From: Planctomycetaceae bacterium
GTDB taxonomy: Bacteria; Planctomycetota; Phycisphaerae; Tepidisphaerales; Tepidisphaeraceae
Direction: 5' to 3'
DNA: 64,000 bases
NCBI GenBank assembly: GCA_027487775.1
Contig: JAIYCY010000023.1
Location: forward strand, 184,049 to 248,048
The notes beneath the pieces were generated by a model. The model ran no database searches, was not told where the DNA came from, and saw nothing but the letters and a program-made list of their open reading frames with translations. A program made the translations under genes and the position numbers. Positions 1 through 64,000 of this stretch are shown in pieces; the first letter of the stretch is position 1; each line of letters opens with the position of its first letter.

Positions 1-728
1 TCAGTCCGGGTTCGATTTCGCTTGCGAATGTTACGATGGCGGAGAACCTGACGCTGGGCCTGCTGGGCGGGCTGCGTGTTGATTCGGGTAACGTGGTGTA
101 CGATCCGTCGGTGGTGGGGCAGGGGCCGGCGAATCTGAATCCGCTGCGTCCGGGTCGATCGACGCCTTACTTTGCTGAGGGGAATCTGAGTTGGCGGACG
201 GCACTTCCGCGTTGGGGCGAATCGTTTGCGGGAAAGACCGGTCAGTACGCGGATTTGGTGGGTCAGGCCACCGATACGGTCATTCCGGAGTTTTTGGATC
301 GTGGCGCGACGCCGATGCCGATTCTGTATCTTCGACCGCGGACGGGGAGTTCGACGGCAACCGTCGCGACTTCATCTGCGAGTGACAATCCGGTCATCGT
401 CACCGATGGCAACGTCAACTCGAGGGCGGCGTATTCTACGGGACAATACGAGGCGTATCTCAACAACGACACAGGCGAAGACACTCAGGGCTGGCGTCCG
501 GGCAGCAGCGATCCCAAGCACGGGCTAAGGCCGAGTCAATGGGCCAACACGACCAGTGGGCCGACCGGTACGGTCACCCACTGGAATCCGTTCGCCTATT
601 TCAGCAATCCGAACGCCAGCGCGAACGAGGCGCGGAACAAGGACGGATTTATTCTGATCTCGGCGGGCCGGGATCGTCGGTACGGGACGAACGACGACAT
701 CACCAACTTCGGCCGGCTGGGCCGGTAG
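1..728 (+). CDS. Pseudopilin-operon protein, 5'-truncated by window edge
   Basis: The reading frame is open from base 3, so the gene begins to the left of the window; the first ATG in view (36) is probably internal. About 240 residues are visible. The C-terminus reads 'FILISAGRDRRYGTNDDITNF', which resembles the Asp-rich C-terminal loop of GspG-type pseudopilins, where such residues bind calcium. Four further pilin-like genes follow on the same strand with related endings, so this is most likely the first visible member of the pseudopilin operon. The N-terminal prepilin signal, which would settle this, lies outside the window. Confidence 0.6.
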   Translation, partial: SPGSISLANVTMAENLTLGLLGGLRVDSGNVVYDPSVVGQGPANLNPLRPGRSTPYFAEGNLSWRTALPRWGESFAGKTGQYADLVGQATDTVIPEFLDRGATPMPILYLRPRTGSSTATVATSSASDNPVIVTDGNVNSRAAYSTGQYEAYLNNDTGEDTQGWRPGSSDPKHGLRPSQWANTTSGPTGTVTHWNPFAYFSNPNASANEARNKDGFILISAGRDRRYGTNDDITNFGRLGR

Positions 729-830
729 TTGAGCCGCGGGCGTTGAACGGAAGTGCTCGCTCCGATCCTGCGTTGTGTTGAACGACTCAAGCCCGCTTCG
801 CTCGCGATCGCCTAAGTGGAGAACCCCGGC

Positions 831-1787
831 ATGCCTCACGCGTTTGAGAAAACTCTCTTGTCGATGCTCCCCGCCCATCGCCGGGCGCGCGGATTCACGT
901 TGATCGAAATGCTGGTCGTCATCGGCATCATCGTGGTGCTCGCGGGCATTTTGATTCCCGTCTCGATCCGCGCCTTCAACAAGGCCGATCGCGCTGCGAT
1001 CCGACTGCACATGCTCGGCATCGAGACGGCTCTGGAGGCGTACAAGGCAGACTTCGGTTCGTTCCCGACGACGTCATTGGATGCGACCACATCCCCGTTT
1101 AGCGCGAGTAGCCCCAACACGTGGGGCGTCGATATCAACGCCACCGGCCTGCGCGGTGCACGCACGCTGGCCAAAGCACTCGTCGGGGCGGGCGAGCAAG
1201 GTAGCTTCGCGAGCGCGAATGTCGTTGCCACGCCCGTGCATGTGATCGGTCAGGACGGCAACAACGGCTTCGGCTTCCGCACCGTCGGCAGGGGAGGCGT
1301 GGTGAATGCCAGTTCCAAAGTGCACGGCCCGTACCTCGACATGAGCACCTACCGCATCGCCATCGCGACCGCGACCAATGTCGATCCCGACTGGAACAAC
1401 AGCACCTACGACGCCGCCCGCGACCAGATCGTCATCCTCGACCGCGTGCGCAGGCCGGTGCTTTATTATCCGCAGATCAATGCGAGCGCGCAGGTGAACG
1501 CCATCGTCGGAACGATCAATACGAGTACAGAACGACAGGGCCTTGTCTCGGGCAACGACGCCAACACGACTGCCATGTATCGTGGGAGTGACAACAGTTC
1601 CTTCCTTTCAGAGGCCACGCTTCGCGTCGCCTTGGGCGATGTCAACGCCAACGGTCGACTCGACGCCGGCGAGAGTCAGAGTTTCCGCGGGCCTTACATT
1701 CTCTGGAGCGGCGGGCCCGATCTGAATTTCGCAACCCAGGCCAACGTCCTGACCTCCGACGACGTCAGCAACGCGATCGCCAAATGA
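831..1787 (+). CDS. GspG-like pseudopilin (prepilin-type N-terminal signal)
   Basis: This 318-residue protein has a class III prepilin signal, with a basic leader ending 'RRARG' followed by F-T-L-I-E and about 20 hydrophobic residues. Prepilin peptidase would cut after the Gly and the helix would pack into a pseudopilus. The following 'IETALEAYKADFGSFPTTS' is characteristic of GspG major pseudopilins. The C-terminal part contains 'ILWSGGPDLNFA', a variant of the calcium-loop motif. It is about twice the usual GspG length because of an inserted region between roughly residues 85 and 280. A GTG at 816 is in frame, but GGAGA at 818-822 sits 8-9 bases before the ATG at 831, so I prefer the ATG. 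Confidence 0.85.
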   Translation: MPHAFEKTLLSMLPAHRRARGFTLIEMLVVIGIIVVLAGILIPVSIRAFNKADRAAIRLHMLGIETALEAYKADFGSFPTTSLDATTSPFSASSPNTWGVDINATGLRGARTLAKALVGAGEQGSFASANVVATPVHVIGQDGNNGFGFRTVGRGGVVNASSKVHGPYLDMSTYRIAIATATNVDPDWNNSTYDAARDQIVILDRVRRPVLYYPQINASAQVNAIVGTINTSTERQGLVSGNDANTTAMYRGSDNSSFLSEATLRVALGDVNANGRLDAGESQSFRGPYILWSGGPDLNFATQANVLTSDDVSNAIAK

Positions 1788-1846
1788 CCCCACCCGCAAC
1801 GTGAACCTTCGCAAACCATGACCCTTCCCCCCATGACCTTTCCCTC

Positions 1847-2404
1847 ATGACCCAACCCCATTCGCCGATCGCCGATGACCTGCGTATGCGCTCGATGCCG
1901 AGCGTGTCGTCGGTGTCGCGCGGCAGCGGTCTTGCGGGAGCGGTGGTGCTGGTGGTCTTTTCTGGTATCGCGTTGCTGGGCCTCGTCGCACTCGACACCG
2001 CCGGCCGTGATCGGTACGCCGAGCAATTCACCCGCGAGCGACTTGCCGACCTGCACCTCGCCGTCGTCGATCGCAACACAACTGTCACGCCTCTGCCCAA
2101 GTCTCTGCGCGAAGAACAACTGCTCACCCACGCAGAGCAGACGCTCGCGTCCCTCACCGGCCTTCAGATCCCCGCCGGCCGACTGCAAGACGCCTGGGGC
2201 TCGCCGCTCCTCATCGTCCCCGGCGACGACGCCCGGCTCGGTCTCAGCCCCGACCGGTCCGCCTACGTCGTCAGCGCCGGCCCCGACCGGCAATTCCTCA
2301 GCCAACGCCCCGATAATCTCTACAGCTACGACCTGCAAACCCTCGCCATCGAATCCCAACGGCCACAGGCTGTTAGAACGCCAGGCGTTGGACAGAACGA
2401 ATAG
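1847..2404 (+). CDS. Pseudopilin-like membrane-anchored protein, non-canonical signal
   Basis: This 185-residue protein has one N-terminal hydrophobic segment (about residues 27-46, 'GLAGAVVLVVFSGIALLGLV'). It lacks the Gly-Phe-x-x-x-Glu prepilin motif of its neighbours. The C-terminal half contains 'QDAWGSPLLIVPG' and 'YVVSAGPDRQFLSQ', the order seen in GspG-type pseudopilins ('DPWG.P..Y' then 'S.G.DG'). It is probably a divergent minor pseudopilin or a membrane-tethered partner within the pseudopilin operon. There is no clear ribosome binding site before the ATG, which suggests coupling to the gene upstream. The family assignment rests on the C-terminal motifs and gene order. Confidence 0.65.
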   Translation: MTQPHSPIADDLRMRSMPSVSSVSRGSGLAGAVVLVVFSGIALLGLVALDTAGRDRYAEQFTRERLADLHLAVVDRNTTVTPLPKSLREEQLLTHAEQTLASLTGLQIPAGRLQDAWGSPLLIVPGDDARLGLSPDRSAYVVSAGPDRQFLSQRPDNLYSYDLQTLAIESQRPQAVRTPGVGQNE

Positions 2405-2436
2405 TTAGCTGGAAGGGACGGCGGGGTGAGCAGGGT

Positions 2437-2551
2437 GATGAACGATGAACGATGAACGATGAACAAACCCGAAGGTGCTGAACACTGACCACTAAAACTG
2501 ACCACCAATCACTAACCACTGACCACTAACCACCGACCACTGACCACTAAC
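2437..2551. repeat. Two short direct-repeat tracts between pseudopilin genes
   Basis: Positions 2437-2464 hold four perfect copies of the 7-mer GATGAAC. Positions 2478-2551 hold degenerate repeats of ACTGACCACTAACC type. Both lie in the 157-bp gap between two pseudopilin genes. No promoter or terminator is evident in the gap. Confidence 0.85.
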
Positions 2552-2561
2552 AACTTCCCCC

Positions 2562-3419
2562 ATGTTTCTTCGCCCCATCCATTCTCAGGTCCACCGACGT
2601 TGCTCGGCCCGCGGGTTTTCGGTCGTTGAGATTCTCGTGGTGATTGCGGTCATTGCGATCCTGCTGACGATCACGGTGATCGGCTTTAACGCGCTCTCGA
2701 CCGGCCAGAAGAAGTCCGCCACGCGTGTGCTGCTCGAGCAGATGGTCAGCATCCAGGCCGAAGCCCTCTCCACCAAAGCCGCCAGCGAGCGGTTTTTTCA
2801 GTTGGATCAGTGGCGGTTGTGTGAGTTTCCGACACAGGACGTGATGGATTACTTCACGCCCGCGGCGCGTTTCGGCGGCACGTTGCAGGATCGTGAGGCT
2901 TTTCGACAGACCCAGGAAGTGATCAAGTTTTTCGTTCAGGCCCCCAACGCCAAGAAGCTTTACGACGGTTTGCCCCCCGATCAGATTCGTGCGCCTGATG
3001 CCGGGTCGCTTTACGATTTCAGTGTGATCAACGCCGGCAATCCAAAGTTACCTCTTGATCCGTGGGGCAACCCGATCCTCTACGTCCCCGACGGATTCGT
3101 CGACAATGCACCGACTGACGGCTTTTGGCCGAGCCATCGTTCCTCGCCGCCAGCCAACCCGCGTCCCAATTCTTCCGACCTTGCTGCCTCTACACGGGGC
3201 GGGCTCGCGCGGGCGTTTTCTGAGACCGCCAAGACCTTTTTCGGCCCCGCGGGCGAGGTGCCGACCGGTTTCACCCAGGCGGTCGATCCGCGTCTTTCCG
3301 GCACCGAGCGCAACCTCGTCGCCGTCCGTTCGCCTGATCGTCGGCCGTTCTGGTTCAGTGCCGGCCCCGACGGCAAATACGAAACCCACGATGACAACAT
3401 CTACTCGTTCGAGAACTAA
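2562..3419 (+). CDS. Pseudopilin with prepilin-type signal and SAGPDG C-terminus
   Basis: This 285-residue protein starts with a short leader, then 'ARG' and F-S-V-V-E followed by a hydrophobic helix, which is the processing site for prepilin peptidase. The C-terminal region reads 'DPWGNPILYVPDG' and ends 'FWFSAGPDGKYETHDDNIYS', matching the metal-binding C-terminal loop of GspG-type pseudopilins. It is longer than ordinary GspG (about 140 residues). The ATG has no obvious Shine-Dalgarno sequence; the preceding bases are C-rich. It belongs to the same plus-strand cluster as the flanking genes and ends 18 bases before the next one. Confidence 0.85.
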   Translation: MFLRPIHSQVHRRCSARGFSVVEILVVIAVIAILLTITVIGFNALSTGQKKSATRVLLEQMVSIQAEALSTKAASERFFQLDQWRLCEFPTQDVMDYFTPAARFGGTLQDREAFRQTQEVIKFFVQAPNAKKLYDGLPPDQIRAPDAGSLYDFSVINAGNPKLPLDPWGNPILYVPDGFVDNAPTDGFWPSHRSSPPANPRPNSSDLAASTRGGLARAFSETAKTFFGPAGEVPTGFTQAVDPRLSGTERNLVAVRSPDRRPFWFSAGPDGKYETHDDNIYSFEN

Positions 3420-3437
3420 TCCATCGAGAACTCATCC

Positions 3438-4508
3438 ATGACGCCCAAACGCGTGAAACATCCTGCTCTGCATCCCGCCCGGGCGATTCGTCCTGGCGTT
3501 TCGGGCTTTACGCTGCCCGAGCTTCTCATTGTCATCGCCATCATCGTTGTCGTGGCGGGCCTGGCAGTTCCGCTCTTCCGCATTCTCACCGGTGCTCGCT
3601 CGGTCGAGGCCGCCATCAACACCGCCAGCGCCGCGCTCGGCGTTGCCCGCACCAGTGCCATCAACGACGGTTCGCCCCACGGCGTGCTTTTCTACGTCGA
3701 CCCCGCCACCCGCAACACCCGCGCCGTCATCTTCAAGATCGGCATCGACCCCACCGACGAAACCGACCCGCTCGAAAAATACAAAGCCTGGGTGCCGGGG
3801 ATCTCCTACCGCGAAGGCCTGCTCGGTCCGCCGCTCGTGCAGTCGGACCGCGTCATCCGCATGACGCGCGACACCGTCGTCCCCACGCCGCGCCCGCTCA
3901 CCGACTGGGATGTCCAGGGCTGGTACGTCGCCGGCAAGCCCAGCGTCAAACTCTGGGAATCCATCCAGAACCACAACAGCTCAGTCGGCAACAACCCCGT
4001 CGACTCCGCCAGCGGCAACACTGCGGGCAGCTTCAATAATTCCAACTGGGCCCTTTACACACCCACCCGCATCACGCCCATCGATTCCTCCGCCCAGGGC
4101 GGGGACGAGTTTCGCTTTCCGACCGGCACGGGCGTCCAGCTGATCGTCGATCCATCCGTCACCGGCAATGAGCGTTATCAGCGCGTCGGCGCGGTCCTCT
4201 TCGACGCGCAGGGCCGCATGAGCTTCCAGCCGATCACCCTCGAGGGCGATTCGCCCATCGGACAGCGCATGGGCCTCGGGGCGGGCGTTCTCTCGCTGAA
4301 TCCCGGGTTCGGGCTCGTCGCCTACGACCAAAGCACATTCGCCGCCGTGAATGCCAACACCGAAGGCGACGCCTTCTTCACCCAGCCCCTCTTGACCGGC
4401 CCCGGCTCGTACACCCTCAACGAGAGCAACGAAGAAAACTGGCTCGATGAAAACACCGTTCCGCTGCTCATCAATCGTTTCAGCGGCACGCTCGGACGAA
4501 CGGAATAG
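3438..4508 (+). CDS. GspH-like pseudopilin
   Basis: This 356-residue protein carries the prepilin motif 'SGFTLPELLIVIAIIVVVAG' after a basic leader of about 20 residues. The segment 'ALGVARTSAINDG', about 30 residues after the membrane helix, is characteristic of the GspH/FimT family of minor pseudopilins. The long C-terminal part (about residues 130-356) has no motif I recognise. As a minor pseudopilin it would sit near the tip of a periplasmic pseudopilus. The start ATG follows the previous stop by 18 bases. The identification as GspH/FimT-like rests on the N-terminal third only. Confidence 0.8.
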   Translation: MTPKRVKHPALHPARAIRPGVSGFTLPELLIVIAIIVVVAGLAVPLFRILTGARSVEAAINTASAALGVARTSAINDGSPHGVLFYVDPATRNTRAVIFKIGIDPTDETDPLEKYKAWVPGISYREGLLGPPLVQSDRVIRMTRDTVVPTPRPLTDWDVQGWYVAGKPSVKLWESIQNHNSSVGNNPVDSASGNTAGSFNNSNWALYTPTRITPIDSSAQGGDEFRFPTGTGVQLIVDPSVTGNERYQRVGAVLFDAQGRMSFQPITLEGDSPIGQRMGLGAGVLSLNPGFGLVAYDQSTFAAVNANTEGDAFFTQPLLTGPGSYTLNESNEENWLDENTVPLLINRFSGTLGRTE

Positions 4509-4570
4509 TTCAACCCCCGAATCAAGACCCGCCCTCAGGAACGTTTTGAAACAGACCCTCGGAGTTCAGA

Positions 4571-5545
4571 ATGGATTTGCGACCGCCGACCAACCCCATG
4601 CCCATCGACGCCCATCGCACGTCCACCTCCGTGCCCGTGAGCCGCCGTGCGTTCATGCCTTCTTCCGCCACCCCATCTCGTGGATTCACGTTCATCGAAG
4701 TCCTCTTTGCGATCATCATTCTGGGCATCGGTCTGATCATGATCGCGGCGATGCTTCCGGTGGCGATCAAGAACAACGAAGACACGCTACGCGAGACGGC
4801 AGGGCGTGCGATCGCGGAAGCAGGGTTCAATTACATTCGCGCGGTGGGCACACAGGCCAATCTGCCGACGACAGGCGCAACCGTCCAGACCCTCACCGGC
4901 ACGCAACCGCCGCTCTTTGATAACAATAGCCCTCTGGGCGGGATCCGCGGCAACTTGATCTCCTCCGCCGACCGTCGCTTCGCCTTCATCCCGTTTTATC
5001 AACGCACCGGCGCCGGCCCGCTTGTCAACGTCTGGGTCCTCGCCGTTCAGCTTCGCAATCGCGACAACGTGCCCAACGGCATCTACCCCGCCAACACCTT
5101 CGCCACCAACACCAATGGGCCTTTCGCCATTCCCGTGACCTTCACCAACAACCGCCCGCCCGTCCCCGATCTCATCACCTTCCAAAGCGGCAGCGACTTC
5201 ACGCTCGCAGCCCCCGGCGCGTTCATCATCGCACGCGACACCGGTCTCGATCCCACCAGCCCTGCAAGCCTCGCCCCACGTTACGGCAGGGTCTTTCGGC
5301 TGGGCGTGCGTGACGACACACAGCCCAACACCTACCGCCTCGACCCCGCCTGGGATATCCCGGAACTCGCGGGCACCGACACCGTGTTCAACACCGGCGA
5401 CGACGACCTCGACACCAGCCTGAGCGGCACGCAGACCGTCTTCATCATCGGCGCAGGCCGACTCGATCCCACGAGCGGCACCACCGACTTCGCCGGCCCC
5501 GCGCAGGATGTCGTCATCGTCGGCGGAGCGATCACTCTCCCATGA
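4571..5545 (+). CDS. GspI/PilV-like pseudopilin
   Basis: This 324-residue protein contains 'SRGFTFIEVLFAIIILGIG', a prepilin signal of the GspI/PilV type, about 36 residues into the frame. GGAG at 4561-4564 precedes the ATG at 4571 by 6 bases and supports this start; an in-frame ATG at 4601 would give a shorter leader. After the helix, 'AMLPVAIKNNEDTLRETAGR' is the usual polar transition. The rest is Thr/Asn/Pro rich with no recognisable domain. Its stop overlaps the start of the next gene (ATGA at 5542-5545), so the two are translationally coupled. Confidence 0.8.
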   Translation: MDLRPPTNPMPIDAHRTSTSVPVSRRAFMPSSATPSRGFTFIEVLFAIIILGIGLIMIAAMLPVAIKNNEDTLRETAGRAIAEAGFNYIRAVGTQANLPTTGATVQTLTGTQPPLFDNNSPLGGIRGNLISSADRRFAFIPFYQRTGAGPLVNVWVLAVQLRNRDNVPNGIYPANTFATNTNGPFAIPVTFTNNRPPVPDLITFQSGSDFTLAAPGAFIIARDTGLDPTSPASLAPRYGRVFRLGVRDDTQPNTYRLDPAWDIPELAGTDTVFNTGDDDLDTSLSGTQTVFIIGAGRLDPTSGTTDFAGPAQDVVIVGGAITLP

Positions 5546-7395
5546 TTTGCAAGCGGATAACCCTCGTCATGACCAGAAGCACCAACAAAATCATCCCGGT
5601 TCGCCGGCCATCTCAACGCGGGCCCGTCGCGATCTCGCGCGGGTATCCCGTCGCGATCTCGCGCGGGTATCCCGTCGCGATGCGTGGTTTTACACTGACG
5701 GAAATCCTGATCGCGCTGGCGTTGATCGTCATATTGCTGATCGGCGTGAGCCAGGTGTTTACGCTCACCAGCAGCACGATCAGCCAGGGCCAGGCCTTCT
5801 CGACCGCCCTCCGCACCCAGCGGGCGGTCGGTCAGATGCTCTCCAACGACATCCTCGGCTTCGCCTCGACGACCGGGGACCGGCAGGACCTCGCAAACGA
5901 CGACCTCGTCACCCCCAGCGGCATGCGCCCGCTCGCGCCAATCGATCCTGACGAACGTGCACCTTATTTGGTCATCAGTAACGCCCGCATCGCAGCCTAT
6001 CTGGATAAGAACGACGAAGCATCCGATTCAACCCCGCCCACTGCGACGACCTTCGCTCCGCGTTCCCTCGACATCCGCACGCAGGATGGTGTGACCGTTC
6101 CGATTTACATCTACGGCAATCGCAACTTCCGCATCGATCAGATCAGCTTTTTCGGTCGCGGTGCATTCACCAAGCAGACGGGCAACATCAACGGCTTTGG
6201 CAATGGCAGTCTGTTCAGCAACGACGCCTTGCTCTGGTTCGGACACCTCCGCACGTTCAACGGTCGCAGTGTTGCAGACGTCGACAACATCTCTGATGCC
6301 TACGGCCAGCCCGGCGCCCTTGAGACAAGCGGCGGTCAACCCAACTCGAACAACAGGTACGCAGGTCAGTTTTCGCTCGGTCGGGCGCAGTTGCTGCTTG
6401 TCGAGCCGAACACCGCGTCGGGGCGTTTCCCGATCCCGGTCGTTTATGACGACAACTTCACGCCGCAGCATTTCGTCTTTGCACGCTGGGCGATGGACGG
6501 CGGAGGCAGCTCCACAGCGCTTTCTCCGTTCAACACGAGTTCATTCGTCGCCGCCTACGACACGAGGAACACGACCACGCTCGGCGATGACGTGCACCGC
6601 TATGTCTTGACCCGTCGCAATCTGTCCACAGATGGCAACACAGAGCAGTTGTCGGATGGAACCAACAGTGCACCCAATGCGCAGCTTTTTCCGACCAGTG
6701 GTGGCACGCCGCCAGACAATCTGACCATCAATCACGCTCGCACCGACGCGCTCGGTGTGAGTCGGGCGCAGGCGCTTGCGAGATTCGTTACGGTGGCGCC
6801 CGGACTGGCGACTTGGTGGCAAAACCTGATGGGCGGATCGCACAACTTCCGGTTCACGGTCAATCCGTTTCCGTCGCGTCCGTTTAACCCGAAGAAGATG
6901 GGTCAGCGTTCGCAGCTATTGGCCGAGGCTTGCACGCAGTTCATCGTCGAGTTTGCCGGCGACTTCATGACGCAGAATGCGAGCGGTACCGTCACAGGAA
7001 CCGCACCGGACGGCGTGATCGATTTCCTCGTCGTAGGCGGACAGCGACAGGTGCGATGGTTCGGCCTGCCGCGCGACGTCAATGGCGATGGCACGATCAA
7101 CGCACCCAGCGGAGATGTCGTGCCGGTGCGTGACGTGCGAGGGGCGCAAGCCTTCTTTGAAAAGATCGTTCCCGCACAAGTCGGCAATTATGCATCCGTC
7201 ATCGCAGAGCCTGGCACCAACGTGGATGCCTCGGGCTACATCTGCGCGTGGAGCCCGCTCAACATGGACCCGACGAATGCGACCAATTGGAACGGCGTGC
7301 CCTCGATGCTGCGGATTATTGTTGAGCTTCGTGATCCGGAGGGGAAGCTGACGCAGCCGGTGACGCAGGAGTATGTGTACAGGATTCCGCAGTGA
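5542..7395 (+). CDS. GspJ/PilW-like pseudopilin with repeated leader
   Basis: This 617-residue frame overlaps the previous gene by four bases. It contains 'MRGFTLTEILIALALIVILL', a prepilin-type signal. Upstream of it the frame encodes two and a half copies of P-V-A-I-S-R-G-Y, from a 24-bp DNA repeat. If translation starts at 5542 the leader is about 47 residues, which is very long for a prepilin. If it starts at the ATG at 5680 the leader is only Met-Arg-Gly. The region after the helix ('ALRTQRAVGQMLSNDILGF') fits GspJ/PilW minor pseudopilins. The protein is about three times the usual GspJ length, with an uncharacterised Asn/Thr-rich body. Confidence 0.8.
   Translation: MICKRITLVMTRSTNKIIPVRRPSQRGPVAISRGYPVAISRGYPVAMRGFTLTEILIALALIVILLIGVSQVFTLTSSTISQGQAFSTALRTQRAVGQMLSNDILGFASTTGDRQDLANDDLVTPSGMRPLAPIDPDERAPYLVISNARIAAYLDKNDEASDSTPPTATTFAPRSLDIRTQDGVTVPIYIYGNRNFRIDQISFFGRGAFTKQTGNINGFGNGSLFSNDALLWFGHLRTFNGRSVADVDNISDAYGQPGALETSGGQPNSNNRYAGQFSLGRAQLLLVEPNTASGRFPIPVVYDDNFTPQHFVFARWAMDGGGSSTALSPFNTSSFVAAYDTRNTTTLGDDVHRYVLTRRNLSTDGNTEQLSDGTNSAPNAQLFPTSGGTPPDNLTINHARTDALGVSRAQALARFVTVAPGLATWWQNLMGGSHNFRFTVNPFPSRPFNPKKMGQRSQLLAEACTQFIVEFAGDFMTQNASGTVTGTAPDGVIDFLVVGGQRQVRWFGLPRDVNGDGTINAPSGDVVPVRDVRGAQAFFEKIVPAQVGNYASVIAEPGTNVDASGYICAWSPLNMDPTNATNWNGVPSMLRIIVELRDPEGKLTQPVTQEYVYRIPQ
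5623..5681 (+). repeat. 24-bp tandem repeat, about 2.5 copies, in a pilin leader
   Basis: Perfect 24-bp units occupy 5623-5646 and 5647-5670, followed by the first 11 bp of a third (5671-5681). The unit length is a multiple of three, so the frame is kept and each unit adds eight residues (P-V-A-I-S-R-G-Y). The repeat ends exactly where the prepilin signal begins. Confidence 0.95.
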
Positions 7396-7465
7396 GGCCG
7401 TGGGCATTGTATTTGATCCGAGTCTTGTCTTGTACCGCATGGACACATGTGAAGATTGAAAAGTC

Positions 7466-10400
7466 ATGACCAGTTTTCAGAATGCATCGCGTTGGAGCAG
7501 GACCCGCACTCGGCCGAGTGAGCGGGGTGTGATCCTGATCTTTGTCGTCGTGTTGCTGGTGTTGCTGGCGATCATGGGGACGGCGTACCTGGCGGCGAGT
7601 CGAGCGGACCGGCTGGCGGTGACGGGTCGCGGGGCGGGCGGGGTGTCGAGTTCGGATTTGTTGCCCGATCGTACGAATCTGGAGGGTACGTTTGAGTTTG
7701 TGCAGCAGAACGTGATGTATCGACTGGTGGCGGACCTGTACGACACGAGCAGTGCGACGCCTGCGTTGGCTGCGGATTTTCCTTCGGATCGGTTTCGGCG
7801 TTTGGGGAGCGGTTCGAATTACACGGGTTTGGACGCAACCGGCATCAGCGACCCGCATTTGGCGTCGACGCTGCCGCAGTGGAGCGGATCGGCGCCGCGA
7901 TGGCAGAACATCAGCAGGCCGTTGCCGAACATCACGGGGAGCGCGCCGTTTACGTCGTCCACGCCCGGTTTTGCGGATCCACGGGCCTTCCTTGTGGGGA
8001 CGTTCCAGTACAACGGGACGGTCTCTCCCGAGGTATGGGCACAGGCGATTCTGGTGCCTGACCCGGCGTTCGGGACGTACAGCCCGGCGACCGCGCGGTC
8101 GCGCGTCTATCCGGCCTTCCGGCTCGGCGGAAACGTACGCATCGCCGCCGACACCGACGGCGACGGCGCCGCGGACGCGGGTCTGAGTCCATACAAGCTC
8201 AACGGCGGGGCGGACGGCACCTACGCCAGCTACGAAGACCCGCGCAATCCCGGCGTGGTCTATTTCTATGGCTATCGCGTCGTCGACAACTCCTCGCTCG
8301 TCAACGTCAACACCGCATTCGCGGTGACTGGCGATTTTGACCCGGCCAGTGTTTCGCAGGCGAATCTCATCAACGGCAACCCGAATCTGCCCAATCTGGG
8401 CTTTAGCCGATCGAATGTTGGTCTGGTCGAGTTGCTGCGGTATCTCGGTTCATTGACGCAGGCGGACGTGACGCTTCCGAATGCGTATGTGCAGGACGTG
8501 CGGCAGCTGCTGAATCTGAAACTGACCAATCGTGTGGGCAGTTCGGATCCGATCGTGCCGGGCAGTTATGCAGACGCGCGGCTGGACAATGGGAACCAGT
8601 ATTCGCTGGACGGAAGCACTGACGTGACGCATCGTTCGCTGGGCGAGGCGTTCGAGCAGGGGATCAATCGTCGGCTCGGGAGCGGCGGGGTGAGCGCGAC
8701 CGGGTTCCGTTTCGGTTCGTTCGGGTCGGACGACGCGCGAGGTTTGCGTTATCGTCCTGGCTTGTTGAATCCGCAGCTCGGTCAGACGCAGATGGAGCAG
8801 ACGCTGGTCAACAGCACGTACTGGCAGGCGATCAACTATGCGAGGAAGCGTGGGGATCAGTTCGGGACGATCCCGGCGGTGATCGGATGGACGCTGCCGG
8901 GGACCAACAGCAGTCCGACGGTTCCGATGGGCGCGTGGTGGGAGTGGATTTACAACTTCGGGAATGCGAATGCAGGCGGATCGGGGATCGATTCGAGCAG
9001 CAGCGCGACCGACTTTGCGGGCGCGAATGGCTATACGTTTAACAACCAGGCGTTCCGTCGTTCGATCCGACCGCTGTTGACGGCGGTCAGTGGTGAGACC
9101 GCGACGGCACCACTGCGTGGAACGGTGACGGGCAGCGTGACGAATCCGACGGGATTCGGCGTGCCTGTCGGTATGGAGCCGCTGAGCGCGAGCCCCGAGA
9201 GCTTCACGCGAGCCAGCGCCGCGACGAGCCGGTTCCCGGTGTTGTGGCGTGCGTATTGGTCGCTGATGGTCGATCCGACCATCACGCCATTGGCCGTGCC
9301 CAATCTGTTGAACTCGCGGACGCACAGCGGATCGACGATTCCGCCGATGTTTCATTCGGCATCGCGTACCGGTGCGACGGGTAATGCATTTTTCAATGGT
9401 ACGTTGATTTCGCAAGCGAACAGCGCGCGGATGGCGCTCATTCGCTCGGCGGTTGCGGCGGCGAACACGATCGATCTGCGTGACGCGGATGATGATTTGA
9501 CGGTGGCGTCGATCAACCTGAGTCAGACGGGCGCGGGTCCGTGGGCGTATGTGGCGGGCACGGAGCGGCAGCCGTTCATCACGGGCGTAGCGGTGCGTAC
9601 GAGCACGGCGGCTGCGAATCGATATGTGGCGATCGAGTTGTACAATCCTTACAACATCACGATCGATCTGTCGCGATTCGGTCTTGCGGTGAGTGGCGCG
9701 CGGACTGGTTCGGGTGATGTGACCAACGGATCGGTGATCGCGTTAGCACCTGCGGGGACGCTCGCGCCCGGCGCGTTTGTGACGATCGTGTCGAACAATA
9801 CAACGCCCGGCGGCGTTGCCATCACCGGGCCTACGCGTCTGGAAGCGAACCTCGTGAATACCATTGGGAACGAGGTCTTCCTTGTGCGGAAGCAGGGCGC
9901 GAATCAGACGGTCACCAGCGGCGACAACCTGACCAACGCAGTGCCGGCGAACCGTCTTTATTCGGTCGATCTGGCGGACCTGCGCGTGTTGACGAATACG
10001 GGTGTGGATACGGTTTACAACCATACGCGACCGGCAGGCACGGCGTCGGAGTGGAAGTTTGTGTACGCGGGCAATTGGACCACGGCCGCTGGCATCCAGA
10101 CCGGCGGAGTGAACCTCGGTGTTGCCCGCACCGCCGGCGGAAGCACGATCCCGAGTGCCCCGCCGATCCAGTTGCAGAACTTCACGCCCGACATTCCCGC
10201 CGATCAGTTTCCGTATGGTTCGCCCTTCGCGCGGGATGGCGATGTGCTGGCGGTTCCGTTCATCGGCAGCTACCAGATTCGCAACAACAACAACGCAACG
10301 GGCACGAACACCGTCCACGAGATCAACCCTGTGACCGCCGACGCGGTGCGCAGCGATCCGGGAGCAGTCGCGACGACGCACGTGGGTCGGTTCATTCCGC

Positions 10401-11116
10401 AGTCGTTGGATTACCGCTGGACGAGTGATTTGTTTGCCTACGTCAGCGCGCGTCAGGCGCCCGCGGAGGCGTTGTTGCCGGATGTGCCGATGGAGTACGT
10501 CGACGTGCAGGCACCGGCGACCGTGGGTAATCGTCGCACGACCGGATTCACCATCGACGGATCTGCCGTCACGCTCCCGTTGGGTTCGGTGAATCTTCTG
10601 GACCAGAACGCTGGCAACACGCTTGTGCAGGGGAAGATCAACGTCAACACGGCTCCCGAACTGATCCGCAGACTGCTGCCGTTGGCCGTTGATACAAGCG
10701 GATTCGTGCAGCCCGGCCCGAACGCGACGGCGGCGACTGGATTGAACCCGGGCAACTATTCATCGCTTCTTGAGATCAACAATCTGTCTGCCGGAAGCGG
10801 ATCGAGCTTCAACGCGGGCGACATCTCGACGGCAGCGAGCGGCGTGATCCCCGCGGGCACGGATTACGAAGTTGCGTTCCAGAACCACATCCGCATCAGC
10901 AATCTGGCGACGACGCGGTCGGACAGCTACACGGTTTACATCACCGTGCAAGCGTGGCGGACACTCGGCAACGGCACGAATCCGACCACCAATCCGGTGA
11001 GGCTGCTCGCGGAGCGTCGGGCGGCGTATCTGGTCGATCGTGGGGTGATCACGCCGGTGCGCGGCTCGGTGGATCAGCTGATCCAAAACGGCGTGACCGT
11101 GATCGAGCAGGAATGA
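7466..11116 (+). CDS. Giant GspK/PilX-like pseudopilus tip protein
   Basis: This 1216-residue protein begins with a basic leader and a hydrophobic segment 'RGVILIFVVVLLVLLAIMG'. It lacks the Glu at position +5, as is typical of GspK-type minor pseudopilins. Near the C-terminus 'GKINVNTAPELIRRLLPL' (from about 10632) matches the helix-hairpin-helix-like segment of GspK, followed by 'SLLEINNLSAGS'. GspK normally has about 330 residues, so a very large insertion of roughly 800 residues separates the two conserved parts. The insertion is Asn/Thr/Ser/Gly rich and may be surface exposed. It is the last gene of the pseudopilin cluster. A type II-like secretion role is inferred from the neighbours. 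Confidence 0.8.
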   Translation: MTSFQNASRWSRTRTRPSERGVILIFVVVLLVLLAIMGTAYLAASRADRLAVTGRGAGGVSSSDLLPDRTNLEGTFEFVQQNVMYRLVADLYDTSSATPALAADFPSDRFRRLGSGSNYTGLDATGISDPHLASTLPQWSGSAPRWQNISRPLPNITGSAPFTSSTPGFADPRAFLVGTFQYNGTVSPEVWAQAILVPDPAFGTYSPATARSRVYPAFRLGGNVRIAADTDGDGAADAGLSPYKLNGGADGTYASYEDPRNPGVVYFYGYRVVDNSSLVNVNTAFAVTGDFDPASVSQANLINGNPNLPNLGFSRSNVGLVELLRYLGSLTQADVTLPNAYVQDVRQLLNLKLTNRVGSSDPIVPGSYADARLDNGNQYSLDGSTDVTHRSLGEAFEQGINRRLGSGGVSATGFRFGSFGSDDARGLRYRPGLLNPQLGQTQMEQTLVNSTYWQAINYARKRGDQFGTIPAVIGWTLPGTNSSPTVPMGAWWEWIYNFGNANAGGSGIDSSSSATDFAGANGYTFNNQAFRRSIRPLLTAVSGETATAPLRGTVTGSVTNPTGFGVPVGMEPLSASPESFTRASAATSRFPVLWRAYWSLMVDPTITPLAVPNLLNSRTHSGSTIPPMFHSASRTGATGNAFFNGTLISQANSARMALIRSAVAAANTIDLRDADDDLTVASINLSQTGAGPWAYVAGTERQPFITGVAVRTSTAAANRYVAIELYNPYNITIDLSRFGLAVSGARTGSGDVTNGSVIALAPAGTLAPGAFVTIVSNNTTPGGVAITGPTRLEANLVNTIGNEVFLVRKQGANQTVTSGDNLTNAVPANRLYSVDLADLRVLTNTGVDTVYNHTRPAGTASEWKFVYAGNWTTAAGIQTGGVNLGVARTAGGSTIPSAPPIQLQNFTPDIPADQFPYGSPFARDGDVLAVPFIGSYQIRNNNNATGTNTVHEINPVTADAVRSDPGAVATTHVGRFIPQSLDYRWTSDLFAYVSARQAPAEALLPDVPMEYVDVQAPATVGNRRTTGFTIDGSAVTLPLGSVNLLDQNAGNTLVQGKINVNTAPELIRRLLPLAVDTSGFVQPGPNATAATGLNPGNYSSLLEINNLSAGSGSSFNAGDISTAASGVIPAGTDYEVAFQNHIRISNLATTRSDSYTVYITVQAWRTLGNGTNPTTNPVRLLAERRAAYLVDRGVITPVRGSVDQLIQNGVTVIEQE

Positions 11117-11145
11117 GCGCGTGACAGATCAGCCGTCCAGCCTGG

Positions 11146-11205
11146 CGTGTGACGGTTGAACGTGTGACGGTTGAGCGTGTGACGGTTGAGCGTGTGACGG
11201 TGGAT
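11146..11205. repeat. 15-bp tandem repeat, 4 copies
   Basis: Four units of CGTGTGACGGTTGA(A/G) lie at 11146-11160, 11161-11175, 11176-11190 and 11191-11205, the last with two or three changes. They sit between the end of the pseudopilin cluster and the convergent phosphatase gene. No stem-loop with a T-run was seen here. Confidence 0.95.
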
Positions 11206-11224
11206 GGCGTCACAGTGGATCGTT

Positions 11225-12028
11225 TCAGGGCGGATCGACGGGTTGGCCGTGTCGATCGACTTGGAGGATGTCTGCGGTTTCGATGCAGACGGCGGAGAGT
11301 CGTCCGCCCGGCCCGAGCGCGGCGGCGGTGTCGAGGAGTGTGATCATGGGTCCGCGGATGGGGAAGTTGTCGTCGTTCCGCATCGCGTGTGGGTAGTTGG
11401 TGACGGGGGTATGTCCGACGAACATGGGACGTGACCAGGGTTTTGCAGCGAGGATTTGTTGTGGGCGGTAGCGTTCCCAGACGACGCGATGTCGGGTTTC
11501 TGCGTCGTCGAGACGTCGATCGAGCGTGGCGGGGTCGTTGGGTTCTTCGGGCGGCCAGAATGCGTGCATGACGAGCGCGTCGGGTTCGTCGATGCGCATG
11601 GGTAGATTGCGGATGAACTGTTTGTGATCGTAGGGGATGGCCGACCGGATGAGTTCGAGCAGGTCGGTCGAGGGGTGATAGCGGTGCCAGTCGAGATCGT
11701 CGGACGCGATGCCATAGCTGAGGACGGTGTCGGCGAGGCCGTGCTTGAGGAACCAGTTGCATGCAGCGAGGGGTTCGTAGGCATCTTCTTCGCCTCCTTC
11801 CCAGAGTCCGGAGAGGATGAGGTCGAGGACGTCGTCGTGATTTCCGCGTGCGAATCGTGCGTTGTTGAGCGTGAGCAGGAGATCGATGACGCGTCGTGCG
11901 TCGGGTCCACGATTGACGTAGTCGCCGACGAAGTAGAATCGCGGCGACGGGTCGCGCGAGTGAATGAGATCCAGCGCCGCCTGTAGCGGATCGATCATGC
12001 CGTGAATATCGCCGAGCACCCAACGCAT
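11225..12028 (-). CDS. PPP-family serine/threonine protein phosphatase (metallophosphoesterase)
   Basis: This 267-residue protein opens with the PPP signature in order: 'GDIHG' (residues 6-10), then 'GDYVNRGPD', then 'GNHDD', with later His-containing metal ligands in 'VMHAFWPPE' and 'FVGHTPV'. These motifs coordinate two metal ions for phosphoester hydrolysis. The usual GDYVDRG has Asn in place of the second Asp. The start at 12028 is chosen because GGAGG lies 11 bases upstream of that ATG; an in-frame TTG at 12049 is not supported. It is a stand-alone gene, divergent from the dehydratase gene 60 bases away. Its substrate cannot be told from sequence; it could act on phosphoproteins or on dinucleotides (ApaH-like). 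Confidence 0.85.
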   Translation of the reverse strand: MRWVLGDIHGMIDPLQAALDLIHSRDPSPRFYFVGDYVNRGPDARRVIDLLLTLNNARFARGNHDDVLDLILSGLWEGGEEDAYEPLAACNWFLKHGLADTVLSYGIASDDLDWHRYHPSTDLLELIRSAIPYDHKQFIRNLPMRIDEPDALVMHAFWPPEEPNDPATLDRRLDDAETRHRVVWERYRPQQILAAKPWSRPMFVGHTPVTNYPHAMRNDDNFPIRGPMITLLDTAAALGPGGRLSAVCIETADILQVDRHGQPVDPP

Positions 12029-12088
12029 CCGGAAGACACCTCCGTACAACCGATCGCCTAAGATTTGTCATCTTAAGCGAGGTGGACG

Positions 12089-12409
12089 ATGACTGCACCC
12101 ATGGACAACACCGTGACCAAGGCGATGACCATCGAGACGATTCGTGAGAGGCTCATCGCGTTACCGGATTGGCACGTGATGGATGACGCGCGGGGTGTGC
12201 GGATCAGGCGTGAGTTTCGGTTCAAGGATTTTGGCGCGACGATGGCATTTGTGAATGCGGCGGCCTGGGTGGCGCATCGGATGGATCATCACCCGGATAT
12301 GTCGGTGCATTACAGTCGATGTGTGGTGGAGTACACGACGCACGACGTCGGCGGGGTGAGTGAGTTGGATCTCGATGCCGCGCGACGCGTGGATGCGCTG
12401 TTGAGTTGA
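12089..12409 (+). CDS. phhB: 4a-hydroxytetrahydrobiopterin dehydratase (pterin carbinolamine dehydratase)
   Basis: This 106-residue protein has the normal length of the PCD/DCoH family. The motif 'AHRMDHHPDMSVHY' carries the paired catalytic His residues that dehydrate the 4a-carbinolamine formed by aromatic amino acid hydroxylases. The N-terminal 'LIALPDWHVMDDARGVRIRR' also fits the family. The start ATG follows GAGGTGG at a suitable distance. No phenylalanine hydroxylase gene lies nearby, so the enzyme may serve another pterin pathway, such as molybdopterin metabolism. The gene converges with the next one across 26 bases. Confidence 0.9.
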   Translation: MTAPMDNTVTKAMTIETIRERLIALPDWHVMDDARGVRIRREFRFKDFGATMAFVNAAAWVAHRMDHHPDMSVHYSRCVVEYTTHDVGGVSELDLDAARRVDALLS

Positions 12410-12435
12410 TGGGGTCTGCCGTCTGGACGTCGGAC

Positions 12436-12990
12436 TCAGGCGTTATTGCGTGTGTCGGGCAGGCGTTTATCGTCGGCGACGACATCTTCGACAGCCTTCT
12501 TCACGCGAGCGTCGGCGAGGATGTGGCTCATGAGGATTCGGCGATAGCTGGCGGCGCGTAGGGCTTCGGTGGTGGCCTCGTCGCGTTCGTTTTTGAGCTT
12601 TTGGTTTTTTTGCAAGAGCTGTTCTTCGAGCGCTTCGTTCTCGAGAAGCAGGGCGTACATCGCATCGGCGCGGCGATGATGCGCGCCAAAGAGTCCGCCG
12701 AAGCCGGCGGCCTTTTTGCGATATTCCTCGGCGCGTTTGGTGAGTTCTTCGATGCGGATTTCGTGGGCGGAGTTTTTGGTTTTGAGCTGTTCGATTTCTG
12801 ATTCGTAGAGTTGACGGAATCCCTTCTGGGCCATGAAGAGTTCACGTTCGCGTGAGGCGACGGTGGCGCCGATGTTGGATCGCCCGATGGCGCGACCGAT
12901 GACCATGCCGATGCCGAGCAGGACCAGGCCTGCGATGGAGAGGAGGATGTAGAACATCCAGGCGACGACTTCGGAATCGAACTGCGGCAT
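12436..12990 (-). CDS. Membrane-anchored coiled-coil protein, unknown function
   Basis: This 184-residue protein has one membrane segment at about residues 10-31 ('AWMFYILLSIAGLVLLGIGM'). A long charged region that should form a coiled coil follows at about 45-145 ('YESEIEQLKTKNSAHEIRIE', then 'LLENEALEEQLLQKNQKLKN'). The N-terminus is short and probably periplasmic, leaving the coiled coil in the cytoplasm. I do not recognise a family. It lies alone between a convergent dehydratase gene and the TerC-type gene on the same strand, and the terminator at 13035-13069 separates it from the latter. Confidence 0.7.
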   Translation of the reverse strand: MPQFDSEVVAWMFYILLSIAGLVLLGIGMVIGRAIGRSNIGATVASRERELFMAQKGFRQLYESEIEQLKTKNSAHEIRIEELTKRAEEYRKKAAGFGGLFGAHHRRADAMYALLLENEALEEQLLQKNQKLKNERDEATTEALRAASYRRILMSHILADARVKKAVEDVVADDKRLPDTRNNA

Positions 12991-13034
12991 ATGGAGGATG
13001 GTAACCCATGTCCGGCGACTGGAGAGGCGTGATC

Positions 13035-13069
13035 AAAAAAGTCCGCCCGCACCTTGGAGATGCGGGCGG
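13035..13069 (-). terminator. Rho-independent terminator of the TerC-family gene
   Basis: On the minus strand a perfect 9-bp GC stem (CCGCCCGCA / TGCGGGCGG, plus-strand arms 13043-13051 and 13061-13069) with a 9-base loop is followed by ACTTTTTT. It lies 54 bases past the stop of the gene ending at 13123. Confidence 0.95.
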
Positions 13070-13122
13070 TGAGATGATGCGACTGTATGGGTTGTGCGGA
13101 GTAGCGCGAATTGTGAAGGCGT

Positions 13123-14355
13123 TTAGTGGCTCGGGAGATGGTGATCGGACTTCTTGGCGGGCAGGATGGCGCTGAGGAGGACGGCCCCTCCGAGGAGGGA
13201 GAAGACGATGAGCATGGAGATGGTGGTGTCGATCTTGATGGATTTTTGAGCTTCAAGGCCGATGACATCGAGGTAGGGCGGGACGGATAGGAGAAGGAGT
13301 TTGATGGCGACGAAGAAGAGGATGAAGATGAGCGCGGGTTTGAGGTAGCGGAATTTGGCGATGAGTGCGGCGAGGCAGAAATAGAGGGCGCGCAGGCCGA
13401 GAATGGCGAAGATGTTGCTGGTAAAGACGATGAAGGGGTCGGGGGTGATGGCGAAGATGGCGGGGATGCTGTCGACCGCGAAGACGAGGTCGGTGATTTC
13501 GACCATGATGAGCGCGAGGAAGAGGGGCGTCATCGCGAGGACGAGCTTTGAGCCGTCGGTCGATGCGTTGACTGCCGAGCCGATGTCTTTGACCTTGCCG
13601 TCGGCGTCGCGGCCTGTTTCCTGGAGTTCGGATTGCGGGACGCGGACCCAGAATTTTTGTCCGTGGAAGACGTTGGTGACCGGGTAGACTTTGCGAACCA
13701 GTCGGACGATGACGTTCTTACTCGGATCACTTTCTTCTTTCAGGATGAGCATCTTGGCCACGGTGGCGAGGAGGATGATGCCGAAGAGGATCAGGATCCA
13801 CTGGTACTGCATAATGAGTGCACCGCCGACGAGGATCATGATGCCGCGCATGACGAGTGCACCGAGGATGCCCCAGAAGAGGACGCGGTGCTGGTATTTT
13901 CGGGGGATGGCAAAGAAGCCGAAGATGAGCGCGATGACGAAGATGTTGTCCATCGCGAGTGACTTTTCGAGGACGTAGCCGGTGAGGTATTGCTCTGCGG
14001 CTGCGGCACCTTCGACGGTTCCGCGGATGATGAGTGGGGCGGATGAGTCGGTGGTGCTGGCGGGGTTGTACATCGGCGTGTTAAGGCCGAGACCGAGCCA
14101 GTGTTTTTCGTAGCCGAAGTAAACAACGATCGCGAAGAGCAGGCCCATGGTCACCCAGACGACGCTCCACGAGGCGGCCTCTTTGATGCTGATCTCCTTG
14201 GCCTCTCGATGAAAGACGCCGAGGTCGAGGGCGAGAAAGCCGACGACGATCGCGAGGAAGATCGCGTAGGCGATGTAGATTTGATTGGAGCCGGTGGCTT
14301 CGACGACCGTTGAGGCGGTGGGCGCGATGGAGGCGAGGATCGAGTGGAATGTCAT
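13123..14355 (-). CDS. TerC/Alx-family integral membrane protein
   Basis: This 410-residue protein has about nine membrane segments. It has the two TerC-family signatures with acidic residues inside helices: 'LEKSLAMDNIFVIALIFGFF' in the first half and 'MVEITDLVFAVDSIPAIFAI' in the second. Family members (TerC, Alx) are linked to tellurite resistance and to manganese or metal export at the inner membrane. An insert of about 70 residues, 'RLVRKVYPVTNVFHGQKFWV' onward, is cytoplasmic and also found in longer Alx-type members. It ends at a strong terminator. I found no yybP-ykoY manganese riboswitch in the 200 bases upstream by eye. Confidence 0.9.
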   Translation of the reverse strand: MTFHSILASIAPTASTVVEATGSNQIYIAYAIFLAIVVGFLALDLGVFHREAKEISIKEAASWSVVWVTMGLLFAIVVYFGYEKHWLGLGLNTPMYNPASTTDSSAPLIIRGTVEGAAAAEQYLTGYVLEKSLAMDNIFVIALIFGFFAIPRKYQHRVLFWGILGALVMRGIMILVGGALIMQYQWILILFGIILLATVAKMLILKEESDPSKNVIVRLVRKVYPVTNVFHGQKFWVRVPQSELQETGRDADGKVKDIGSAVNASTDGSKLVLAMTPLFLALIMVEITDLVFAVDSIPAIFAITPDPFIVFTSNIFAILGLRALYFCLAALIAKFRYLKPALIFILFFVAIKLLLLSVPPYLDVIGLEAQKSIKIDTTISMLIVFSLLGGAVLLSAILPAKKSDHHLPSH

Positions 14356-14897
14356 GGCCGGAGGGTCCGATTCGTTTTGCTGGAGAATGAGGGTGTAAGA
14401 GACGACAGAAGTGACAACAGATTTTGAAAGTATGGTTCTATCAGAACATCGGTTGGAGCAAAGTCTTCACGCGATTTGAACAGTGTAGAAATCTCGGCGT
14501 GATTTGGAATCGCCTGTGATTCGACCGTGGATGTTAGGAGGGCAAATCCCATGCGGTTCGGAGATTCAATGAAAAACGGGGATCGGGAAGGAACACGTTG
14601 AATGGGAAGAAGCGGGCCGCTGAAGGAGACTGAAGACGATGAAGAAGATCATGGAAGGGAAGATGATTCAGAGAGTGAGACGCAGGCTGTCTCATAGACG
14701 AAAGTTGTGAAGAGAAGATAAGCCGTCGTGAGGAAGAGAGCCGTCACCAAGAAGAAAGCCGACAGTCGGCTTGACCATCGGCTTGAACTTTGGAGGCGAG
14801 ACGAGAAGGGACAGACCGCAGGTGGAAAGTTCACCACTGAGCGTGCTGGCCGATCGTGTTGGCCGATTTTCTGAAGACAAGGCGCTGGACGGGGCGG
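14356..14897. other. 540-bp stretch without a recognised gene; purine-rich upper part
   Basis: The part next to the TerC start (14356-14560) should hold its promoter, but I see no convincing -35/-10 pair. From 14561 to 14830 the plus strand is strongly purine-rich. Two short frames with possible starts lie there: ATG 14640 (about 23 residues, very basic) and GTG 14728-14874 (about 48 residues, basic N-terminus). Neither has a recognisable product and both may be chance. No terminator for rplQ was found. Confidence 0.5.
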
Positions 14898-14961
14898 CTT
14901 ATTCGGATTTGGCCTTATTCGGCTTTGGCCCTATTCGGCTTTGGCCTTATTCGGCTTTGGC
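14898..14961. repeat. 16-bp tandem repeat, 4 copies, spanning the rplQ stop codon
   Basis: Units at 14898-14913, 14914-14929, 14930-14945 and 14946-14961 read, on the minus strand, GCCAAAGCCGAATAAG with one or two changes. The unit nearest the gene encodes the last residues A-K-A-E and the TAA of ribosomal protein bL17. The three further copies lie downstream of the stop. Confidence 0.95.
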
Positions 14962-15498
14962 TTTGAGTGCTTTGGAGGCGAACTGGGTGCGGCGCTCGCC
15001 GCGTTTACGGCGGAGGCCTGAGGACCGACGTACGGTGCCTTTGGGGGCTTCGGTTTTGTCGACGAATTCGAGCTTGACGAGCGAGCCGGCATCGCCGATG
15101 CGCCATGTGGCGAGCTTGACGATGCGGGTGTAGCCGCCGTTGCGATCGGCATGGGTCGGGCCGACGACGTCGAAGAGTTTCTCGAGGACGGTGCGTGGGC
15201 CTTTGCCTTCTTCGATGAAGTCTTGGTTTTCATCGACGAGTCGGCGGTCGTTGAGCATGGAGAAAGCCTTGTTACGGGCGTTCTTGCGGACGAGTTGGCC
15301 GGCGGTGTCTTTGGGGCTGTTGGCGGCACGTCGAGCGAGAGTGACGAGCTTTTCAACGAAGCCTTGGACTTCCTTGGCCTTGGGGAGGGTGGTTTTGATC
15401 GAACCATGTTCGATCAGGCTTTGGGCCATGTTGCGACGCAGGGCGATACGGTGCTCGGTGTCGCGGCTGAGCTGACGGCCTCGGAGACGGTGACGCAT
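14947..15498 (-). CDS. rplQ: 50S ribosomal protein bL17, extended
   Basis: This 183-residue protein begins 'MRHRLRGRQLSRDTEHRIAL' and continues 'LIEHGSIKTTLPKAKE', the standard bL17 N-terminus. The conserved 'NGGYTRIVKLATWRIGDA' segment follows. bL17 normally has about 115-130 residues. The excess is an insertion in the middle and a basic tail of roughly 35 residues ending A-K-A-E. It binds 23S rRNA near the tunnel exit. It is the last gene of the rpmJ-rpsM-rpsK-rpoA-rplQ operon, 108 bases after rpoA. Its stop codon lies within a 16-bp tandem repeat. Confidence 0.95.
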   Translation of the reverse strand: MRHRLRGRQLSRDTEHRIALRRNMAQSLIEHGSIKTTLPKAKEVQGFVEKLVTLARRAANSPKDTAGQLVRKNARNKAFSMLNDRRLVDENQDFIEEGKGPRTVLEKLFDVVGPTHADRNGGYTRIVKLATWRIGDAGSLVKLEFVDKTEAPKGTVRRSSGLRRKRGERRTQFASKALKAKAE

Positions 15499-15606
15499 GA
15501 CAACCTCGGTACTTTCGGTCTAGAACGCTTTTCTTTAGTCGACAATCTCGAAAACTACAACAAAAAACTGATCGGTCGTTGCCCGTTCCATCAGGCGTCG
15601 GGTTGA

Positions 15607-16641
15607 TTATTCGCCTGAAGGTGCTCGGCTCATGCTGGCGATTTCGTCGTCAGTCATGTTCAGGTGGAGGCCGAGATCTTGCAGGCGACGCTTGACTTCG
15701 CGGAGGCTGGTTTTGCCGAATGAGCGAACTTTGAGCAGGTCTGCATCGCTGCGTAGGACGAGATCTCGGACGGTTTGTATTCTGGCGGACTCGAGGCAGT
15801 TATTGGCTCGGACGGAGAGGTCGAGTTCCTGAACGGTCATGTTCAGTTTGGATTCGATTTCCGGATCGAGGTTGCCGCGTGACGATTCGCGGAGCACGCC
15901 GAGGGCGTCGTCGGTGACGAGATCGGAGCCCATTTCGAAGTATTGAACGAAGGGGTTGAGGTGTTTTCGGAGGATTTTGGCGGCTTCGACCATGGCCATT
16001 TCTGGGCTGATCGTGCCGTTGGTCCAGACTTCGAGGATCAGGCGGTCATAGTCGGTTTTTTGACCGACGCGGGCGTCTTCGGTGGCATAGCGTACGCGGG
16101 TGACGGGTGAGAAGACGCTATCGACATGGATAATGCCGAGTTGCTGCTCGTCGGATCGCGGGGTGTTTTCGGAGGCTGTTTTATAGCCGCGTCCCTTGCT
16201 GACGGTGAAGGTGACTTCGAAATTGACGTCTTCGGTCAGGGTGGCGATGACCTGATCGGGGTTGACGAGTGTGATCGAGGGGTGGGTCTCGATCTGACCA
16301 GCCGTGACGACGCCGGCCTTATTGACGCGGACGGTCATGGTGCGTGGTTCGTCGTCATCGAGTTTAACGACGAGGGTTTTGACGTTGAGGATGATGTCGG
16401 TGACATCTTCCATGACACCAGGCAGGCTGGTGAATTCGTGGGTTGCGCCCTTGATTTGGACATTGGTGACGGCTGCGCCTTCGAGGGAGCTGAGGAGGAT
16501 TCGTCGCAGGCTGTTCCCGACGGTGGTGCCGAATCCGCGTTCGAAGGGTTCTGCGACGAACTTGCCGTAAGTTTCGCCGGACGCGCGATCATCACGGATG
16601 ACACGCGAGGGGAGTTCCAATCCACGCCACTTGATTCGCAT
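15607..16641 (-). CDS. rpoA: DNA-directed RNA polymerase subunit alpha
   Basis: This 344-residue protein starts 'MRIKWRGLELPSRVI' and contains 'FERGFGTTVGNSLRRILLSS', the dimerisation signature of the alpha N-terminal domain. The C-terminal domain from about residue 255 ('LDLSVRANNCLESARIQTVR' and 'KVRSFGKTSLREVKRRL') is the helix-hairpin-helix fold that contacts UP elements and activators. The frame is open further upstream, but GGAG 8 bases before the ATG at 16641 and the family N-terminus fix the start. The 190-bp gap to rpsK contains no rpsD, which often sits there. Confidence 0.97.
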   Translation of the reverse strand: MRIKWRGLELPSRVIRDDRASGETYGKFVAEPFERGFGTTVGNSLRRILLSSLEGAAVTNVQIKGATHEFTSLPGVMEDVTDIILNVKTLVVKLDDDEPRTMTVRVNKAGVVTAGQIETHPSITLVNPDQVIATLTEDVNFEVTFTVSKGRGYKTASENTPRSDEQQLGIIHVDSVFSPVTRVRYATEDARVGQKTDYDRLILEVWTNGTISPEMAMVEAAKILRKHLNPFVQYFEMGSDLVTDDALGVLRESSRGNLDPEIESKLNMTVQELDLSVRANNCLESARIQTVRDLVLRSDADLLKVRSFGKTSLREVKRRLQDLGLHLNMTDDEIASMSRAPSGE

Positions 16642-16831
16642 ATTGATCTCCAGGCTTGCGATCGCTTCGAATTGTCCGGAGTTCCCGCCCCGTACGGTGG
16701 GGCCATCTGTACCCGGACCTCGTCGAGCGAGGCACATTTGTTTGCAGGGGTTTTTCTAAATGAGTGAGGTAGTGAAGACCTGTGTGGCAGCGATCCGACC
16801 GAGGATCACCGCGGACCGAAGCCCGAAGACA

Positions 16832-17233
16832 TCAGACGCGACGCTTCTTCGGGGGACGGCAGCCGTTGTGAGGGAGAGGGCTGACGTCTTCGATGGTTGC
16901 GACTTTGATGCCGGCGTGTTGGAGGTTGAGGATCGCCTGTTCTCGACCAGCGCCGGGTCCTTTGACACGAACATCGACTTCGAGCATCCCGCACTTCTTG
17001 GCTTCGACGGCGGCCTTTTCCGCTGCACGACCGGCGGCGAATGGGGTCGACTTGCGGGCGCCCTTGAAGCCCATGGTTCCAGCACTCGCCCAGGAGAGCG
17101 TTGCGCCCTCCATGTCGGTGATGGTGACGATGGTGTTGTTAAACGTGCTGACGATGTGAGCGATTCCGCGGGTCACGCCCTTGCGGATCTTCTTCTTGAC
17201 AGTCTTTGCGCTCTTGGCTGCTTCGGTGGCCAT
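16832..17233 (-). CDS. rpsK: 30S ribosomal protein uS11
   Basis: This 133-residue protein contains '[20 protein letters not shown]', '[19 protein letters not shown]', '[16 protein letters not shown]' and ends '[14 protein letters not shown]', all hallmarks of uS11 in the platform of the 30S subunit. The length matches the family. The basic N-terminal extension '[19 protein letters not shown]' is usual. It is the third gene of the minus-strand ribosomal operon. Confidence 0.98.
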
Positions 17234-17431
17234 CTGAGTGTTATCCTTGGTTCCTGCCGACCCGTGATACCAGGTCGTAACCTGTAAAAGTTAAAACGAC
17301 TTCTGTTGCTGACGATTTTGTTGGATGCCGTTCGAAGATCACCATGCGAGACGATGCATGACGATCGATTCCGAACCGTTGCACGCGTTCGACGATGTCC
17401 GTCGATGCGCAAGGCGGAGAACACGCAGCAA

Positions 17432-17818
17432 TTACTTGCCGAGTTCCTTGACGCCCTTCTTGCCTGCGACGGTTTTGCGTGGACCCTTGCGGGTTCGTGC
17501 GTTGGACTGAGTGCGCTGGCCACGGACTGGCAGGCTGCGACGGTGCCGCATGCCGCGGTAGCTGCTGATATCGCGAAGGCGGGCGACATCTTGCTGGATC
17601 TTTCGACGCAGTGCACCCTCAACGAGGATGTCGCGGTCGATGATCGCAACAATGGCTGCGACTTCGTCTTCGGTGAGTTGCTTGGCGCGCTTTTCCGGGT
17701 CGATGCCAGCCTCTCGTAGGATGGCGAGCGCGTTGGTCGGCCCGACGCCATAGAGATAGCGCAGGGAGATCTTGACCTTTTTGTTGTCCGGGATGTCGAT
17801 ACCTGCAATACGTGGCAT
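17432..17818 (-). CDS. rpsM: 30S ribosomal protein uS13
   Basis: This 128-residue protein begins '[20 protein letters not shown]' and contains '[20 protein letters not shown]', '[20 protein letters not shown]' and '[19 protein letters not shown]', typical of uS13 in the 30S head, which contacts P-site tRNA and the 50S subunit. The length is normal. It starts 7 bases after the rpmJ stop, so the two are cotranslated. A 198-bp gap follows before rpsK. Confidence 0.98.
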
Positions 17819-17825
17819 GGGGCCC

Positions 17826-17939
17826 TCAGCCTTGCTTTTGTTTGTGCTTGGGATTGATGCAGATCACTCGGATCGTGCCTTCACGGCGCACGATCTTGCA
17901 GTTCTCGCAAATCCGCTTGACGCTTGATCGAACCTTCAT
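17826..17939 (-). CDS. rpmJ: 50S ribosomal protein bL36
   Basis: This 37-residue protein reads '[20 protein letters not shown]' at its start and continues with [12 protein letters not shown], the complete bL36 pattern. The zinc ribbon is C-x2-C-x12-C-x4-H (residues C11, C14, C27, H32). It is the classical zinc-binding form (C+). It is the first gene of the operon, directly ahead of rpsM, as in many bacteria where infA-rpmJ-rpsM is the order; infA is not upstream here. Confidence 0.97.
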
Positions 17940-17955
17940 CTGACACCTTGTTCCT

Positions 17956-17998
17956 CACCCTCATTGACCGAGGGTCTTGCTCCCTCAACGAGAGGGTG
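17956..17998 (-). promoter_or_regulatory. Foldable leader upstream of rpmJ
   Basis: The 5' leader of the ribosomal operon contains nested inverted repeats. The outer arms CACCCTC (plus 17992-17998 read on the minus strand) and GAGGGTG (17956-17962) pair over 7 bp. The inner arms GAGGG/CCCTC (17982-17986 with 17970-17974) close a 7-base loop. The structure ends 16 bases before the rpmJ start. Ribosomal operons are often autoregulated through such leaders, but no ligand can be named. Confidence 0.5.
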
Positions 17999-18025
17999 TA
18001 TGTCCCCGATCTGGGGGAATCGAGC

Positions 18026-18054
18026 CTTATAACACGCCCGCCTTGAGGTTGCAA
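18026..18054 (-). promoter_or_regulatory. Promoter of the rpmJ-rpsM-rpsK-rpoA-rplQ operon
   Basis: On the minus strand TTGCAA (plus 18049-18054) is separated by exactly 17 bases from TATAAG (plus 18026-18031). This fits a housekeeping sigma-70 promoter and lies between the end of nth and the first ribosomal gene. Confidence 0.75.
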
Positions 18055-18088
18055 ACCCCGTATTCCCCGAAATCAGCCGGAAATCGGG

Positions 18089-18772
18089 CTAGGCATTCGC
18101 CATCGACTTCTTCCCCGTCGGACAGTCCTCGCGAAGCTGGCAATTTGGGCAATCGGGCGACCTGGCTTTGCATACCGCCCGCCCGTGATGGATCAGCAGG
18201 TGGCTGAACATCGTCCACTCCTCCTGCGGAACGATGGGGATCAGATCTTCCTCGATTTTGACCGCGTCGCTCGGATGTTTGGTCAGTCCGAGTCGATTCG
18301 ACAATCGCGTGACGTGCGTATCCACCGTCACGCCCGCGTTGATGCCGAAGGCATTGCCCAGCACGACATTGGCAGTCTTTCGTCCGACGCCGGCGAGTTT
18401 GACGAGTTGGTCCATCGTCTGTGGGACATGGCCCTGATGTTCGTCGATCAGCGCGCGGGCCATGGCTTGGATCGACTTGGCTTTGTTGCGGTAAAACCCG
18501 GTCGATCGAATGTCTTCTTCGAGGGTTTCGGGTTTGGCATCGGCGTAATGCCGGGGCGTCGGGTACTTTTTGAAGAGCGACTTCGTGACGATGTTGACGC
18601 GTTCGTCGGTGCATTGGGCGGACAGAATGGTGGCGACGATCAATTCCAGCGGCGAGCTGAAATCGAGGGAACATTTCGCATGAGGATAGAGTTTTTTGAG
18701 CGTGGGCAGGACGCGCGCAACGCGTTCGCGTCGCGTGATCATCGTCTTGGAGATCTTGACGGATTTTGCCAT
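18089..18772 (-). CDS. nth: Endonuclease III
   Basis: This 227-residue protein belongs to the HhH-GPD base-excision repair family. It contains 'ILSAQCTDERVNIVT', the helix-hairpin-helix 'LVKLAGVGRKTANVVLGNAF' with the catalytic Lys, and 'VDTHVTRLSNRLGL' with the catalytic Asp. The C-terminal cluster C-x6-C-x2-C-x5-C ('CKARSPDCPNCQLREDC') binds the [4Fe-4S] centre. It removes oxidised pyrimidines and nicks abasic sites. The length is normal. The gene lies upstream of the ribosomal operon but that operon has its own promoter. Confidence 0.97.
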   Translation of the reverse strand: MAKSVKISKTMITRRERVARVLPTLKKLYPHAKCSLDFSSPLELIVATILSAQCTDERVNIVTKSLFKKYPTPRHYADAKPETLEEDIRSTGFYRNKAKSIQAMARALIDEHQGHVPQTMDQLVKLAGVGRKTANVVLGNAFGINAGVTVDTHVTRLSNRLGLTKHPSDAVKIEEDLIPIVPQEEWTMFSHLLIHHGRAVCKARSPDCPNCQLREDCPTGKKSMANA

Positions 18773-18789
18773 GCGACGGGCGAAATGTC

Positions 18790-19683
18790 TTAGCCTTCGG
18801 CCCCGCCGAGTTCGCGATGGCGGAAGAGGATCAGTCCGACGCCCAGCGCTGCGGCGATGTAGAAGCCTGCGTAAAGTCCAGCGGCGGCGGTGCCCTGCCA
18901 GAGCTGGGCGACGGTCACGCCGGGGACTTCTGCAAAGGCTGTCCCGGGGATTTGTACGGTGGAATAGACGTTCAAATCGCGTTGATCAAATGCTGCGAGG
19001 TAGGGCAGGACCGTGGTCGCCACCGATCCGATCGCGCGCATCACGAGCGATCCGCCCTCGACGGCGGTATCGAGAAATCGCGCGAGGTTGCCCGCCAGAT
19101 AGATCAGCAGCACCGCCGGCAGATTCACGATGAAGCTGAACCGCGTCGAGATCGCCACGCTGATCGCCGCCAGCACGCTGACCTGCAGCCAGGTCAGCAA
19201 AAGTCCCGGGAAGATGCCTGCGATGTGCATCTGTCGGTGTTCGACGAGTTGCCTGATTTCGTGTTCAAAGATCGATTCGGTCCGCATCAGATAATCGGTG
19301 GGGATGCGTTGATGCACCGCCACCACCAGGACCGCGCCCATCGCCAGGATCGCGAGCAGTGCGCTGGCGCTCAGGCCGGCAAACTTGCCAGCGAGCACCT
19401 GCAGGCGACTGACCGGCTTGCTCATCAGCGTCAGCATCGTGCGGTCTTCGATCTCTTCATAAATCGACCGACTCGTGGCCAGCAGTGTGACGAGAAGCAC
19501 CAGCAGCAGGATGACATCGAGAGCGACGGATTTGTACATCCGCGTGTCCTCGCCGAGCGTGAAGAACGGCAGGGCGGCAAAAATGCCGAGGATCGCCGCC
19601 CCAACGACGATCGACAGCCAGAAGATCGGCTGAACCACGGCTTCCACGAAGGTGTGTCGAGCGATGACAAAGAGTCGATACAT
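18790..19683 (-). CDS. ABC-2-type transporter permease subunit
   Basis: This 297-residue protein begins 'MYRLFVIARHTFVEAV' and has about six membrane segments. 'SRSIYEEIEDRTMLTLMSKP' and 'VSRLQVLAGKFAGL' form the cytoplasmic coupling loop typical of ABC-2/NosY-like permeases. It would need an ATPase partner, which is not in the neighbourhood. The frame is open another 108 codons upstream through a low-complexity Arg/Gly stretch; I place the start at the ATG at 19683, where family similarity begins. It is 17 bases upstream of nth on the same strand. The transported substrate is unknown. Confidence 0.8.
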   Translation of the reverse strand: MYRLFVIARHTFVEAVVQPIFWLSIVVGAAILGIFAALPFFTLGEDTRMYKSVALDVILLLVLLVTLLATSRSIYEEIEDRTMLTLMSKPVSRLQVLAGKFAGLSASALLAILAMGAVLVVAVHQRIPTDYLMRTESIFEHEIRQLVEHRQMHIAGIFPGLLLTWLQVSVLAAISVAISTRFSFIVNLPAVLLIYLAGNLARFLDTAVEGGSLVMRAIGSVATTVLPYLAAFDQRDLNVYSTVQIPGTAFAEVPGVTVAQLWQGTAAAGLYAGFYIAAALGVGLILFRHRELGGAEG

Positions 19684-20290
19684 GTCAGATCCGTGCGGTA
19701 AAAACGACTGAATTCCAAAGACAAACACTTCCAACACCGCCCGCCCACAAGAGGCACATGACCCGGGCGTTTGATTCAGACGCTGGATTCGGGCGCTTGA
19801 TTCGCGCGTCTGGTCCGGCTGTCTGCGAGCGACATAAGAGTGTACGCCCGCCATCGCCCCGCGGAAAGTTCCCGGCGACCACGCGTCCGTTTTCCGTCCG
19901 CCGTCTCTACGCCGTCCGCCGTCTCTACGCCGGCCGCCGTCTCTACGCCGTCTGTCGCGAGTCCGTTCGGTCATGCCATCCTCCACCCCAACCCGCGCGC
20001 TGCGCACATGCGTCCGCAGTCGCGCAGCGCAAAATCGGATTCCTGATCAGATTCATCAAATTTCCAGCCCAAACCCCCGCCCAACCCCCGCCAACGCCTC
20101 GAAATCAAATCCTTCCCGACCCGTTCAGGCGAGTTCGAATCGTGCAAAGGTGCATGTGGCCACACGCTCGCGCACACATTCATCGCGCGCCAACGCCAAC
20201 ATGGGCCCACTCGCGCACAAAGTACCTTTGCCATGAACAACGATCGCTCATGAATGCAAATGCAGGTCACAACCTCCGGTTAGGCGCCGA
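19684..20290. other. 600-bp stretch without a gene; contains an 18-bp repeat
   Basis: Nothing recognisable is encoded here, although long Arg/Pro-rich frames run across it on both strands because of high GC. It holds an 18-bp tandem repeat (19903-19956) and, near 19770-19810, loosely repeated TTGATTCGG/CGCGCGTCTGG-like words. It should contain the promoter of the permease gene. Confidence 0.6.
19903..19956. repeat. 18-bp tandem repeat, 3 copies
   Basis: Units GTCTCTACGCCGTCCGCC, with one to three changes, start at 19903, 19921 and 19939. They lie in non-coding DNA upstream of the permease gene. Confidence 0.95.
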
Positions 20291-20330
20291 TTGGCATAAC
20301 TTGCCAATTCCCGCCAGTCACAGCTATCAT
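20291..20330 (+). promoter_or_regulatory. parDE promoter with palindromic operator
   Basis: A perfect inverted repeat TTGGCA-TAACT-TGCCAA occupies 20291-20307. Its right arm overlaps a possible -35 box (TTGCCA, 20301-20306), with TATCAT at 20325-20330 as -10 after 18 bases. The position just before the antitoxin start suits autorepression by the ParD ribbon-helix-helix protein. Confidence 0.6.
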
Positions 20331-20336
20331 CAAGGC

Positions 20337-20693
20337 ATGGCCACCAGGCAAGTCACGCGCAATATTGCGCTCACCCCGCATTTGGATGAGTTCGTCAAGC
20401 AGAAGGTCGAATCCGGGCGATACCAGTCCGCCAGTGAAGTCGTCCGCGAAGGGCTCCGGCTGATGGAACAGGCGGAGCGGGAGCGGCAGTCAGCACTCAT
20501 GGACGTTCGGCGAGAGATTCGCGAGGGCTATCTGCAGGTGAAGGCGGGTCAGACCGTCGACGCGGGGGAAGTTCTCCGAGAGATAAGCGTTATGAGCAGA
20601 GAGGGTCGTAGAAGCGCCAAGCTCCGTTCAAGGGCCAACTCAAAACCCAGTTCGAAGCCTCAAATAAAATCCAACATGAAACCGGGACGATGA
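20337..20693 (+). CDS. parD: ParD-family antitoxin (ribbon-helix-helix)
   Basis: This 118-residue protein begins 'MATRQVTRNIALTPHLDEFV' and continues 'KQKVESGRYQSASEVVREGL', the ParD/CopG-type DNA-binding domain. ParD normally has about 80-95 residues; here a basic Ser/Lys-rich tail follows residue 90. The N-terminal domain should dimerise on the operator upstream, and the C-terminal part should wrap and neutralise the toxin. The frame is open to 19758, but the family start and the promoter position fix the ATG at 20337. The stop overlaps the toxin start by four bases (ATGA), so production is coupled. Confidence 0.9.
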   Translation: MATRQVTRNIALTPHLDEFVKQKVESGRYQSASEVVREGLRLMEQAERERQSALMDVRREIREGYLQVKAGQTVDAGEVLREISVMSREGRRSAKLRSRANSKPSSKPQIKSNMKPGR

Positions 20694-21004
20694 GAAGGCA
20701 CTATCGACTCTCCCGGGCGGCACGCATCGACCTGATGCAAATCTGGAACCATCTCGCCGAGACGGCGTCGTTCGATGTCGCCGACAAGGTCATAGCGGAT
20801 CTGGACGCCGGCATGGAGGAACTCGCTCGGGTCCCGTCTCTCGGCCATGTCCGTCCCGATCTCACGGATGATCCGGTCAAGTTTTATCTCGTGCATCGTT
20901 ACTTCATCGTCTTCGTACCCAAGATGAAGCCCGGGGGCCCGCCACTGGGCATTGTCCGCGTGCTCCACAGCGCTCGTAACGTGAAGGCGATACTTGACGA
21001 TTGA
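20690..21004 (+). CDS. parE: ParE/RelE-superfamily toxin
   Basis: This 104-residue protein fits the ParE length. 'YRLSRAARIDLMQIWNHLAE' at the start, 'LGHVRPDLTDDPVKFYLVHR' in the middle and 'YFIVFVPK...IVRVLHSARN' at the end follow the ParE pattern. ParE toxins inhibit DNA gyrase, whereas RelE relatives cleave mRNA; the Ala-Asp near the start and the 'VLHSARN' ending favour ParE. It overlaps parD by four bases, the normal antitoxin-first order. Confidence 0.88.
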   Translation: MRRHYRLSRAARIDLMQIWNHLAETASFDVADKVIADLDAGMEELARVPSLGHVRPDLTDDPVKFYLVHRYFIVFVPKMKPGGPPLGIVRVLHSARNVKAILDD

Positions 21005-21130
21005 TTCCACGCCGCACTCCCCTCGTGCGTAAGGTCTTCAATTCAGTGTTGTCTAAGATCATCCTTGCGTTGAGATTCTGCCCATTCTGGCAATCTGTCA
21101 TCGGCGCGAGGACACTTCGAGAACCGGGTT

Positions 21131-21856
21131 TTAGACATGCGGCGAGAGGAGCGTGGTGAGGGTGTCGAGGTGGCCGCGCGGGTGCAGGGCGATGTAGTTG
21201 CCCCATGCGTCGGGGTGATGAAGTTCGCAGGGATACCGGGCGATGCAATGCCATGTATGCCCGCTGCCGTAGCGGACGAGGGGCGCCCATTGCGAGCAGA
21301 AGACGGCATAGCCCTCTTCGAGCAGGAGTTTGCCGATGGCGTGGTGGCCGAAGTGCTGCGGGCGGGTTTTGATCTCGTCGAACTCGCACATGATCACTTC
21401 CGGTGCGACGTCGAAGTTGTGACCCTTCAACACCTGCAGGTCAAAACCTTCCGTGTCGATCTTGAGATAGTCGATGTGCGTGATGCGGTGTTGTTGGATT
21501 TCGATGGCGAGCGTGGTGACGGGCACGGATTCGGCGGGCGTGTGCGAAGCCCGAAAGGGGACGAGCGATGCGATGCCGGTCGACTCGGGCGAGGTGTAAA
21601 ACTGTGCGGCCGACTGCACAACGTCCGCGACGGCGTGTTGCGAGAGGCTCAGCAGCGGATTGGGCAGGAGCGCGTTGAGCTTGGGATGCTTGGTGGAGTC
21701 CGGTTCATACGCAAAGACCCGCCAGGACTGTCGAAGGTAAGGTTTAAAGGATGATCCGGTGTGGGCCCCGACATCGATCATCAGACCGGTCCGCGGATGA
21801 CGAGCGAAGTAATCGGCGATAACGTGTGCTTCGTCATATTGAAGGGAAAGCGCCAT
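21131..21856 (-). CDS. FkbM-family methyltransferase
   Basis: This 241-residue protein contains 'GLMIDVGAHTGSSFKPYLRQ' (the AdoMet-binding loop), 'VFAYEPDS' (acidic residue binding the ribose) and 'YLKIDTEGFDLQVLKGH', the FkbM signature. FkbM-type enzymes O-methylate sugars or small molecules. I start it at the ATG at 21856, where similarity begins; the frame is open to a GTG at 21961. That start codon shares two bases with the start of the divergent neighbour, so the two promoters must lie inside each other's genes. The substrate is unknown; glycan methylation is the usual role. Confidence 0.85.
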   Translation of the reverse strand: MALSLQYDEAHVIADYFARHPRTGLMIDVGAHTGSSFKPYLRQSWRVFAYEPDSTKHPKLNALLPNPLLSLSQHAVADVVQSAAQFYTSPESTGIASLVPFRASHTPAESVPVTTLAIEIQQHRITHIDYLKIDTEGFDLQVLKGHNFDVAPEVIMCEFDEIKTRPQHFGHHAIGKLLLEEGYAVFCSQWAPLVRYGSGHTWHCIARYPCELHHPDAWGNYIALHPRGHLDTLTTLLSPHV

Positions 21857-22577
21857 GGCCGAGATGTTACCGGGAGAATCGGGTGAGAACGAGGCGGGCT
21901 TTGCGCGGTACATCAAGCGATTCTGCGTCGGCGGGCGTGAGATGAAGTTTTTCTTCGCCACGCCCGAGGCGCGCGATTGGTACGACCCGGTGAAGCCCTA
22001 CACGCAAATGGAGTATGCGTGGGTCGAAGAGCATCTCGATCTGCGCGGGCAGGTCGTGCTGGACGTGGGGACGCATCACGGGCATTACGCGACGCTGCTG
22101 GGGAAGATGGGTCCGCGGCGGCTGGTGTGTGTGGATGCGGTGGAGCAGAACCTGGAGATCGCGCGATTGAATCTCGCGCTCAATGAGATCGATGCGGATC
22201 TGGTGCACGCCGCCATCACGACGCGCAACGGGCCGGTGCAGTTCACAGGCGACACCAACGGCCGGGTGGTGGAGCGGGGCGTGGTGGAGGTCAGCGGGAT
22301 GCGTTTACCGACGCTCGCGCCGGATGCGACGGTCGTAAAGCTCGACATTGAGGGCGAGGAGTTTCGCGTGCTGCCGGACCAGTTGGATGAGATGAAGGGC
22401 GTGCATACGTGGATCATCGAGATCCATCCGTGGAAGACGCGCGATCCGCAGGCGCTCATGCCGCTCCTGACCGCCCGCTTCGACGTGCTATGGGTCAACC
22501 GAACGGCGATGCGCGTCGAGAAATATCCGATCGATGCCGACTGGTCGGTGCACACGACCGTGATCTGCCGGCGATGA
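21855..22577 (+). CDS. FkbM-family methyltransferase
   Basis: This protein has up to 240 residues. It contains 'QVVLDVGTHHGHYATLLGKM' (AdoMet site), 'VCVDAVEQNLEIARLNLALN' and 'DATVVKLDIEGEEFRVL', the FkbM-type core. GAAGGGAA precedes the ATG at 21855 at a suitable distance; an in-frame ATG at 21942 is an alternative that would avoid overlap with the divergent gene. It is a second, clearly different FkbM-type enzyme next to the one on the other strand. The pair may act on the same surface glycan, but no glycosyltransferase lies next to them. Confidence 0.85.
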   Translation: MAEMLPGESGENEAGFARYIKRFCVGGREMKFFFATPEARDWYDPVKPYTQMEYAWVEEHLDLRGQVVLDVGTHHGHYATLLGKMGPRRLVCVDAVEQNLEIARLNLALNEIDADLVHAAITTRNGPVQFTGDTNGRVVERGVVEVSGMRLPTLAPDATVVKLDIEGEEFRVLPDQLDEMKGVHTWIIEIHPWKTRDPQALMPLLTARFDVLWVNRTAMRVEKYPIDADWSVHTTVICRR

Positions 22578-22791
22578 CGTGCGGACATGCATCTGCCGAC
22601 AGCATTCATCGCACCAAACTGCAAACGCTCGCAGCGATTCCATTTTTGCACCACCAATCCCACCACGGCCACAGTGATCGTGATACGTCGATGGCCAAGT
22701 TCGTCTGTAGTGACATGACTGTGATCCTGTTTCGAAACCCGCACACCGAACGGGATTGGGCTATTCCAGTTGTTCGCAGTGTCTCCACAAA

Positions 22792-23892
22792 TCACTTACA
22801 TCTATCCACTAGATTGGGTTGAATTGTTGTCTTGACAATTGAACAAACAAACGAACTGTAGATTTCTCTATCGTAGTCGACATGTTCGCCGGGGATAGTT
22901 ACCGCGCATTCAACAGTCCACAAAATGTCGCAGGGCAGGATTTGAGACGCTTCAGCATTTGCCTCTAACCAAGGGGATGTGCCGCAGTCCCAACGATCGA
23001 CGGGTATGAGTTGCCCTCGCTCGATCAAGCGGCAGCGAATCAATGCAGTAATGACTGCTGGTCCACTCCTCTGCCTTTCGTAATAAAGGCAACGAGGCTC
23101 ATGATCAAAAATCACTTCACCGGAAGGTTGCACTTGGAAAGTCGCGCCGTTAATGACATGCGGCACAAATTTTGTGCTATTTTCAAATCGATGTCCGACA
23201 AATTCTTGTCGAAGAAAGTTTAACGACAGACGCTCAATCCGTATCGGAAGAAGTGATTCATCATCGAGATTGTTATTATCGATATTGTGGCGAAGTTTAC
23301 GGGCCTCGTCGCAGAGCTCGCGAATCAGCTGCTGTGTTTGAGATCTTTCGTGTGTCCAACGAAACTCGCCATGAGACTTCGGATACTTCGCGATTTCATC
23401 TTTCAGGTAAATCTTGAGTTCGTTCTGCTCTCCGAACGCCCTTTTATCCTGTGAGGCGAGGATAACAGACCCGTTGAATTTCTGCCATGCGTAACGCGCA
23501 GATAACCAGACCTTCGTGTCACGATACCCTTGCTGGTTGTCATTCTTGCCGAAGCACGGAGGTAGGCCGCCGCGAGTCCGCGAGTCGAGTTCCTCATCCG
23601 TGTAGACCTTTCGGATGATCTGTACATCAAGTTCGTCGAACTGACGCGCGCGTTCATCTGTACGGTAGTAAAGAGATTTCGATGGTGCTTCAATGCATTC
23701 ATCTACGTTTTCTGATGGTGGCGGTTTCTCTTGTATTTGCTGATCGTGTTCGAAAATCACAATTTCGGGAACGACCACCTGCAGTAAGCCTTCCTTGACA
23801 TATGGTCGAATAAAATCTTGGAAGGACCGACATGAAAAATCGTACACAAGAAAGCCGGTGTCTAGCACGATCGTTACCATATTGGATGTCAT
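22792..23892 (-). CDS. PIN-domain protein of the DUF4935 type
   Basis: This protein has about 366 residues. The N-terminal 'MVTIVLDTGFLVYDF' gives the first acidic residue of a PIN-like nuclease, 'VVVPEIVIFEHDQQI' the second, and 'GYRDTKVWLSA' with 'VILASQDKRAFGE' the third and fourth. This spacing matches PIN domains of the DUF4935 kind, which are putative metal-dependent ribonucleases. The C-terminal 170 residues are unlike anything I know. The gene is clearly less GC-rich than its surroundings and uses rare codons, suggesting recent transfer. Three Met codons at 23931, 23892 and 23880 could serve as start; none has a good ribosome binding site. Confidence 0.7.
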   Translation of the reverse strand: MTSNMVTIVLDTGFLVYDFSCRSFQDFIRPYVKEGLLQVVVPEIVIFEHDQQIQEKPPPSENVDECIEAPSKSLYYRTDERARQFDELDVQIIRKVYTDEELDSRTRGGLPPCFGKNDNQQGYRDTKVWLSARYAWQKFNGSVILASQDKRAFGEQNELKIYLKDEIAKYPKSHGEFRWTHERSQTQQLIRELCDEARKLRHNIDNNNLDDESLLPIRIERLSLNFLRQEFVGHRFENSTKFVPHVINGATFQVQPSGEVIFDHEPRCLYYERQRSGPAVITALIRCRLIERGQLIPVDRWDCGTSPWLEANAEASQILPCDILWTVECAVTIPGEHVDYDREIYSSFVCSIVKTTIQPNLVDRCK

Positions 23893-24053
23893 AATGATAT
23901 GACAAGTCAAATGCAATGAAATTGAATGCATTCACTCTGTCGGGATCTTGATTGGCGAGTCGCTTAGCACCTGTCCCCACTCTTTCGCGCGGCTGTAGGC
24001 GATGATGTATTGAATGCAGATAAAGTGCTTGTCTGCTATGGGCATCCAAGTCG

Positions 24054-24146
24054 CGTAGGGTGCATGCAATGCACCTTTGACGGCGCGATCATTTGACGGG
24101 GTGATGGGGTGGGGTGGGAATGATGGTGCGTTTCACGCACCCTACG
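24054..24146. mobile_element. 93-bp element bounded by 10-bp inverted repeats (REP- or MITE-like)
   Basis: CGTAGGGTGC at 24054-24063 and GCACCCTACG at 24137-24146 are perfect inverted repeats. Each end also carries its own small hairpin: GGTGCAT-GCA-ATGCACC (24059-24075) and GGTGCGT-TTC-ACGCACC (24125-24141). Words of the GTAGGGTGCG...CGCACCCTAC type are widespread as REP/MITE-like repeats in bacterial genomes. No transposase is nearby. Confidence 0.6.
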
Positions 24147-24334
24147 AGCTTCCGGTGAGGATACCCGCCAGCGACAGGGCGTCCATAGACCCACGTCATC
24201 AGCCACCCCAAGCCGGCCACCGCACCGGCCCTCGCGTCGCGCCGACAGACGAACGGCAACTCCCCGACGTGCACCCGCAAGGGCAGTCGTGAATCTCTAC
24301 CCATCGCTCCGGGGAAACGGAAAACATGTCCGGG

Positions 24335-24462
24335 AAGACTTAATACCTGTCCGGAGAATCTTATTACCTGTCCGGAGAGACTTAATACCTGTCGTAAGGA
24401 ACTTATTACCTGTCTGGAGAGACTTAATACCTGTCGTAAGGGACTTAATACCTGTCCGGAAA
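24335..24462 (+). repeat. 21-bp tandem repeat, 6 copies
   Basis: Six units with exact 21-bp period (anchor word AATACCTG or ATTACCTG at 24342, 24363, 24384, 24405, 24426 and 24447) are variants of GACTTAATACCTGTCCGGAGA. A frame from GTG 24289 stays open through the array and would encode seven-residue repeats of the R-D-L-I-P-V type (87 residues in total), but nothing else supports translation. Confidence 0.95.
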
Positions 24463-24505
24463 AGTCCGGGAATATTTGGGCCGCCGGCGATCGCGGGAAT
24501 CGCTG

Positions 24506-24790
24506 TTTTTATGGGGGCGGGGGAAGAACGGGGTTTGGGGGATAGGGGGTAGGGTGTGGGGAGGGACGGGGGATGGGGGGTGGGGTTTGGGGAATATGTG
24601 CGCGGTGGCTCGTCCTATACCCCATCGTCTTCTTCCCATACCCCATCCCCAACACCCGATACCCCGTCTGCATCGTCCCATACCCGATCCCCGACACGTC
24701 ATGCCCTTTCCGCGTCTTCGCAGACCCCATCCCCCAAACCCCACCCCCCCCCGTCCCCATCGTCCCATCCCCCATCCCCGACACCCCATG
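24506..24790. other. G-rich then C-rich tract upstream of nusB (possible G-quadruplex and large stem)
   Basis: From about 24506 to 24600 the plus strand carries more than ten runs of three or more G. From about 24610 to 24790 it switches to repeated CCCATACCCCATC-like words with many C-runs. The first part could form G-quadruplexes on the plus strand and the second on the minus strand, and the two parts could pair with each other. It reads like expanded degenerate repeats of about 20 bp. Confidence 0.7.
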
Positions 24791-24877
24791 CGCCTAGCTC
24801 CCAGCAGCGCGTGGGGGGCGATGGGTGTGGGTGGGGTTGGTTTCAATCGGGAAAACGGGGATGTAGAGTGGGGGGTG

Positions 24878-25333
24878 ATGTCTCCTCATGAATATCGACG
24901 GGTGTTGTTGCAGGTGTTGTTTGCGTTTGACGCGCAGAAGGACGGCGCGGGGGTTGGGCCGGACCTTGCGCGGGGTGTGGCGGAGGGTGCTTGGGCGGAA
25001 TCGAAGCGGGGTGAGTCGCGTGAGGCGGTATTGAGTCGGGTGGTGAGGCAGTCGCTCGAGGCTTGGGGGCAGCGGGAGCATTCGGACGCGTGGGCGATGC
25101 GATTGGCGCCGCAGTGGCCGACGCATCGTCAGCCGGCGGTGGATCGGGCGATTTTGCGGTTGGGAGTATGGGAGATGACGCACGAATCGACGCCGGCGGC
25201 GGTGGTGATTGATGAGTGCGTTGACTTGGCGAAGGAGTTCAGCACGACGGAGAGTCCGTCGTTTGTGAATGGTGTGCTGGATGCGATTCGGAAGGAGATC
25301 GAGTTGATGAAGTCGGGATTGCCGGCGACGTGA
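24878..25333 (+). CDS. nusB: Transcription antitermination factor NusB
   Basis: This 151-residue protein has the all-helical NusB pattern: '[17 protein letters not shown]' at the start, '[17 protein letters not shown]' in the middle and '[20 protein letters not shown]' plus 'NGVLDAI' at the end. It binds boxA RNA with NusE (uS10) to promote full-length rRNA synthesis. The open frame extends 134 codons upstream through the G/C-skewed tract, but family length and similarity put the start at the ATG at 24878, just after a G-run that may serve for ribosome binding. Confidence 0.93.
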
Positions 25334-25455
25334 GGTCGGGGGGCTGGGTGGATGTGATGGGGCGTGGGTGTGTGGTGTGGTGTGGGTGGGTTCGGGTGAG
25401 GGTGTTGTGTGGGTGGGCGTGGTGCTGATGTCGAGATTGGATCGGACGAGGGAAG

Positions 25456-26247
25456 ATGACGAGTCTTGAGGGAGCACAGTGCGTGATACCGGCGATCCTG
25501 GCGCGGCGGCGCAGGATTCAGGTGGTGCTGCTGAAGCGTGACCTGCCGGAGTCGCGGGCGCAGGATGTCCTGGAGGCGGCGGAGTCGTGTGGGGTTCCGG
25601 TGCGTCGGGTGGAGGGGAGCGAATTGGACGCGGTGGCGCACGGCAAGAGTCATGGGGGCGTGGTGGCGATTTGTTCTACGCTTCCGCATACGACGGAGGA
25701 TGAGCTGGAGGAGATGCTGGATCGTGTGCGTGATCCGTTGTTGTTGCTGCTCGAGGGTGTGGATGATGATCGGAATCTGGGGTTTACGTTGCGGACGGCG
25801 GAGTCGATGGGGGTGCTCGCGGTGCTGGTGAAGAAGCACGTGTGGGATTTTGATGAGACGGAGGTGGCACGGAGCAGCAGCGGAGCGTATGAGCGATTGC
25901 CGCTGGTGCGATTTGAGTCGGTGGATGTGCTGATGAGGCTGAAGCGTCGGGGGATTTTGGTGTATGGGTGTTTGGCGGGGGTGAGGCGGAGCGTGTTTGA
26001 GGAGGATTTGAGTTGTGGCGTGTTGTTGGCGGTGGGTGGAGAGAAGCGTGGATTGAGTGGAGCGGTGCGTGATGTGTGTGATGGTTTTGTGACGATTCCG
26101 ACGGTGGGCGGGGCGAGCAGCTTGAGTTTGAGTCATGCGGGAGCGATTTTGCTGGGCGAGGCGATGCGTCAGCGGCACGCGAAGCAGATGCGACTGAGGC
26201 GGGGCTTGGAGAATGGGCCGGGAGATGCGGGTGTGGAAATCGCCTGA
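25456..26247 (+). CDS. SpoU/TrmH-family RNA 2'-O-methyltransferase
   Basis: This 263-residue protein has the small N-terminal substrate-binding domain (to about residue 85) and the SPOUT catalytic domain. Motif 1 is 'GVDDDRNLGFTLRTAESM', motif 2 'LLAVGGEKRGLS' and motif 3 'IPTVGGASSLSLSHAGAILL'. The order and length resemble RlmB-type 23S rRNA methyltransferases, though motif 3 has S-L-S-L-S in place of the usual S-L-N-V-S. It acts in rRNA or tRNA modification in the cytoplasm. It follows nusB on the same strand after 122 bases, a sensible pairing of RNA-processing genes. Confidence 0.9.
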   Translation: MTSLEGAQCVIPAILARRRRIQVVLLKRDLPESRAQDVLEAAESCGVPVRRVEGSELDAVAHGKSHGGVVAICSTLPHTTEDELEEMLDRVRDPLLLLLEGVDDDRNLGFTLRTAESMGVLAVLVKKHVWDFDETEVARSSSGAYERLPLVRFESVDVLMRLKRRGILVYGCLAGVRRSVFEEDLSCGVLLAVGGEKRGLSGAVRDVCDGFVTIPTVGGASSLSLSHAGAILLGEAMRQRHAKQMRLRRGLENGPGDAGVEIA

Positions 26248-26421
26248 CGCGGGGCGTGCGAGGCGTTATTATCGGCTGGCGTTGGTAGAAGCGTCAGGAT
26301 TTGGCTTATCGAGCGAGGTCTGTTTTGCTACGATGGGACATCCGTCGTTCGGAGTGCCTGGATTGGCGGATGTTGAGTTGGTCGATTGTGATGATGCGTT
26401 AACGTCTGGGCGAAAATTGGT

Positions 26422-29400
26422 ATGGCTCATAGCGGACATCAACCCTCTCTCGTTCCGATCGGGCAGCTTGCGGGCAAGCCTGCGATTCCGCTATCGCGTG
26501 CGGTGATGGTTGCGGGGAATTCGCCTGCGGTGCGTATTCAGCTTCGTTCTGAGAGCGTGAGTCACAACCACACGCTGCTCGTGCGTACGAGTCGTGGGAC
26601 GTATTTCCGTGATCTGGTGAGTCGGACGCACACGATTCTGAACGGGCGTGTTGCGACCGAGTCGATGTTGCGATCGGGCGACACGCTGACGATCGGCTCG
26701 TTCGTGTTTCATTTCGTTGATCCGACCCCGCCCGAGCGAGCGGGCGAGCCTGACGAGGCGATTGGCGTGTCGCTGGAGGTGACCGGTAGCGATATTCCGC
26801 TTCCGATCGAATCCAAGACGATCCTGATCGGGCGGCGCAAGGGGTGTGATGTACGGCTGACGGAGGACTCGGTATCGACCGCGCACGCGGTGATTTTCGA
26901 CATCGACAGCAAGCTGTACGTGCGTGATCTGGCGAGCCGAACGGGGACGTTTGTCAACGGCGAGAAGGTCCATCAGATTGGTTTGCAACTCGGGGATGAG
27001 ATTCGCATCGGTGAGACGTCGATCCGTCTGGTGCCCGCGCGCCCGACGATGATCGAAACGCCCGAGCCGATGAAGCCTGTTGAAGCGACGACGATATCCA
27101 AATCCGCGAAGCCGATCGAAGCATTGAAGCCGATCGAGGATGCGAAGCCGATCGAAGCATTGAAGCCGATCGAGGGTGCGAAGGCGATCGAGGGTGGAAA
27201 GCTGGTCGGATTGAAAGACGCTGAGCGGCCGGAGTCTGAGAAGGGGATGGCGATAGATCGGCGGGTGGTGATCGGCACGCTGCCGTTGGTTGCGTTGGCG
27301 GACGATGCGGATGTTGGGTTGGTGAAGCCTGCGGGGCCGTTGGACGCGGAGTCGTTGTCGCGCGCCGAGCCGTTGGCTGTGGCAGCGCCGGAAGAGATCG
27401 TAAGGGCGGAAGAGATCGTAAGGGCGGAAGAGACCGTAAGGGCGGAAGAGATCGCGACGCCGGATGCGATCGCTGGGGCGGATGATCTTGCGGTGCCGTT
27501 GGTCGAGACTGTTGCGTTCGGTTCGACGAAGATTGACGAACCGATGAAGGCGCCCTCGGCGATTGATGCGCCCTCGGCGATTGATGCGCCCTCGGCGATT
27601 GATGCGCCCTCGGCGAGTAACGAGCCGTTGGCGATTGACGAGCCATTGGCGGACGACGAGCCATTGGCGGACGACGAGCCATTGGCGGACGAGGTGGTGA
27701 TCCCGCTTGCCCGCCGAAGTTACGACACGCTGGACAGCGAGGAAGATCGGTCGAGCGAGCCGGGTGAGGCTGACGTTTCTCTGGTGAGTATCGCACCAGT
27801 CGACGATGTGCTGGTTGATCATGTCCAGGCCGAAGAAGTGCTCGTTGACGAAGTGCTGGTTGGCGGGGCACCGGTCGAAGTCGCGCCGGTTGAAGAGGCA
27901 CCGGTCGAAGAGGCGCTTGTTGATGACGTTTCGGTGGGTGAAGCGTCGGTTGCGATAGCGCAACCGGCGGACCACACCGCATCGGCAGAGTCGGTGATGT
28001 CGTTGCCCGAGAGCGCGGTGGCGGACGAGCTGAAGCCGATCGATGCGGTCACTTCTGACGTCGGGCAGGCATCCGAGTCTTTATCGACGAAGGATGTTGC
28101 TCCGGCTGTGGAGCGTCAGCCGACTTCGGAGCTTGCGCCGACTTCGGAGCTTGCGCCGACTTCGGGGCTTGCACCGACTTCGGGGCTTGCACCGACTTCG
28201 GGGCTTGCGCCGATGGCGGATTTGTTGCGGAGTTTGGACGCGGCGATCAATCGGCCGATGCCGGAGGATTTGCGTGAGTTGTTGGATCGCGCGCCGATGC
28301 GAGTCGATCCGCTGCCCGAGACGCTGGCGGTGGACGATCCGTTGGCGGGTGTTCCGCAGCCCATCAGCGAGATTGCCCGCCGCGCGCGAGCGATCGCCGA
28401 GATTCTTGCCGCCAACGAGCCCGCCGAGGAAGAGGCCGAGGCCGAGGCCCGGAAGTTACTCGCCGACGCCGATCCGATTTTTGATGTCGCGGAGGATTCC
28501 GATCGCGCGGCCTTAACGGTCACCACTCAAGACGATGAAGTCGTGGATGCCGGGGAGATCGTTGATTCCGAAGAGGTCGATCGGGCGGATCCAGCGGACG
28601 ATGTTGTCGGGTCCCATGATGTGATCGCTAAGGCTGACGCACAGGTCATCGATGACGCAGATGAGCGCATGGTCCCGGCGGATCATCTTGCGGGAACGAG
28701 CACGCCGATCGACCAAGCGGCGCGCGATCCGATTGATGCCTCGCAAGCGATCGATCAGGCTGCGTCTGCCGAACCGACATTCGTCGCAGAGACGCTCGCG
28801 AAGAGTCAACTCGTCGAGCCGCCGACGCTTGATCAACGGCATCAGATCGTCGAACTGCTCCGTGGTTCCGACTTGTCTGCACCTTCGGGCGTTGAAGGCT
28901 TTGAAGACGACGCGCTGGGCCTGGAACCGAGCGTCGCACTGGGCAGCGAGCCGATCGATGTTTCGAGCGATCGACCGACGGATGTGTCGAGTCCGGCGGC
29001 GATTGACGAGCCGATTGCTTCTGTGTTTGCTCCGTCTGATGTCGCGGTTCCGGCTGCTCGGGTCGAGCGTCCGGTTACTGCGAGTGATGGTCCGATTGAA
29101 TTCGCGCCGGTGCCTGTTGATGAGCTGCGTTTCGACGTTCCGCCACTCGAACTCCCACCGCTCGACGTTCCGCCGCTTGATCTGGCGACGCCCGAGTTTA
29201 CGGTCGCCGCGCTCTCCGCCGACACCTCGATCGACATCGCGCCCCCCGCGGTAACACAAGAACCGGGATCGGCCAAGCGTGAACCGGAGTTGACCACGCA
29301 AGAGCCGGAAGTCTCCACGCGAGAGCCGGAAGTCGCCTCGCGTGAACCGGAGTTGACCACGCAAGAGCCGGTCGCTCCCGCGCCTGTCGGACGTTTGCCC

Positions 29401-32400
29401 GCCGATGAAATAGTAGACGAAGCGGTCTCCGTTGATGAAGTGCCCGCCGTCGAATGGCCTCTCGTCGAGTCGCTTGTCGTTGAATCGCCAGCAGTGGCTG
29501 CGCCGATCGAATCTGTGCGGATCGAATCCGAAACGGCCCACCCGGCACTGATCGACGCGACGTCCCATGAGGCGTTGAGCATCGAAGAGACCGTCATCGA
29601 AGAAACACGCGTCGAAGTAGCCCCGATCGATGAGTTGATCACAGGCGAGTCGATTGCCGATGAGTCGATTGCAAGAGAGTCGAACGAAGCCGAGTCGAAT
29701 GAAGATGATTCGAATGAAGCCGAGTTGAATGAATCTGGTGCGAGTGGGGCGGAATTTGATGCTTCGGTTTCGCACGATGCCGTGACTGAGGCGTCTGCGT
29801 TCGTATCCGAAGCACCGACGGTCGTATCCGAAGCACCAGCGGTCATTTCCGAAGGGTTGGCGGTTGTCGATGCGGAGACGTTGGAGGGGGTCGAAGATCC
29901 TTCCGCCTTCGAGGCGGTCGATGTCGTGTCGATCACCGACGATTCGGCCGGATCGGAAATCGCATCGCTGACGGAGATCACATCGGTCGATGACACGGCA
30001 TGGATGACCGAAGCGACATTGATCGACGATGCATCATTGATCGCCGATGCGTCATCGTTCACCGATGCGTCATCGTTCACCGATGAAGGCGAGCCGATCG
30101 ATACCGGTGCGGGCTTGCCAGCTTCGATGGCAACCGAGGATTCGGGCGATTCCTTGTCGGGAGCAGCGGGCGTGGCGTCGGACGAATCGGCAGGGCGTGA
30201 GCCGACGATCGTGCCGATGGATCAGCCGAAGGGGTTGGTGGATCATCCCGCCCCGATCGAGCCGTTGAGTGCGCCGCGTCGCGCGGAGGATGAGTGGAAG
30301 CTCGCCGACTGGGACGATATTCCGGCGGGTTCTCTGACCGATTCCGTGCTTCCGCCGGCGGTCGGTGGTGTAGCGTTCATGAACCTTGGCGGGATCGGTT
30401 GGGTTGGCGACGAGGCGACAGACGAGTACGAAGCCGTCCCCGGCAGTGCTCAGTCGATCACTCCGCCCGCACCGGGTCGGCCGATTGTTGCGCCAGGCAC
30501 CTCCGCACCGCGCAGCAGTCCGGGTGCAGATTCGCATCGAGGCGATGTTCCGCTCGAGAATCGTTCGAACAATCCTTTTGCGGATCGTCCGCTTCCCATG
30601 CGGCCCGGCTCTCGGCGACGTCGTCGCCCGGTGGGTCCTACGCCGTTTGCCAGCGAGGCAGCGCCGCTGCCAGAGCCGACGTCCTCCGAACCCGCATCGC
30701 CTGAGCCGGCGGTGGACGAGCCCGTCGTCGCGCAGTCGACGTCTGCCGATATCGCGTCGATTGAGACAGAATCCGTTGCGGAGGGGCTGACTGAGTCGCA
30801 GGCCATCGCAGCGTTGAGCGAGCCGTCTGCGTTTTTCGATACGCCTGCTGACGCGTCCTCGGATCTTGACTCGACATCGATTGCATCTGGCGACGTTGAT
30901 CGAGTGGCCGTTGAAGAGGTTGGTTCGGCTGGAAATGTGTCATCGGTCGAAGACGCGAAGAGGGATCGTGGCGATGCCGCGCCGACTGCAGTTGACGCGT
31001 CGACCGCGGCTGACGCGCCGACTGCAGTTGACGCGCCAGCAGCGCCAGTCGTGTCGGAGGCACCTACAGCACCGGTGACGCCGGCCGCGCCGTTGGCGGG
31101 TCTGGCGTCGGTCACACCTCCACCGTTCAAGCCGCTTCGTCGGCCGAAGCGTCGTCGCACACCTCCTCTGGCGGGCCTGCTCGGCACGCCGGTCGACGCT
31201 TCGGTGTCAGATGCGGCTGACACCGGTCCCGCGCCTTCGAGCAGTGCTTCATCAGAGAGGTCGCAGGAGATCGACCATGCAGGTGCTGCGTCGGGCGATT
31301 CGTCGGTGATCGATGAAGCACGCGGCGAGGCGCCTCGTCGGACTGATGCGTTGGTTGATGAGGCTTCGGTTGACCGTGATGGACCCGATGCGTCGGATCA
31401 GCCCGGCGCGCCGGTCGCTCCGCCGCGTCGGATCAAGCCTGGGTCCGCGGACGTCTTTAGTCACTCGCCGGTCGCGGGTCTTGACGAGATGCTGGCTCGC
31501 ATGGGTCGTTCCGCGTCCGCCCGCACGGGCTCGGTCGCAGGCGCGCCAGCTGACCAGCACGACGTCCCCGCCGATCTGGATGCCGCGCGTATCGAAGATG
31601 CTGTTGAGAACGCTTCGCGTTCCGTCCGGCGTCGTCCTGGCCGTCCGACCAATGGTCAAGTCGATCGTCAGATCGATCCTCCAATCGATCGCCCGGCCGA
31701 AGACGCAAAAGACGCTGATCCGATTGCTGATGCCTCGTCAGAGCGTCTCGGCGTAGGAGCCGATCGGTCAGGCACAGTCGAGCCATTCGCCAGCGTGACG
31801 GACGCCGAAGGGCTGACCGAAGTCGATCCTGCGATCGATCCGGAGCGTGGTGGAGTCTCAGATGCTGAAGCGTATCTGGACGGGGAAGCAAGTGCCATTG
31901 AGAGATCGATCGAGGATGACAACCAGACAGCAGGCGACGAGCCCGGCCGTGCGGGTCGATTGATTCCGCCGATCGGATTCCCCGCTGCTTCGTCGTCTGC
32001 TGACCACCTGCCGCTGATCGCTTCGACGCATCTGAGCGAAGTTTCGCCGTCCGATTTTTTGCCGCTCACCGAACCGACGCAGGCCGACGCCACAGCGCAA
32101 GGCGAAGCAGCGGCGCGATCCTACACGCCTGCACCGGCCGCCACAGCGTCGCACGCGACCGTCTCGACCGAGCCAGTCGATTCGACCGAGCCAGTCGATT
32201 CGCCCAAGCCGGTCGGTTCGACCCAGCCGATCGCAGCGCCCGGCAAGTCGTTGCCAGCCGATGTGAGCCTTACGCCGCGTCGTCGTCGATCGTTGAGGCG
32301 GATTCCGTTTGTGGTGGTGGGGATGTTGATTCTGATGGGCGCAGCCGTGACGGGTGTTCAAAAGCTTCTCCCGGTGCCCGCGATCGTGCGTGCGGAGCTT

Positions 32401-34299
32401 GCGTACAGCCGATACAACGCGGTTCCTTCGGAGGTGAGGCGCAGCTTTGACAACGATCAGCGCACGCGGCTGCGTGCCAGTCGCGAGCCGGCGGCTGCGC
32501 TGCTTCCTGAGGGCGTGGATCGCGGGTTTCTGGCATCTGCGGGCACACTTGATCTGCTGATCAACAATCTGAATGTCGTCAAGGGCAAGGCGGACACGCT
32601 GGAGCTTGAGCTGCAGACGGATCTGCGTCGGCTTGACGACGATCGTGTGCGAGTTGAATCGCTGATGAAGGCGCTTGGCGAGATGAATCAGGATCTGGTG
32701 CGTCAGCGGATTCAGGTGACGGATCGCCTTGCGGTGATTGAGCATCAGCTGACGTCGAACGTGCGTCGTCGTGATGATTTGACCGAGCGTGAGTCGCAAT
32801 TGTTGTCAGTGTTTGAAACCAGGCCCAGCGCGATCGAAATGAAGAGCGCTGAGACGCAGCGTGTCGAGGCGCAGAGCCGACTGGATCTTCTGAGGCAGGC
32901 TTCGGGCGATCTGGCGGGTGAGATCGCGCGGGTCGAGGGCCTGATCCGGTCCGCGGAGGCTGAAGAACCGAAGCCGACCGGTCCGGACACGGTGTTGGTG
33001 GAGCTGAATGCCCAACGGGATCGCGAGCAGCGTGCGCTCGCGGACCTCGACGCGCCAGGCGGGGTGACCGCCAGCGCCCGCACGCGGCTCGAGTCGGCAC
33101 TCGATGCCTTTGCGGAAGAGGTGAAGTCCGCCCGCAGTAATTTGGATGATGCGCCGATGGTGCTGGGGTATGTGGAGTCAGCGCAGAAGCTGCAAAAGAG
33201 CCTTGCTGAGCGTACGGATACGATGGTGCGTCGTCAGGAGCAGATGGTGACGCGACTGGCGGAGTTTCGTCGTCAATTGGCTGATCTGACGGACGATCAG
33301 CAGCAGAGTCGCGAGGCGTCTGATACGCAGTTGACCGAGTTGCAGGAACAGCTCGGGATCCAGCAGCGTCGGCTGAACGTGGCGGTGCAGGCGGGGGCGG
33401 TGGAGGAGATCGAAACGATTCAGGCGGGCGTTCGTATGCTTGAGAACGCGGTGGCCGCGCGACGTGAACGTTTGGCGGATCCGCGTGTGGTGGCGCTGAG
33501 GCAGAAGTTGGAAGAGATGATCGCGACGACGGAGCGTGAGTTTGCGACCGATCGTATCGATAATGATCGTGTGCTCGCGGAGATGAGCGAGTCATTTCTG
33601 CGTCAACAGCCCGCCGTCGAGCAGCTTCCCGAAGACCAGCAGAAGCTCACGGAGTCCCTGGCCAATCGGCTTGCCGCCGTCACGCTCGCGCGTGAGGCGT
33701 ACAACCGGAGTCTGGAAGAGGCAACGTCGGATCGCGAGGGTCAGCGTAGGCAGATCCAGGGGCGGCTCGAGCAACTTGCCCGCGCGATCGAACGTCGCAC
33801 GGCGGAGCTGGATGCGATTGCGGCGGATCGTGCGAGCGCCGAGGCGCGGCTCGCATCGCTCCGGGGTGAACTGATCGATTTGGGCACGCGTCGTGCGTCG
33901 GTGGACAAGCAGGCCGTCGAAGCTCGTGCGGTGCTGCTGGCCTCAGAACAAAAGTTGGCGGACTTCGTGCGACGGCGTGACACTGCCGACGCCGCAGCGT
34001 CCGAGATCGACAACCTGCGTCCGCAGCGTGTGGCGGCGGTCACTGCGATCACGCAGCTTGAGAACGAACGCATCCAGCTTCGTGGACAACTCGACACGCT
34101 GATCTCGCCCGCCCAGCAACAGCCCTACACCGTTTCTGCGACGCACGCCCCGGACCGCCGCAACACCGCAAGCGCGCTGGCGGCCGGTCTGATCGGAATC
34201 ATCGGCGTGGGCGTTCTGTTTCTGATGATCGGAAAGACGCCCGAAGAAACGTATTCCACTCCCGCCCGCGCGCGTCTGGGCACGCCCGTTCGCGCTTAA
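26422..34299 (+). CDS. Giant FHA-domain membrane protein with low-complexity and coiled-coil regions
   Basis: This protein has 2625 residues. Two FHA phosphothreonine-binding domains lie at about 22-100 ('YFRDLVSRTHTILNGR') and 118-205 ('ILIGRRKGCDVRL' and 'LASRTGTFVNGEKV'). Residues about 210-1945 are acidic, Glu/Ala/Val/Pro-rich low complexity with in-frame repeats. A basic stretch and a membrane helix follow at about 1955-1978 ('FVVVGMLILMGAAVTGV'), then a coiled coil of nearly 600 residues, a second hydrophobic helix near 2585-2605 ('GLIGIIGVGVLFLMIG') and a short tail. The FHA end would be cytoplasmic and the coiled coil periplasmic. No family for the whole protein is known to me; a phosphorylation-dependent envelope scaffold is a guess. 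Confidence 0.9.
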   Translation: MAHSGHQPSLVPIGQLAGKPAIPLSRAVMVAGNSPAVRIQLRSESVSHNHTLLVRTSRGTYFRDLVSRTHTILNGRVATESMLRSGDTLTIGSFVFHFVDPTPPERAGEPDEAIGVSLEVTGSDIPLPIESKTILIGRRKGCDVRLTEDSVSTAHAVIFDIDSKLYVRDLASRTGTFVNGEKVHQIGLQLGDEIRIGETSIRLVPARPTMIETPEPMKPVEATTISKSAKPIEALKPIEDAKPIEALKPIEGAKAIEGGKLVGLKDAERPESEKGMAIDRRVVIGTLPLVALADDADVGLVKPAGPLDAESLSRAEPLAVAAPEEIVRAEEIVRAEETVRAEEIATPDAIAGADDLAVPLVETVAFGSTKIDEPMKAPSAIDAPSAIDAPSAIDAPSASNEPLAIDEPLADDEPLADDEPLADEVVIPLARRSYDTLDSEEDRSSEPGEADVSLVSIAPVDDVLVDHVQAEEVLVDEVLVGGAPVEVAPVEEAPVEEALVDDVSVGEASVAIAQPADHTASAESVMSLPESAVADELKPIDAVTSDVGQASESLSTKDVAPAVERQPTSELAPTSELAPTSGLAPTSGLAPTSGLAPMADLLRSLDAAINRPMPEDLRELLDRAPMRVDPLPETLAVDDPLAGVPQPISEIARRARAIAEILAANEPAEEEAEAEARKLLADADPIFDVAEDSDRAALTVTTQDDEVVDAGEIVDSEEVDRADPADDVVGSHDVIAKADAQVIDDADERMVPADHLAGTSTPIDQAARDPIDASQAIDQAASAEPTFVAETLAKSQLVEPPTLDQRHQIVELLRGSDLSAPSGVEGFEDDALGLEPSVALGSEPIDVSSDRPTDVSSPAAIDEPIASVFAPSDVAVPAARVERPVTASDGPIEFAPVPVDELRFDVPPLELPPLDVPPLDLATPEFTVAALSADTSIDIAPPAVTQEPGSAKREPELTTQEPEVSTREPEVASREPELTTQEPVAPAPVGRLPADEIVDEAVSVDEVPAVEWPLVESLVVESPAVAAPIESVRIESETAHPALIDATSHEALSIEETVIEETRVEVAPIDELITGESIADESIARESNEAESNEDDSNEAELNESGASGAEFDASVSHDAVTEASAFVSEAPTVVSEAPAVISEGLAVVDAETLEGVEDPSAFEAVDVVSITDDSAGSEIASLTEITSVDDTAWMTEATLIDDASLIADASSFTDASSFTDEGEPIDTGAGLPASMATEDSGDSLSGAAGVASDESAGREPTIVPMDQPKGLVDHPAPIEPLSAPRRAEDEWKLADWDDIPAGSLTDSVLPPAVGGVAFMNLGGIGWVGDEATDEYEAVPGSAQSITPPAPGRPIVAPGTSAPRSSPGADSHRGDVPLENRSNNPFADRPLPMRPGSRRRRRPVGPTPFASEAAPLPEPTSSEPASPEPAVDEPVVAQSTSADIASIETESVAEGLTESQAIAALSEPSAFFDTPADASSDLDSTSIASGDVDRVAVEEVGSAGNVSSVEDAKRDRGDAAPTAVDASTAADAPTAVDAPAAPVVSEAPTAPVTPAAPLAGLASVTPPPFKPLRRPKRRRTPPLAGLLGTPVDASVSDAADTGPAPSSSASSERSQEIDHAGAASGDSSVIDEARGEAPRRTDALVDEASVDRDGPDASDQPGAPVAPPRRIKPGSADVFSHSPVAGLDEMLARMGRSASARTGSVAGAPADQHDVPADLDAARIEDAVENASRSVRRRPGRPTNGQVDRQIDPPIDRPAEDAKDADPIADASSERLGVGADRSGTVEPFASVTDAEGLTEVDPAIDPERGGVSDAEAYLDGEASAIERSIEDDNQTAGDEPGRAGRLIPPIGFPAASSSADHLPLIASTHLSEVSPSDFLPLTEPTQADATAQGEAAARSYTPAPAATASHATVSTEPVDSTEPVDSPKPVGSTQPIAAPGKSLPADVSLTPRRRRSLRRIPFVVVGMLILMGAAVTGVQKLLPVPAIVRAELAYSRYNAVPSEVRRSFDNDQRTRLRASREPAAALLPEGVDRGFLASAGTLDLLINNLNVVKGKADTLELELQTDLRRLDDDRVRVESLMKALGEMNQDLVRQRIQVTDRLAVIEHQLTSNVRRRDDLTERESQLLSVFETRPSAIEMKSAETQRVEAQSRLDLLRQASGDLAGEIARVEGLIRSAEAEEPKPTGPDTVLVELNAQRDREQRALADLDAPGGVTASARTRLESALDAFAEEVKSARSNLDDAPMVLGYVESAQKLQKSLAERTDTMVRRQEQMVTRLAEFRRQLADLTDDQQQSREASDTQLTELQEQLGIQQRRLNVAVQAGAVEEIETIQAGVRMLENAVAARRERLADPRVVALRQKLEEMIATTEREFATDRIDNDRVLAEMSESFLRQQPAVEQLPEDQQKLTESLANRLAAVTLAREAYNRSLEEATSDREGQRRQIQGRLEQLARAIERRTAELDAIAADRASAEARLASLRGELIDLGTRRASVDKQAVEARAVLLASEQKLADFVRRRDTADAAASEIDNLRPQRVAAVTAITQLENERIQLRGQLDTLISPAQQQPYTVSATHAPDRRNTASALAAGLIGIIGVGVLFLMIGKTPEETYSTPARARLGTPVRA
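27391..28215 (+). repeat. Blocks of 18-bp in-frame tandem repeats inside the FHA gene
   Basis: Four repeat blocks are visible: GAAGAGATCGTAAGGGCG units from 27391, GCGCCCTCGGCGATTGAT units from 27550, GAGCCATTGGCGGACGAC-type units to about 27690, and GCTTGCGCCGACTTCGGG-type units at about 28120-28215. All have an 18-bp period, giving six-residue repeats such as (P-T-S-G-L-A) and (P-S-A-I-D-A). Confidence 0.9.
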
Positions 34300-34498
34300 T
34301 CAAGGCACGCGAACTCCCACGATCGCAAACATATGCCAACGACTGAGCCTCGCGTGGGCGAATCAACGGCACACAAGCGGAGCGTCTGTGTCTCTTCGAG
34401 TCACTCGATCGCAGTTGCTCCAGGTTGGATACATGTCGTGGGTGCGGCGCGGCATCACGGTGAGACACGTGCGAGATGTGATCCGGGGTGTTGTGGGA

Positions 34499-34975
34499 TC
34501 AGACGCGTGGTGTGCAGGCGTCGCTGCACGGATTTTTTCGGAACGTGAGTCGATGCCGGTTGCGAGCGAACCAGCGATACATGGCGTCGGTGATGGGTCG
34601 GGCGATCGGCCAGCGCGTCCAGCCGAGCATCCATCCCCGGCCGATTGCGGCATAGACACGGCGAAACACTTCCATGCCTTCGAGCACGGTTCCGTCTGCG
34701 AGGACGCCGTGGATGCGGGCGTGAACCGCGTCGTGGCTTAGTCCGAACTCGGCCGGGTCGAAGTCGGGCGCCGCGATGTCACGCATGCCGACTCGTCCGT
34801 GTCGATCGGCGCGGCGTATCATGCCCGCCTCGCGTTTGCAGAGAGGACAGGCTCCGTCGAACAGCATGGTGATGAGGGGTCCGCTCGACTTCGTCGTCTG
34901 CTCGCTTGACTTCGTCGTCTGCTCGCTGGACTTCGCGGATGGCTCTTGCGTTTCGATGGCTGGGGCGCTGGGCAT
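34499..34975 (-). CDS. DCC-family (DUF393) thiol-disulfide oxidoreductase-like protein
   Basis: This 158-residue protein contains 'MLFDGACPLCKREAGMIRRA', the D-x-x-C-x-x-C signature of the DCC/YuxK family. 'VFRRVYAAIGRGWMLGW' and 'MYRWFARNRHRLTF' match the rest of the domain. The first 36 residues are a Ser/Lys/Thr linker with a repeated K-S-S-E-Q-T-T motif from a 21-bp DNA repeat and may be untranslated if the Met at residue 37 is the start. Members are thought to act in redox reactions of small molecules or proteins, but this is poorly known. It stands alone on the minus strand. Confidence 0.82.
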   Translation of the reverse strand: MPSAPAIETQEPSAKSSEQTTKSSEQTTKSSGPLITMLFDGACPLCKREAGMIRRADRHGRVGMRDIAAPDFDPAEFGLSHDAVHARIHGVLADGTVLEGMEVFRRVYAAIGRGWMLGWTRWPIARPITDAMYRWFARNRHRLTFRKNPCSDACTPRV

Positions 34976-35182
34976 ATGTAGATGATACGATCATCGGGTG
35001 TGTCGAGAGGGTCGAATCGGTTGAAAGATGCGATGTGTTGGGAGTATGGGACTAGGAATCGAAGATTTGAGGGTCGATCCGGCTGAATTTGGGCTTGACA
35101 GTCGATCGGCAGGTCTGATGCTCGACGTTCCTTGCCTGCTGGCGTGTGGTCGGCGGTCGAGTGAGTGAAACTGAGGTGTGTG

Positions 35183-36187
35183 ATGTCGGTGAATGTTGCG
35201 GTGGTCGGCGTGACGGGAGCGGTGGGTGAGTGTTTTCTTGAGGTGTTAAGCGAGCGGAAGTTTCCGATCGGTGGGCTGAAGTTGTTGGCCAGCGCGCGGA
35301 GCGCGGGCAAGCGGGTGAAGTTTGCGGGGGTCGAGCATGTGGTGGAGGAGTTGACGGCGTCGAGTTTTGCGGGGGTTGATATTGCGTTGTTGAGTGCCGG
35401 TGGATCGGTGAGTCGTGAGTTCGGTCCGATCGCGGTGAGTGCGGGTGCGGTCGTGGTGGACAATTCGAGTGCATTTCGGATGGCCGACGGTGTTCCGCTG
35501 GTGGTTCCGGAGGTGAATGCCGGTGCGGTGAAGCATCACCGGGGGATTATCGCGAATCCGAACTGCTCGACGATCATCATGAATGTGCCTGTGTGGCCGC
35601 TGCATTGTGTGAATCCGGTTCGGCGGATCATTGTCAGCACGTATCAGGCGGTGAGTGGTGCGGGCGCGTGGGGTCTTGAGGAGTTGGAGAGGCAGATCAA
35701 GCAGCACGCGACGGGTCAGCCGATCGAGCGTGTGAAGTTTCCGCATCCGATCGTGAACAATCTCTTCAGTCACAACAGCGCGATTGCGGAGAACGGATAC
35801 AACGAGGAAGAGAACAAGATGCGTCTGGAGACGCGGAAGATATTCGGCGTACCGGAGATGGCGATCACGGCGACGTGTGTTCGTGTGCCGGTTCCGCGGG
35901 CGCATTGCGAGAGCATCAATTTGGAGTTTGAGCGTGCGATGACGGTCAGTGAGGTTCGGCAGATTCTTTCGGGTGCGCCGGGCGTGAAGATCGTGGATGA
36001 TGTGGCGAACAGTCACTTTCCGATGCCGATCGAGGCGTCGCATCAGGATGAGATTTTGGTGGGTCGGATTCGGCAGGACATGAGCCGTACGGACGGCCGG
36101 GGGATTGAGCTGTTTGTCAGCGGTGATCAGATCCGCAAGGGCGCTGCGACGAATGCGGTGCAGATCGCGGAATTGCTGGTGGGCTGA
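35183..36187 (+). CDS. asd: Aspartate-semialdehyde dehydrogenase
   Basis: This 334-residue protein has the NADP-binding 'VAVVGVTGAVGECFLEVL', the catalytic Cys in 'IANPNCSTI' (C128), the 'STYQAVSGAGAWGLEELERQ' segment and 'RVPVPRAHCESINLEFER', which carries the catalytic His. It converts aspartyl phosphate to aspartate semialdehyde for lysine, diaminopimelate, threonine and methionine synthesis. The start at 35183 is preferred over 35165 because GAGGTG lies just upstream and the family begins with M-x-V-A-V-V-G. It is a single gene followed by a probable terminator. Confidence 0.96.
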   Translation: MSVNVAVVGVTGAVGECFLEVLSERKFPIGGLKLLASARSAGKRVKFAGVEHVVEELTASSFAGVDIALLSAGGSVSREFGPIAVSAGAVVVDNSSAFRMADGVPLVVPEVNAGAVKHHRGIIANPNCSTIIMNVPVWPLHCVNPVRRIIVSTYQAVSGAGAWGLEELERQIKQHATGQPIERVKFPHPIVNNLFSHNSAIAENGYNEEENKMRLETRKIFGVPEMAITATCVRVPVPRAHCESINLEFERAMTVSEVRQILSGAPGVKIVDDVANSHFPMPIEASHQDEILVGRIRQDMSRTDGRGIELFVSGDQIRKGAATNAVQIAELLVG

Positions 36188-36215
36188 GCGACTTTTTAGC
36201 AAGATCGTTGGGTGT

Positions 36216-36247
36216 CCGCCCTGCTTTGAAGTGGGGCGGTTCTTCTT
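36216..36247 (+). terminator. Probable terminator of asd
   Basis: Arms CCGCCC (36216-36221) and GGGCGG (36234-36239) are separated by 12 bases and followed by TTCTTCTT. The loop is rather long, so this is weaker than the others in the window. Confidence 0.6.
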
Positions 36248-36389
36248 ATTTGTTTGGAAATTGGGAAGATTTGTTGGGATTCTCAAGAATTTTGTCTTGA
36301 CGGGGCTGCTCCTTATCGCGCAAGATATGCGTGTCACGTCCCGAGGCGCAGGTGCGTCTCATGAGAAACTCAAAAGGAGAGATCGGAAG

Positions 36390-37490
36390 ATGCGAAACCC
36401 TGCCCCCACCGCCGTTCGCGCGGTATTTGCGTGCGCTGTTGCCTCGGTCGTCCTGACCTCGAGCGCTTCGGCCGCTCCCTCGATCAGCTACATCAACTCG
36501 ACCTTCAATGTACCGCACTATGCCAATAACATGGCTGCGGGTTCGGATTGGTCCATCATCGCCAGCACCAACGGTGCGTCTGCACTTGATACAGCCCACC
36601 AGTTCGGTTTCGACTACAACGCCGGCGGAGCGTGGTCGGTCTTTAATGGAGCGAACTCGATCCCCGCAGGGCGTATCCCCGCGGCCCCGAATGGTTCGGA
36701 TTCGCGTGGCCTGATCATGCGTGCCCAAGACGTCGACGATGCCGGAACCGACGCGGCGCAGGGGATTGCCGCCCGGCTCAACGCCGCCGTCTCTCCGACG
36801 ACGCCGTTCGCGGTTCGCTTCGATATGTGGATCAACTTTGTGGCCGGTGCCGGCTCAAGCGAATTCGCCTTCTACGGCCTCGGTGCGAATTCGACCCAGA
36901 CGACAATCGGCTCGCTCACGACTGGCGCTACGGGAACGGGTTTTCCCATCCCGGGGAATGCTGGCTCGACCGCGACCGCAGGCGTTGGCCCGATGACCTC
37001 GGGTCGCACGTTCACGCTCACAGGTGACGGCGGATTCGCTCGTGACATCCGCGTTTACAACGGCACTGCGGAAGACATCTTCGATACCAACTTCGTTGCA
37101 AAGTACGGAACCGATGCGAGCGGAAACATGACGACCGTCCCGATGGATTCCGGACATCCTTACTACGCAGCGAATAGTGTGTTCCCGGCAGGCTCTGCCC
37201 CGACTGTAGCGAGCATTCCAGGTAACCGCTGGGTGGATGTCGTCCTCTATTACGACGGCACCGCGCTGACCTACTATCTCAACGGTGTTCCGGTCTATTC
37301 TCTGCCGAGCACGAGCCTTTCGATCGGTCAGGCGTTCCTCGGCTATATGGATATCAACAGCAGCGTTTCGCCTGCATCTGTCCAGAGCTTTGTCGTTTAT
37401 GACAACTTCCGAGTTCTCGTTCCCGAGCCGGCCACGCTGGGTCTGCTGGCGGCCGGCTCTGTGATCGCACTGCGTCGTCGTGCCAAGTGA
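36390..37490 (+). CDS. PEP-CTERM sorting-domain protein
   Basis: This 366-residue protein has a signal peptide 'AVFACAVASVVLTSSASA' cut before A-P-S-I. The C-terminus reads 'VPEPATLGLLAAGSVIALRR' followed by R-A-K: the PEP-CTERM motif, hydrophobic helix and basic end recognised by exosortase. The body resembles secreted jelly-roll (LamG-like) proteins ('RWVDVVLYYDGTALTYYLNG'), so it may bind surface polysaccharide. The ATG at 36390 follows AAGGAGAG, a site nearly identical to that of two other PEP-CTERM genes here; the longer open frame upstream overlaps asd and is not used. A strong terminator follows. Confidence 0.88.
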   Translation: MRNPAPTAVRAVFACAVASVVLTSSASAAPSISYINSTFNVPHYANNMAAGSDWSIIASTNGASALDTAHQFGFDYNAGGAWSVFNGANSIPAGRIPAAPNGSDSRGLIMRAQDVDDAGTDAAQGIAARLNAAVSPTTPFAVRFDMWINFVAGAGSSEFAFYGLGANSTQTTIGSLTTGATGTGFPIPGNAGSTATAGVGPMTSGRTFTLTGDGGFARDIRVYNGTAEDIFDTNFVAKYGTDASGNMTTVPMDSGHPYYAANSVFPAGSAPTVASIPGNRWVDVVLYYDGTALTYYLNGVPVYSLPSTSLSIGQAFLGYMDINSSVSPASVQSFVVYDNFRVLVPEPATLGLLAAGSVIALRRRAK

Positions 37491-37610
37491 GGCTGCGGCG
37501 ACTCGGTTGTGATCGGTGACGATCATCGATTCGCACAAATGATGCCACAAAGGATGCCACAAAGGATGGTCGATCGACTTCGGTCGATCAGTCCGATTCG
37601 ATTTTCTCCT

Positions 37611-37645
37611 CGCCCGGCGATGCTTGAGCCATCGCCGGGCGTTTT
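37611..37645 (+). terminator. Rho-independent terminator after PEP-CTERM gene
   Basis: A perfect 12-bp stem (CGCCCGGCGATG 37611-37622 with CATCGCCGGGCG 37630-37641), 7-base loop and TTTTCG follow. It lies between the plus-strand PEP-CTERM gene and the convergent glycosyltransferase gene and could serve the former. A smaller hairpin GATCGAC/GGTCGATC precedes it. Confidence 0.92.
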
Positions 37646-37694
37646 CGTCTTGTCGGGCGATTTCAAGTTGGTGTGCGATGTGGAGTGATGGCGG

Positions 37695-38870
37695 CTACAT
37701 CATGGAGGCGGTCTTGGTGATTGCTTCGATCATGCCTGCGGCCATGGCGGGGATGTCGAAGTTTTGGTGGGCCGCCGCGCCGGCTTGCTGGCTGAGTCTG
37801 TCTTGCAGTGCCTGATCGCTGAGCAGTTGGTCGATCGCCTGTCCGAGTGCGATCGGATCGTTGTGGTGGAAGCGGAGTCCTGTTTCTCCGTGCACGATTG
37901 CCTCGGCCTCGGGGCCATGGGCGCGTCGATCGTCGCCGGCGATGACGGGCAATCCGTAGGCCATTGCGTGGATCGCGCTCAGGCCCATGTAGCTCGGAAA
38001 GACCATGGCATCGCAGGCGAGCATCCATGGAGCGATGGAGGGTTCGTCGTAGATCGCACCCGGCCAGGCGATATGGTTTTGAATTTGCAGGCGTTCGATT
38101 TGTGTTTCGAGCCCGGGTCGAGCTGAGCCGTCGCCGACGATGGCGAGTTTGAGAGTGGGGAACTTTTTGGCGAGTGTGGGCATGGCGTCAAGGATGAGAT
38201 CGACGCGTCTGGGTGGATCGACGCGTGAGATAAAGAGCAGGATCGGCCCTGAGCCGAGATTCAGGCGTTCGCGGAGCGTTCTTCGGAGTGAAGCGCGGTC
38301 GGCGTGATGTTGTAGGAGTTGATCGCATTGGGCGCGAATGGGCGCGAGGTCGAGGGCGTTGGGGGCAACGAAGACGTTTTTGCCGAGTGCGAAACGTGCG
38401 CCGGAGCGTTCGACAAACCGATCGGCGGCGGGTCGGGAATAGAAGACGAGCGCGTCTGCGAGTCTTGCGATGGCGTCTCGTGGGCGGCTCTTGAGCGTGC
38501 CGTCGGTGCGTCCGGTGCCATGTCCCCAGAGGATCGTCTTGACGCCGTTACGTCGTGCGCGAAGAAGGGCGGGGACGAGCGAGAGGTAGTGGACGTTCCA
38601 TTCGAAGACGGCGACGTCGGAGACATCGCGTCGTGCGGCGGCGAGTTGAGCGGGGAACCAGAGGAGTTTTTCGGAGAGTCGACGGACGGGTTTGAGTTGA
38701 CCTTGGAAGCCGTCGGGTTCGGCGTTTCGACGTGAGGATTGAGCGAAGAAGACGGTGGGGAGGATCGCGGGCGTGCCTGAGGCTTGTGCGAGTGATTTGA
38801 AGAACGGGACGCGATAGTGCGCGAGGCTCGGCTGAACGAACGTGACTCTGATGTGCGGAGTTCCGCTCAT
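37695..38870 (-). CDS. Glycosyltransferase family 4-like protein
   Basis: This 391-residue protein has a two-domain GT-B pattern. The N-terminal half includes 'VTFVQPSLAHYRVPFFKSLA' and 'VFVAPNALDL'. The C-terminal nucleotide-sugar domain includes 'LLFISRVDPPRRVDLILDAM', 'LAIVGDGSARPGLETQI', 'DAMVFPSYMGLSAIHAMAYG' and 'VHGETGLRF'. It should transfer a sugar to a lipid or polysaccharide acceptor in the cytoplasm. The start at 38870 is chosen from similarity; the frame is open 12 more codons. It follows the ABC exporter gene after 51 bases on the same strand, suggesting joint work on an exported glycolipid or polysaccharide. Confidence 0.88.
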   Translation of the reverse strand: MSGTPHIRVTFVQPSLAHYRVPFFKSLAQASGTPAILPTVFFAQSSRRNAEPDGFQGQLKPVRRLSEKLLWFPAQLAAARRDVSDVAVFEWNVHYLSLVPALLRARRNGVKTILWGHGTGRTDGTLKSRPRDAIARLADALVFYSRPAADRFVERSGARFALGKNVFVAPNALDLAPIRAQCDQLLQHHADRASLRRTLRERLNLGSGPILLFISRVDPPRRVDLILDAMPTLAKKFPTLKLAIVGDGSARPGLETQIERLQIQNHIAWPGAIYDEPSIAPWMLACDAMVFPSYMGLSAIHAMAYGLPVIAGDDRRAHGPEAEAIVHGETGLRFHHNDPIALGQAIDQLLSDQALQDRLSQQAGAAAHQNFDIPAMAAGMIEAITKTASMM

Positions 38871-38921
38871 GTGAGCAACGCTACCCGATTCGGGGGGTGC
38901 ATTCACGCGTGGGGTGAGAGT

Positions 38922-40946
38922 TCAGACGTCGTCGCTGGAAGGCTGCTCCCGGCGTGCCTGATTTTGGGCGGCGGTGACGGCTTGTTCGTCGCGAAGTCGT
39001 TTGATGTGGCTTGGTGATTCGTCGGCGGGGCGTCGAGGGGTGGTGGCTTGATCGTTTGCGTGTGGTTCGTCGGGGTCGAGTTGTGTGAGAGCGACGTCGC
39101 GGTAGTAGCCAGGCATGGCCATGAGTTGTTTGTGTGTACCGCGTTGAGTGATTCGTCCGGCTTCGATGACGATGACCATATCGGCGCGTTGTACGGTGCT
39201 GATGCGGTGCGCGATGACGAAGGTGGTGCGTCCGAGCATGACGAATCGCATGCCTCGCCGGATGAGGTCTTCGGTTTCCGGATCGACGCTTGCGGTGGCG
39301 TCGTCGAGGATGAGTACGCGTGGATTGGTGACGATGGCGCGAGCGATGGCGAGACGTTGTCGTTGTCCGCCGGACAGATTGGTACCACGTTCGCCGAGCA
39401 TTTCGTCGTAGCCTTTGGGGAGTTTTTCGATGAACTCGTGGGCTTGTGCGAATCGGGCGGCGGCTTCGATCTGGCCGTGTGTGACGTCGGGTCTTCCGTA
39501 GGCGATGTTTTGGGAGACGGTTGCGCTGAAGAGGTATGTTTCCTGAAAGACGAAGCTGACTTGTGTGCGGAGGCTGTCGAGTGTGGTTGTGCGGAGGTCG
39601 GCGTCATCGATGCTGATGGAGCCGCTGGTGGGATCGTAAAATCGAGCGACGAGGCTGACGAGTGTGGACTTTCCCGCTCCGGTGGGCCCGACGATGGCGA
39701 CCACGCTGCCTGCGGGGACGGTGAGATCGATGTCGCGGAGGACGTGTTTGTCGGGGTTGTAGCCGAAGTTGATTCGATCGAAGACGACTTTTCCTCCTCC
39801 GGGCGGGAGTGGTGTAGCGTTGGGTGCTTCGGGGACGGTGGGTGGAGCTGCGAGGATTTCGTAGAGACGTCGCGCGCTGACGATGGCGTCCTGATATTGC
39901 TCGGCGATGCCGGCGACGCCTTGAAGTCTGCCGAGTATGGCGCCCATGGCACCTGAGAGAACGATCAGGTCACCGACGCCGAGTTTGATTCCGCTGGTCT
40001 TGATGATGAGGATAGCGCCGAGCAGGTACATCAGGAGATGGCTTGTTGCGCCGATTCCGCGGATGACGGGTCCGAAGTTGGCGTGCATGCGAATGCGACG
40101 CAGCACGCGAGTCATGAACTCGTCAGAGTTTTCGTTGTAGCGTGTGATTTCGGTTTTTTCGGTGGCGAATGCTTTGACGACATGAACGCCTGCGATGTTT
40201 TCGGTGATGAGGCTGACGTTGCGATCGCCGGCTTCCATAGCGGCCTTTGCGACGGGCTGTGCGCGTCGGCTGAACCAGAGGATGTAACCCGTCCAGAAAG
40301 GCATCGGCACGATGGCGAGCAGTGCGAGCCAGGGGCTTTTGGTGAGGATGAGGGTCATGTAGGCGATCACGGAGAGGACGATCTCGATGCTCTGCAGCAG
40401 CGAGTTCTGGATGAACATGCGAACGTTTTGGAGATCGGAGAGGGCGCGGTTGATGAGTTGTCCGGTGGGGACGGTGTCGTGGAAGGCGAATCCGACGCGC
40501 TGGAGTTTGTCGTAGACCGCCTGCCTGATGTGGAAGACCATGTTCATGCTCCAGCGTGCGCGGGCCATCTCGAGCATGTAACGGCTGACGAGCATTCCGA
40601 GTGCGAGCAGGAGGAGCGTGCCGATGGCGCGAACGACTTCGCCCGCCAGGGCGTCCGAGCCTTTGAACCAGTCAGGCAGGCCGCCTTCAAAGCGATAGTC
40701 GGCGGGCAGATTCTGGACGGCGTTGAACGCGCGTCCCGCCTGATCGACGGTGCGAGCTTCGACGATGACGACTGCGATGACCCACACGAGGGTGATGATC
40801 GCGTAGAACTTGACGGGTTTGATGAATTGGAACATCCAGCGCAGGAGCGCGCCGTTGCCGACTTCATTCGACTCGGGGATCACGCTGCGGCGACTGTCTC
40901 CCTCCGCGGCGTCTTGACCGGAACCACTCTTCTCGCGTCGATGCAT
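38922..40946 (-). CDS. ABC exporter, fused membrane and ATPase domains (MsbA/LmrA type)
   Basis: This 674-residue protein has six membrane helices in about residues 35-380. The nucleotide-binding domain has Walker A 'VGPTGAGKST', signature 'NLSGGQRQRLAIARAI', Walker B 'RVLILDDATASVD' and H-loop 'FVIAHRISTVQ'. An extracytoplasmic insert of about 50 residues between helices 1 and 2 ('AFNAVQNLPADYRFEGGLPD') is longer than usual. It works as a homodimer or heterodimer exporting lipids, peptides or drugs. GGAG 4-5 bases before the ATG at 40946 fixes the start; the frame is open to 41345 but overlaps the upstream gene. It lies between the unknown membrane protein and the glycosyltransferase in one unit. 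Confidence 0.93.
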   Translation of the reverse strand: MHRREKSGSGQDAAEGDSRRSVIPESNEVGNGALLRWMFQFIKPVKFYAIITLVWVIAVVIVEARTVDQAGRAFNAVQNLPADYRFEGGLPDWFKGSDALAGEVVRAIGTLLLLALGMLVSRYMLEMARARWSMNMVFHIRQAVYDKLQRVGFAFHDTVPTGQLINRALSDLQNVRMFIQNSLLQSIEIVLSVIAYMTLILTKSPWLALLAIVPMPFWTGYILWFSRRAQPVAKAAMEAGDRNVSLITENIAGVHVVKAFATEKTEITRYNENSDEFMTRVLRRIRMHANFGPVIRGIGATSHLLMYLLGAILIIKTSGIKLGVGDLIVLSGAMGAILGRLQGVAGIAEQYQDAIVSARRLYEILAAPPTVPEAPNATPLPPGGGKVVFDRINFGYNPDKHVLRDIDLTVPAGSVVAIVGPTGAGKSTLVSLVARFYDPTSGSISIDDADLRTTTLDSLRTQVSFVFQETYLFSATVSQNIAYGRPDVTHGQIEAAARFAQAHEFIEKLPKGYDEMLGERGTNLSGGQRQRLAIARAIVTNPRVLILDDATASVDPETEDLIRRGMRFVMLGRTTFVIAHRISTVQRADMVIVIEAGRITQRGTHKQLMAMPGYYRDVALTQLDPDEPHANDQATTPRRPADESPSHIKRLRDEQAVTAAQNQARREQPSSDDV

Positions 40947-41008
40947 ACTACTCCGACGGGAGACGCTACCCGAGCGGTTTGCAGCGTCAAATCGCTGCGG
41001 CGACTTTT

Positions 41009-41698
41009 TCATTCTGGGGATGCCGTCAAGGGCTCGTGATCGCGCTCGACGCGGATTCTTCCGGTCGGATCGAGCCGGATGAGATAGTGTAGTGTCACGC
41101 CGTCGAGAACGACCCGAAACCGGGCCTTTCGCCGATCTGAAGAAGCGACAGCCTGGAAGACTTCGGCGGAACGGGAGAAATTTGCGAGCGGGGTGATGGA
41201 TCGTCCGGGGACGTTTAGAAGGGGAGTACAGGCGAGTGTCAGGCTCGACGGGGCTACCGCGGTCGGATCCGATGGAGTTGGGTGACTCGCAGGCGAGAGG
41301 ACCGACAGATCGACGACGACCGGATGGGATTGCCCTGCGTCGCAATCGAGCGTGCCGATGAAGAGCGTGGCATCGAGTGCTGGGCTAAAGCCGAGGGCCC
41401 GTGGGGCGAAGTCCATCCAAGCAGGATTCAATCCCGGGCCGGTGATGGTGGCGTCGTGGATCTTGATGACAAGGCGATCGGCGTCGGCGGGTTGTGAGAG
41501 AAGGCGATTCCGTGCGATTGTGATCGAAGCTGTGTTGTACTGTCGTGTGAGCGTGGGCTTGAGCAGATGCACAACGAATGCGAAGAGGCTGGCCGAGATG
41601 ATGAGTGCGAAGACCCAGAATCGCATCGCAAGTCGATGGCGTGTAGAGGGCTGGCCTTGATGGGCGTAGGTGAGCGGTGTGGATGGATCGTTGTGCAT
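41009..41698 (-). CDS. Single-pass membrane protein of unknown function
   Basis: This 229-residue protein has one membrane segment at about 26-45 ('RFWVFALIISASLFAFVVHL'), leaving some 180 residues outside the cytoplasm. The soluble part has no motif I recognise; it is beta-prone and contains a Ser/Pro/Thr-rich stretch at about 130-155. It ends 62 bases before the ABC exporter start on the same strand, so it may be an accessory factor of that exporter. Its start overlaps the region upstream of the divergent rhomboid gene. Confidence 0.65.
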   Translation of the reverse strand: MHNDPSTPLTYAHQGQPSTRHRLAMRFWVFALIISASLFAFVVHLLKPTLTRQYNTASITIARNRLLSQPADADRLVIKIHDATITGPGLNPAWMDFAPRALGFSPALDATLFIGTLDCDAGQSHPVVVDLSVLSPASHPTPSDPTAVAPSSLTLACTPLLNVPGRSITPLANFSRSAEVFQAVASSDRRKARFRVVLDGVTLHYLIRLDPTGRIRVERDHEPLTASPE

Positions 41699-41747
41699 CG
41701 GCGCGTCCCTGCGCGAAAGGTCGTTGATCGCTCTACACTATGAGGAT

Positions 41748-42710
41748 ATGCGACTGATTGGCATCATAGAAGACGAGGCGCGGGCGAAGCAGTTTGGCGA
41801 TTATCTGCTGACGCAGGGGATGGCAAGCACGGTTGAGAAGTCGATGGGTGCGGAACGGTATCAGGTTTGGGTGGAGCACGACGATCATGTGGAGGTCGCG
41901 GTTGCGATGCTCGATCGGTTTCGTCTCGCGCCAGACGCGGCGGAGTTTGCAAGTCCGCACGGCGAAGCGGCGCGGATCCGTGCCGAGCGTCGCAAGAACC
42001 AGGCGAAGCGAGCGTCGAGGATTGTGGATGTTCGAACACATCAGGCCGGGCTGAATCGTCGTGGTGCGCCGCTGACGACGATGCTGGTGTTGCTGTGTGT
42101 GCTGGTGGGGCTTTCGACGGGACTTGGTTATGGAGAGCAGCCGTTTCAGCTTCGCGTGATCGATGCGTTGCTGTTTCAACCGCCTGAGGCGGCGCAGGTT
42201 GATGTGGCGAAGGACCCAAGCGATATGGTGGCGGACCGTGAGGGATGGGGCGTGATGTTTTCCAGTGTGGGGGGTGGGGAGATCTGGCGGTTGGTGACGC
42301 CGATGCTGATTCACTTCGGAATCGTGCATTTGCTGTTCAACATGTATTGGCTGGTGCAATTGGGGGGGCGGATCGAGCGTGTACGGGGGACGGGCTACTT
42401 GGTGGCGTTGGTTTTAGTATCGGCGGTGGTGAGCAATGTGGGGCAGGCGGTCTGGACGGTTGCGGGTCCGTGGAGTGGGCCGGGTTACTCGATGTTTGGG
42501 GGCATGAGCGGGGTGGTTTACGCGTTGTTTGGATATGTGTGGGTGATGGGGAAGCGTCGTCCGATCGAGGGTTTGGGTCTGGATGTGGCGACGATCTGGG
42601 CGATGATGACGTGGTTGGTGCTGGCGGGGCTGTTCCTTGATTTCGTTGCGAACGCTGCCCATGTGATGGGTTTGGTGGCGGGCGTTGTGTGGGCGCGATG
42701 CCGGACATGA
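41748..42710 (+). CDS. Rhomboid-family intramembrane serine protease
   Basis: This 320-residue protein has a soluble N-terminal domain (about 1-105) like that of GlpG and six membrane helices. The catalytic residues are visible: 'HFGIVHLLFNMYWL' (His/Asn of helix 2), 'FGGMSGVVYALFGY' with the nucleophile S254, and 'ANAAHVMGLVAG' with H305. It cleaves membrane-spanning helices within the bilayer. The start at 41748 follows GAGGAT closely. A rhombosortase-like role in processing sorted proteins is possible given the PEP-CTERM genes around, but true rhombosortases handle GlyGly-CTERM proteins, so this is only a thought. Confidence 0.92.
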   Translation: MRLIGIIEDEARAKQFGDYLLTQGMASTVEKSMGAERYQVWVEHDDHVEVAVAMLDRFRLAPDAAEFASPHGEAARIRAERRKNQAKRASRIVDVRTHQAGLNRRGAPLTTMLVLLCVLVGLSTGLGYGEQPFQLRVIDALLFQPPEAAQVDVAKDPSDMVADREGWGVMFSSVGGGEIWRLVTPMLIHFGIVHLLFNMYWLVQLGGRIERVRGTGYLVALVLVSAVVSNVGQAVWTVAGPWSGPGYSMFGGMSGVVYALFGYVWVMGKRRPIEGLGLDVATIWAMMTWLVLAGLFLDFVANAAHVMGLVAGVVWARCRT

Positions 42711-42803
42711 CAAGAAGATGAAGGGTCATGGATGGGGAGTTGCTGCCTTGAGTTTTCCATAAGCAGCGACGGGAAAAGGGTTTGAGGGATCTAGTCGCAC
42801 ATT

Positions 42804-42983
42804 ATGCAAAAAATAACAGCACTTCAATTTGTGCATGAGAATGAAATATCTTGTCGTGAGTTGGTGTGGCGTGCGGTGTGCGGGTCTTGCGCTGCAGTTG
42901 AATCTTTGGGGGCAGAAGGCGGTTTGTTAAAATGGGGAATCTCGCCTCTGGTGAGCGATCTGCTCAAAAAAGCTGAAATCTGA
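42804..42983 (+). CDS. Possible small protein, 59 residues, unknown
   Basis: The frame from ATG 42804 to TGA 42981-42983 encodes 59 residues beginning 'MQKITALQFVHENEISCREL' and ending K-K-A-E-I. Composition looks protein-like (balanced, amphipathic), with two Cys in the middle, and AT-rich codons unlike its neighbours. No good ribosome binding site precedes it and I recognise no family. It may be a small transferred gene or chance. Confidence 0.3.
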   Translation: MQKITALQFVHENEISCRELVWRAVCGSCAAVESLGAEGGLLKWGISPLVSDLLKKAEI

Positions 42984-43037
42984 GGGTCTGCCTCACCGCA
43001 TACATATATATGATGCCAGAAATGGGGTGCTATATCA

Positions 43038-43262
43038 ATGGTATTTTCGTTGTTTTGTGGCAAGATATATGAGGCTTATTGGGGTGGGGGCGCCGATGTG
43101 GATTGCGGGTCCGCGCATTGGGGTAAATCGAGGGAAATGTCGGAGAATAATGCGAAAAACGGTATGATTGTGGAGGTGTACGATCTTGCTGAGTGGGCTT
43201 CGGGGGTGTTGCCGGGATCGTGCATGAATTTGGTTTTCGATAAGCCTCAACAAAAGCGTTGA
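43038..43262 (+). CDS. Possible small protein, 74 residues, unknown
   Basis: The frame runs from ATG 43038 and encodes 74 residues, with 'NGMIVEVYDLAEWASGVLPG' near the C-terminus. It has no recognisable motif and no clear ribosome binding site. It shares the low GC of the small frame just upstream. Weak support; listed because the stretch otherwise holds no gene. Confidence 0.2.
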   Translation: MVFSLFCGKIYEAYWGGGADVDCGSAHWGKSREMSENNAKNGMIVEVYDLAEWASGVLPGSCMNLVFDKPQQKR

Positions 43263-43614
43263 CCGTTGCCAGTGATGCGAGATATTCTATACGTTGTCAG
43301 GTCGGGCAGCGGGCTCGGCCGGGCGGATTCGGATTGAATTCGCTGTCTGAAGGGTTCCATGGCCTTAGGGGCTGTGGGCACTTTCGGGCTGGCGGGCACG
43401 TCCCTTTTGGGGGAGTCGGGTTTGTTGGTCCTGGTGAGCGGGTGATGGGCCTGCGAGCGGGGACGGTAGATCTGGCTGGTCGTTGCTTTCGGTCTGGATT
43501 CGTCAATTTGCTGGTTGACTGAGTTGTCCTCTGATGGGCGATCGCTTGGTTGACCGGTTTCGTGGCTTGCTCACCTTTGAGGTGGGTGGGCGAATTTGAA
43601 AGGAGAGCTGAGAA

Positions 43615-44316
43615 ATGCGTCGTCAACAAGTTCTGACAGCAGTCGCTTTGGCGGCTGGTCTGGGTATGGGTGCACAGGCTGCGAATGCGGCCTTTAAGAT
43701 GGAACTCAATGCCAGTTCGACGGGTCCGTCGCTCGACGTGGCGATCACTGACAATGGCTCGGGCGATGCGAATGCCGCGTCGCAAGTCATTCAGTATTCG
43801 GGTGCGATCGGCACCTTTGATATCACGATCAGCATCGGCGTGAGCAATTCGCCCGGTTCGATCACCTCGCCGGCGACTTTGCAGGTGACCTCGATCGTCA
43901 TCGACAACAACGGCGACGCCACGGGCAATCTGGCGATTCGTCTGACTGATACGGGCTTCACTGTTCCTGCGGGCGGGTTGTTGGCTTCGAGCGTCGGCGG
44001 GACGTTTTTTGGCAACAACGCGGGCAGCTCGGTGACCTTCACGAGCTACGTGGATGATGCAGACACCGAGTTCGGCACGCCGGTCGGCACCACGCCGCAG
44101 ACGTTCAACTTTTCCTCAACGCCTCTTTCTGCGTTCAACAGCACGACAAGCACGGCCGCGGTTGTGAGCGGCTCTTACTCCCTGACCAACACGCTGTTGA
44201 TCAGCGTTGCACCGTTCGGTCAGGTCAACCTGTCGGGCACGACCGGCGTCGTCCCCGAGCCGGCGACCCTCGGACTCTTGGCCGGTCTCGGCCTTGTCGC
44301 CCTGCGTCGTCGCTGA
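43615..44316 (+). CDS. PEP-CTERM sorting-domain protein, paralogue 1
   Basis: This 233-residue protein has a signal peptide 'VLTAVALAAGLGMGAQAANA' and a C-terminal signal 'VPEPATLGLLAGLGLVALRR'. The body, about 180 residues of Ser/Thr/Gly/Asn-rich beta-type sequence, shares 'YSGAIGTFDITISIGVSNSP' and a following 'RLTDTGF' with the next gene, so the two are paralogues. It should be exported by Sec and handled by exosortase at the cell surface, probably as an extracellular matrix component. AAGGAGAG lies about 8 bases before the ATG. Confidence 0.88.
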   Translation: MRRQQVLTAVALAAGLGMGAQAANAAFKMELNASSTGPSLDVAITDNGSGDANAASQVIQYSGAIGTFDITISIGVSNSPGSITSPATLQVTSIVIDNNGDATGNLAIRLTDTGFTVPAGGLLASSVGGTFFGNNAGSSVTFTSYVDDADTEFGTPVGTTPQTFNFSSTPLSAFNSTTSTAAVVSGSYSLTNTLLISVAPFGQVNLSGTTGVVPEPATLGLLAGLGLVALRRR

Positions 44317-44493
44317 ATCTGCGATCGGATCGACGGCAGAAGCAAGCTGGCACGTCCTTGGTCGATCAATCGGCTGGACGTTTCGTTTGCTCAGTTCGAT
44401 CGATGCTGTGTGTTTTGGCTGAAAGCCGAAATCAAAACTAGATCAGCGCGGATGACGCGTTTGGTCGGTCTGACTGAAGGAGAGAAAAAGAAT

Positions 44494-45171
44494 ATGCGAA
44501 CCCGAACTCTGCTTACCTCCGCTGCCACGCTCGCGCTCGTCGCGATGCCGGCATCGGCGGCTTTGACGCTCGAACTCACGCCCCTCGCGGGCAGCCCGCT
44601 GACCGTAGTGGATGGCAGCGGACTTGACGGCGAAACCAATCCGGGCGTGGTGTCCTACTCCGGTGCACTGGGCGCGATCGATATTTCGGTCACGGTCGGT
44701 GTTTCCAACTCGCCCGGTGGTACGTCTGCAGATCTGACGATCACCTCATTGCTGATCGAGAACACAAGCTCGTTAGATGCTGGTGTGACGATTCGCCTGA
44801 GCGACACCGGATTCAACAGCCCCGCCGGCACGACGCTCGGCAGCACTGCAGGCGGAACGTTCAGTGGTCTGAATGCGACCTCATCGGTGAACTTCACCAG
44901 CTACGCAGATGCGTCGAATGCACTGTTCGGCCTGGGCACGGCGACTGCGCCGCTGGCCTACAGCTTTACGACCCCGCCGAGCCAGTCGTTCAGCGGTTCG
45001 GTCGACACCGGCTTTGCGGGCTCGCTTTACTCGCTGACAAGTGTGACGGTCGTTGGTCTTTCTGCCAACGGACAGGTGAACTTCTCGGGTCTGACCAGCG
45101 TGGTTCCCGAGCCGGCCACCCTCGGCGCGGTTGCGGCCCTCTCGGTTGCCGGCCTGCGTCGTCGTCGCTGA
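44494..45171 (+). CDS. PEP-CTERM sorting-domain protein, paralogue 2
   Basis: This 225-residue protein has a signal peptide 'LLTSAATLALVAMPASAALT' and ends 'VVPEPATLGAVAALSVAGLR' plus an Arg run. 'YSGALGAIDISVTVGVSNSP' and 'RLSDTGFNSPAGTTLGSTAG' align with the preceding gene without large gaps, showing a tandem duplication. The ATG at 44494 follows GAAGGAGAG at 9 bases; the frame is open from 44410 but without the signal peptide at its start. A strong terminator lies at 45336. The 177 bases between the paralogues show no terminator, so the pair may share a transcript. Confidence 0.88.
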   Translation: MRTRTLLTSAATLALVAMPASAALTLELTPLAGSPLTVVDGSGLDGETNPGVVSYSGALGAIDISVTVGVSNSPGGTSADLTITSLLIENTSSLDAGVTIRLSDTGFNSPAGTTLGSTAGGTFSGLNATSSVNFTSYADASNALFGLGTATAPLAYSFTTPPSQSFSGSVDTGFAGSLYSLTSVTVVGLSANGQVNFSGLTSVVPEPATLGAVAALSVAGLRRRR

Positions 45172-45472
45172 TTCTGCTCCTGATTAGGATCTATTCGATC
45201 CGCCCGCATGCAACTGTCTGGTTTGATCCGTTCGTCGGATCGTTTGCCGTGCGGTTTGAGATCGAGCCTTGTGACGATGATTCGAGTCGATCAGGCTTTT
45301 CGATCGGTTCGAATCCAAAAAGCCATCAGTTCTCGCGAACGGACCGGTCCCATTCCCGGTCCGTTCGTGCTTTTGTAGATCAGCTTCATGATGAAATCAT
45401 GGATGAGGTGATCGTTCGTTGAGATCGGATTTCGGATCCGTTTCGCGTGTGTTCGGGCGATTGGCCTGGCGA
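45172..45472. other. 300-bp gap holding only a terminator
   Basis: Apart from the strong stem-loop at 45336-45374 I see no gene or repeat here. The gap separates the plus-strand PEP-CTERM pair from the convergent minus-strand hydrolase-like gene. Confidence 0.6.
45336..45374 (+). terminator. Rho-independent terminator of the PEP-CTERM pair
   Basis: A perfect 12-bp stem (CGAACGGACCGG 45336-45347 with CCGGTCCGTTCG 45356-45367), loop TCCCATTC, and TGCTTTTG follow. It lies 165 bases downstream of the second PEP-CTERM gene. Confidence 0.93.
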
Positions 45473-46459
45473 TTATTTGTGTGTTGGAGCGGGCCCTGAG
45501 TCGGCTGAGGGATCGGCGTCTGGCGCAAGTGGAGGGGCGTTAAAGAGTGTTGGCAGCCAGAGTCGAGCATGAGCGAGGATGCGTCCGTGCTCGGCGCCGT
45601 CGTCGCCTTGAGTGCCGATGAGTTGGAATCCGGATCGTTCGGCCCTGCGATAGGTGATGAGTTGGTCGGCGAGGGTTTCTTGGTGTGGTTCTGCGGACAA
45701 TGCGAGTGCGTTGAGGATTGCATCTGCGGTCTCGCTGGTGGAGGCATAGCTGCCGGGCATGAGTCGGTTGTGGATGACGATCATGCGTTTTTGTCCGGTG
45801 GTTGCTTGTCGTGCGAAGCGGATGAATCCTTGCATCTGTTCGGGTAGTGGCCGTCGATCTGAATCGCTGACGTATCCTGCGTAGATGCTATCGAGGAAGA
45901 GCAGGCCGTCGATTTGGTCATGCCAGCGGTCGTGTTTGAGCAGTTCGCGGACGGCGGCGTATCCGGCGGAGAAGCTTGCGATGGTGAGTCGTCCGACGGT
46001 GGCGTTGTCGGGGATGTCGCTTCGTTGTCGAGCGACGTTGAGCAGTTCGTCGAGCATGCGTGTGAGCAATTCCGGATCGGAGAACGGCTTTGCGTAGGCT
46101 TGCGAGAATCCGCCTTCGGTGACGGTGATGACGAGCGTGCCGGGATCGACCGCCCAGACGCCCGCGGGGACGGCTGTCGCGCTGCCTTTGAGGTGGACAT
46201 GGACGTCGAGAGTTCCGTCGCGGTTGACGCGCGGGGTCACGGGAATGGCGGCGTGGTGCGTGTCGGCGGATGAGAGGATGAACTGCTGTGGCGACGCTCG
46301 ATCGGTCTCGGCAGGGGCACGAGATGCAGCGATCGAACCAGAGGCGACGGAGTTGTTTGACGCTTGCGCGCGAGCGACGGCTTGGGCGGTGATGAGATGG
46401 GCGACGACGAAGTGGGAAGCGACGAGCGCGATCGCCCGGCGTGTTTTGCGAGGGGTCAT
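45473..46459 (-). CDS. Secreted alpha/beta-hydrolase-like protein
   Basis: This 328-residue protein begins with a basic N-terminus and a hydrophobic stretch 'AIALVASHFVVAHLITAQAV', a likely signal peptide ending near A-R-A-Q. 'GRLTIASFSAGYAAVRELLK' gives a G-x-S-x-G-like nucleophile elbow (S-F-S-A-G), 'DGLLFLDSIYAGY' a possible acid strand, and 'DGAEHGRILAHARLWLPTLF' a C-terminal His. This order suits an alpha/beta hydrolase, but I cannot name a subfamily or substrate. The ATG at 46459 is chosen because it begins the signal peptide; the frame is open 26 more codons. It is a single gene. Confidence 0.6.
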   Translation of the reverse strand: MTPRKTRRAIALVASHFVVAHLITAQAVARAQASNNSVASGSIAASRAPAETDRASPQQFILSSADTHHAAIPVTPRVNRDGTLDVHVHLKGSATAVPAGVWAVDPGTLVITVTEGGFSQAYAKPFSDPELLTRMLDELLNVARQRSDIPDNATVGRLTIASFSAGYAAVRELLKHDRWHDQIDGLLFLDSIYAGYVSDSDRRPLPEQMQGFIRFARQATTGQKRMIVIHNRLMPGSYASTSETADAILNALALSAEPHQETLADQLITYRRAERSGFQLIGTQGDDGAEHGRILAHARLWLPTLFNAPPLAPDADPSADSGPAPTHK

Positions 46460-46690
46460 CCGCGCATGATCCCTCGGGTGCGAGAGAAAGTCACCCCGAT
46501 TTACGTGGCCAGGCGTGTTGCGATGTGAGGCGAGCAACGAGGGTCCATGCGATGAGCGATGCTGGCGGTGGTTGGATCGGGCCTCCGGATGGCGGAGGCT
46601 CTTGCGTTGAAAGGGATTCGTTCATGAGCCAGAAGATCCGGCGGGGGCGAGTGGAGCGGATGAGAGATGAGAAACACCTCTCGAACGCGA

Positions 46691-46765
46691 TCGGGCTGGC
46701 GGGATTCGAACCCACGACCTTTTGACCCCCAGTCAAACGCGCTAACCAAGCTGCGCTACAGCCCG
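46691..46765 (-). tRNA. tRNA-Pro (anticodon GGG)
   Basis: Read on the minus strand, the acceptor CGGGCTG (plus 46759-46765) pairs perfectly with CAGCCCG (46692-46698). The D arm GCGC/GCGC, anticodon arm TTTGA-CTGGGGG-TCAAA and T arm GTGGG-TTCGAAT-CCCGC are all intact. The loop places GGG at positions 34-36, so it reads CCC/CCU proline codons. The 3' CCA is not encoded. Length is 75 with the discriminator A. Confidence 0.97.
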
Positions 46766-46917
46766 TATGTCTCGGCAAAGCCTTTCGACCCGCCGAACGG
46801 TGGATCGTACCCGATCGGCGTGGGAATACAACAGCGGCAAGTGTTTGCGATTGCGGTGGGCTTTTTGGGGGTGGAGGAGACGTGCGTAAGGCGGATCGTT
46901 GGCTGTTGCGAGCCGGG

Positions 46918-47472
46918 TCATTCTTCGAGAGATCGTTCGAAGACGATGAGATTGTCTGCGTTGCTGGAATCCCATCGCGTGCCGACGATGTCATATCCCA
47001 TTTCGATGGCGAAGTGGATGAATTCGCGTTGGGTGTTGAGGCATTCGCAGCGGATGAATTCGTAATCGTGATCGAGGGCCCAGGCGCGTTGCGCGTCGTG
47101 GAGTTGGCGAGCGACCCCGATGCGTCGTGCCTCAGGGAGGACTCCGCCGAGCCAGTGGTAGAACATGCCGGGTTTGAGTTCGAACCCGATCCAGAATCCG
47201 ACGGGCTGTTCGTCGAGTCGAGCCAGGAGTGTGAGGCAGTTGTGACGCCCGAGGAATCGGCGTCGGAAGAAATCGACCTCTCGCTTGGGGCGGAAGATGC
47301 GATTGTGGACGTCGATGGCCTGCGGAAGCAGAGCGGCGTCGGCGATGATGACGTCGGCTTGTGCCAAGGTTGGGAGAGTGTAGTCGAGCCAAGGGTGATG
47401 TTCACGCGATGCGTAGGTCGTTTTGATGAAATCGACATGATTCGATGTCGCTTCGGGGAATGGGGTTGGCAA
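46918..47472 (-). CDS. GNAT-family N-acetyltransferase
   Basis: This 184-residue protein contains 'WLGGVLPEARRIGVARQLHD', the motif A acetyl-CoA-binding loop of the GNAT fold, followed by 'FIRCECLNTQREFIHFAIEM' and 'GYDIVGTRWD', the usual C-terminal strands. The N-terminal extension of about 40 residues is not part of the domain. The acceptor is unknown. It is divergent from the LuxR-type gene with only 32 bases between the starts, so the two share a control region containing GGTT-N5-AACC. Confidence 0.82.
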   Translation of the reverse strand: MPTPFPEATSNHVDFIKTTYASREHHPWLDYTLPTLAQADVIIADAALLPQAIDVHNRIFRPKREVDFFRRRFLGRHNCLTLLARLDEQPVGFWIGFELKPGMFYHWLGGVLPEARRIGVARQLHDAQRAWALDHDYEFIRCECLNTQREFIHFAIEMGYDIVGTRWDSSNADNLIVFERSLEE

Positions 47473-47504
47473 GCGGGTGTTAGGTTCGTGTAACCTTATA
47501 GGGC

Positions 47505-48170
47505 GTGCTTAACGTAAGGGAACCGATATCTTCGATAAGTTCGGGGGACATCGTGGCCAGAGCGGAACGAGATGGGATGGACAGGCCGGTTGTGAGTCGT
47601 CCGGCGAAATCGCCGGTGACGGTGGACATTCAACGTCAGGCGATCGTTGATTTTTGCCGATCGATCGCAAGGAATCTGAACGCGCCGGGGCCGGCTGGTC
47701 GCGTCGGTGGGGAGCGGAAGGGTGTGGATGCGATCAAGTTGCAGCCGAGCGTGATCGAGTCGGCGGGGGCGTCTGGGGTGATGAAGGCATCGAGGGTGGC
47801 GAAATCGGAGCGAGTGCCGGCATCGTGTGATGGTTCGTCGATGAATGACTCGTCGATGAATGACTCATCGATGAATGACTCATCGATGAATGGTGTGTCG
47901 GATGGCGTGGGGGTGTTGGAGTCGGCTGGGAGTTTGGGGGTGAAGTGGGTGGATCCGTCGGGCAAGCCTTTGGGTCCGCGTGTATCGCAGATCATGGATC
48001 GTTTGTTGGCGGGCGATGGTGAGAAGCAAGTGGCGGCCGCGTTGGGGATTTCTCAGCACACGGTGCATGACCATGTGAAGCGGCTTTACAAGCGTTTTGG
48101 GGTTTGCTCGCGGAGCGAGCTTCTTGCGCGGTTCGTTCGGACCGATCGATCGGGGACCGAATCGCGGTGA
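47505..48170 (+). CDS. LuxR-type helix-turn-helix regulator
   Basis: This protein has up to 221 residues. The C-terminal 65 residues form a LuxR/GerE DNA-binding domain: 'VSQIMDRLLAGDGEKQVAAA', 'LGISQHTVHDHVKRLYKRFG' and 'CSRSELLARF'. The N-terminal half has no receiver, PAS or autoinducer domain. It contains four S-S-M-N-D repeats (15-bp DNA repeat at 47835-47894), probably a flexible linker. The start is uncertain: GTG 47505, GTG 47553 (with GGGGGA four bases before) and ATG 47577 are all possible. It lies upstream of a PEP-CTERM gene on the same strand and divergent from an acetyltransferase gene; targets are unknown. Confidence 0.8.
   Translation: MLNVREPISSISSGDIVARAERDGMDRPVVSRPAKSPVTVDIQRQAIVDFCRSIARNLNAPGPAGRVGGERKGVDAIKLQPSVIESAGASGVMKASRVAKSERVPASCDGSSMNDSSMNDSSMNDSSMNGVSDGVGVLESAGSLGVKWVDPSGKPLGPRVSQIMDRLLAGDGEKQVAAALGISQHTVHDHVKRLYKRFGVCSRSELLARFVRTDRSGTESR
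47835..47894 (+). repeat. 15-bp in-frame tandem repeat, 4 copies
   Basis: Units TCGTCGATGAATGAC, with one to three changes, start at 47835, 47850, 47865 and 47880. They encode S-S-M-N-D repeats in the linker of the LuxR-type regulator. Confidence 0.95.
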
Positions 48171-48294
48171 GTCCGAGAGGCGGCGTGTGGGCGAGATGAT
48201 GGCATGGTATCGGGGTATTTATGCTCGGGAATTTGCTTTCCCGGTTCGCGGGTGGCGGTTAGCATGTTGGATCAGCTGCGAGAGGACCCCTTTG

Positions 48295-49812
48295 ATGAAA
48301 TTTCGTCGTGCACTACCCGTGGGATGCGTTGGCTTGCTGATGGCACCGGCGGTGTTGGCTTGTGTGGACCATCGACCTGTGGTGGTGTGTCAGCCGTTGG
48401 ATTGTTCGGATGCGTGGTTGCATGCGCGTGGGATCGATCGGACGAACATACAGACCTACCTTGAGGCGCAGCGTGAGGCGTCGCGGTTGGCGGATGAGAC
48501 GGCGACGTCGGTAGCCTTGGGCGCTCGTCCTGCTCGTGATCGCAGTTCGATTGCCAATCAAACGATATCCAAGCAGATGAAGCTGATGGCGCGTATGCCG
48601 CTGTCGACAATCGGCGGGGGTGCGGGCTCGTCGCTGAGTGGTTGGGTCGATCCGCAGACGGGTCGCGAGTATGCGATCATGGGACGAAGCAACGGGACGG
48701 CGATTGTGGATATCACCAATCCACGAAGTCCGGTGTACGTCGCCAACGTTCCGAGGCAGTCGGGCACAGCGATCACGAGTTGGCGAGAGCCGAAGGTTTA
48801 TCAGAATTATGCTTACATCGGCGTGGATGGGACGACGGCGGGGATGCAGGTGGTCAATCTCGCGCGGGTTCGGAATTACAACGGCACGACGCTGAATCTG
48901 ACCGCCGACAGCGTGTATACCGGGGTGACGCGTATTCATACGCTGGCGATCAATGAGCAGTCTGGCTATCTCTACGCTGCGGGGACGAATCTGGCGTCGG
49001 GTGGGCTTCACGTCATCGACGTCCGCAATCCTGCCAACCCAGTCGCGGCGGGCAATTTTTCCGGCGACGGCTACACGCACGAAGCGCAGGTGGTCATGTA
49101 TCGCGGGCCTGATGCACAACATCAGGGCAAGGAGATCGCGATCGCGTTCAACGGGAAGTTCAACAACAGCGACACGGTCAGCTTTGTCGATGTCTCGAAC
49201 AAGTCCAATATTCGCCGTGTCGGTGCGGGTTCGTATCCGCAGGTCGGTTACATCCATCAGGGCTGGCTGACCGAAGATCAGCGATACCTGTTCGTCAACG
49301 ACGAATTAGATGAAAACGACGGCCTGACGGGCGGACGCACGCGGACGCATTTGTTTGATGTCTCGGATCTGGACAACCCGGTCTACCGCGGCAGGTTTGA
49401 TCATGCCACGTCCAGCATCGATCACAACCTCTATGTTCGGGGCAATCTCGTGTTCATGTCCAACTACACGACAGGCCTTCGTGTGTTCGAGATGAACAAT
49501 CTGCAGAGCAACAATCCGAGCGACTGGATGACCGAGATCGCTTACTACGACACGTTCGCAGCCAGCAACGCCGCGACGTTTAACGGGGCTTGGAACAACT
49601 ATCCGTACTTCCCAAGCGGAAACATAGTCATTAGCGATATCGACGGCGGTCTTTTTATTGTTCGACTGGACGGCAAGTACGATAGCGCGATGTTCCCAAG
49701 CACACCGACCTTCCCGACGGGCCCGGGAAGCGCGTTCGCCCGCGTGCCAGAACCTGCATCGCTTTCAGCACTCGGCATCCTCGCGGCCCTGGTGCTGCGA
49801 CGTCGTGTGTAG
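48295..49812 (+). CDS. PEP-CTERM protein with LVIVD-type repeats (choice-of-anchor B type)
   Basis: This 505-residue protein has a signal peptide 'LPVGCVGLLMAPAVLAC' and a C-terminal 'VPEPASLSALGILAALVLRR' sorting signal. The body consists of repeated strands such as 'AIVDITNPRSPVYVANVP', 'LHVIDVRNPANPVAAGNF' and 'LFDVSDLDNPVYRGRFDH', which are LVIVD-like repeats that build a beta-propeller. Choice-of-anchor B proteins are surface proteins of unknown function. GAGAGG lies 9 bases before the ATG at 48295; the frame is open much further upstream but overlaps the regulator gene. It is 124 bases after the LuxR-type gene. Confidence 0.88.
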   Translation: MKFRRALPVGCVGLLMAPAVLACVDHRPVVVCQPLDCSDAWLHARGIDRTNIQTYLEAQREASRLADETATSVALGARPARDRSSIANQTISKQMKLMARMPLSTIGGGAGSSLSGWVDPQTGREYAIMGRSNGTAIVDITNPRSPVYVANVPRQSGTAITSWREPKVYQNYAYIGVDGTTAGMQVVNLARVRNYNGTTLNLTADSVYTGVTRIHTLAINEQSGYLYAAGTNLASGGLHVIDVRNPANPVAAGNFSGDGYTHEAQVVMYRGPDAQHQGKEIAIAFNGKFNNSDTVSFVDVSNKSNIRRVGAGSYPQVGYIHQGWLTEDQRYLFVNDELDENDGLTGGRTRTHLFDVSDLDNPVYRGRFDHATSSIDHNLYVRGNLVFMSNYTTGLRVFEMNNLQSNNPSDWMTEIAYYDTFAASNAATFNGAWNNYPYFPSGNIVISDIDGGLFIVRLDGKYDSAMFPSTPTFPTGPGSAFARVPEPASLSALGILAALVLRRRV

Positions 49813-49832
49813 ACCGCACAACGCATTCTGTA

Positions 49833-49883
49833 TGTCACGACATCCCATACGTGACGACATCCCATACGTGACGACATCCCATA
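49833..49883. repeat. 17-bp tandem repeat, 3 copies
   Basis: Units built around CGACATCCCATACGTGA recur with a 17-bp period (anchor C at 49838, 49855 and 49872). They fill the space between the convergent PEP-CTERM gene and smpB, where a terminator would be expected but was not seen. Confidence 0.92.
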
Positions 49884-49885
49884 GG

Positions 49886-50350
49886 TCATCGCATCATGGC
49901 GTTGCGGAGGTCGCGTTTGGCTTCTTTCTCTTTGATGCTCGCGCGTTTGTCGTGTGATTTCTTGCCGCGAGCGACGCCCAGTTCGACTTTGGCTCGGCCG
50001 TCCTTGAAATAGATGGCGAGCGGGATCAGGGTCATTCCGCCGCGTGAGATTTCTTCTTCAAGTCGTTTGATCTCTCGGCGATGGGCGAGCAGGACACGAA
50101 TCCGTTTGGGTTCGTGATTGAAAGCGAGCGACGCCTGTTTGTACGGATCGATGTACGCGCCGTGCATGTGCAGCTTGCCGTGATCGATGGTTGCGAACGA
50201 ATCGGTGAGTTGACCGTTGCCCAGGCGCAGGCTTTTGACCTCCGAACCGACCAATGCGATACCGCACTCGAGCTTGGACTCGATGAAGTAATCGTGAAAC
50301 GCCCGACGATTTTCGATTCGCGGCGCGGGGTTGAACTTGGTCTTAGCCAT
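49886..50350 (-). CDS. smpB: SsrA-binding protein SmpB
   Basis: This 154-residue protein has the family length. 'ENRRAFHDYFIESKLECGIA', 'LVGSEVKSLRLGNGQL', 'GAYIDPYKQASLAFNH' and the C-terminal 'KKSHDKRASIKEKEAKRDL' are diagnostic. It binds tmRNA and carries it to stalled ribosomes for trans-translation. No tmRNA gene was recognised in this window. It is divergent from the dehydrogenase gene, with 46 bases between the starts. Confidence 0.97.
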   Translation of the reverse strand: MAKTKFNPAPRIENRRAFHDYFIESKLECGIALVGSEVKSLRLGNGQLTDSFATIDHGKLHMHGAYIDPYKQASLAFNHEPKRIRVLLAHRREIKRLEEEISRGGMTLIPLAIYFKDGRAKVELGVARGKKSHDKRASIKEKEAKRDLRNAMMR

Positions 50351-50396
50351 CTGAACATCATCTTAGCACAGTGTCGCCGGGCTGGGTATTGCGTTT

Positions 50397-51287
50397 ATGA
50401 TGAGTTCGATGTCGGAAGGTCGACCCGAGCATTGGGTGGTGGTGACTGGCGCGTCGAGCGGGCTGGGCCGGGCGTGCGTGCGTCGGCTGTTCGATTCGGG
50501 TTTTAGGGTGATCGCCACGGTTCGAAGCGTTGCGGACCTTGATTCGTTGCGTCGCGAGCATCGATCGGTCGAGGGCGTCCTGATGGATGTCGCCGACGAG
50601 GCTTCAATCGCCGATGCATGTCGGGGCATCGAGTTGATCGTCGGTCGGGCCGGACTGCTGTATGGTTTGGTGAACAACGCCGGCATGGCTGTGCCCGGTC
50701 CGATTGAGGTGATTTCGAGTGACGATTTGCGTGAGCAGTTTGAGGTGAACGTGATTGGGCAGATGTCGGTGACTCGGGTGCTCCTGCCGCTGCTGCGTTT
50801 GTGCGCCGTGCGTCACGGGTCAGCCAGGATCGTCAACATCGGCTCGATCGCCGGTCGTATTGGACAACCGATGCTCGGTGCTTACGCGGCGAGCAAGGCT
50901 GCGCTGGCGTCGCTGAGTGAATCGCTGCGGCATGAGCTTGAGTCGATGCAGATTCAGGTGAGTCTGGTCGAGCCCGGGGCCGCCCGATCGAGCATTTGGG
51001 AGAAGGCGCGACATCGGATCGACGCCATGATCTGCGATTCCGAATCCCGTTCGATGTACGGCCCGTTGATGGATCGCGTGTCGGATCTCGCGAGGCGTGC
51101 GGAGGCGAGGGCGATCGACGCCGACGAGGTCGCGCGTGTGATCGAGCGATGTCTGACGGATCGCCGCGCGAGGCTGCGCGTGCTTGTCGGGCATGATGCG
51201 AAGTCGGCGGCGCTGCTGAAGCGATGGCTCCCGGATCGTTGGTTTCATTCTGCGGTTCGTCGCATGATTGCGCGAGGCGGGCGTTGA
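50397..51287 (+). CDS. Short-chain dehydrogenase/reductase (SDR)
   Basis: This 296-residue protein has the classical SDR set: 'VVVTGASSGLGRACVRRLFD' (NAD(P)-binding), 'YGLVNNAGMAVPGPIE' (NNAG), 'RIVNIGSIAGRIGQPMLGAY' with the catalytic Ser and Y-A-A-S-K with the catalytic Tyr and Lys, then 'VSLVEPGAARSSIW'. It is an NAD(P)-dependent oxidoreductase; the substrate is unknown. Met codons at 50397, 50400 and 50409 could serve as start. The next gene begins four bases after its stop, so the two are co-expressed. Confidence 0.92.
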   Translation: MMSSMSEGRPEHWVVVTGASSGLGRACVRRLFDSGFRVIATVRSVADLDSLRREHRSVEGVLMDVADEASIADACRGIELIVGRAGLLYGLVNNAGMAVPGPIEVISSDDLREQFEVNVIGQMSVTRVLLPLLRLCAVRHGSARIVNIGSIAGRIGQPMLGAYAASKAALASLSESLRHELESMQIQVSLVEPGAARSSIWEKARHRIDAMICDSESRSMYGPLMDRVSDLARRAEARAIDADEVARVIERCLTDRRARLRVLVGHDAKSAALLKRWLPDRWFHSAVRRMIARGGR

Positions 51288-51290
51288 TCG

Positions 51291-52325
51291 ATGAAGACGG
51301 ATGGCATCGACATGCTCGCCTTCAGCAGCCCGCACTATGTGGCCGATCTTCCGCGTGGGCACGTCTTTCCGATGCGGAAGTTTAGTTGGTCGGCGACGTG
51401 GATCGATCGCTGCGGGCTTGGGTGTGTGGTCGAGCCGGGGCGGGTGTCGCGTGAGGCGCTACATCGCGTTCACACGCCTGACTATGTTCGATCGATCGAG
51501 ACGGGAGAATACAATCCGCTCACCGCGTTGCGGCTGGGCCTGCCCTGGCATCCGACAATCCACCGACGTGCGATGCACGCGACGATGGGTACGATTGCGG
51601 CCGCACACGCTGCGCTTCGTGACGGCATCGCCTGCAACCTCGCCGGCGGAACACATCATGCTTTTCCTGATCGTGGCGAGGGTTTCTGCGTTTTCAATGA
51701 TGTCGCGGTAGCGATTCGTGAGCTTCAGTCGATCGAGCCTTGGCTGCAGGTGATGGTGATCGATCTCGACGCGCATCAGGGCAACGGGACGCACGCGATT
51801 TTTCGAGGCGATGCCAACGTGATGACTTACAGCGCGCACGTCGGCAGGAATTATCCGAGCCGGAAGGAGCCTGGCACACTCGATATCGAGTTGTCGCGTA
51901 TGGCATCGACGGATGAATTCTTCTCGCGTGTCGAGCCGACGATGATCGAGTCGATTGAGTTGTTCGAGCCAGATCTGGTGTTTTACATCGCTGGCGCGGA
52001 CGTGCATGAGGACGATCGCTTTGGGCAGATGAAACTGAGCAGCCGTGCGATGCGTGAGCGCGATCGGATGGTGATGCGTTACGTGCGTGGCTGGGGGATT
52101 CCGTGTGCGGTCGTTTACGGCGGGGGGTACAACCGGCAACAGGGCATGACCGCCTGGTTGCACACGCAGGCGGTCTGGTGTGCCGCCGAGCGGTGGTGCA
52201 TCGAGCGAGGTTTGACGGTGCCAGATCTGCCCGATCTCACCATGCTCGTTCAGATGACTTCAGACGACGACCCTGCGGATGACGTGGAGACTGCTCAACC
52301 GCAAGCTTTGCCCGCGACCGCGTAA
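51291..52325 (+). CDS. Histone deacetylase-family zinc hydrolase
   Basis: This 344-residue protein matches the arginase/deacetylase fold of the HDAC/AcuC/amidohydrolase superfamily. Visible motifs are 'LAGGTHHAFPDRGEGFCVFN' (active-site His pair), 'VIDLDAHQGNGTHAIF' (Zn ligands Asp and His) and 'YIAGADVHEDDRFGQM' (third Zn ligand Asp). The D-L-D-A-H-Q-G-N-G sequence resembles class IV (HDAC11-like) members and their bacterial relatives. Bacterial enzymes of this kind remove acyl groups from small molecules, polyamines or proteins. It is coupled to the SDR gene upstream (3-base gap). Confidence 0.92.
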   Translation: MKTDGIDMLAFSSPHYVADLPRGHVFPMRKFSWSATWIDRCGLGCVVEPGRVSREALHRVHTPDYVRSIETGEYNPLTALRLGLPWHPTIHRRAMHATMGTIAAAHAALRDGIACNLAGGTHHAFPDRGEGFCVFNDVAVAIRELQSIEPWLQVMVIDLDAHQGNGTHAIFRGDANVMTYSAHVGRNYPSRKEPGTLDIELSRMASTDEFFSRVEPTMIESIELFEPDLVFYIAGADVHEDDRFGQMKLSSRAMRERDRMVMRYVRGWGIPCAVVYGGGYNRQQGMTAWLHTQAVWCAAERWCIERGLTVPDLPDLTMLVQMTSDDDPADDVETAQPQALPATA

Positions 52326-52430
52326 TGCGGAGGTCAATGGTGCCTTGCGCGGATCTGCATTGAGCAATGTCATTACAGATGTCGCGGGCAATCTGATGTC
52401 GGTGCGGGCGTATTCGAGAACTGGAATGAG

Positions 52431-53372
52431 TCAGGACTCGGATTCGACGAGTAGGTTGATGCCGACGCGGCTGATGGCCTTATCGATGATCCATGGTGTG
52501 ACGCGGAGTCCTTGGGCGAGGTCGGCGTGGCGGCGGTAGATGGCGATGGTTTTGACGAGGGCGATGACGTCTTCGACTTCGGCAGGGTTGGAGACGATGT
52601 CGGCGAGTCGGTCGATGAGATCGTCGAGGGTGATGCCGTCGAGTGTGAAGCCTTTGGCTTCGGCGCTTTGCCAGTAGTATTCGATGACGGCGCGTATGAC
52701 TTGCTGGGCTTCGGCGTTGAGGAGCTTGGGGTGCGCGAGGCTGGTGGGCGTGCCGGGGAGGACGAGCTTGATGCCGAAGGTTTGGTCGATGGGTGAATCG
52801 GGTTTGAAGCTGGTCGCGGTGGCGAAGACGAGGACATTCTCCGAGCTGCTGGTGACTTCGATGAGTGCGTCGAGTTCGCTGACGAGTTCCTGATCGTCTG
52901 ATTCGTAGACTTGGTCGACGCGGGGGAGCAGGAGCATGACTTTGCGTCGGCGGTAGCTTTTGACCCAGTCTTTGGCGGCAGCGAGTGCGTCGGCGTTGCG
53001 TGGGTTCCAGACGGTGATGAGTCGGTCGATTTGTGCGAGTTTGGCCCATTGTTGGGCGAACATTTTTTTTCCGGAGAGGCTGGGTCCGATGAGCAGGACT
53101 TCGTTACCGACGGCGAGGTCGCGGTAGAGTTCGGGTCGGGCTGTGCGGTCGATCAGGTCGGCGATGTCAGCCAGGAGCGGTTCGAATCCGGCGACGTTGG
53201 GTCGTAGGGTGCGGACGGATTGATCGTCGAGAGAGAGAGCGATGCGTTGTTTTCGTTTTCGTCGATCGATCCAGAACTCGATGAGTGCGGGGAGTGCAGC
53301 GACGGCACCGATGACGGTGAAGATGACGATGAGTTGTTCGCCGAGGAAAGAGATGGGTGTTTCGGCCAGCAT
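52431..53372 (-). CDS. Membrane-anchored AAA-like ATPase with degenerate Walker B
   Basis: This 313-residue protein has one N-terminal membrane segment (about 9-32, 'EQLIVIFTVIGAVAALPALI'). A P-loop domain follows: Walker A 'EVLLIGPSLSGKKMFAQQW'. The expected Walker B strand reads 'VMLLLPRVDQVYESDDQEL', which lacks the D-E pair, and 'NVLVFATATSF' takes the sensor-1 position. The C-terminal helical part ('IDRLADIVSNPAEVEDVIAL') resembles an AAA+ lid. Hydrolysis may be weak or absent. It is the last gene of the secG-yicC-gmk unit. I know no named family for it. Confidence 0.6.
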   Translation of the reverse strand: MLAETPISFLGEQLIVIFTVIGAVAALPALIEFWIDRRKRKQRIALSLDDQSVRTLRPNVAGFEPLLADIADLIDRTARPELYRDLAVGNEVLLIGPSLSGKKMFAQQWAKLAQIDRLITVWNPRNADALAAAKDWVKSYRRRKVMLLLPRVDQVYESDDQELVSELDALIEVTSSSENVLVFATATSFKPDSPIDQTFGIKLVLPGTPTSLAHPKLLNAEAQQVIRAVIEYYWQSAEAKGFTLDGITLDDLIDRLADIVSNPAEVEDVIALVKTIAIYRRHADLAQGLRVTPWIIDKAISRVGINLLVESES

Positions 53373-53462
53373 GGAAGGCTCCGTTGATTGGAGTGTAGCC
53401 GAAGTGGCGTGTTTGGTTGTTAAGGGTTTGCGTGGAGTGCGAGGGTGATGAGCGTGGGGCTG

Positions 53463-54116
53463 TTACATGGCGGTGCGTTTATGACGGATAACGCGGACGA
53501 TTTCAGCGACGGCGGTTTCGAGGTCGTCGTTGATGACCATGTGGTCGAAGGCGCGACTGCCTTTGGCCATGGCGATTTCGCGTCTTGCGTTGCGGTATCG
53601 TCGTTGCATGGCGTCGGCGGAGTCGCGTTTGCGGTCGGTGAGTCGTTGGAGGAGGGTTTGTTCGTCAGGAGGGAGGATGAAGATGAGAAGGGCGTCGGGA
53701 TAGTGGAAGCGGACTTGCATGGCGCCCTGGAAGTCGATCTCGAGCAGGACATCTTCGCCGGCGGAGAGTTGATCGAGAGCGGGGCGTTTGGGTGTTGCGT
53801 AATAGTCGGCGTAGACACTGGCGTATTCGAGGAACTCGTCACGATCGAGTCGTCGGTAGAATTCTTCGAGGTCGACGTGTTCGTAGGTTTTGCCGATGTC
53901 ATCGCCGGGCTGTTTGGGTCGCGTCGTGACGCTGACGGTGTAGCGGACCTTCATGCGGTCGGCGAGCATGCGAGAGATGGTGCTTTTACCGACACCGCTG
54001 GGCCCGACGAGGACGATGAGGAGCCCTGGGCCGGGCTTGGCGGACGCGGGTGAGGTGCCGAGCGGGGCGATTGAGCTTGGACTGGCATTGGAGTTGGAGT
54101 CGTTGGACGCGACCAT
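53463..54116 (-). CDS. gmk: Guanylate kinase
   Basis: This 217-residue protein has the P-loop 'VLVGPSGVGKSTISRML', the GMP-binding 'YTVSVTTRPKQPGDDIGKTY', 'LEYASVYADYYATPK' and 'VLLEIDFQGAMQVRFHYPDA', all in the family order. It phosphorylates GMP to GDP. The first 28 residues are a Ser/Pro-rich extension not needed for the fold. It lies in one minus-strand unit with yicC, a common pairing in bacteria. Confidence 0.96.
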   Translation of the reverse strand: MVASNDSNSNASPSSIAPLGTSPASAKPGPGLLIVLVGPSGVGKSTISRMLADRMKVRYTVSVTTRPKQPGDDIGKTYEHVDLEEFYRRLDRDEFLEYASVYADYYATPKRPALDQLSAGEDVLLEIDFQGAMQVRFHYPDALLIFILPPDEQTLLQRLTDRKRDSADAMQRRYRNARREIAMAKGSRAFDHMVINDDLETAVAEIVRVIRHKRTAM

Positions 54117-54191
54117 CGTGAAAGCTCCGTCGGATGGGGAATTGTAGGGCGGAACGCGAAGAGTGCGACGAATGATGGATTGGGATAGATG

Positions 54192-54470
54192 CTAGGGTCT
54201 ACCGGACTGATGTTGCTGTTGTTGGTGTTGCTGCAGCTGTTTCTGTTGTTTGGCGAGTACGGCGGGGAGGATGACGAGTCCCATCATGATGTCCATGGCG
54301 CCGACGAGGACGAAGAGTCCGCCGACGAGGGTGCGACTTTCACCGAGATTGGGAAAGACTGCGCCTGAGAGGATGAGTCCTCCAACGAACATGAATACAG
54401 CGCCGATGAGGATGACAATGGTTTTGACAACCGGCGGGATGGATTTGGTGGATGTTGTCGGCTTGGGCAA
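54192..54470 (-). CDS. Small two-helix membrane protein
   Basis: This 92-residue protein has two membrane segments at about 16-36 ('TIVILIGAVFMFVGGLILSG') and 48-70 ('LVGGLFVLVGAMDIMMGLVI'), and a Gln/His-rich tail ('KQLQQHQQQQHQSG'). Both ends should face the cytoplasm. I do not recognise a family. It sits between yicC and gmk on the same strand, so it is probably co-transcribed with them. Confidence 0.7.
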   Translation of the reverse strand: MPKPTTSTKSIPPVVKTIVILIGAVFMFVGGLILSGAVFPNLGESRTLVGGLFVLVGAMDIMMGLVILPAVLAKQQKQLQQHQQQQHQSGRP

Positions 54471-54568
54471 GTGGAGTCTCCTTGGGATGGACCAGACCGA
54501 TGAATACTGCTCAAGCCGGGTTTCAAGTCGTGAAGAGCCGCAGGCGAGCTACTGAGAGGGACGGCTGT

Positions 54569-55450
54569 TTATTCGACGTTCTGGACTTGTTCTTTGAGGC
54601 GGTCGATCGCGCCTTTGATCTCGACGATTTGTCCTGCGATGTCGGCATCGTTGGCTTTGCTGCCGATGGTGTTGGCTTCGCGGAGCATTTCCTGGGCGAT
54701 GAAATCGAGCTTGCGTCCGGCGTGTTCGGAGCGCAGGCATGCGTCGCGGAATTGTGTGCAGTGATGGCGTAGGCGTTGGATTTCCTCGGCGATATCGCTG
54801 CGTTCTGCGAAGACGGCGACTTCTTTGAGCAGGTCGGCTTCACCGACTTTGAGTTCGGCTTTGCCGATGAGTTCGTTGACACGCGCGGCGAGTCGGCGGT
54901 GATATTCGCTGACGACGTTTGGAGCGCGGTTTTCGATGAACTTGAGGACGCGTTCGATGAGAGCGACGTGTTTGTCGAGTTCTGTGAAGAGGGCTCGTCC
55001 TTCGCGAGTGCGCATGACGATGAGTTTGTCGATGGCCCTTTCGACGAGCGAACGAAGGATGGGGCCATGCCGTTCGAGTTCGACGGGGTCGTCAGTGGCT
55101 TCCTGACAGACGCCGGGGAGGGCAAGGAGCGCGCCGAGGTCTGCGGGGCGGTCATCGGTGATCAGCCCGGCCTGCTTGAGCTGCCGGACATAGCTGTCGA
55201 GGGCGGCGAGGTTGAGGGGTTGGGCGGCGTCGGCGGACTCGCAGCGCATTTTGATGACGGCGGTGATGGATCCGCGGACGAGTCGGTTGCGGAGGCTGAC
55301 TTCGATTTCAGGTTCGAGTCCTCCGACGAGATCGGGGAGCTTGATGACGGCTTTGAAGTAGCGGTTGTTGAGGGATCGAATCTCGACGCTGTAGTGAGTG
55401 CCGTCCTGTTGGAGGCTGGCGTCGCCGAAGCCGGTCATGCTGACGATCAT
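54569..55450 (-). CDS. yicC: YicC-family endoribonuclease/RNase adapter
   Basis: This 293-residue protein begins 'MIVSMTGFGDA' and contains 'VEIRSLNNRYFKAVIKLPDL' and 'KLDFIAQEMLREANTIGSKA', the N- and C-terminal signatures of the YicC family. Members are linked to RNA turnover and stationary-phase survival. The length is normal. It lies upstream of gmk in the same unit, as in many bacteria. Confidence 0.95.
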   Translation of the reverse strand: MIVSMTGFGDASLQQDGTHYSVEIRSLNNRYFKAVIKLPDLVGGLEPEIEVSLRNRLVRGSITAVIKMRCESADAAQPLNLAALDSYVRQLKQAGLITDDRPADLGALLALPGVCQEATDDPVELERHGPILRSLVERAIDKLIVMRTREGRALFTELDKHVALIERVLKFIENRAPNVVSEYHRRLAARVNELIGKAELKVGEADLLKEVAVFAERSDIAEEIQRLRHHCTQFRDACLRSEHAGRKLDFIAQEMLREANTIGSKANDADIAGQIVEIKGAIDRLKEQVQNVE

Positions 55451-55525
55451 GCGTAGAGCCTTGGGTCTGGGATTTCGATCGACGGACGGTTTGATTCAGA
55501 GGCGAGTGTGTCGCGGATTTGCGAT

Positions 55526-56110
55526 TTATGGATTGGCGGGTGCCGGTGCGGGAGCGGGTGCAGGAGTTGGTGCGGGTGCTGAATCTTGTGAGGGAGCCGA
55601 AGGTGGTGCAGCGGGCGTTGTGGATGTTGCGGGAGTTGACGGAGAGGTGTTTGTCGAGGTGGATGGATCTTGGGCGGGCGGGGTGTTGGTGGGCGATGTG
55701 TTGGTGGGCGATGTGTTGGTGGGCGCGGGGACTGCGGGCTGATCGGATTGACCGGGTTCGGGGAGAGTGGGTGCGGGTTGGCCGGGTGCCGGGAGCCCCG
55801 GTTCGGGAAGGGCGGGGGCGGGCAGAGTGGAGTTGGCGGGTTGATCGGCGCGTCCGAGGGTGCGGTCTTCGTGGACGGATTCTGCGAGCCAGACGAGGCT
55901 GATGCAGAGAAGGACAAAGACGCCAAAGGCTCCTGCGGTCATCCAAGTCATGACGTCGCCTGTTTTGCTTCCGAAGGCGGTATTTCCGCCCATACCGCCG
56001 AATGCTGCGACGAGTCCGCCTCCGCGTCCGCGTTGGATGAGGATCAGTCCGCACAGAAGGAGGCAGAGGAGGATGAAGAGAACCGTGAGAATGTAGAACA
56101 GGATTTCCAT
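55526..56110 (-). CDS. secG: Preprotein translocase subunit SecG with long Pro/Ala/Thr tail
   Basis: This 194-residue protein carries the SecG core in the first 80 residues: two membrane helices ('ILTVLFILLCLLLCGLILIQ' and 'MTAGAFGVFVLLCISLVWLA') joined by the conserved 'GRGGGLVAAFGGMGGNTAFG' loop. SecG normally has 75-110 residues. The remaining 110 are a Pro/Ala/Thr/Ser tail with repeated T-N-T-S-P and A-P-A-P units. It assists SecYE in protein export. It is the first gene of the minus-strand unit leading into yicC. Confidence 0.93.
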   Translation of the reverse strand: MEILFYILTVLFILLCLLLCGLILIQRGRGGGLVAAFGGMGGNTAFGSKTGDVMTWMTAGAFGVFVLLCISLVWLAESVHEDRTLGRADQPANSTLPAPALPEPGLPAPGQPAPTLPEPGQSDQPAVPAPTNTSPTNTSPTNTPPAQDPSTSTNTSPSTPATSTTPAAPPSAPSQDSAPAPTPAPAPAPAPANP

Positions 56111-56367
56111 GGTCGCGTCGATTCAGACGAAGCAGTTCATGCTCGAACCATTTTCGAGCGAACCGTGCATGCTACCCGACCGATCGCCCGGTCGCAAAAT
56201 CGCGGCGGGGCATGGTTCTTGTGGCCTGGATCGTGTCTTTGAGATGGTTTCCACCACCCGGCGGTATTGCAACAAATCGAATCTGATCGATGTGGTCGCG
56301 TGGAGTTGTTGAGGGGACGAATTGATGCAATTTGGATGCTTTCGACGATCTGGATACGCTGCTGAGT

Positions 56368-57894
56368 ATGCCGAGCGGATGCGTGCGATGGATGTTGATC
56401 GTCGGACTGATTGCGAATCTGTTCGCGACACGCGCGATGGGACAGACGAGCGTGGTCGAATCCACGAATGCCGGGCCGGAATCGAGACAGCGTGTCGATC
56501 CGACGCGTTTGATCGATGAGCGACTGACCGCCGAGGTGCGCAAGGTGCTCGATGATCCGCAACTTCGCGGGTCGAGTGTGGGCGTTTGTGTGATGCGTCT
56601 GGGGGTGACGTGGGATGATCGCAAGATGATCGTCGACATCGACGCCGACCGTCCGCTCATACCGGCCAGCAACATGAAGCTGTTATCGACGACTCTGGCG
56701 ATGGAGCGGCTGGGGCCTTCGTTTCGGTTTCGGACGCTGTTGATGGAGCGAGGTCGACAGATGGCGCTGGTGGGTGATGGCGATCCGACGCTGGGGGATA
56801 GCGAGCGATTGCGGGCCGTCGGTTGGGGACCATCGACGCTGTTTGGAAAATGGGCGGCGTCGCTGCCTGCGGAACTTGCGTCGATCGAATCGCTTTTGGT
56901 GGACGACAGTGTTTTCGAGCCGGCATCGGTGCATTCCGGTTGGCCCGTCGACCAACACGAGCGGCCGTACTGCGCGCCCGTCGGTGGATTGAATCTGAAC
57001 ACGAACTGTCTGGACGTTTATGTCGCCCCGCGCGGCGGAGCGGTGGAGGTGCGTGCCGAGCCGGTGAGCGATGTGATCGAATTGGTCAACGCGCTCTCGA
57101 TCGGTAATCAGCAATCGGTATGGATGGAGAGGCGAGCGGGCACGAATCGCGTGACGGTGCGCGGAACCGTGAACGCAAGCAACCGAATTGGCTATCGCGT
57201 GACGATCGACGATCCGACGCGATTCACCGCCGGTGCACTGGCGCATTCACTCCGGGCCGCGGGGCGACAAGTCGCCGAGTTGAAGATCGATCGGACGGTT
57301 CGATCGCAGCTTGTGTCGGCGGATCTTGGTGGATGGAACCCGCTGGCCGTTTTTGAGACGGAGCTTCGGGCGGTTTTGATCGGAGCGAACAAGGATTCGA
57401 ACAATCTGTTTGCCGAGGCACTGCTCAAGCGATCGGTGGTGACGCCTGAGGATGCCGGAAGCTGGTCGCGTGGGTCTGCGGCACTGGCATCGATGACGAC
57501 GGAGCTGGATTTGGATCCGTCGGTCATGAGTTTCGACGACGGCAGCGGGCTGTCGCGTGGGAATCGCGTCACGCCGCACCTGCTCGCAACGGTGCTGGCC
57601 AAGATGCACCATCACGAACGCTCCGATGTCGCCGAGATGTATCGGAACTCGCTGGCGATTGCGGGTGTGGATGGAACGCTTGATCGCCGCTTTCCTGAAG
57701 CGCTGCGTGGCAGAGTCTTTGCCAAGACGGGCTACATTCGTGGCGTGAGTGCCTTGAGCGGTTATGTCGTCAGTCGCGCGGGCAGTGTGCATGTCTTTAG
57801 TGTGGTGTTGAACGACCTGCGCGAGGACCGCATCCGCGTGGCCAAGATCGCTCAGGAGAAAATCGTCGAGGCGATCGACCGATTGAATCCATAG
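56368..57894 (+). CDS. D-alanyl-D-alanine carboxypeptidase/endopeptidase, PBP4 (DacB) type
   Basis: This 508-residue protein has a signal peptide 'MLIVGLIANLFATRAMG'. The three penicillin-binding motifs are present: S-x-x-K in 'LIPASNMKLLSTTLAMERLG' (S101, K104), S-x-N in 'FDDGSGLSRGNRVTP' and K-T-G in 'VFAKTGYIRGVSALSGYVVS'. The large insert between the first two motifs is typical of class C PBP4. It trims or cleaves peptidoglycan in the periplasm, which shows that this bacterium handles a peptidoglycan wall. The ATG at 56368 is chosen because the frame further upstream starts only with TTG. Confidence 0.92.
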   Translation: MPSGCVRWMLIVGLIANLFATRAMGQTSVVESTNAGPESRQRVDPTRLIDERLTAEVRKVLDDPQLRGSSVGVCVMRLGVTWDDRKMIVDIDADRPLIPASNMKLLSTTLAMERLGPSFRFRTLLMERGRQMALVGDGDPTLGDSERLRAVGWGPSTLFGKWAASLPAELASIESLLVDDSVFEPASVHSGWPVDQHERPYCAPVGGLNLNTNCLDVYVAPRGGAVEVRAEPVSDVIELVNALSIGNQQSVWMERRAGTNRVTVRGTVNASNRIGYRVTIDDPTRFTAGALAHSLRAAGRQVAELKIDRTVRSQLVSADLGGWNPLAVFETELRAVLIGANKDSNNLFAEALLKRSVVTPEDAGSWSRGSAALASMTTELDLDPSVMSFDDGSGLSRGNRVTPHLLATVLAKMHHHERSDVAEMYRNSLAIAGVDGTLDRRFPEALRGRVFAKTGYIRGVSALSGYVVSRAGSVHVFSVVLNDLREDRIRVAKIAQEKIVEAIDRLNP

Positions 57895-57949
57895 AGAAAG
57901 CATCGACGGGTTGTGCGATGAAGAAGAACAATTTCAGGAGGATCGCGTG

Positions 57950-58714
57950 ATGAGAGTCTTTCGGTGCATGGCGTTGTTGTGCGTGACGCTGGTCGCGATG
58001 CTGGCGATCGGGTGCGGCGGATCGAATCCTGCCGGGGCGGTCAACAAATTGGCGCCCAAGGGGACCGGCTTTCAAAAGCTAGAGCTCAAGCTGCCCAGCG
58101 GCGAGACACGCAACTACAGCCTCTTCGTGCCTTTCAACTACGACGGCAAAGCGCCCGTGCCCGCCATCGTCTTTCTGCACGGACAGTTCGAAGGCGGAAG
58201 CGACGGCGTGAAGAACACCACGGTCGGACTCGGCCCCGCCATCAAGCGCGATCCCGGAAAGTGGCCCGTCGCCGTCATCTTCCCGCAGTCGCCCGACGGT
58301 TCATGGACCGGGCCACGTCAACATGCCATCGCGATCGCGGCGCTCGATGATGCGTCACGTCGGATTCGCATCGACGCCGATCGCGTCACGCTCGCCGGAC
58401 TCTCCACCGGAGGCGAAGGCTGCTACACGCTCGCGGCCCGTCATCCCGACCGATTCGCCGCCCTCGTCCCTAAGTGTGGAGGATCGGAAACGCAGACCGT
58501 CCAGGCCATCAAACATCTGCCCATTTGGGTGTTCCACAACCAGGGCGATCCCTTCCGACTCCACGCCAGCAGCCGCAAGATGGTCGATCGCATCAACCAG
58601 GCCGGCGGAAATGCCAGACTCACCAGCTACGGCGCGCTCGGGCACAACTGCTGGGACCGCGCCTACAACGAAAAAGACCTGCTCCCATGGATCCTCGCGC
58701 AAAAGAGGCAATGA
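57950..58714 (+). CDS. Lipoprotein alpha/beta hydrolase (esterase/PHB-depolymerase-like)
   Basis: This 254-residue protein starts with a lipoprotein signal ending L-A-I-G-C (C22), so it should be lipid-anchored outside the cytoplasm. The hydrolase core shows '[20 protein letters not shown]' (oxyanion region), '[20 protein letters not shown]' (G-x-S-x-G nucleophile), '[10 protein letters not shown]' (Asp) and '[14 protein letters not shown]' (His). This resembles LpqC/esterase-type and polyhydroxybutyrate-depolymerase-like enzymes. AGGAGG lies 9 bases before the ATG at 57950 and fixes the start over the ATG at 57911. Confidence 0.88.
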
Positions 58715-58827
58715 CATTGGAAGCGCGACCTCGATCTCGGTACAACGATCTACAACGAATCTCGTCATCGACCCAAGTCTCTTCAACCGCCAGCACGCTT
58801 TTGAGTTTCATTCTGGAGGAATCGACC

Positions 58828-59853
58828 ATGGCACGTCTCGTCACACTCTTCACCGGACAATGGGCCGATCTCAAATTTGATGCGCTGTGCGGCAAGGCGG
58901 TGGAGTTCGGGTACGACGGTCTCGAACTCGCCTGCTGGGGCGATCATTTTGAGGTCGATAAAGCGCTCAAGGATAAAAACTACTGCAAGAAGAAGTGGGA
59001 AGTCCTCGCCGACCACGGGCTGACCAGCGTCTCCATCAGCGCGCACCTCGTCGGACAGGCCGTCTGTGATCGGATCGACGAGCGACACAAGTCGATCCTG
59101 CCCAAAGAAGTCTGGGGCGACGGCGATCCCGAAGGCGTTCGCAAACGCGCCCAAAAGCGCATGATCGAAACCGTCCGCGCCGCCCGACTTTTCCGAAACG
59201 CGGCCCCGTCCAAGATCGCCTTCCCCATGGTCGTCAACGGCTTTACCGGCTCGTCCATCTGGCATTCCATCTACGCATTTCCGCCGACCGATCAAAAATA
59301 CTGGCAAAAGGGTTTTGACGATTTCGCCAAACGCTTCGCCCCCATCCTCGACGAATGCCAGAAGCAGGATGTGAACTTCGCCCTCGAAGTGCATCCGACC
59401 GAGATCGCCTTCGACATCGCCAGCGCCGAGCGCGCGATCGCCGCCGTCAAAGGTCACAAGCGCTTCGGCTTCAACTACGACCCGAGCCATCTCGGCTATC
59501 AAGGCGTCGATTACGTGAAATTCATCCGCACCTTCGCAAACCGCATCTACCACTGCCACGTCAAAGACGTCTGGTGGGGCCACGGCGACGGCACGGTCGG
59601 CGTCTTCGGCGGACATGTCAGTTTTGCCGACCCGCGCCGCAACTGGGATTTCCGCTCGCCCGGTCGAGGTGACATCAACTTCGAAGAGATCATCGTCGCG
59701 CTCAACGACATCGGCTACGCGGGCCCGCTCAGCGTCGAATGGGAAGACAGCCGCATGGACCGCGAACACGGCGCCGCCGAGGCGTGCGACTTCGTCCGCA
59801 GCCTCGACTTCAAACCGTCGTCCATCGCCTTCGATGCCCAATTCGATCGCTAG
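58828..59853 (+). CDS. Sugar phosphate isomerase/epimerase (xylose isomerase-like TIM barrel)
   Basis: This 341-residue protein begins '[15 protein letters not shown]' and shows the AP-endonuclease-2/xylose-isomerase-like barrel with metal ligands in order: '[14 protein letters not shown]' (Glu), '[13 protein letters not shown]' (Asp, His), '[14 protein letters not shown]' (His) and '[13 protein letters not shown]' (Glu). Such enzymes isomerise or epimerise sugars and are common and numerous in planctomycetes. TGGAGGA precedes the ATG at 58828 by 8 bases; the longer frame upstream overlaps the lipoprotein gene and is not used. It may share a transcript with that gene (113-base gap). Confidence 0.93.
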
Positions 59854-59921
59854 CCGCCGGGCCGGCAAGAAATTCCTGCGCACGGAAGTCGCCCGGCGAT
59901 TGGCACCAGATCGCTGAGTTC

Positions 59922-60008
59922 GCATCGCAGAGATTGCATCGCAGAGATTGCAGCGCTGAGATTGCGTCGTTCAGGGTTTGATCGGGGTTTGATCGGAGTT
60001 TGATCAAA
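59922..60008. repeat. 14-bp (3 copies) and 11-bp (3 copies) tandem repeats
   Basis: GCATCGCAGAGATT repeats at 59922-59935, 59936-59949 and 59950-59963, the last with two changes. GTTTGATCGGG-type units repeat at 59976-59986, 59987-59997 and 59998-60008. Both lie between the isomerase gene and tRNA-Val. Confidence 0.93.
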
Positions 60009-60069
60009 GGTTGCCGGCTCTGATGCTGCCGCAACGCTCGCAACCAGCGGGTGGATGCTTGGGATTCAA

Positions 60070-60143
60070 TGGGCGATACAGGATTCGAACCTGTGACCCC
60101 ACGCGTGTGATGCGTGTGCTCTAGCCAACTGAGCTAATCGCCC
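60070..60143 (-). tRNA. tRNA-Val (anticodon CAC)
   Basis: On the minus strand, acceptor GGGCGAT (plus 60137-60143) pairs with ATCGCCC (60071-60077). D arm GCTC/GAGC, anticodon arm CACGC-ATCACAC-GCGTG and T arm ACAGG-TTCGAAT-CCTGT are intact. The loop places CAC at 34-36, reading GUG valine codons. CCA is not encoded. Its 5' end points toward the Rhs array that begins about 90 bases to the right. Confidence 0.97.
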
Positions 60144-60214
60144 GCAACGGCCCGCAAACGAGCAGGCCGTCTCCTGACAGCACCGGATAATATCCCGCCG
60201 CCGCGTGACTGCAA

Positions 60215-61114
60215 GTGCCCGCCGCGCGCAGCCACCTGCAATACGCCGGCGAGTTCCGGACGCACAGTTTGGGTGCGTATGACCTGCGAGCGCGAGACTA
60301 CGACGCGGGCACAGGAAGATTCCGCAGCCAAGACCCCACCATCTTCGGCCCCGGCGACACGACGGACGCCAACCTATTCCTCTACGGCTCGGCGAACCCG
60401 GTGTACTACACGGATCCGACGGGGTTGGCCGTGTACGTGGCCACGATCAAGGCGATGGCAATCAAATTGACATTGGGTTCGACAGCAAGTTCCGTGGCCT
60501 TCAATGCATTTTCTAGCGCGATGATGATCGCTAGTGGTGCGTCATGGCAGGCCGGACTTCGGGCATTTGCAACAGATATGGCCTTGGATGGTGTCACTGG
60601 TGGAATTGGTAGCAAGTTAAAGTGGATCGCGAGGGCGGTCCCGGAGACACTGAAGCTTCGGCGCGCCGGGGAAGCGATCAAGCGTGCGAAGAATTCCGTG
60701 TGGAACATCCGCGACGCTGGACAACGGGGCCGAGCGATCGAAAAGAAGATTCTTAACGACGCTGGAGTCCAAGAGCGTGTGCTGCATCCGGATTTTCCGG
60801 TGCTGGACCATCTCGACCCTGTGACCGGAACCGGCCTCTCGATCAAGAGCTATGACTTGTTTTCTGGTTATAGTAAGAGCGGTGCGATACGCGACGCTCT
60901 GAGGTCCGACGTACGTAGACTGTCTCAAGCGGTATATCCCAAGTCTTATGCCTATTCCACGGTTGGCAAGGGTGAGGTACGGCGTCGGACACTTGTTGCG
61001 GCATTCGAAGATGGAGCAATGACCAGCGCTCAGTTGGATGATATTGCAAAGTTCGCAGACGAATTGAGGCGTGATTTTCCGGGAGTTCACCTTGTTGTAC
61101 AGTTCATCAAATGA
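60215..61114 (+). CDS. Rhs-core fragment fused to nuclease-like toxin tip (cassette 1)
   Basis: This frame has 299 codons. Residues 5-70 are the end of an Rhs core ('AGEFRTHSLGAYDLRARDYD', 'TGRFRSQDPTIFGPGD' and 'NPVYYTDPTG'). The remainder is a distinct tip: a hydrophobic pretoxin part, then E176 in R-A-I-E-K-K, D198 in 'FPVLDHLDPVTG' and S-I-K-S-Y-D at 209-214. This E...D...S-x-K order resembles PD-(D/E)XK/CdiA-CT-type tRNase toxins. The only start in frame is GTG 60215 in non-homologous DNA without a ribosome binding site, so it is probably a silent tip rather than an expressed gene. Core identity is certain; the toxin type is inferred. Confidence 0.75.
   Translation: MPAARSHLQYAGEFRTHSLGAYDLRARDYDAGTGRFRSQDPTIFGPGDTTDANLFLYGSANPVYYTDPTGLAVYVATIKAMAIKLTLGSTASSVAFNAFSSAMMIASGASWQAGLRAFATDMALDGVTGGIGSKLKWIARAVPETLKLRRAGEAIKRAKNSVWNIRDAGQRGRAIEKKILNDAGVQERVLHPDFPVLDHLDPVTGTGLSIKSYDLFSGYSKSGAIRDALRSDVRRLSQAVYPKSYAYSTVGKGEVRRRTLVAAFEDGAMTSAQLDDIAKFADELRRDFPGVHLVVQFIK
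60231..60424 (+). repeat. Rhs core copy 1 (partial)
   Basis: This segment matches 62117-62310 with constant offset 1886 and scattered substitutions but no indels. Homology begins abruptly at about 60231 and ends after the D-P-T-G codons. Its left flank is unrelated to the other copies. Confidence 0.95.
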
Positions 61115-61202
61115 GTCAGATAGACCAGCACGATTGAAGTCAATTGCATCAACATTGCTTTGGTGGAAGCGAACGGAGATCGTCGTATTTCGTGAGGCAA
61201 TC

Positions 61203-61574
61203 ATGATCGGCGGGTGTACGAATCTCGTGCAGGTTCATGGTCGTTACGCATGGGATGATCCCTCTGCACTCGCTCGCGCAGTTTATAGCGCAATGGATCT
61301 TCACTTCGGTCAGGTTGCTGCCGATGAGGTAAAGCGGATGACCAGAGAGGCAGTGAAGACACTCGGGCACGAAGATTGGGTCAAGGCTCAGCGAGGCTGG
61401 ATTGGCGGCACTCTCGTGCAAGTCGCAGGCGGCAGCAACTGGCGATTGGACATCATCGGACCGATGACTCGCAATCAACATAAGCGATTGCCGAATCCTT
61501 CAGTTTATCTGAGGCAACCGACCTTTGAGGAGCGTGGCATTGCAATGATTCGTGCGATGAAACGATGGGTATAG
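61203..61574 (+). CDS. Putative immunity protein for cassette 1 tip
   Basis: This 123-residue protein begins 'MIGGCTNLVQVHGRYAWDDP' and has the size of an immunity protein. GAGG lies 6 bases before the ATG at 61203; the frame is open upstream to a GTG at 61071, which would overlap the toxin. I recognise no family. The assignment comes from position: it directly follows the toxin tip and precedes the next Rhs-core fragment, as in Rhs tip-immunity modules. Confidence 0.55.
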   Translation: MIGGCTNLVQVHGRYAWDDPSALARAVYSAMDLHFGQVAADEVKRMTREAVKTLGHEDWVKAQRGWIGGTLVQVAGGSNWRLDIIGPMTRNQHKRLPNPSVYLRQPTFEERGIAMIRAMKRWV

Positions 61575-61626
61575 AGACCCCGGTACGATCACGTTCCAAA
61601 CATTTACGTTTGATGGGGATGGCTCG

Positions 61627-63012
61627 ATGGAATCAACCTCCGGCAAGCTCAATCCAAGCTTCATCACCGATCCGACCTCAACTCCGAGCGATGCTGGGGA
61701 TGAAGTGTTTGCGTATGACGCGGAGGGGCGAAGGTTTGAGACGCGGGATGCTGACGAGACGCGTCGATCTGTCATCGATCATCGCAACCCGACGGGGTAT
61801 TCGCAGAAGCTGGATGAACTCAAGCGTGATGCGGACGCGGTGGGAACCCCGGCCGAGGGGTGGGAGATCGAGCTTGGCTACACGCTGGGCCTGGATGTGA
61901 TCGCCCAGACGCGCGTCGAGGGGAGCCATCTGCCGGAGTTGTTCCTGTACGACACGCACGGCAGCGTTCGCGGGCTGTTGGATTTGCAGGGCAAGACGCG
62001 TGAGACGTACGACTATGATGCGTTCGGCGTGGCGGGGCAGTTTTACACGCTGATGGTCAACCCGACGCAGGCGTCCGACCGCTCGCCGATGCCGCTTACG
62101 CAGGCGGACGCGAAGAGCCACCTGCAATACGCCGGTGAGTTCCGCACGCACAGCCTCGGTGCGTATGACCTGCGCGCCCGCGACTACGACGCGGGCACGG
62201 GCCGATTCCGCAGCCAAGACCCCACGATCTTCGGCCCCGGCGACACGACCGACGCCAACCTCTTCCTCTACGGCTCGGCGAATCCGGTGTACTACACGGA
62301 TCCGACTGGGTGGTTTGTAAATAATGCGGAACTATTGACTGTCTCAAAGATTCAGTTTGCGGCTCTGGCCATCATCGGGCTTAGCGTGCTTGGAATCATG
62401 GCGATGGGCGGTGCCATCATCAACGCAGGGATGAGAGATGCTGGCTCGGATCAACAGACATTTGCATCGCCCAAGCATGTAGCTAAGGCAATGGGTGTTC
62501 CGACAGTGTCGCTGCAGGAAGAAAGTATCAAGACAGTTCACAAGGGAAATGACGATGACATGTACTTTGTGCATGGCACTTCGACAGATAGATGGCGCGG
62601 CGGAGTTATCAACTACTTTTCAGCTACGCGTAAATTGGATTTTGGAGTTGGCTTTTATCAGTTCTTGGCTGATTCCGATGGTCTATCGGCAGCAGCCAAC
62701 TTCGCCCGCCGAAATGTTAGGGGTGATGGGCATCCGTTCTTAATCATCACGTCAATTAGCCGTCGGCGATTTAATCAGATCGAGAAGAAGCAAGTGTCAG
62801 CATCATCAGCGAGCGACCTGGCAATAGTGAATCAGTATCGGAGTTCTGGCATCGGTCCGTGGGACGGCATTCCCATTGTATATGGAGCAACCTACAAGCG
62901 CGACGGTCTCGGCGGTTGGATACCGCATGTTCAAGGTACGCTTCCTGATCAGTACCGTTTCAATTGGTTGACTGGTGGCGATCTGAAGCCATTCGCCATC
63001 ATTCCGTTATAG
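61627..63012 (+). CDS. Rhs-core fragment fused to ADP-ribosyltransferase-like tip (cassette 2)
   Basis: This frame has 461 codons. Residues 1-228 are Rhs core with YD-repeat features ('DEVFAYDAEGRRFETRD', 'LFLYDTHGSVRGLLDLQG', 'TRETYDYDAFG' and 'NPVYYTDPTG'). A hydrophobic segment lies at about 243-266. The tip at about 310-461 has 'MYFVHGTSTDRWRGG' (H316-G-T), 'RKLDFGVGFYQFLADS' and 'LPDQYRFNWL' (Q-x-x-F), the order seen in DUF3990-type ADP-ribosyltransferases. Rhs-like codons continue upstream of the ATG ('TITFQTFTFDGDGS') to just after the preceding stop at 61574, so the core is cut without a natural start. Toxin class is inferred. Confidence 0.8.
   Translation: MESTSGKLNPSFITDPTSTPSDAGDEVFAYDAEGRRFETRDADETRRSVIDHRNPTGYSQKLDELKRDADAVGTPAEGWEIELGYTLGLDVIAQTRVEGSHLPELFLYDTHGSVRGLLDLQGKTRETYDYDAFGVAGQFYTLMVNPTQASDRSPMPLTQADAKSHLQYAGEFRTHSLGAYDLRARDYDAGTGRFRSQDPTIFGPGDTTDANLFLYGSANPVYYTDPTGWFVNNAELLTVSKIQFAALAIIGLSVLGIMAMGGAIINAGMRDAGSDQQTFASPKHVAKAMGVPTVSLQEESIKTVHKGNDDDMYFVHGTSTDRWRGGVINYFSATRKLDFGVGFYQFLADSDGLSAAANFARRNVRGDGHPFLIITSISRRRFNQIEKKQVSASSASDLAIVNQYRSSGIGPWDGIPIVYGATYKRDGLGGWIPHVQGTLPDQYRFNWLTGGDLKPFAIIPL
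61659..62310 (+). repeat. Rhs core copy 2
   Basis: Positions 61659-62132 match 63527-64000 (offset 1868) and 62117-62310 match 60231-60424 (offset 1886), in both cases colinear without indels. Confidence 0.95.
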
Positions 63013-63061
63013 CAATCGACAACCGCATTCGTAGAAGCAATTGACATTTAAGGATCGGTCG

Positions 63062-63445
63062 ATGGGTCGAATACGTGACTTTCTGCTGCCTTCAGATATG
63101 GAACAATATGTAGTCATCGCGCGCGAATTGTTCGGATGGAGTCGTGAGCAAGTTGTCGAATGGCTTGATTGTGAGAATGAGCAGTTGTACGCCATTGAGT
63201 TCGTAGGAACTCAGGAGTTGGAATTGGAGTTTACAGTCATGCTGTTGAACTCCAGGCTTGTGTCGTTCCGAGCGAATTGGCGGCAAGTGTCTGGATACAC
63301 AATGGTTGACTGCGAGGACATGCTGTCTTTACTGATTGGAATGGGTCTTCGTAGAGAGTTGACATGGGGCGAGGTTCGAGCAGAAATTGCGAAGCTTGAG
63401 GAGGCAATGAGATTCTTTATCATCCCGCTCATTCGAGACTGCTGA
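63062..63445 (+). CDS. Putative immunity protein for cassette 2 tip
   Basis: This 127-residue protein begins 'MGRIRDFLLPSDMEQYVVIA' and is acidic and compact, as many immunity proteins are. AAGGAT lies about 8 bases before the ATG at 63062; a TTG at 63041 is also in frame. No family is recognised. It starts 49 bases after the stop of the ART-like tip and is followed by the third Rhs-core fragment, so its role is inferred from position. Confidence 0.55.
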   Translation: MGRIRDFLLPSDMEQYVVIARELFGWSREQVVEWLDCENEQLYAIEFVGTQELELEFTVMLLNSRLVSFRANWRQVSGYTMVDCEDMLSLLIGMGLRRELTWGEVRAEIAKLEEAMRFFIIPLIRDC

Positions 63446-63497
63446 ATGCGGATTCTTGTAACGGTGTTCGCCTAGGATTCGTTTTTAACGAACTGTG

Positions 63498-64000
63498 ATG
63501 GACTCGCTCAGCAGGCCCGATCCAAACTTCATCACCGATCCGACGTCGCTGCCAGGCGATGCGGGGGATGAAGTGTTTGCTTACGACGCCGAGGGTCGCA
63601 GATTCGAGACGCGGGATGCGGAGGGAACTCGGCGGGCGGTCATCGATCATCGCAACCCGACCGGCTATTCGCAGAAGCTGGACGAGCTGAAGCGTGATGC
63701 GGATGCGGTGGGAACCCCGGCCGAGGGGTGGGAGATCGATCGTTCGTACACGCTGGGCCTGGATGTGATCGCGCAGGCACGCGTCGAGGGGAGCCATCTG
63801 CCGGAGTTGTTCCTTTATGACACGCACGGCAGCGTTCGCGGGCTGTTGGATTTGCAAGGCAAGACGCGCGAGACGTACGACTATGACGCGTTCGGCGTGG
63901 CGGGGCAGTTTTACACGCTGATGGTCAACCCGACGCAGGCGTCCGACCGCTCGCCGATGCCGCTCACGCAGGCGGACGCGAAGAGCCATCTGCAATACGC
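63498..64000 (+). CDS. Rhs-core fragment (cassette 3), truncated by window edge
   Basis: The frame is open from ATG 63498 to the window end, 167 codons, encoding the same core as cassette 2 ('PNFITDPTSLPGDAGDEVFA', 'LFLYDTHGSVRGLLDLQG' and 'ETYDYDAFGVAGQFYTL'). Its tip lies beyond the window. The core starts abruptly after a 50-base non-homologous spacer following the second putative immunity gene. Whether this third copy is another displaced tip cannot be seen. Confidence 0.85.
   Translation, partial: MDSLSRPDPNFITDPTSLPGDAGDEVFAYDAEGRRFETRDAEGTRRAVIDHRNPTGYSQKLDELKRDADAVGTPAEGWEIDRSYTLGLDVIAQARVEGSHLPELFLYDTHGSVRGLLDLQGKTRETYDYDAFGVAGQFYTLMVNPTQASDRSPMPLTQADAKSHLQY
63527..64000 (+). repeat. 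Rhs core copy 3 (runs off the window)
   Basis: Matches 61659-62132 at constant offset 1868 with scattered substitutions and no indels over 474 bp. Confidence 0.95.

Follow-up and report, generated by a model that had tools for sequence, protein, structure and literature searches.

What maintains a string of Rhs toxin tips that has no full-length rhs gene in front of it? The papers cited here explain orphan Rhs tips mainly as spares of a neighboring main gene, and a first-pass annotation of the window (the whole 64,000-nucleotide stretch of DNA analyzed here, which reaches the end of contig C11 of genome G000) had proposed that the head-to-tail Rhs units at its right-hand end are a silent store, from which a main rhs gene elsewhere could swap tips by recombination. 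Our best reading is that these units are orphan Rhs tip-immunity modules of a known kind, present here in a parentless variant with start codons of their own.

Layout of the array, its tips, and the small genes behind them

Three Rhs-core copies follow one another in a single orientation from 60223 to 64000, the first at 60223-60425 and the others as listed in Table 1. Copies 2 and 3 are 90.0% identical over 490 nt at an offset of 1868, and copies 1 and 2 are 91.8% identical over 196 nt at an offset of 1886, both without gaps, which bears out the earlier description of collinear copies without indels; four nearby offsets, used as a control for copies 2 and 3, gave 22-30% identity, and an earlier comparison of separate stretches of core pairs had given 86% and 91%. 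The Rhs_assc_core model (TIGR03696) matched above its cut-off in units 1 (51.5 bits) and 2, and a D-P-x-G boundary, read directly, closes the Rhs-associated core. Copy 3 stops at 64000, where contig C11 ends, before reaching its own boundary, so no third tip is visible.

Table 1 Features of the Rhs array and its flank, with positions in the window
Feature	Positions	Strand	Remarks
tRNA-Val (cac)	60070-60143	-	Flanks the array, which starts 5' of the tRNA
Unit 1	60215-61114	+	299-aa frame; 5'-truncated Rhs core (homology about 60223 to 60427) fused to tip 1
Tip 1	60428-61114	+	Weak likeness to the CDI_toxin_EC869 nuclease family
Candidate immunity gene 1	61071-61574	+	Longest frame 167 aa; no Pfam match
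Unit 2 core copy	61612-62313	+	Carries the conserved ATG (61627); D-P-T-G boundary at its end
Unit 2 tip	62314-63012	+	232 aa; resembles the tip of a Pirellulaceae Rhs protein (32% identity); DUF3990 match very weak
Candidate immunity gene 2	63041-63445	+	134 aa; 28% identity to a small ORF on C22
Unit 3 core copy	63498-64000	+	Frame opens at its own ATG; runs into the contig end

The sequences after the boundary had been described as wholly different, and this holds for tips 1 and 2, which are unrelated (best BLASTP E 7.2), while the third copy ends too early to offer a tip for comparison; tip 2 is also unlike the tip of the second unit on contig C4. Behind each of the first two tips lies a small unrelated ORF, as had been noted, and these two ORFs have no similarity to each other and no Pfam match above cut-off. 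The core copies measured have a G+C content of 60-68%, the tips and following ORFs 46-57%, and the window 60%; the lower values of the tips relative to the cores fit an imported origin.

Family assignments of the tips were weak, with tip 1 resembling CDI_toxin_EC869 (PF21111) at E 0.017 and tip 2 resembling DUF3990 at E 0.23, both below cut-off. In a single comparison, tip 2 was 32% identical to the tip of a Pirellulaceae Rhs protein over 166 columns (E 2e-14); this was the sole named protein with a related tip, and it comes from a Pirellulaceae metagenome-assembled genome. The counterpart of the second small ORF immediately precedes a further core remnant close to the C22 end. Among 7998 scored candidates, the only homologues of unit 2 with more than 40% identity were proteins from its own genome, a homologue search with the tip part of unit 1 found only itself, and a homology search over genome contigs returned three distant loci (two in Listeria and one in a Bizionia metagenome-assembled genome). 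A sequence search of solved structures with tip 2 gave no useful match; tip 1 gave 279 matches up to E 5, the best 60 of which were repeat proteins and maltose-binding-protein fusions (E down to 0.00011) and were judged to reflect chance or composition. The predicted structure of unit 2 had a low mean pLDDT of 35.5. The small ORFs are likely immunity genes, with the tips predicted to be toxic and the neighboring ORFs protective. Of the features of a type II toxin-antitoxin module, it is the gene order, a tip and then a small ORF, that fits the array.

The array is flanked by a tRNA gene, as first described, and this neighborhood is not a rule: a tRNA scan of the fetched stretches containing five other array edges (C4, C2, C22, C28, and C34, with C19 left out) found none. 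Integration directed by the tRNA was therefore rejected, since the array also lies on the 5' side of the gene, which is the wrong one.

Core copies across the genome: assembly breaks, start codons, and signs of recombination

The genome is represented by 34 contigs (4.1 Mb, 94.71% complete), and the unit 2 protein matches 13 places on seven of them. None of the 13 is more than 5.2 kb from the end of a contig, which indicates that these repeats break the assembly. The matched places are pieces of arrays or copies cut at contig ends (as on C2, C34, and C19), the two matches on C22 are parts of a single broken copy, and the one on C19 is less similar (48%). The arrays on C11 and C4 run off their contig ends, and C2 and the C34 end begin inside the core. 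C11 ends in the same 5 bases with which C2 and the reverse-complemented C34 end begin, and the first 133 bases of C2 are 99% identical to reversed C34; judging from these overlaps, the third unit of the window probably continues either on C2, with a tip, an ORF, and a truncated core, or on C34, with a truncated core. Frames are intact through core and tip in unit 2, the second C4 unit, and the C2 unit. A stop codon interrupts the third C4 copy, and the arrays are truncated at their edges. Fragments of a second Rhs core family, none with a long frame, are scattered on C3, C25, C31, and C16 (the repeat part). Because such arrays break assemblies, both they and their heads are easily overlooked in draft genomes.

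The 5' end is visible in seven internal units, namely units 2 and 3 of the window, two on C4, and one each on C2, C22, and C28. Six of them have in common the sequence ATGGA(A/G)TCAAC(A/C)TCC together with 13 to 41 preceding nt (by eye), and the seventh, unit 3 of the window, has its own ATG at the same place, ATGGACTC. Mean between-unit similarity was 0.74 over the 15 nt that precede the ATG, 0.56 from -30 to -15, and 0.40 from -45 to -30; with an upstream control of 0.39, background is thus reached 30-45 nt upstream of the ATG. The array-edge units, unit 1 of the window and the first unit of C4, are truncated further in. A natural start had been reported as absent from copies 1 and 2; this is not so for copy 2, which has the ATG given in Table 1, whereas copy 1, a remnant beginning at about 60223, has lost its 5' part. 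In two units the frame stays open upstream into a YD-like segment, so the units descend from a longer gene, but each could today be translated from an ATG of its own. Given these two, the common ATG may be a side effect of breakpoint positions. A single fixed cassette boundary was rejected, as the 5' ends spread over about 41 nt in this genome (by eye) and over hundreds of nt in a related genome, G077. The hydrophobicity peak of the first 60 aa was at most 1.17 in five units of the present genome and 0.67 at most in three G077 units, compared with 2.04-2.71 in three array heads from other genomes (G149 C3, G089, and G072).

For the 15 core pairs spanning 61 codons or more, dN/dS was 0.04-0.34; four shorter pairs, of 37-38 codons, gave 0.08-0.48. 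Synonymous divergence from unit 2 (dS) was about 0.4 in the two longest alignments (dN/dS 0.14-0.18), so the core copies are not fresh duplicates; the low ratios may reflect selection in ancestors of the modules. Of 12 informative sites, the unit 1 core matches the second C4 copy at 11 before it switches (p 0.0015). Another triplet was equaled by 0 of 2000 shuffles, and three of the eight triplets gave nothing below p 0.1 (24 tests in total); these tests used trimmed ends, a trimming chosen after the untrimmed result, which was inflated by misaligned ends. Core copies on different contigs thus appear, from their sequences, to have swapped tracts, and the presence of some mosaic cores points to recombination through the core.

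Search for a parent gene, and related arrays in the class

No rhs gene lies leftward of the array in the window, in agreement with the first-pass annotation, as judged from ORFs from 56000 on and from the whole-genome Rhs_assc_core places. That annotation had further anticipated a full-length rhs gene with a matching core elsewhere. Matching cores do exist in the genome, but none was seen in a full-length gene, so that the annotation's own criterion for refutation gives a split answer, and no such gene was detected in either the window or the 94.71%-complete, 4.1-Mb assembly, which is broken at these repeats. TIGR03696 matched ten places, the two longest frames being 504 and 483 aa, PF05593 matched two (frames of 227 and 342 aa), and TEN_YD-shell (PF25023) gave 0 matches. 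At E up to 1, YD_repeat_2x matched six weak places, two in units of the window and four in frames of 170-354 aa, and its longest frame, of 483 aa, is unit 2 itself. As a more distant query, a 1899-aa C-terminal piece of a 5027-aa Rhs frame from G019, whose core is 50% identical to that of this array, gave eight matches in the genome, all at known core copies; a protein search with the G019 core returned giant Rhs proteins up to 49% identical to it among the best 120 of 556 matches. A full-length secreted Rhs protein would carry a YD-repeat shell and an export signal ahead of its core; with no TEN_YD-shell match in the genome and no hydrophobic N-terminus in the five units tested, the units here do not resemble one.

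Within the class, Rhs_assc_core was found in 120 of the 148 genomes searched, and in 20 assemblies examined closely, picked for few contigs among the genomes with a match, it gave 147 matches, 30 in frames of at least 1000 aa and 117 in shorter ones. No frame of at least 1000 aa was found in 18 of 25 clusters of at least two units, nor in seven of nine clusters of at least three, counts that are upper bounds for parentless clusters because the head of G149 C3 is short (614 aa stop to stop, about 606 from Met) yet has a signal-like N-terminus. For the same reason, a 1000-aa frame was rejected as the test for a parent. Three heads were checked among the clusters without a long frame, and the other two, those of G149 C7 and the G077 array, were not signal-like.

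Some arrays of the class do follow long or signal-bearing Rhs heads. Two arrays of ten units in G089 are headed by frames of 1150 and 1972 aa, and orphan cores lie behind long rhs frames in G021, G046, G089, and G072. The case that stands firm as a parentless array is G077, whose genome consists of one contig (3.19 Mb) and carries a ten-unit array over 18.5 kb with no long frame in it; its cores are 86-98% identical in the pairs found, and the three units tested had no signal-like N-terminus. The only Rhs frame above 1000 aa in G077 (1813 aa) has a core 46% identical to that of the array and a counterpart in the congener G082. G082 has no array upstream of dnaG, in a comparison that is one-sided, as the G077 flank aligns there on its dnaG side only. 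The 5' ends of G077 units lie about 218 to 665 nt above the boundary, a variation which shows that ATG-led ends are not general. Together with the arrays of the present genome, the G077 array makes it testable whether tip-immunity modules can survive and increase in number in the absence of a delivery gene, and what selection would allow it.

Possible explanations and comparison with known systems

We hypothesize that each unit is read from an ATG of its own to give a toxin-immunity pair and that the units were gained and reshuffled through the shared core, with no full-length rhs gene detected, and from the sequences we hold this to be about evenly balanced against everything else. Each unit would consist of a short Rhs core leading into a predicted toxin tip and a candidate immunity gene, read from its own ATG; recombination through the shared core would add and reshuffle units; and dependence on the antidote to the toxin, rather than use by a delivery gene, would keep them. 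An intracellular toxin-antitoxin role was chosen because it best explains the persistence of arrays without a delivery gene. A broader and tentative extension is that arrays of ATG-led mini-Rhs toxin-immunity genes are autonomous, addiction-driven islands that outlive a delivery gene or never had one and spread from site to site within a genome by recombination at the shared core, a second lifestyle of Rhs toxins alongside that of delivered weapons.

The main rival is that the array is a silent tip store, serving a full-length rhs gene of this core which is absent from the assembly and gains tips by core recombination. It ranks first among the rivals because the gaps of the assembly fall precisely on these repeats: the parent gene could be missing from an assembly that is 94.71% complete and broken at the very cores in question, with the C2, C34, and C19 copies cut at contig ends. 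Such stores are described in Salmonella (PMC3967940, as far as the part of that source used here extends), and the orphan cores downstream of long rhs frames in the four genomes named above show a suitable arrangement within the class. Much of what the annotation had proposed in this respect survives, namely displaced tip modules, their free-standing position, and recombination through the core, to which the mosaic copies point, but the main rhs gene drawing on the store was not found, nor was any Rhs upstream part in the 4.1-Mb assembly, where signs of upstream repeats are confined to array units and short frames. The contig ends within the core would moreover balance without a parent, as C11 and C4 run out and C2 and C34 begin inside, and the one-contig G077 array lacks a long gene of its own core family. 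On this evidence we consider a silent store somewhat unlikely.

Displaced tips left to decay after loss of their parent, without present function, seem improbable. The truncated edge cores, the stop codon in one C4 copy, the broken C22 copy, and the second core-fragment family without long frames would be expected of such remnants, but frames remain intact through core and tip in three units, and dN/dS between copies is well below 1. Least probable is a bank of modules kept for their immunity genes against the Rhs toxins of neighbors, with the tips as passengers: such a role has been suggested for orphan cdi modules, and the immunity protein is made in E. coli EC93 (in the portion of PMC3150448 drawn on here), but the tip frames here are kept intact and the two candidate immunity genes are separated by a tip, unlike in polyimmunity loci, which are by definition without intervening toxin cassettes in the relevant part of PMC3482391.

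The preferred reading of self-started toxin-immunity modules can be set beside several known systems, described here from parts of the respective sources. Among the matches listed in the open-access literature, there was no description of parentless Rhs arrays. Polymorphic toxin loci in general carry cassette arrays, the median being three cassettes for each active toxin (PMC3482391); in the 20 assemblies of this class, 117 short frames stand against 30 long ones, a similar ratio. The orphan rhs-CT/rhsI units of Enterobacteriaceae (PMC2935791, PMC3967940) are alike in their core fragment, boundary motif, unrelated tip, and small gene behind, as well as in forming strings of units with the core as recombination substrate; the account of C-terminal displacement proposes that such tip strings lengthen behind an intact gene through recombination that involves circular intermediates (PMC2935791). 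They differ in sitting downstream of an intact rhs gene, whereas here none was found, and in having cores identical within a locus, compared with about 0.4 synonymous substitutions per site in the two longest unit 2 comparisons here. In the excerpted accounts, orphan modules are usually without start signals (PMC3967940, PMC3150448), which for the Enterobacteriaceae fragments contrasts with the common ATG of the internal units here. Orphan cdiA-CT/cdiI arrays, with eleven pairs in E. coli EC869 (PMC3150448), likewise place tip-immunity pairs behind a conserved handle, and differ in following cdiBAI genes of another delivery family. Within the class, the ten-unit G077 array and the headed arrays of G089 and G149 C3 are similar head-to-tail strings of short Rhs units, with unit starts that vary in G077 and a signal-like N-terminus on the heads of G089 (the 1972-aa head) and G149 C3. 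Finally, orphan Rhs tips of Salmonella can be produced within the cell and act there as type II toxin-antitoxin modules, and their selfish upkeep has been discussed (PMC7043789, in the part available). There the main gene lies next door, but the use of tip and immunity protein inside the cell, without delivery, is the mechanism favored here.

Sister array and other array edges in the source genome

The sister array on contig C4 opens with a truncated Rhs core, a tip and ORFs, followed by a second core with its tip, an ORF and a third core that is interrupted by a stop codon. The tip after the second core contains HELSH, which we take to be a metallopeptidase-like motif, and the ORF that follows this tip matches FGE-sulfatase. 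At the end of contig C19 (stretch L019), a more distant Rhs core with a tip is cut by the contig end, and a 299-aa ORF there has a weak likeness to Imm49 (E 0.0049, below the cut-off). Contigs C22 and C28, each of which carries a core remnant, have a 32-bp stretch in common (91% identity; C22 end, L018, and C28 start, L020), which is perhaps another dispersed repeat; the sequence around it contains GGGGCTGTCCCC.

Second core family and a large frame with FHA matches

Rhs core fragments that belong to a second family, of R-Q-D-P-L-G type (stretches L024-L027), are dispersed on further contigs of the source genome, with no frame above 317 aa at the core matches of this family. Separately, the large frame in the window with FHA domain matches hit no other Pfam family except an overlapping Yop-YscD_cpl (1e-5).

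Features of the Rhs loci and the window
Feature	Location	Strand	Details
Sister array (L015)	G000 C4:1-5125	minus	three Rhs cores
Second-family core fragment	G000 C3:20074		Rhs core match
Second-family core fragment	G000 C25:8627		Rhs core match
Second-family core fragments	G000 C31:183344-184851		Rhs core match
Second family, repeat part	G000 C16:290		Rhs repeat match
2625-aa frame	window 26422-34299		FHA domain matches, Pfam search
10-unit Rhs array (L094, L095)	G077:C1:1841585-1860119
Short Rhs head (L101)	G149:C3:173756		~606 aa

Rhs loci in other genomes of the class

Within the 10-unit array of G077, a 2.06-kb stretch is present twice at 97.3% identity, a segmental duplication. The N-terminus of the G149 head is signal-like; this short head also has a Cys-rich stretch and is far below the size of the giant Rhs frames in the class. 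Rhs core matches number 18 in G072, a one-contig genome of 4.25 Mb, and are distributed around its chromosome as singles and pairs; the frame exceeds 1000 aa at one of them and measures 104-489 aa at the others.
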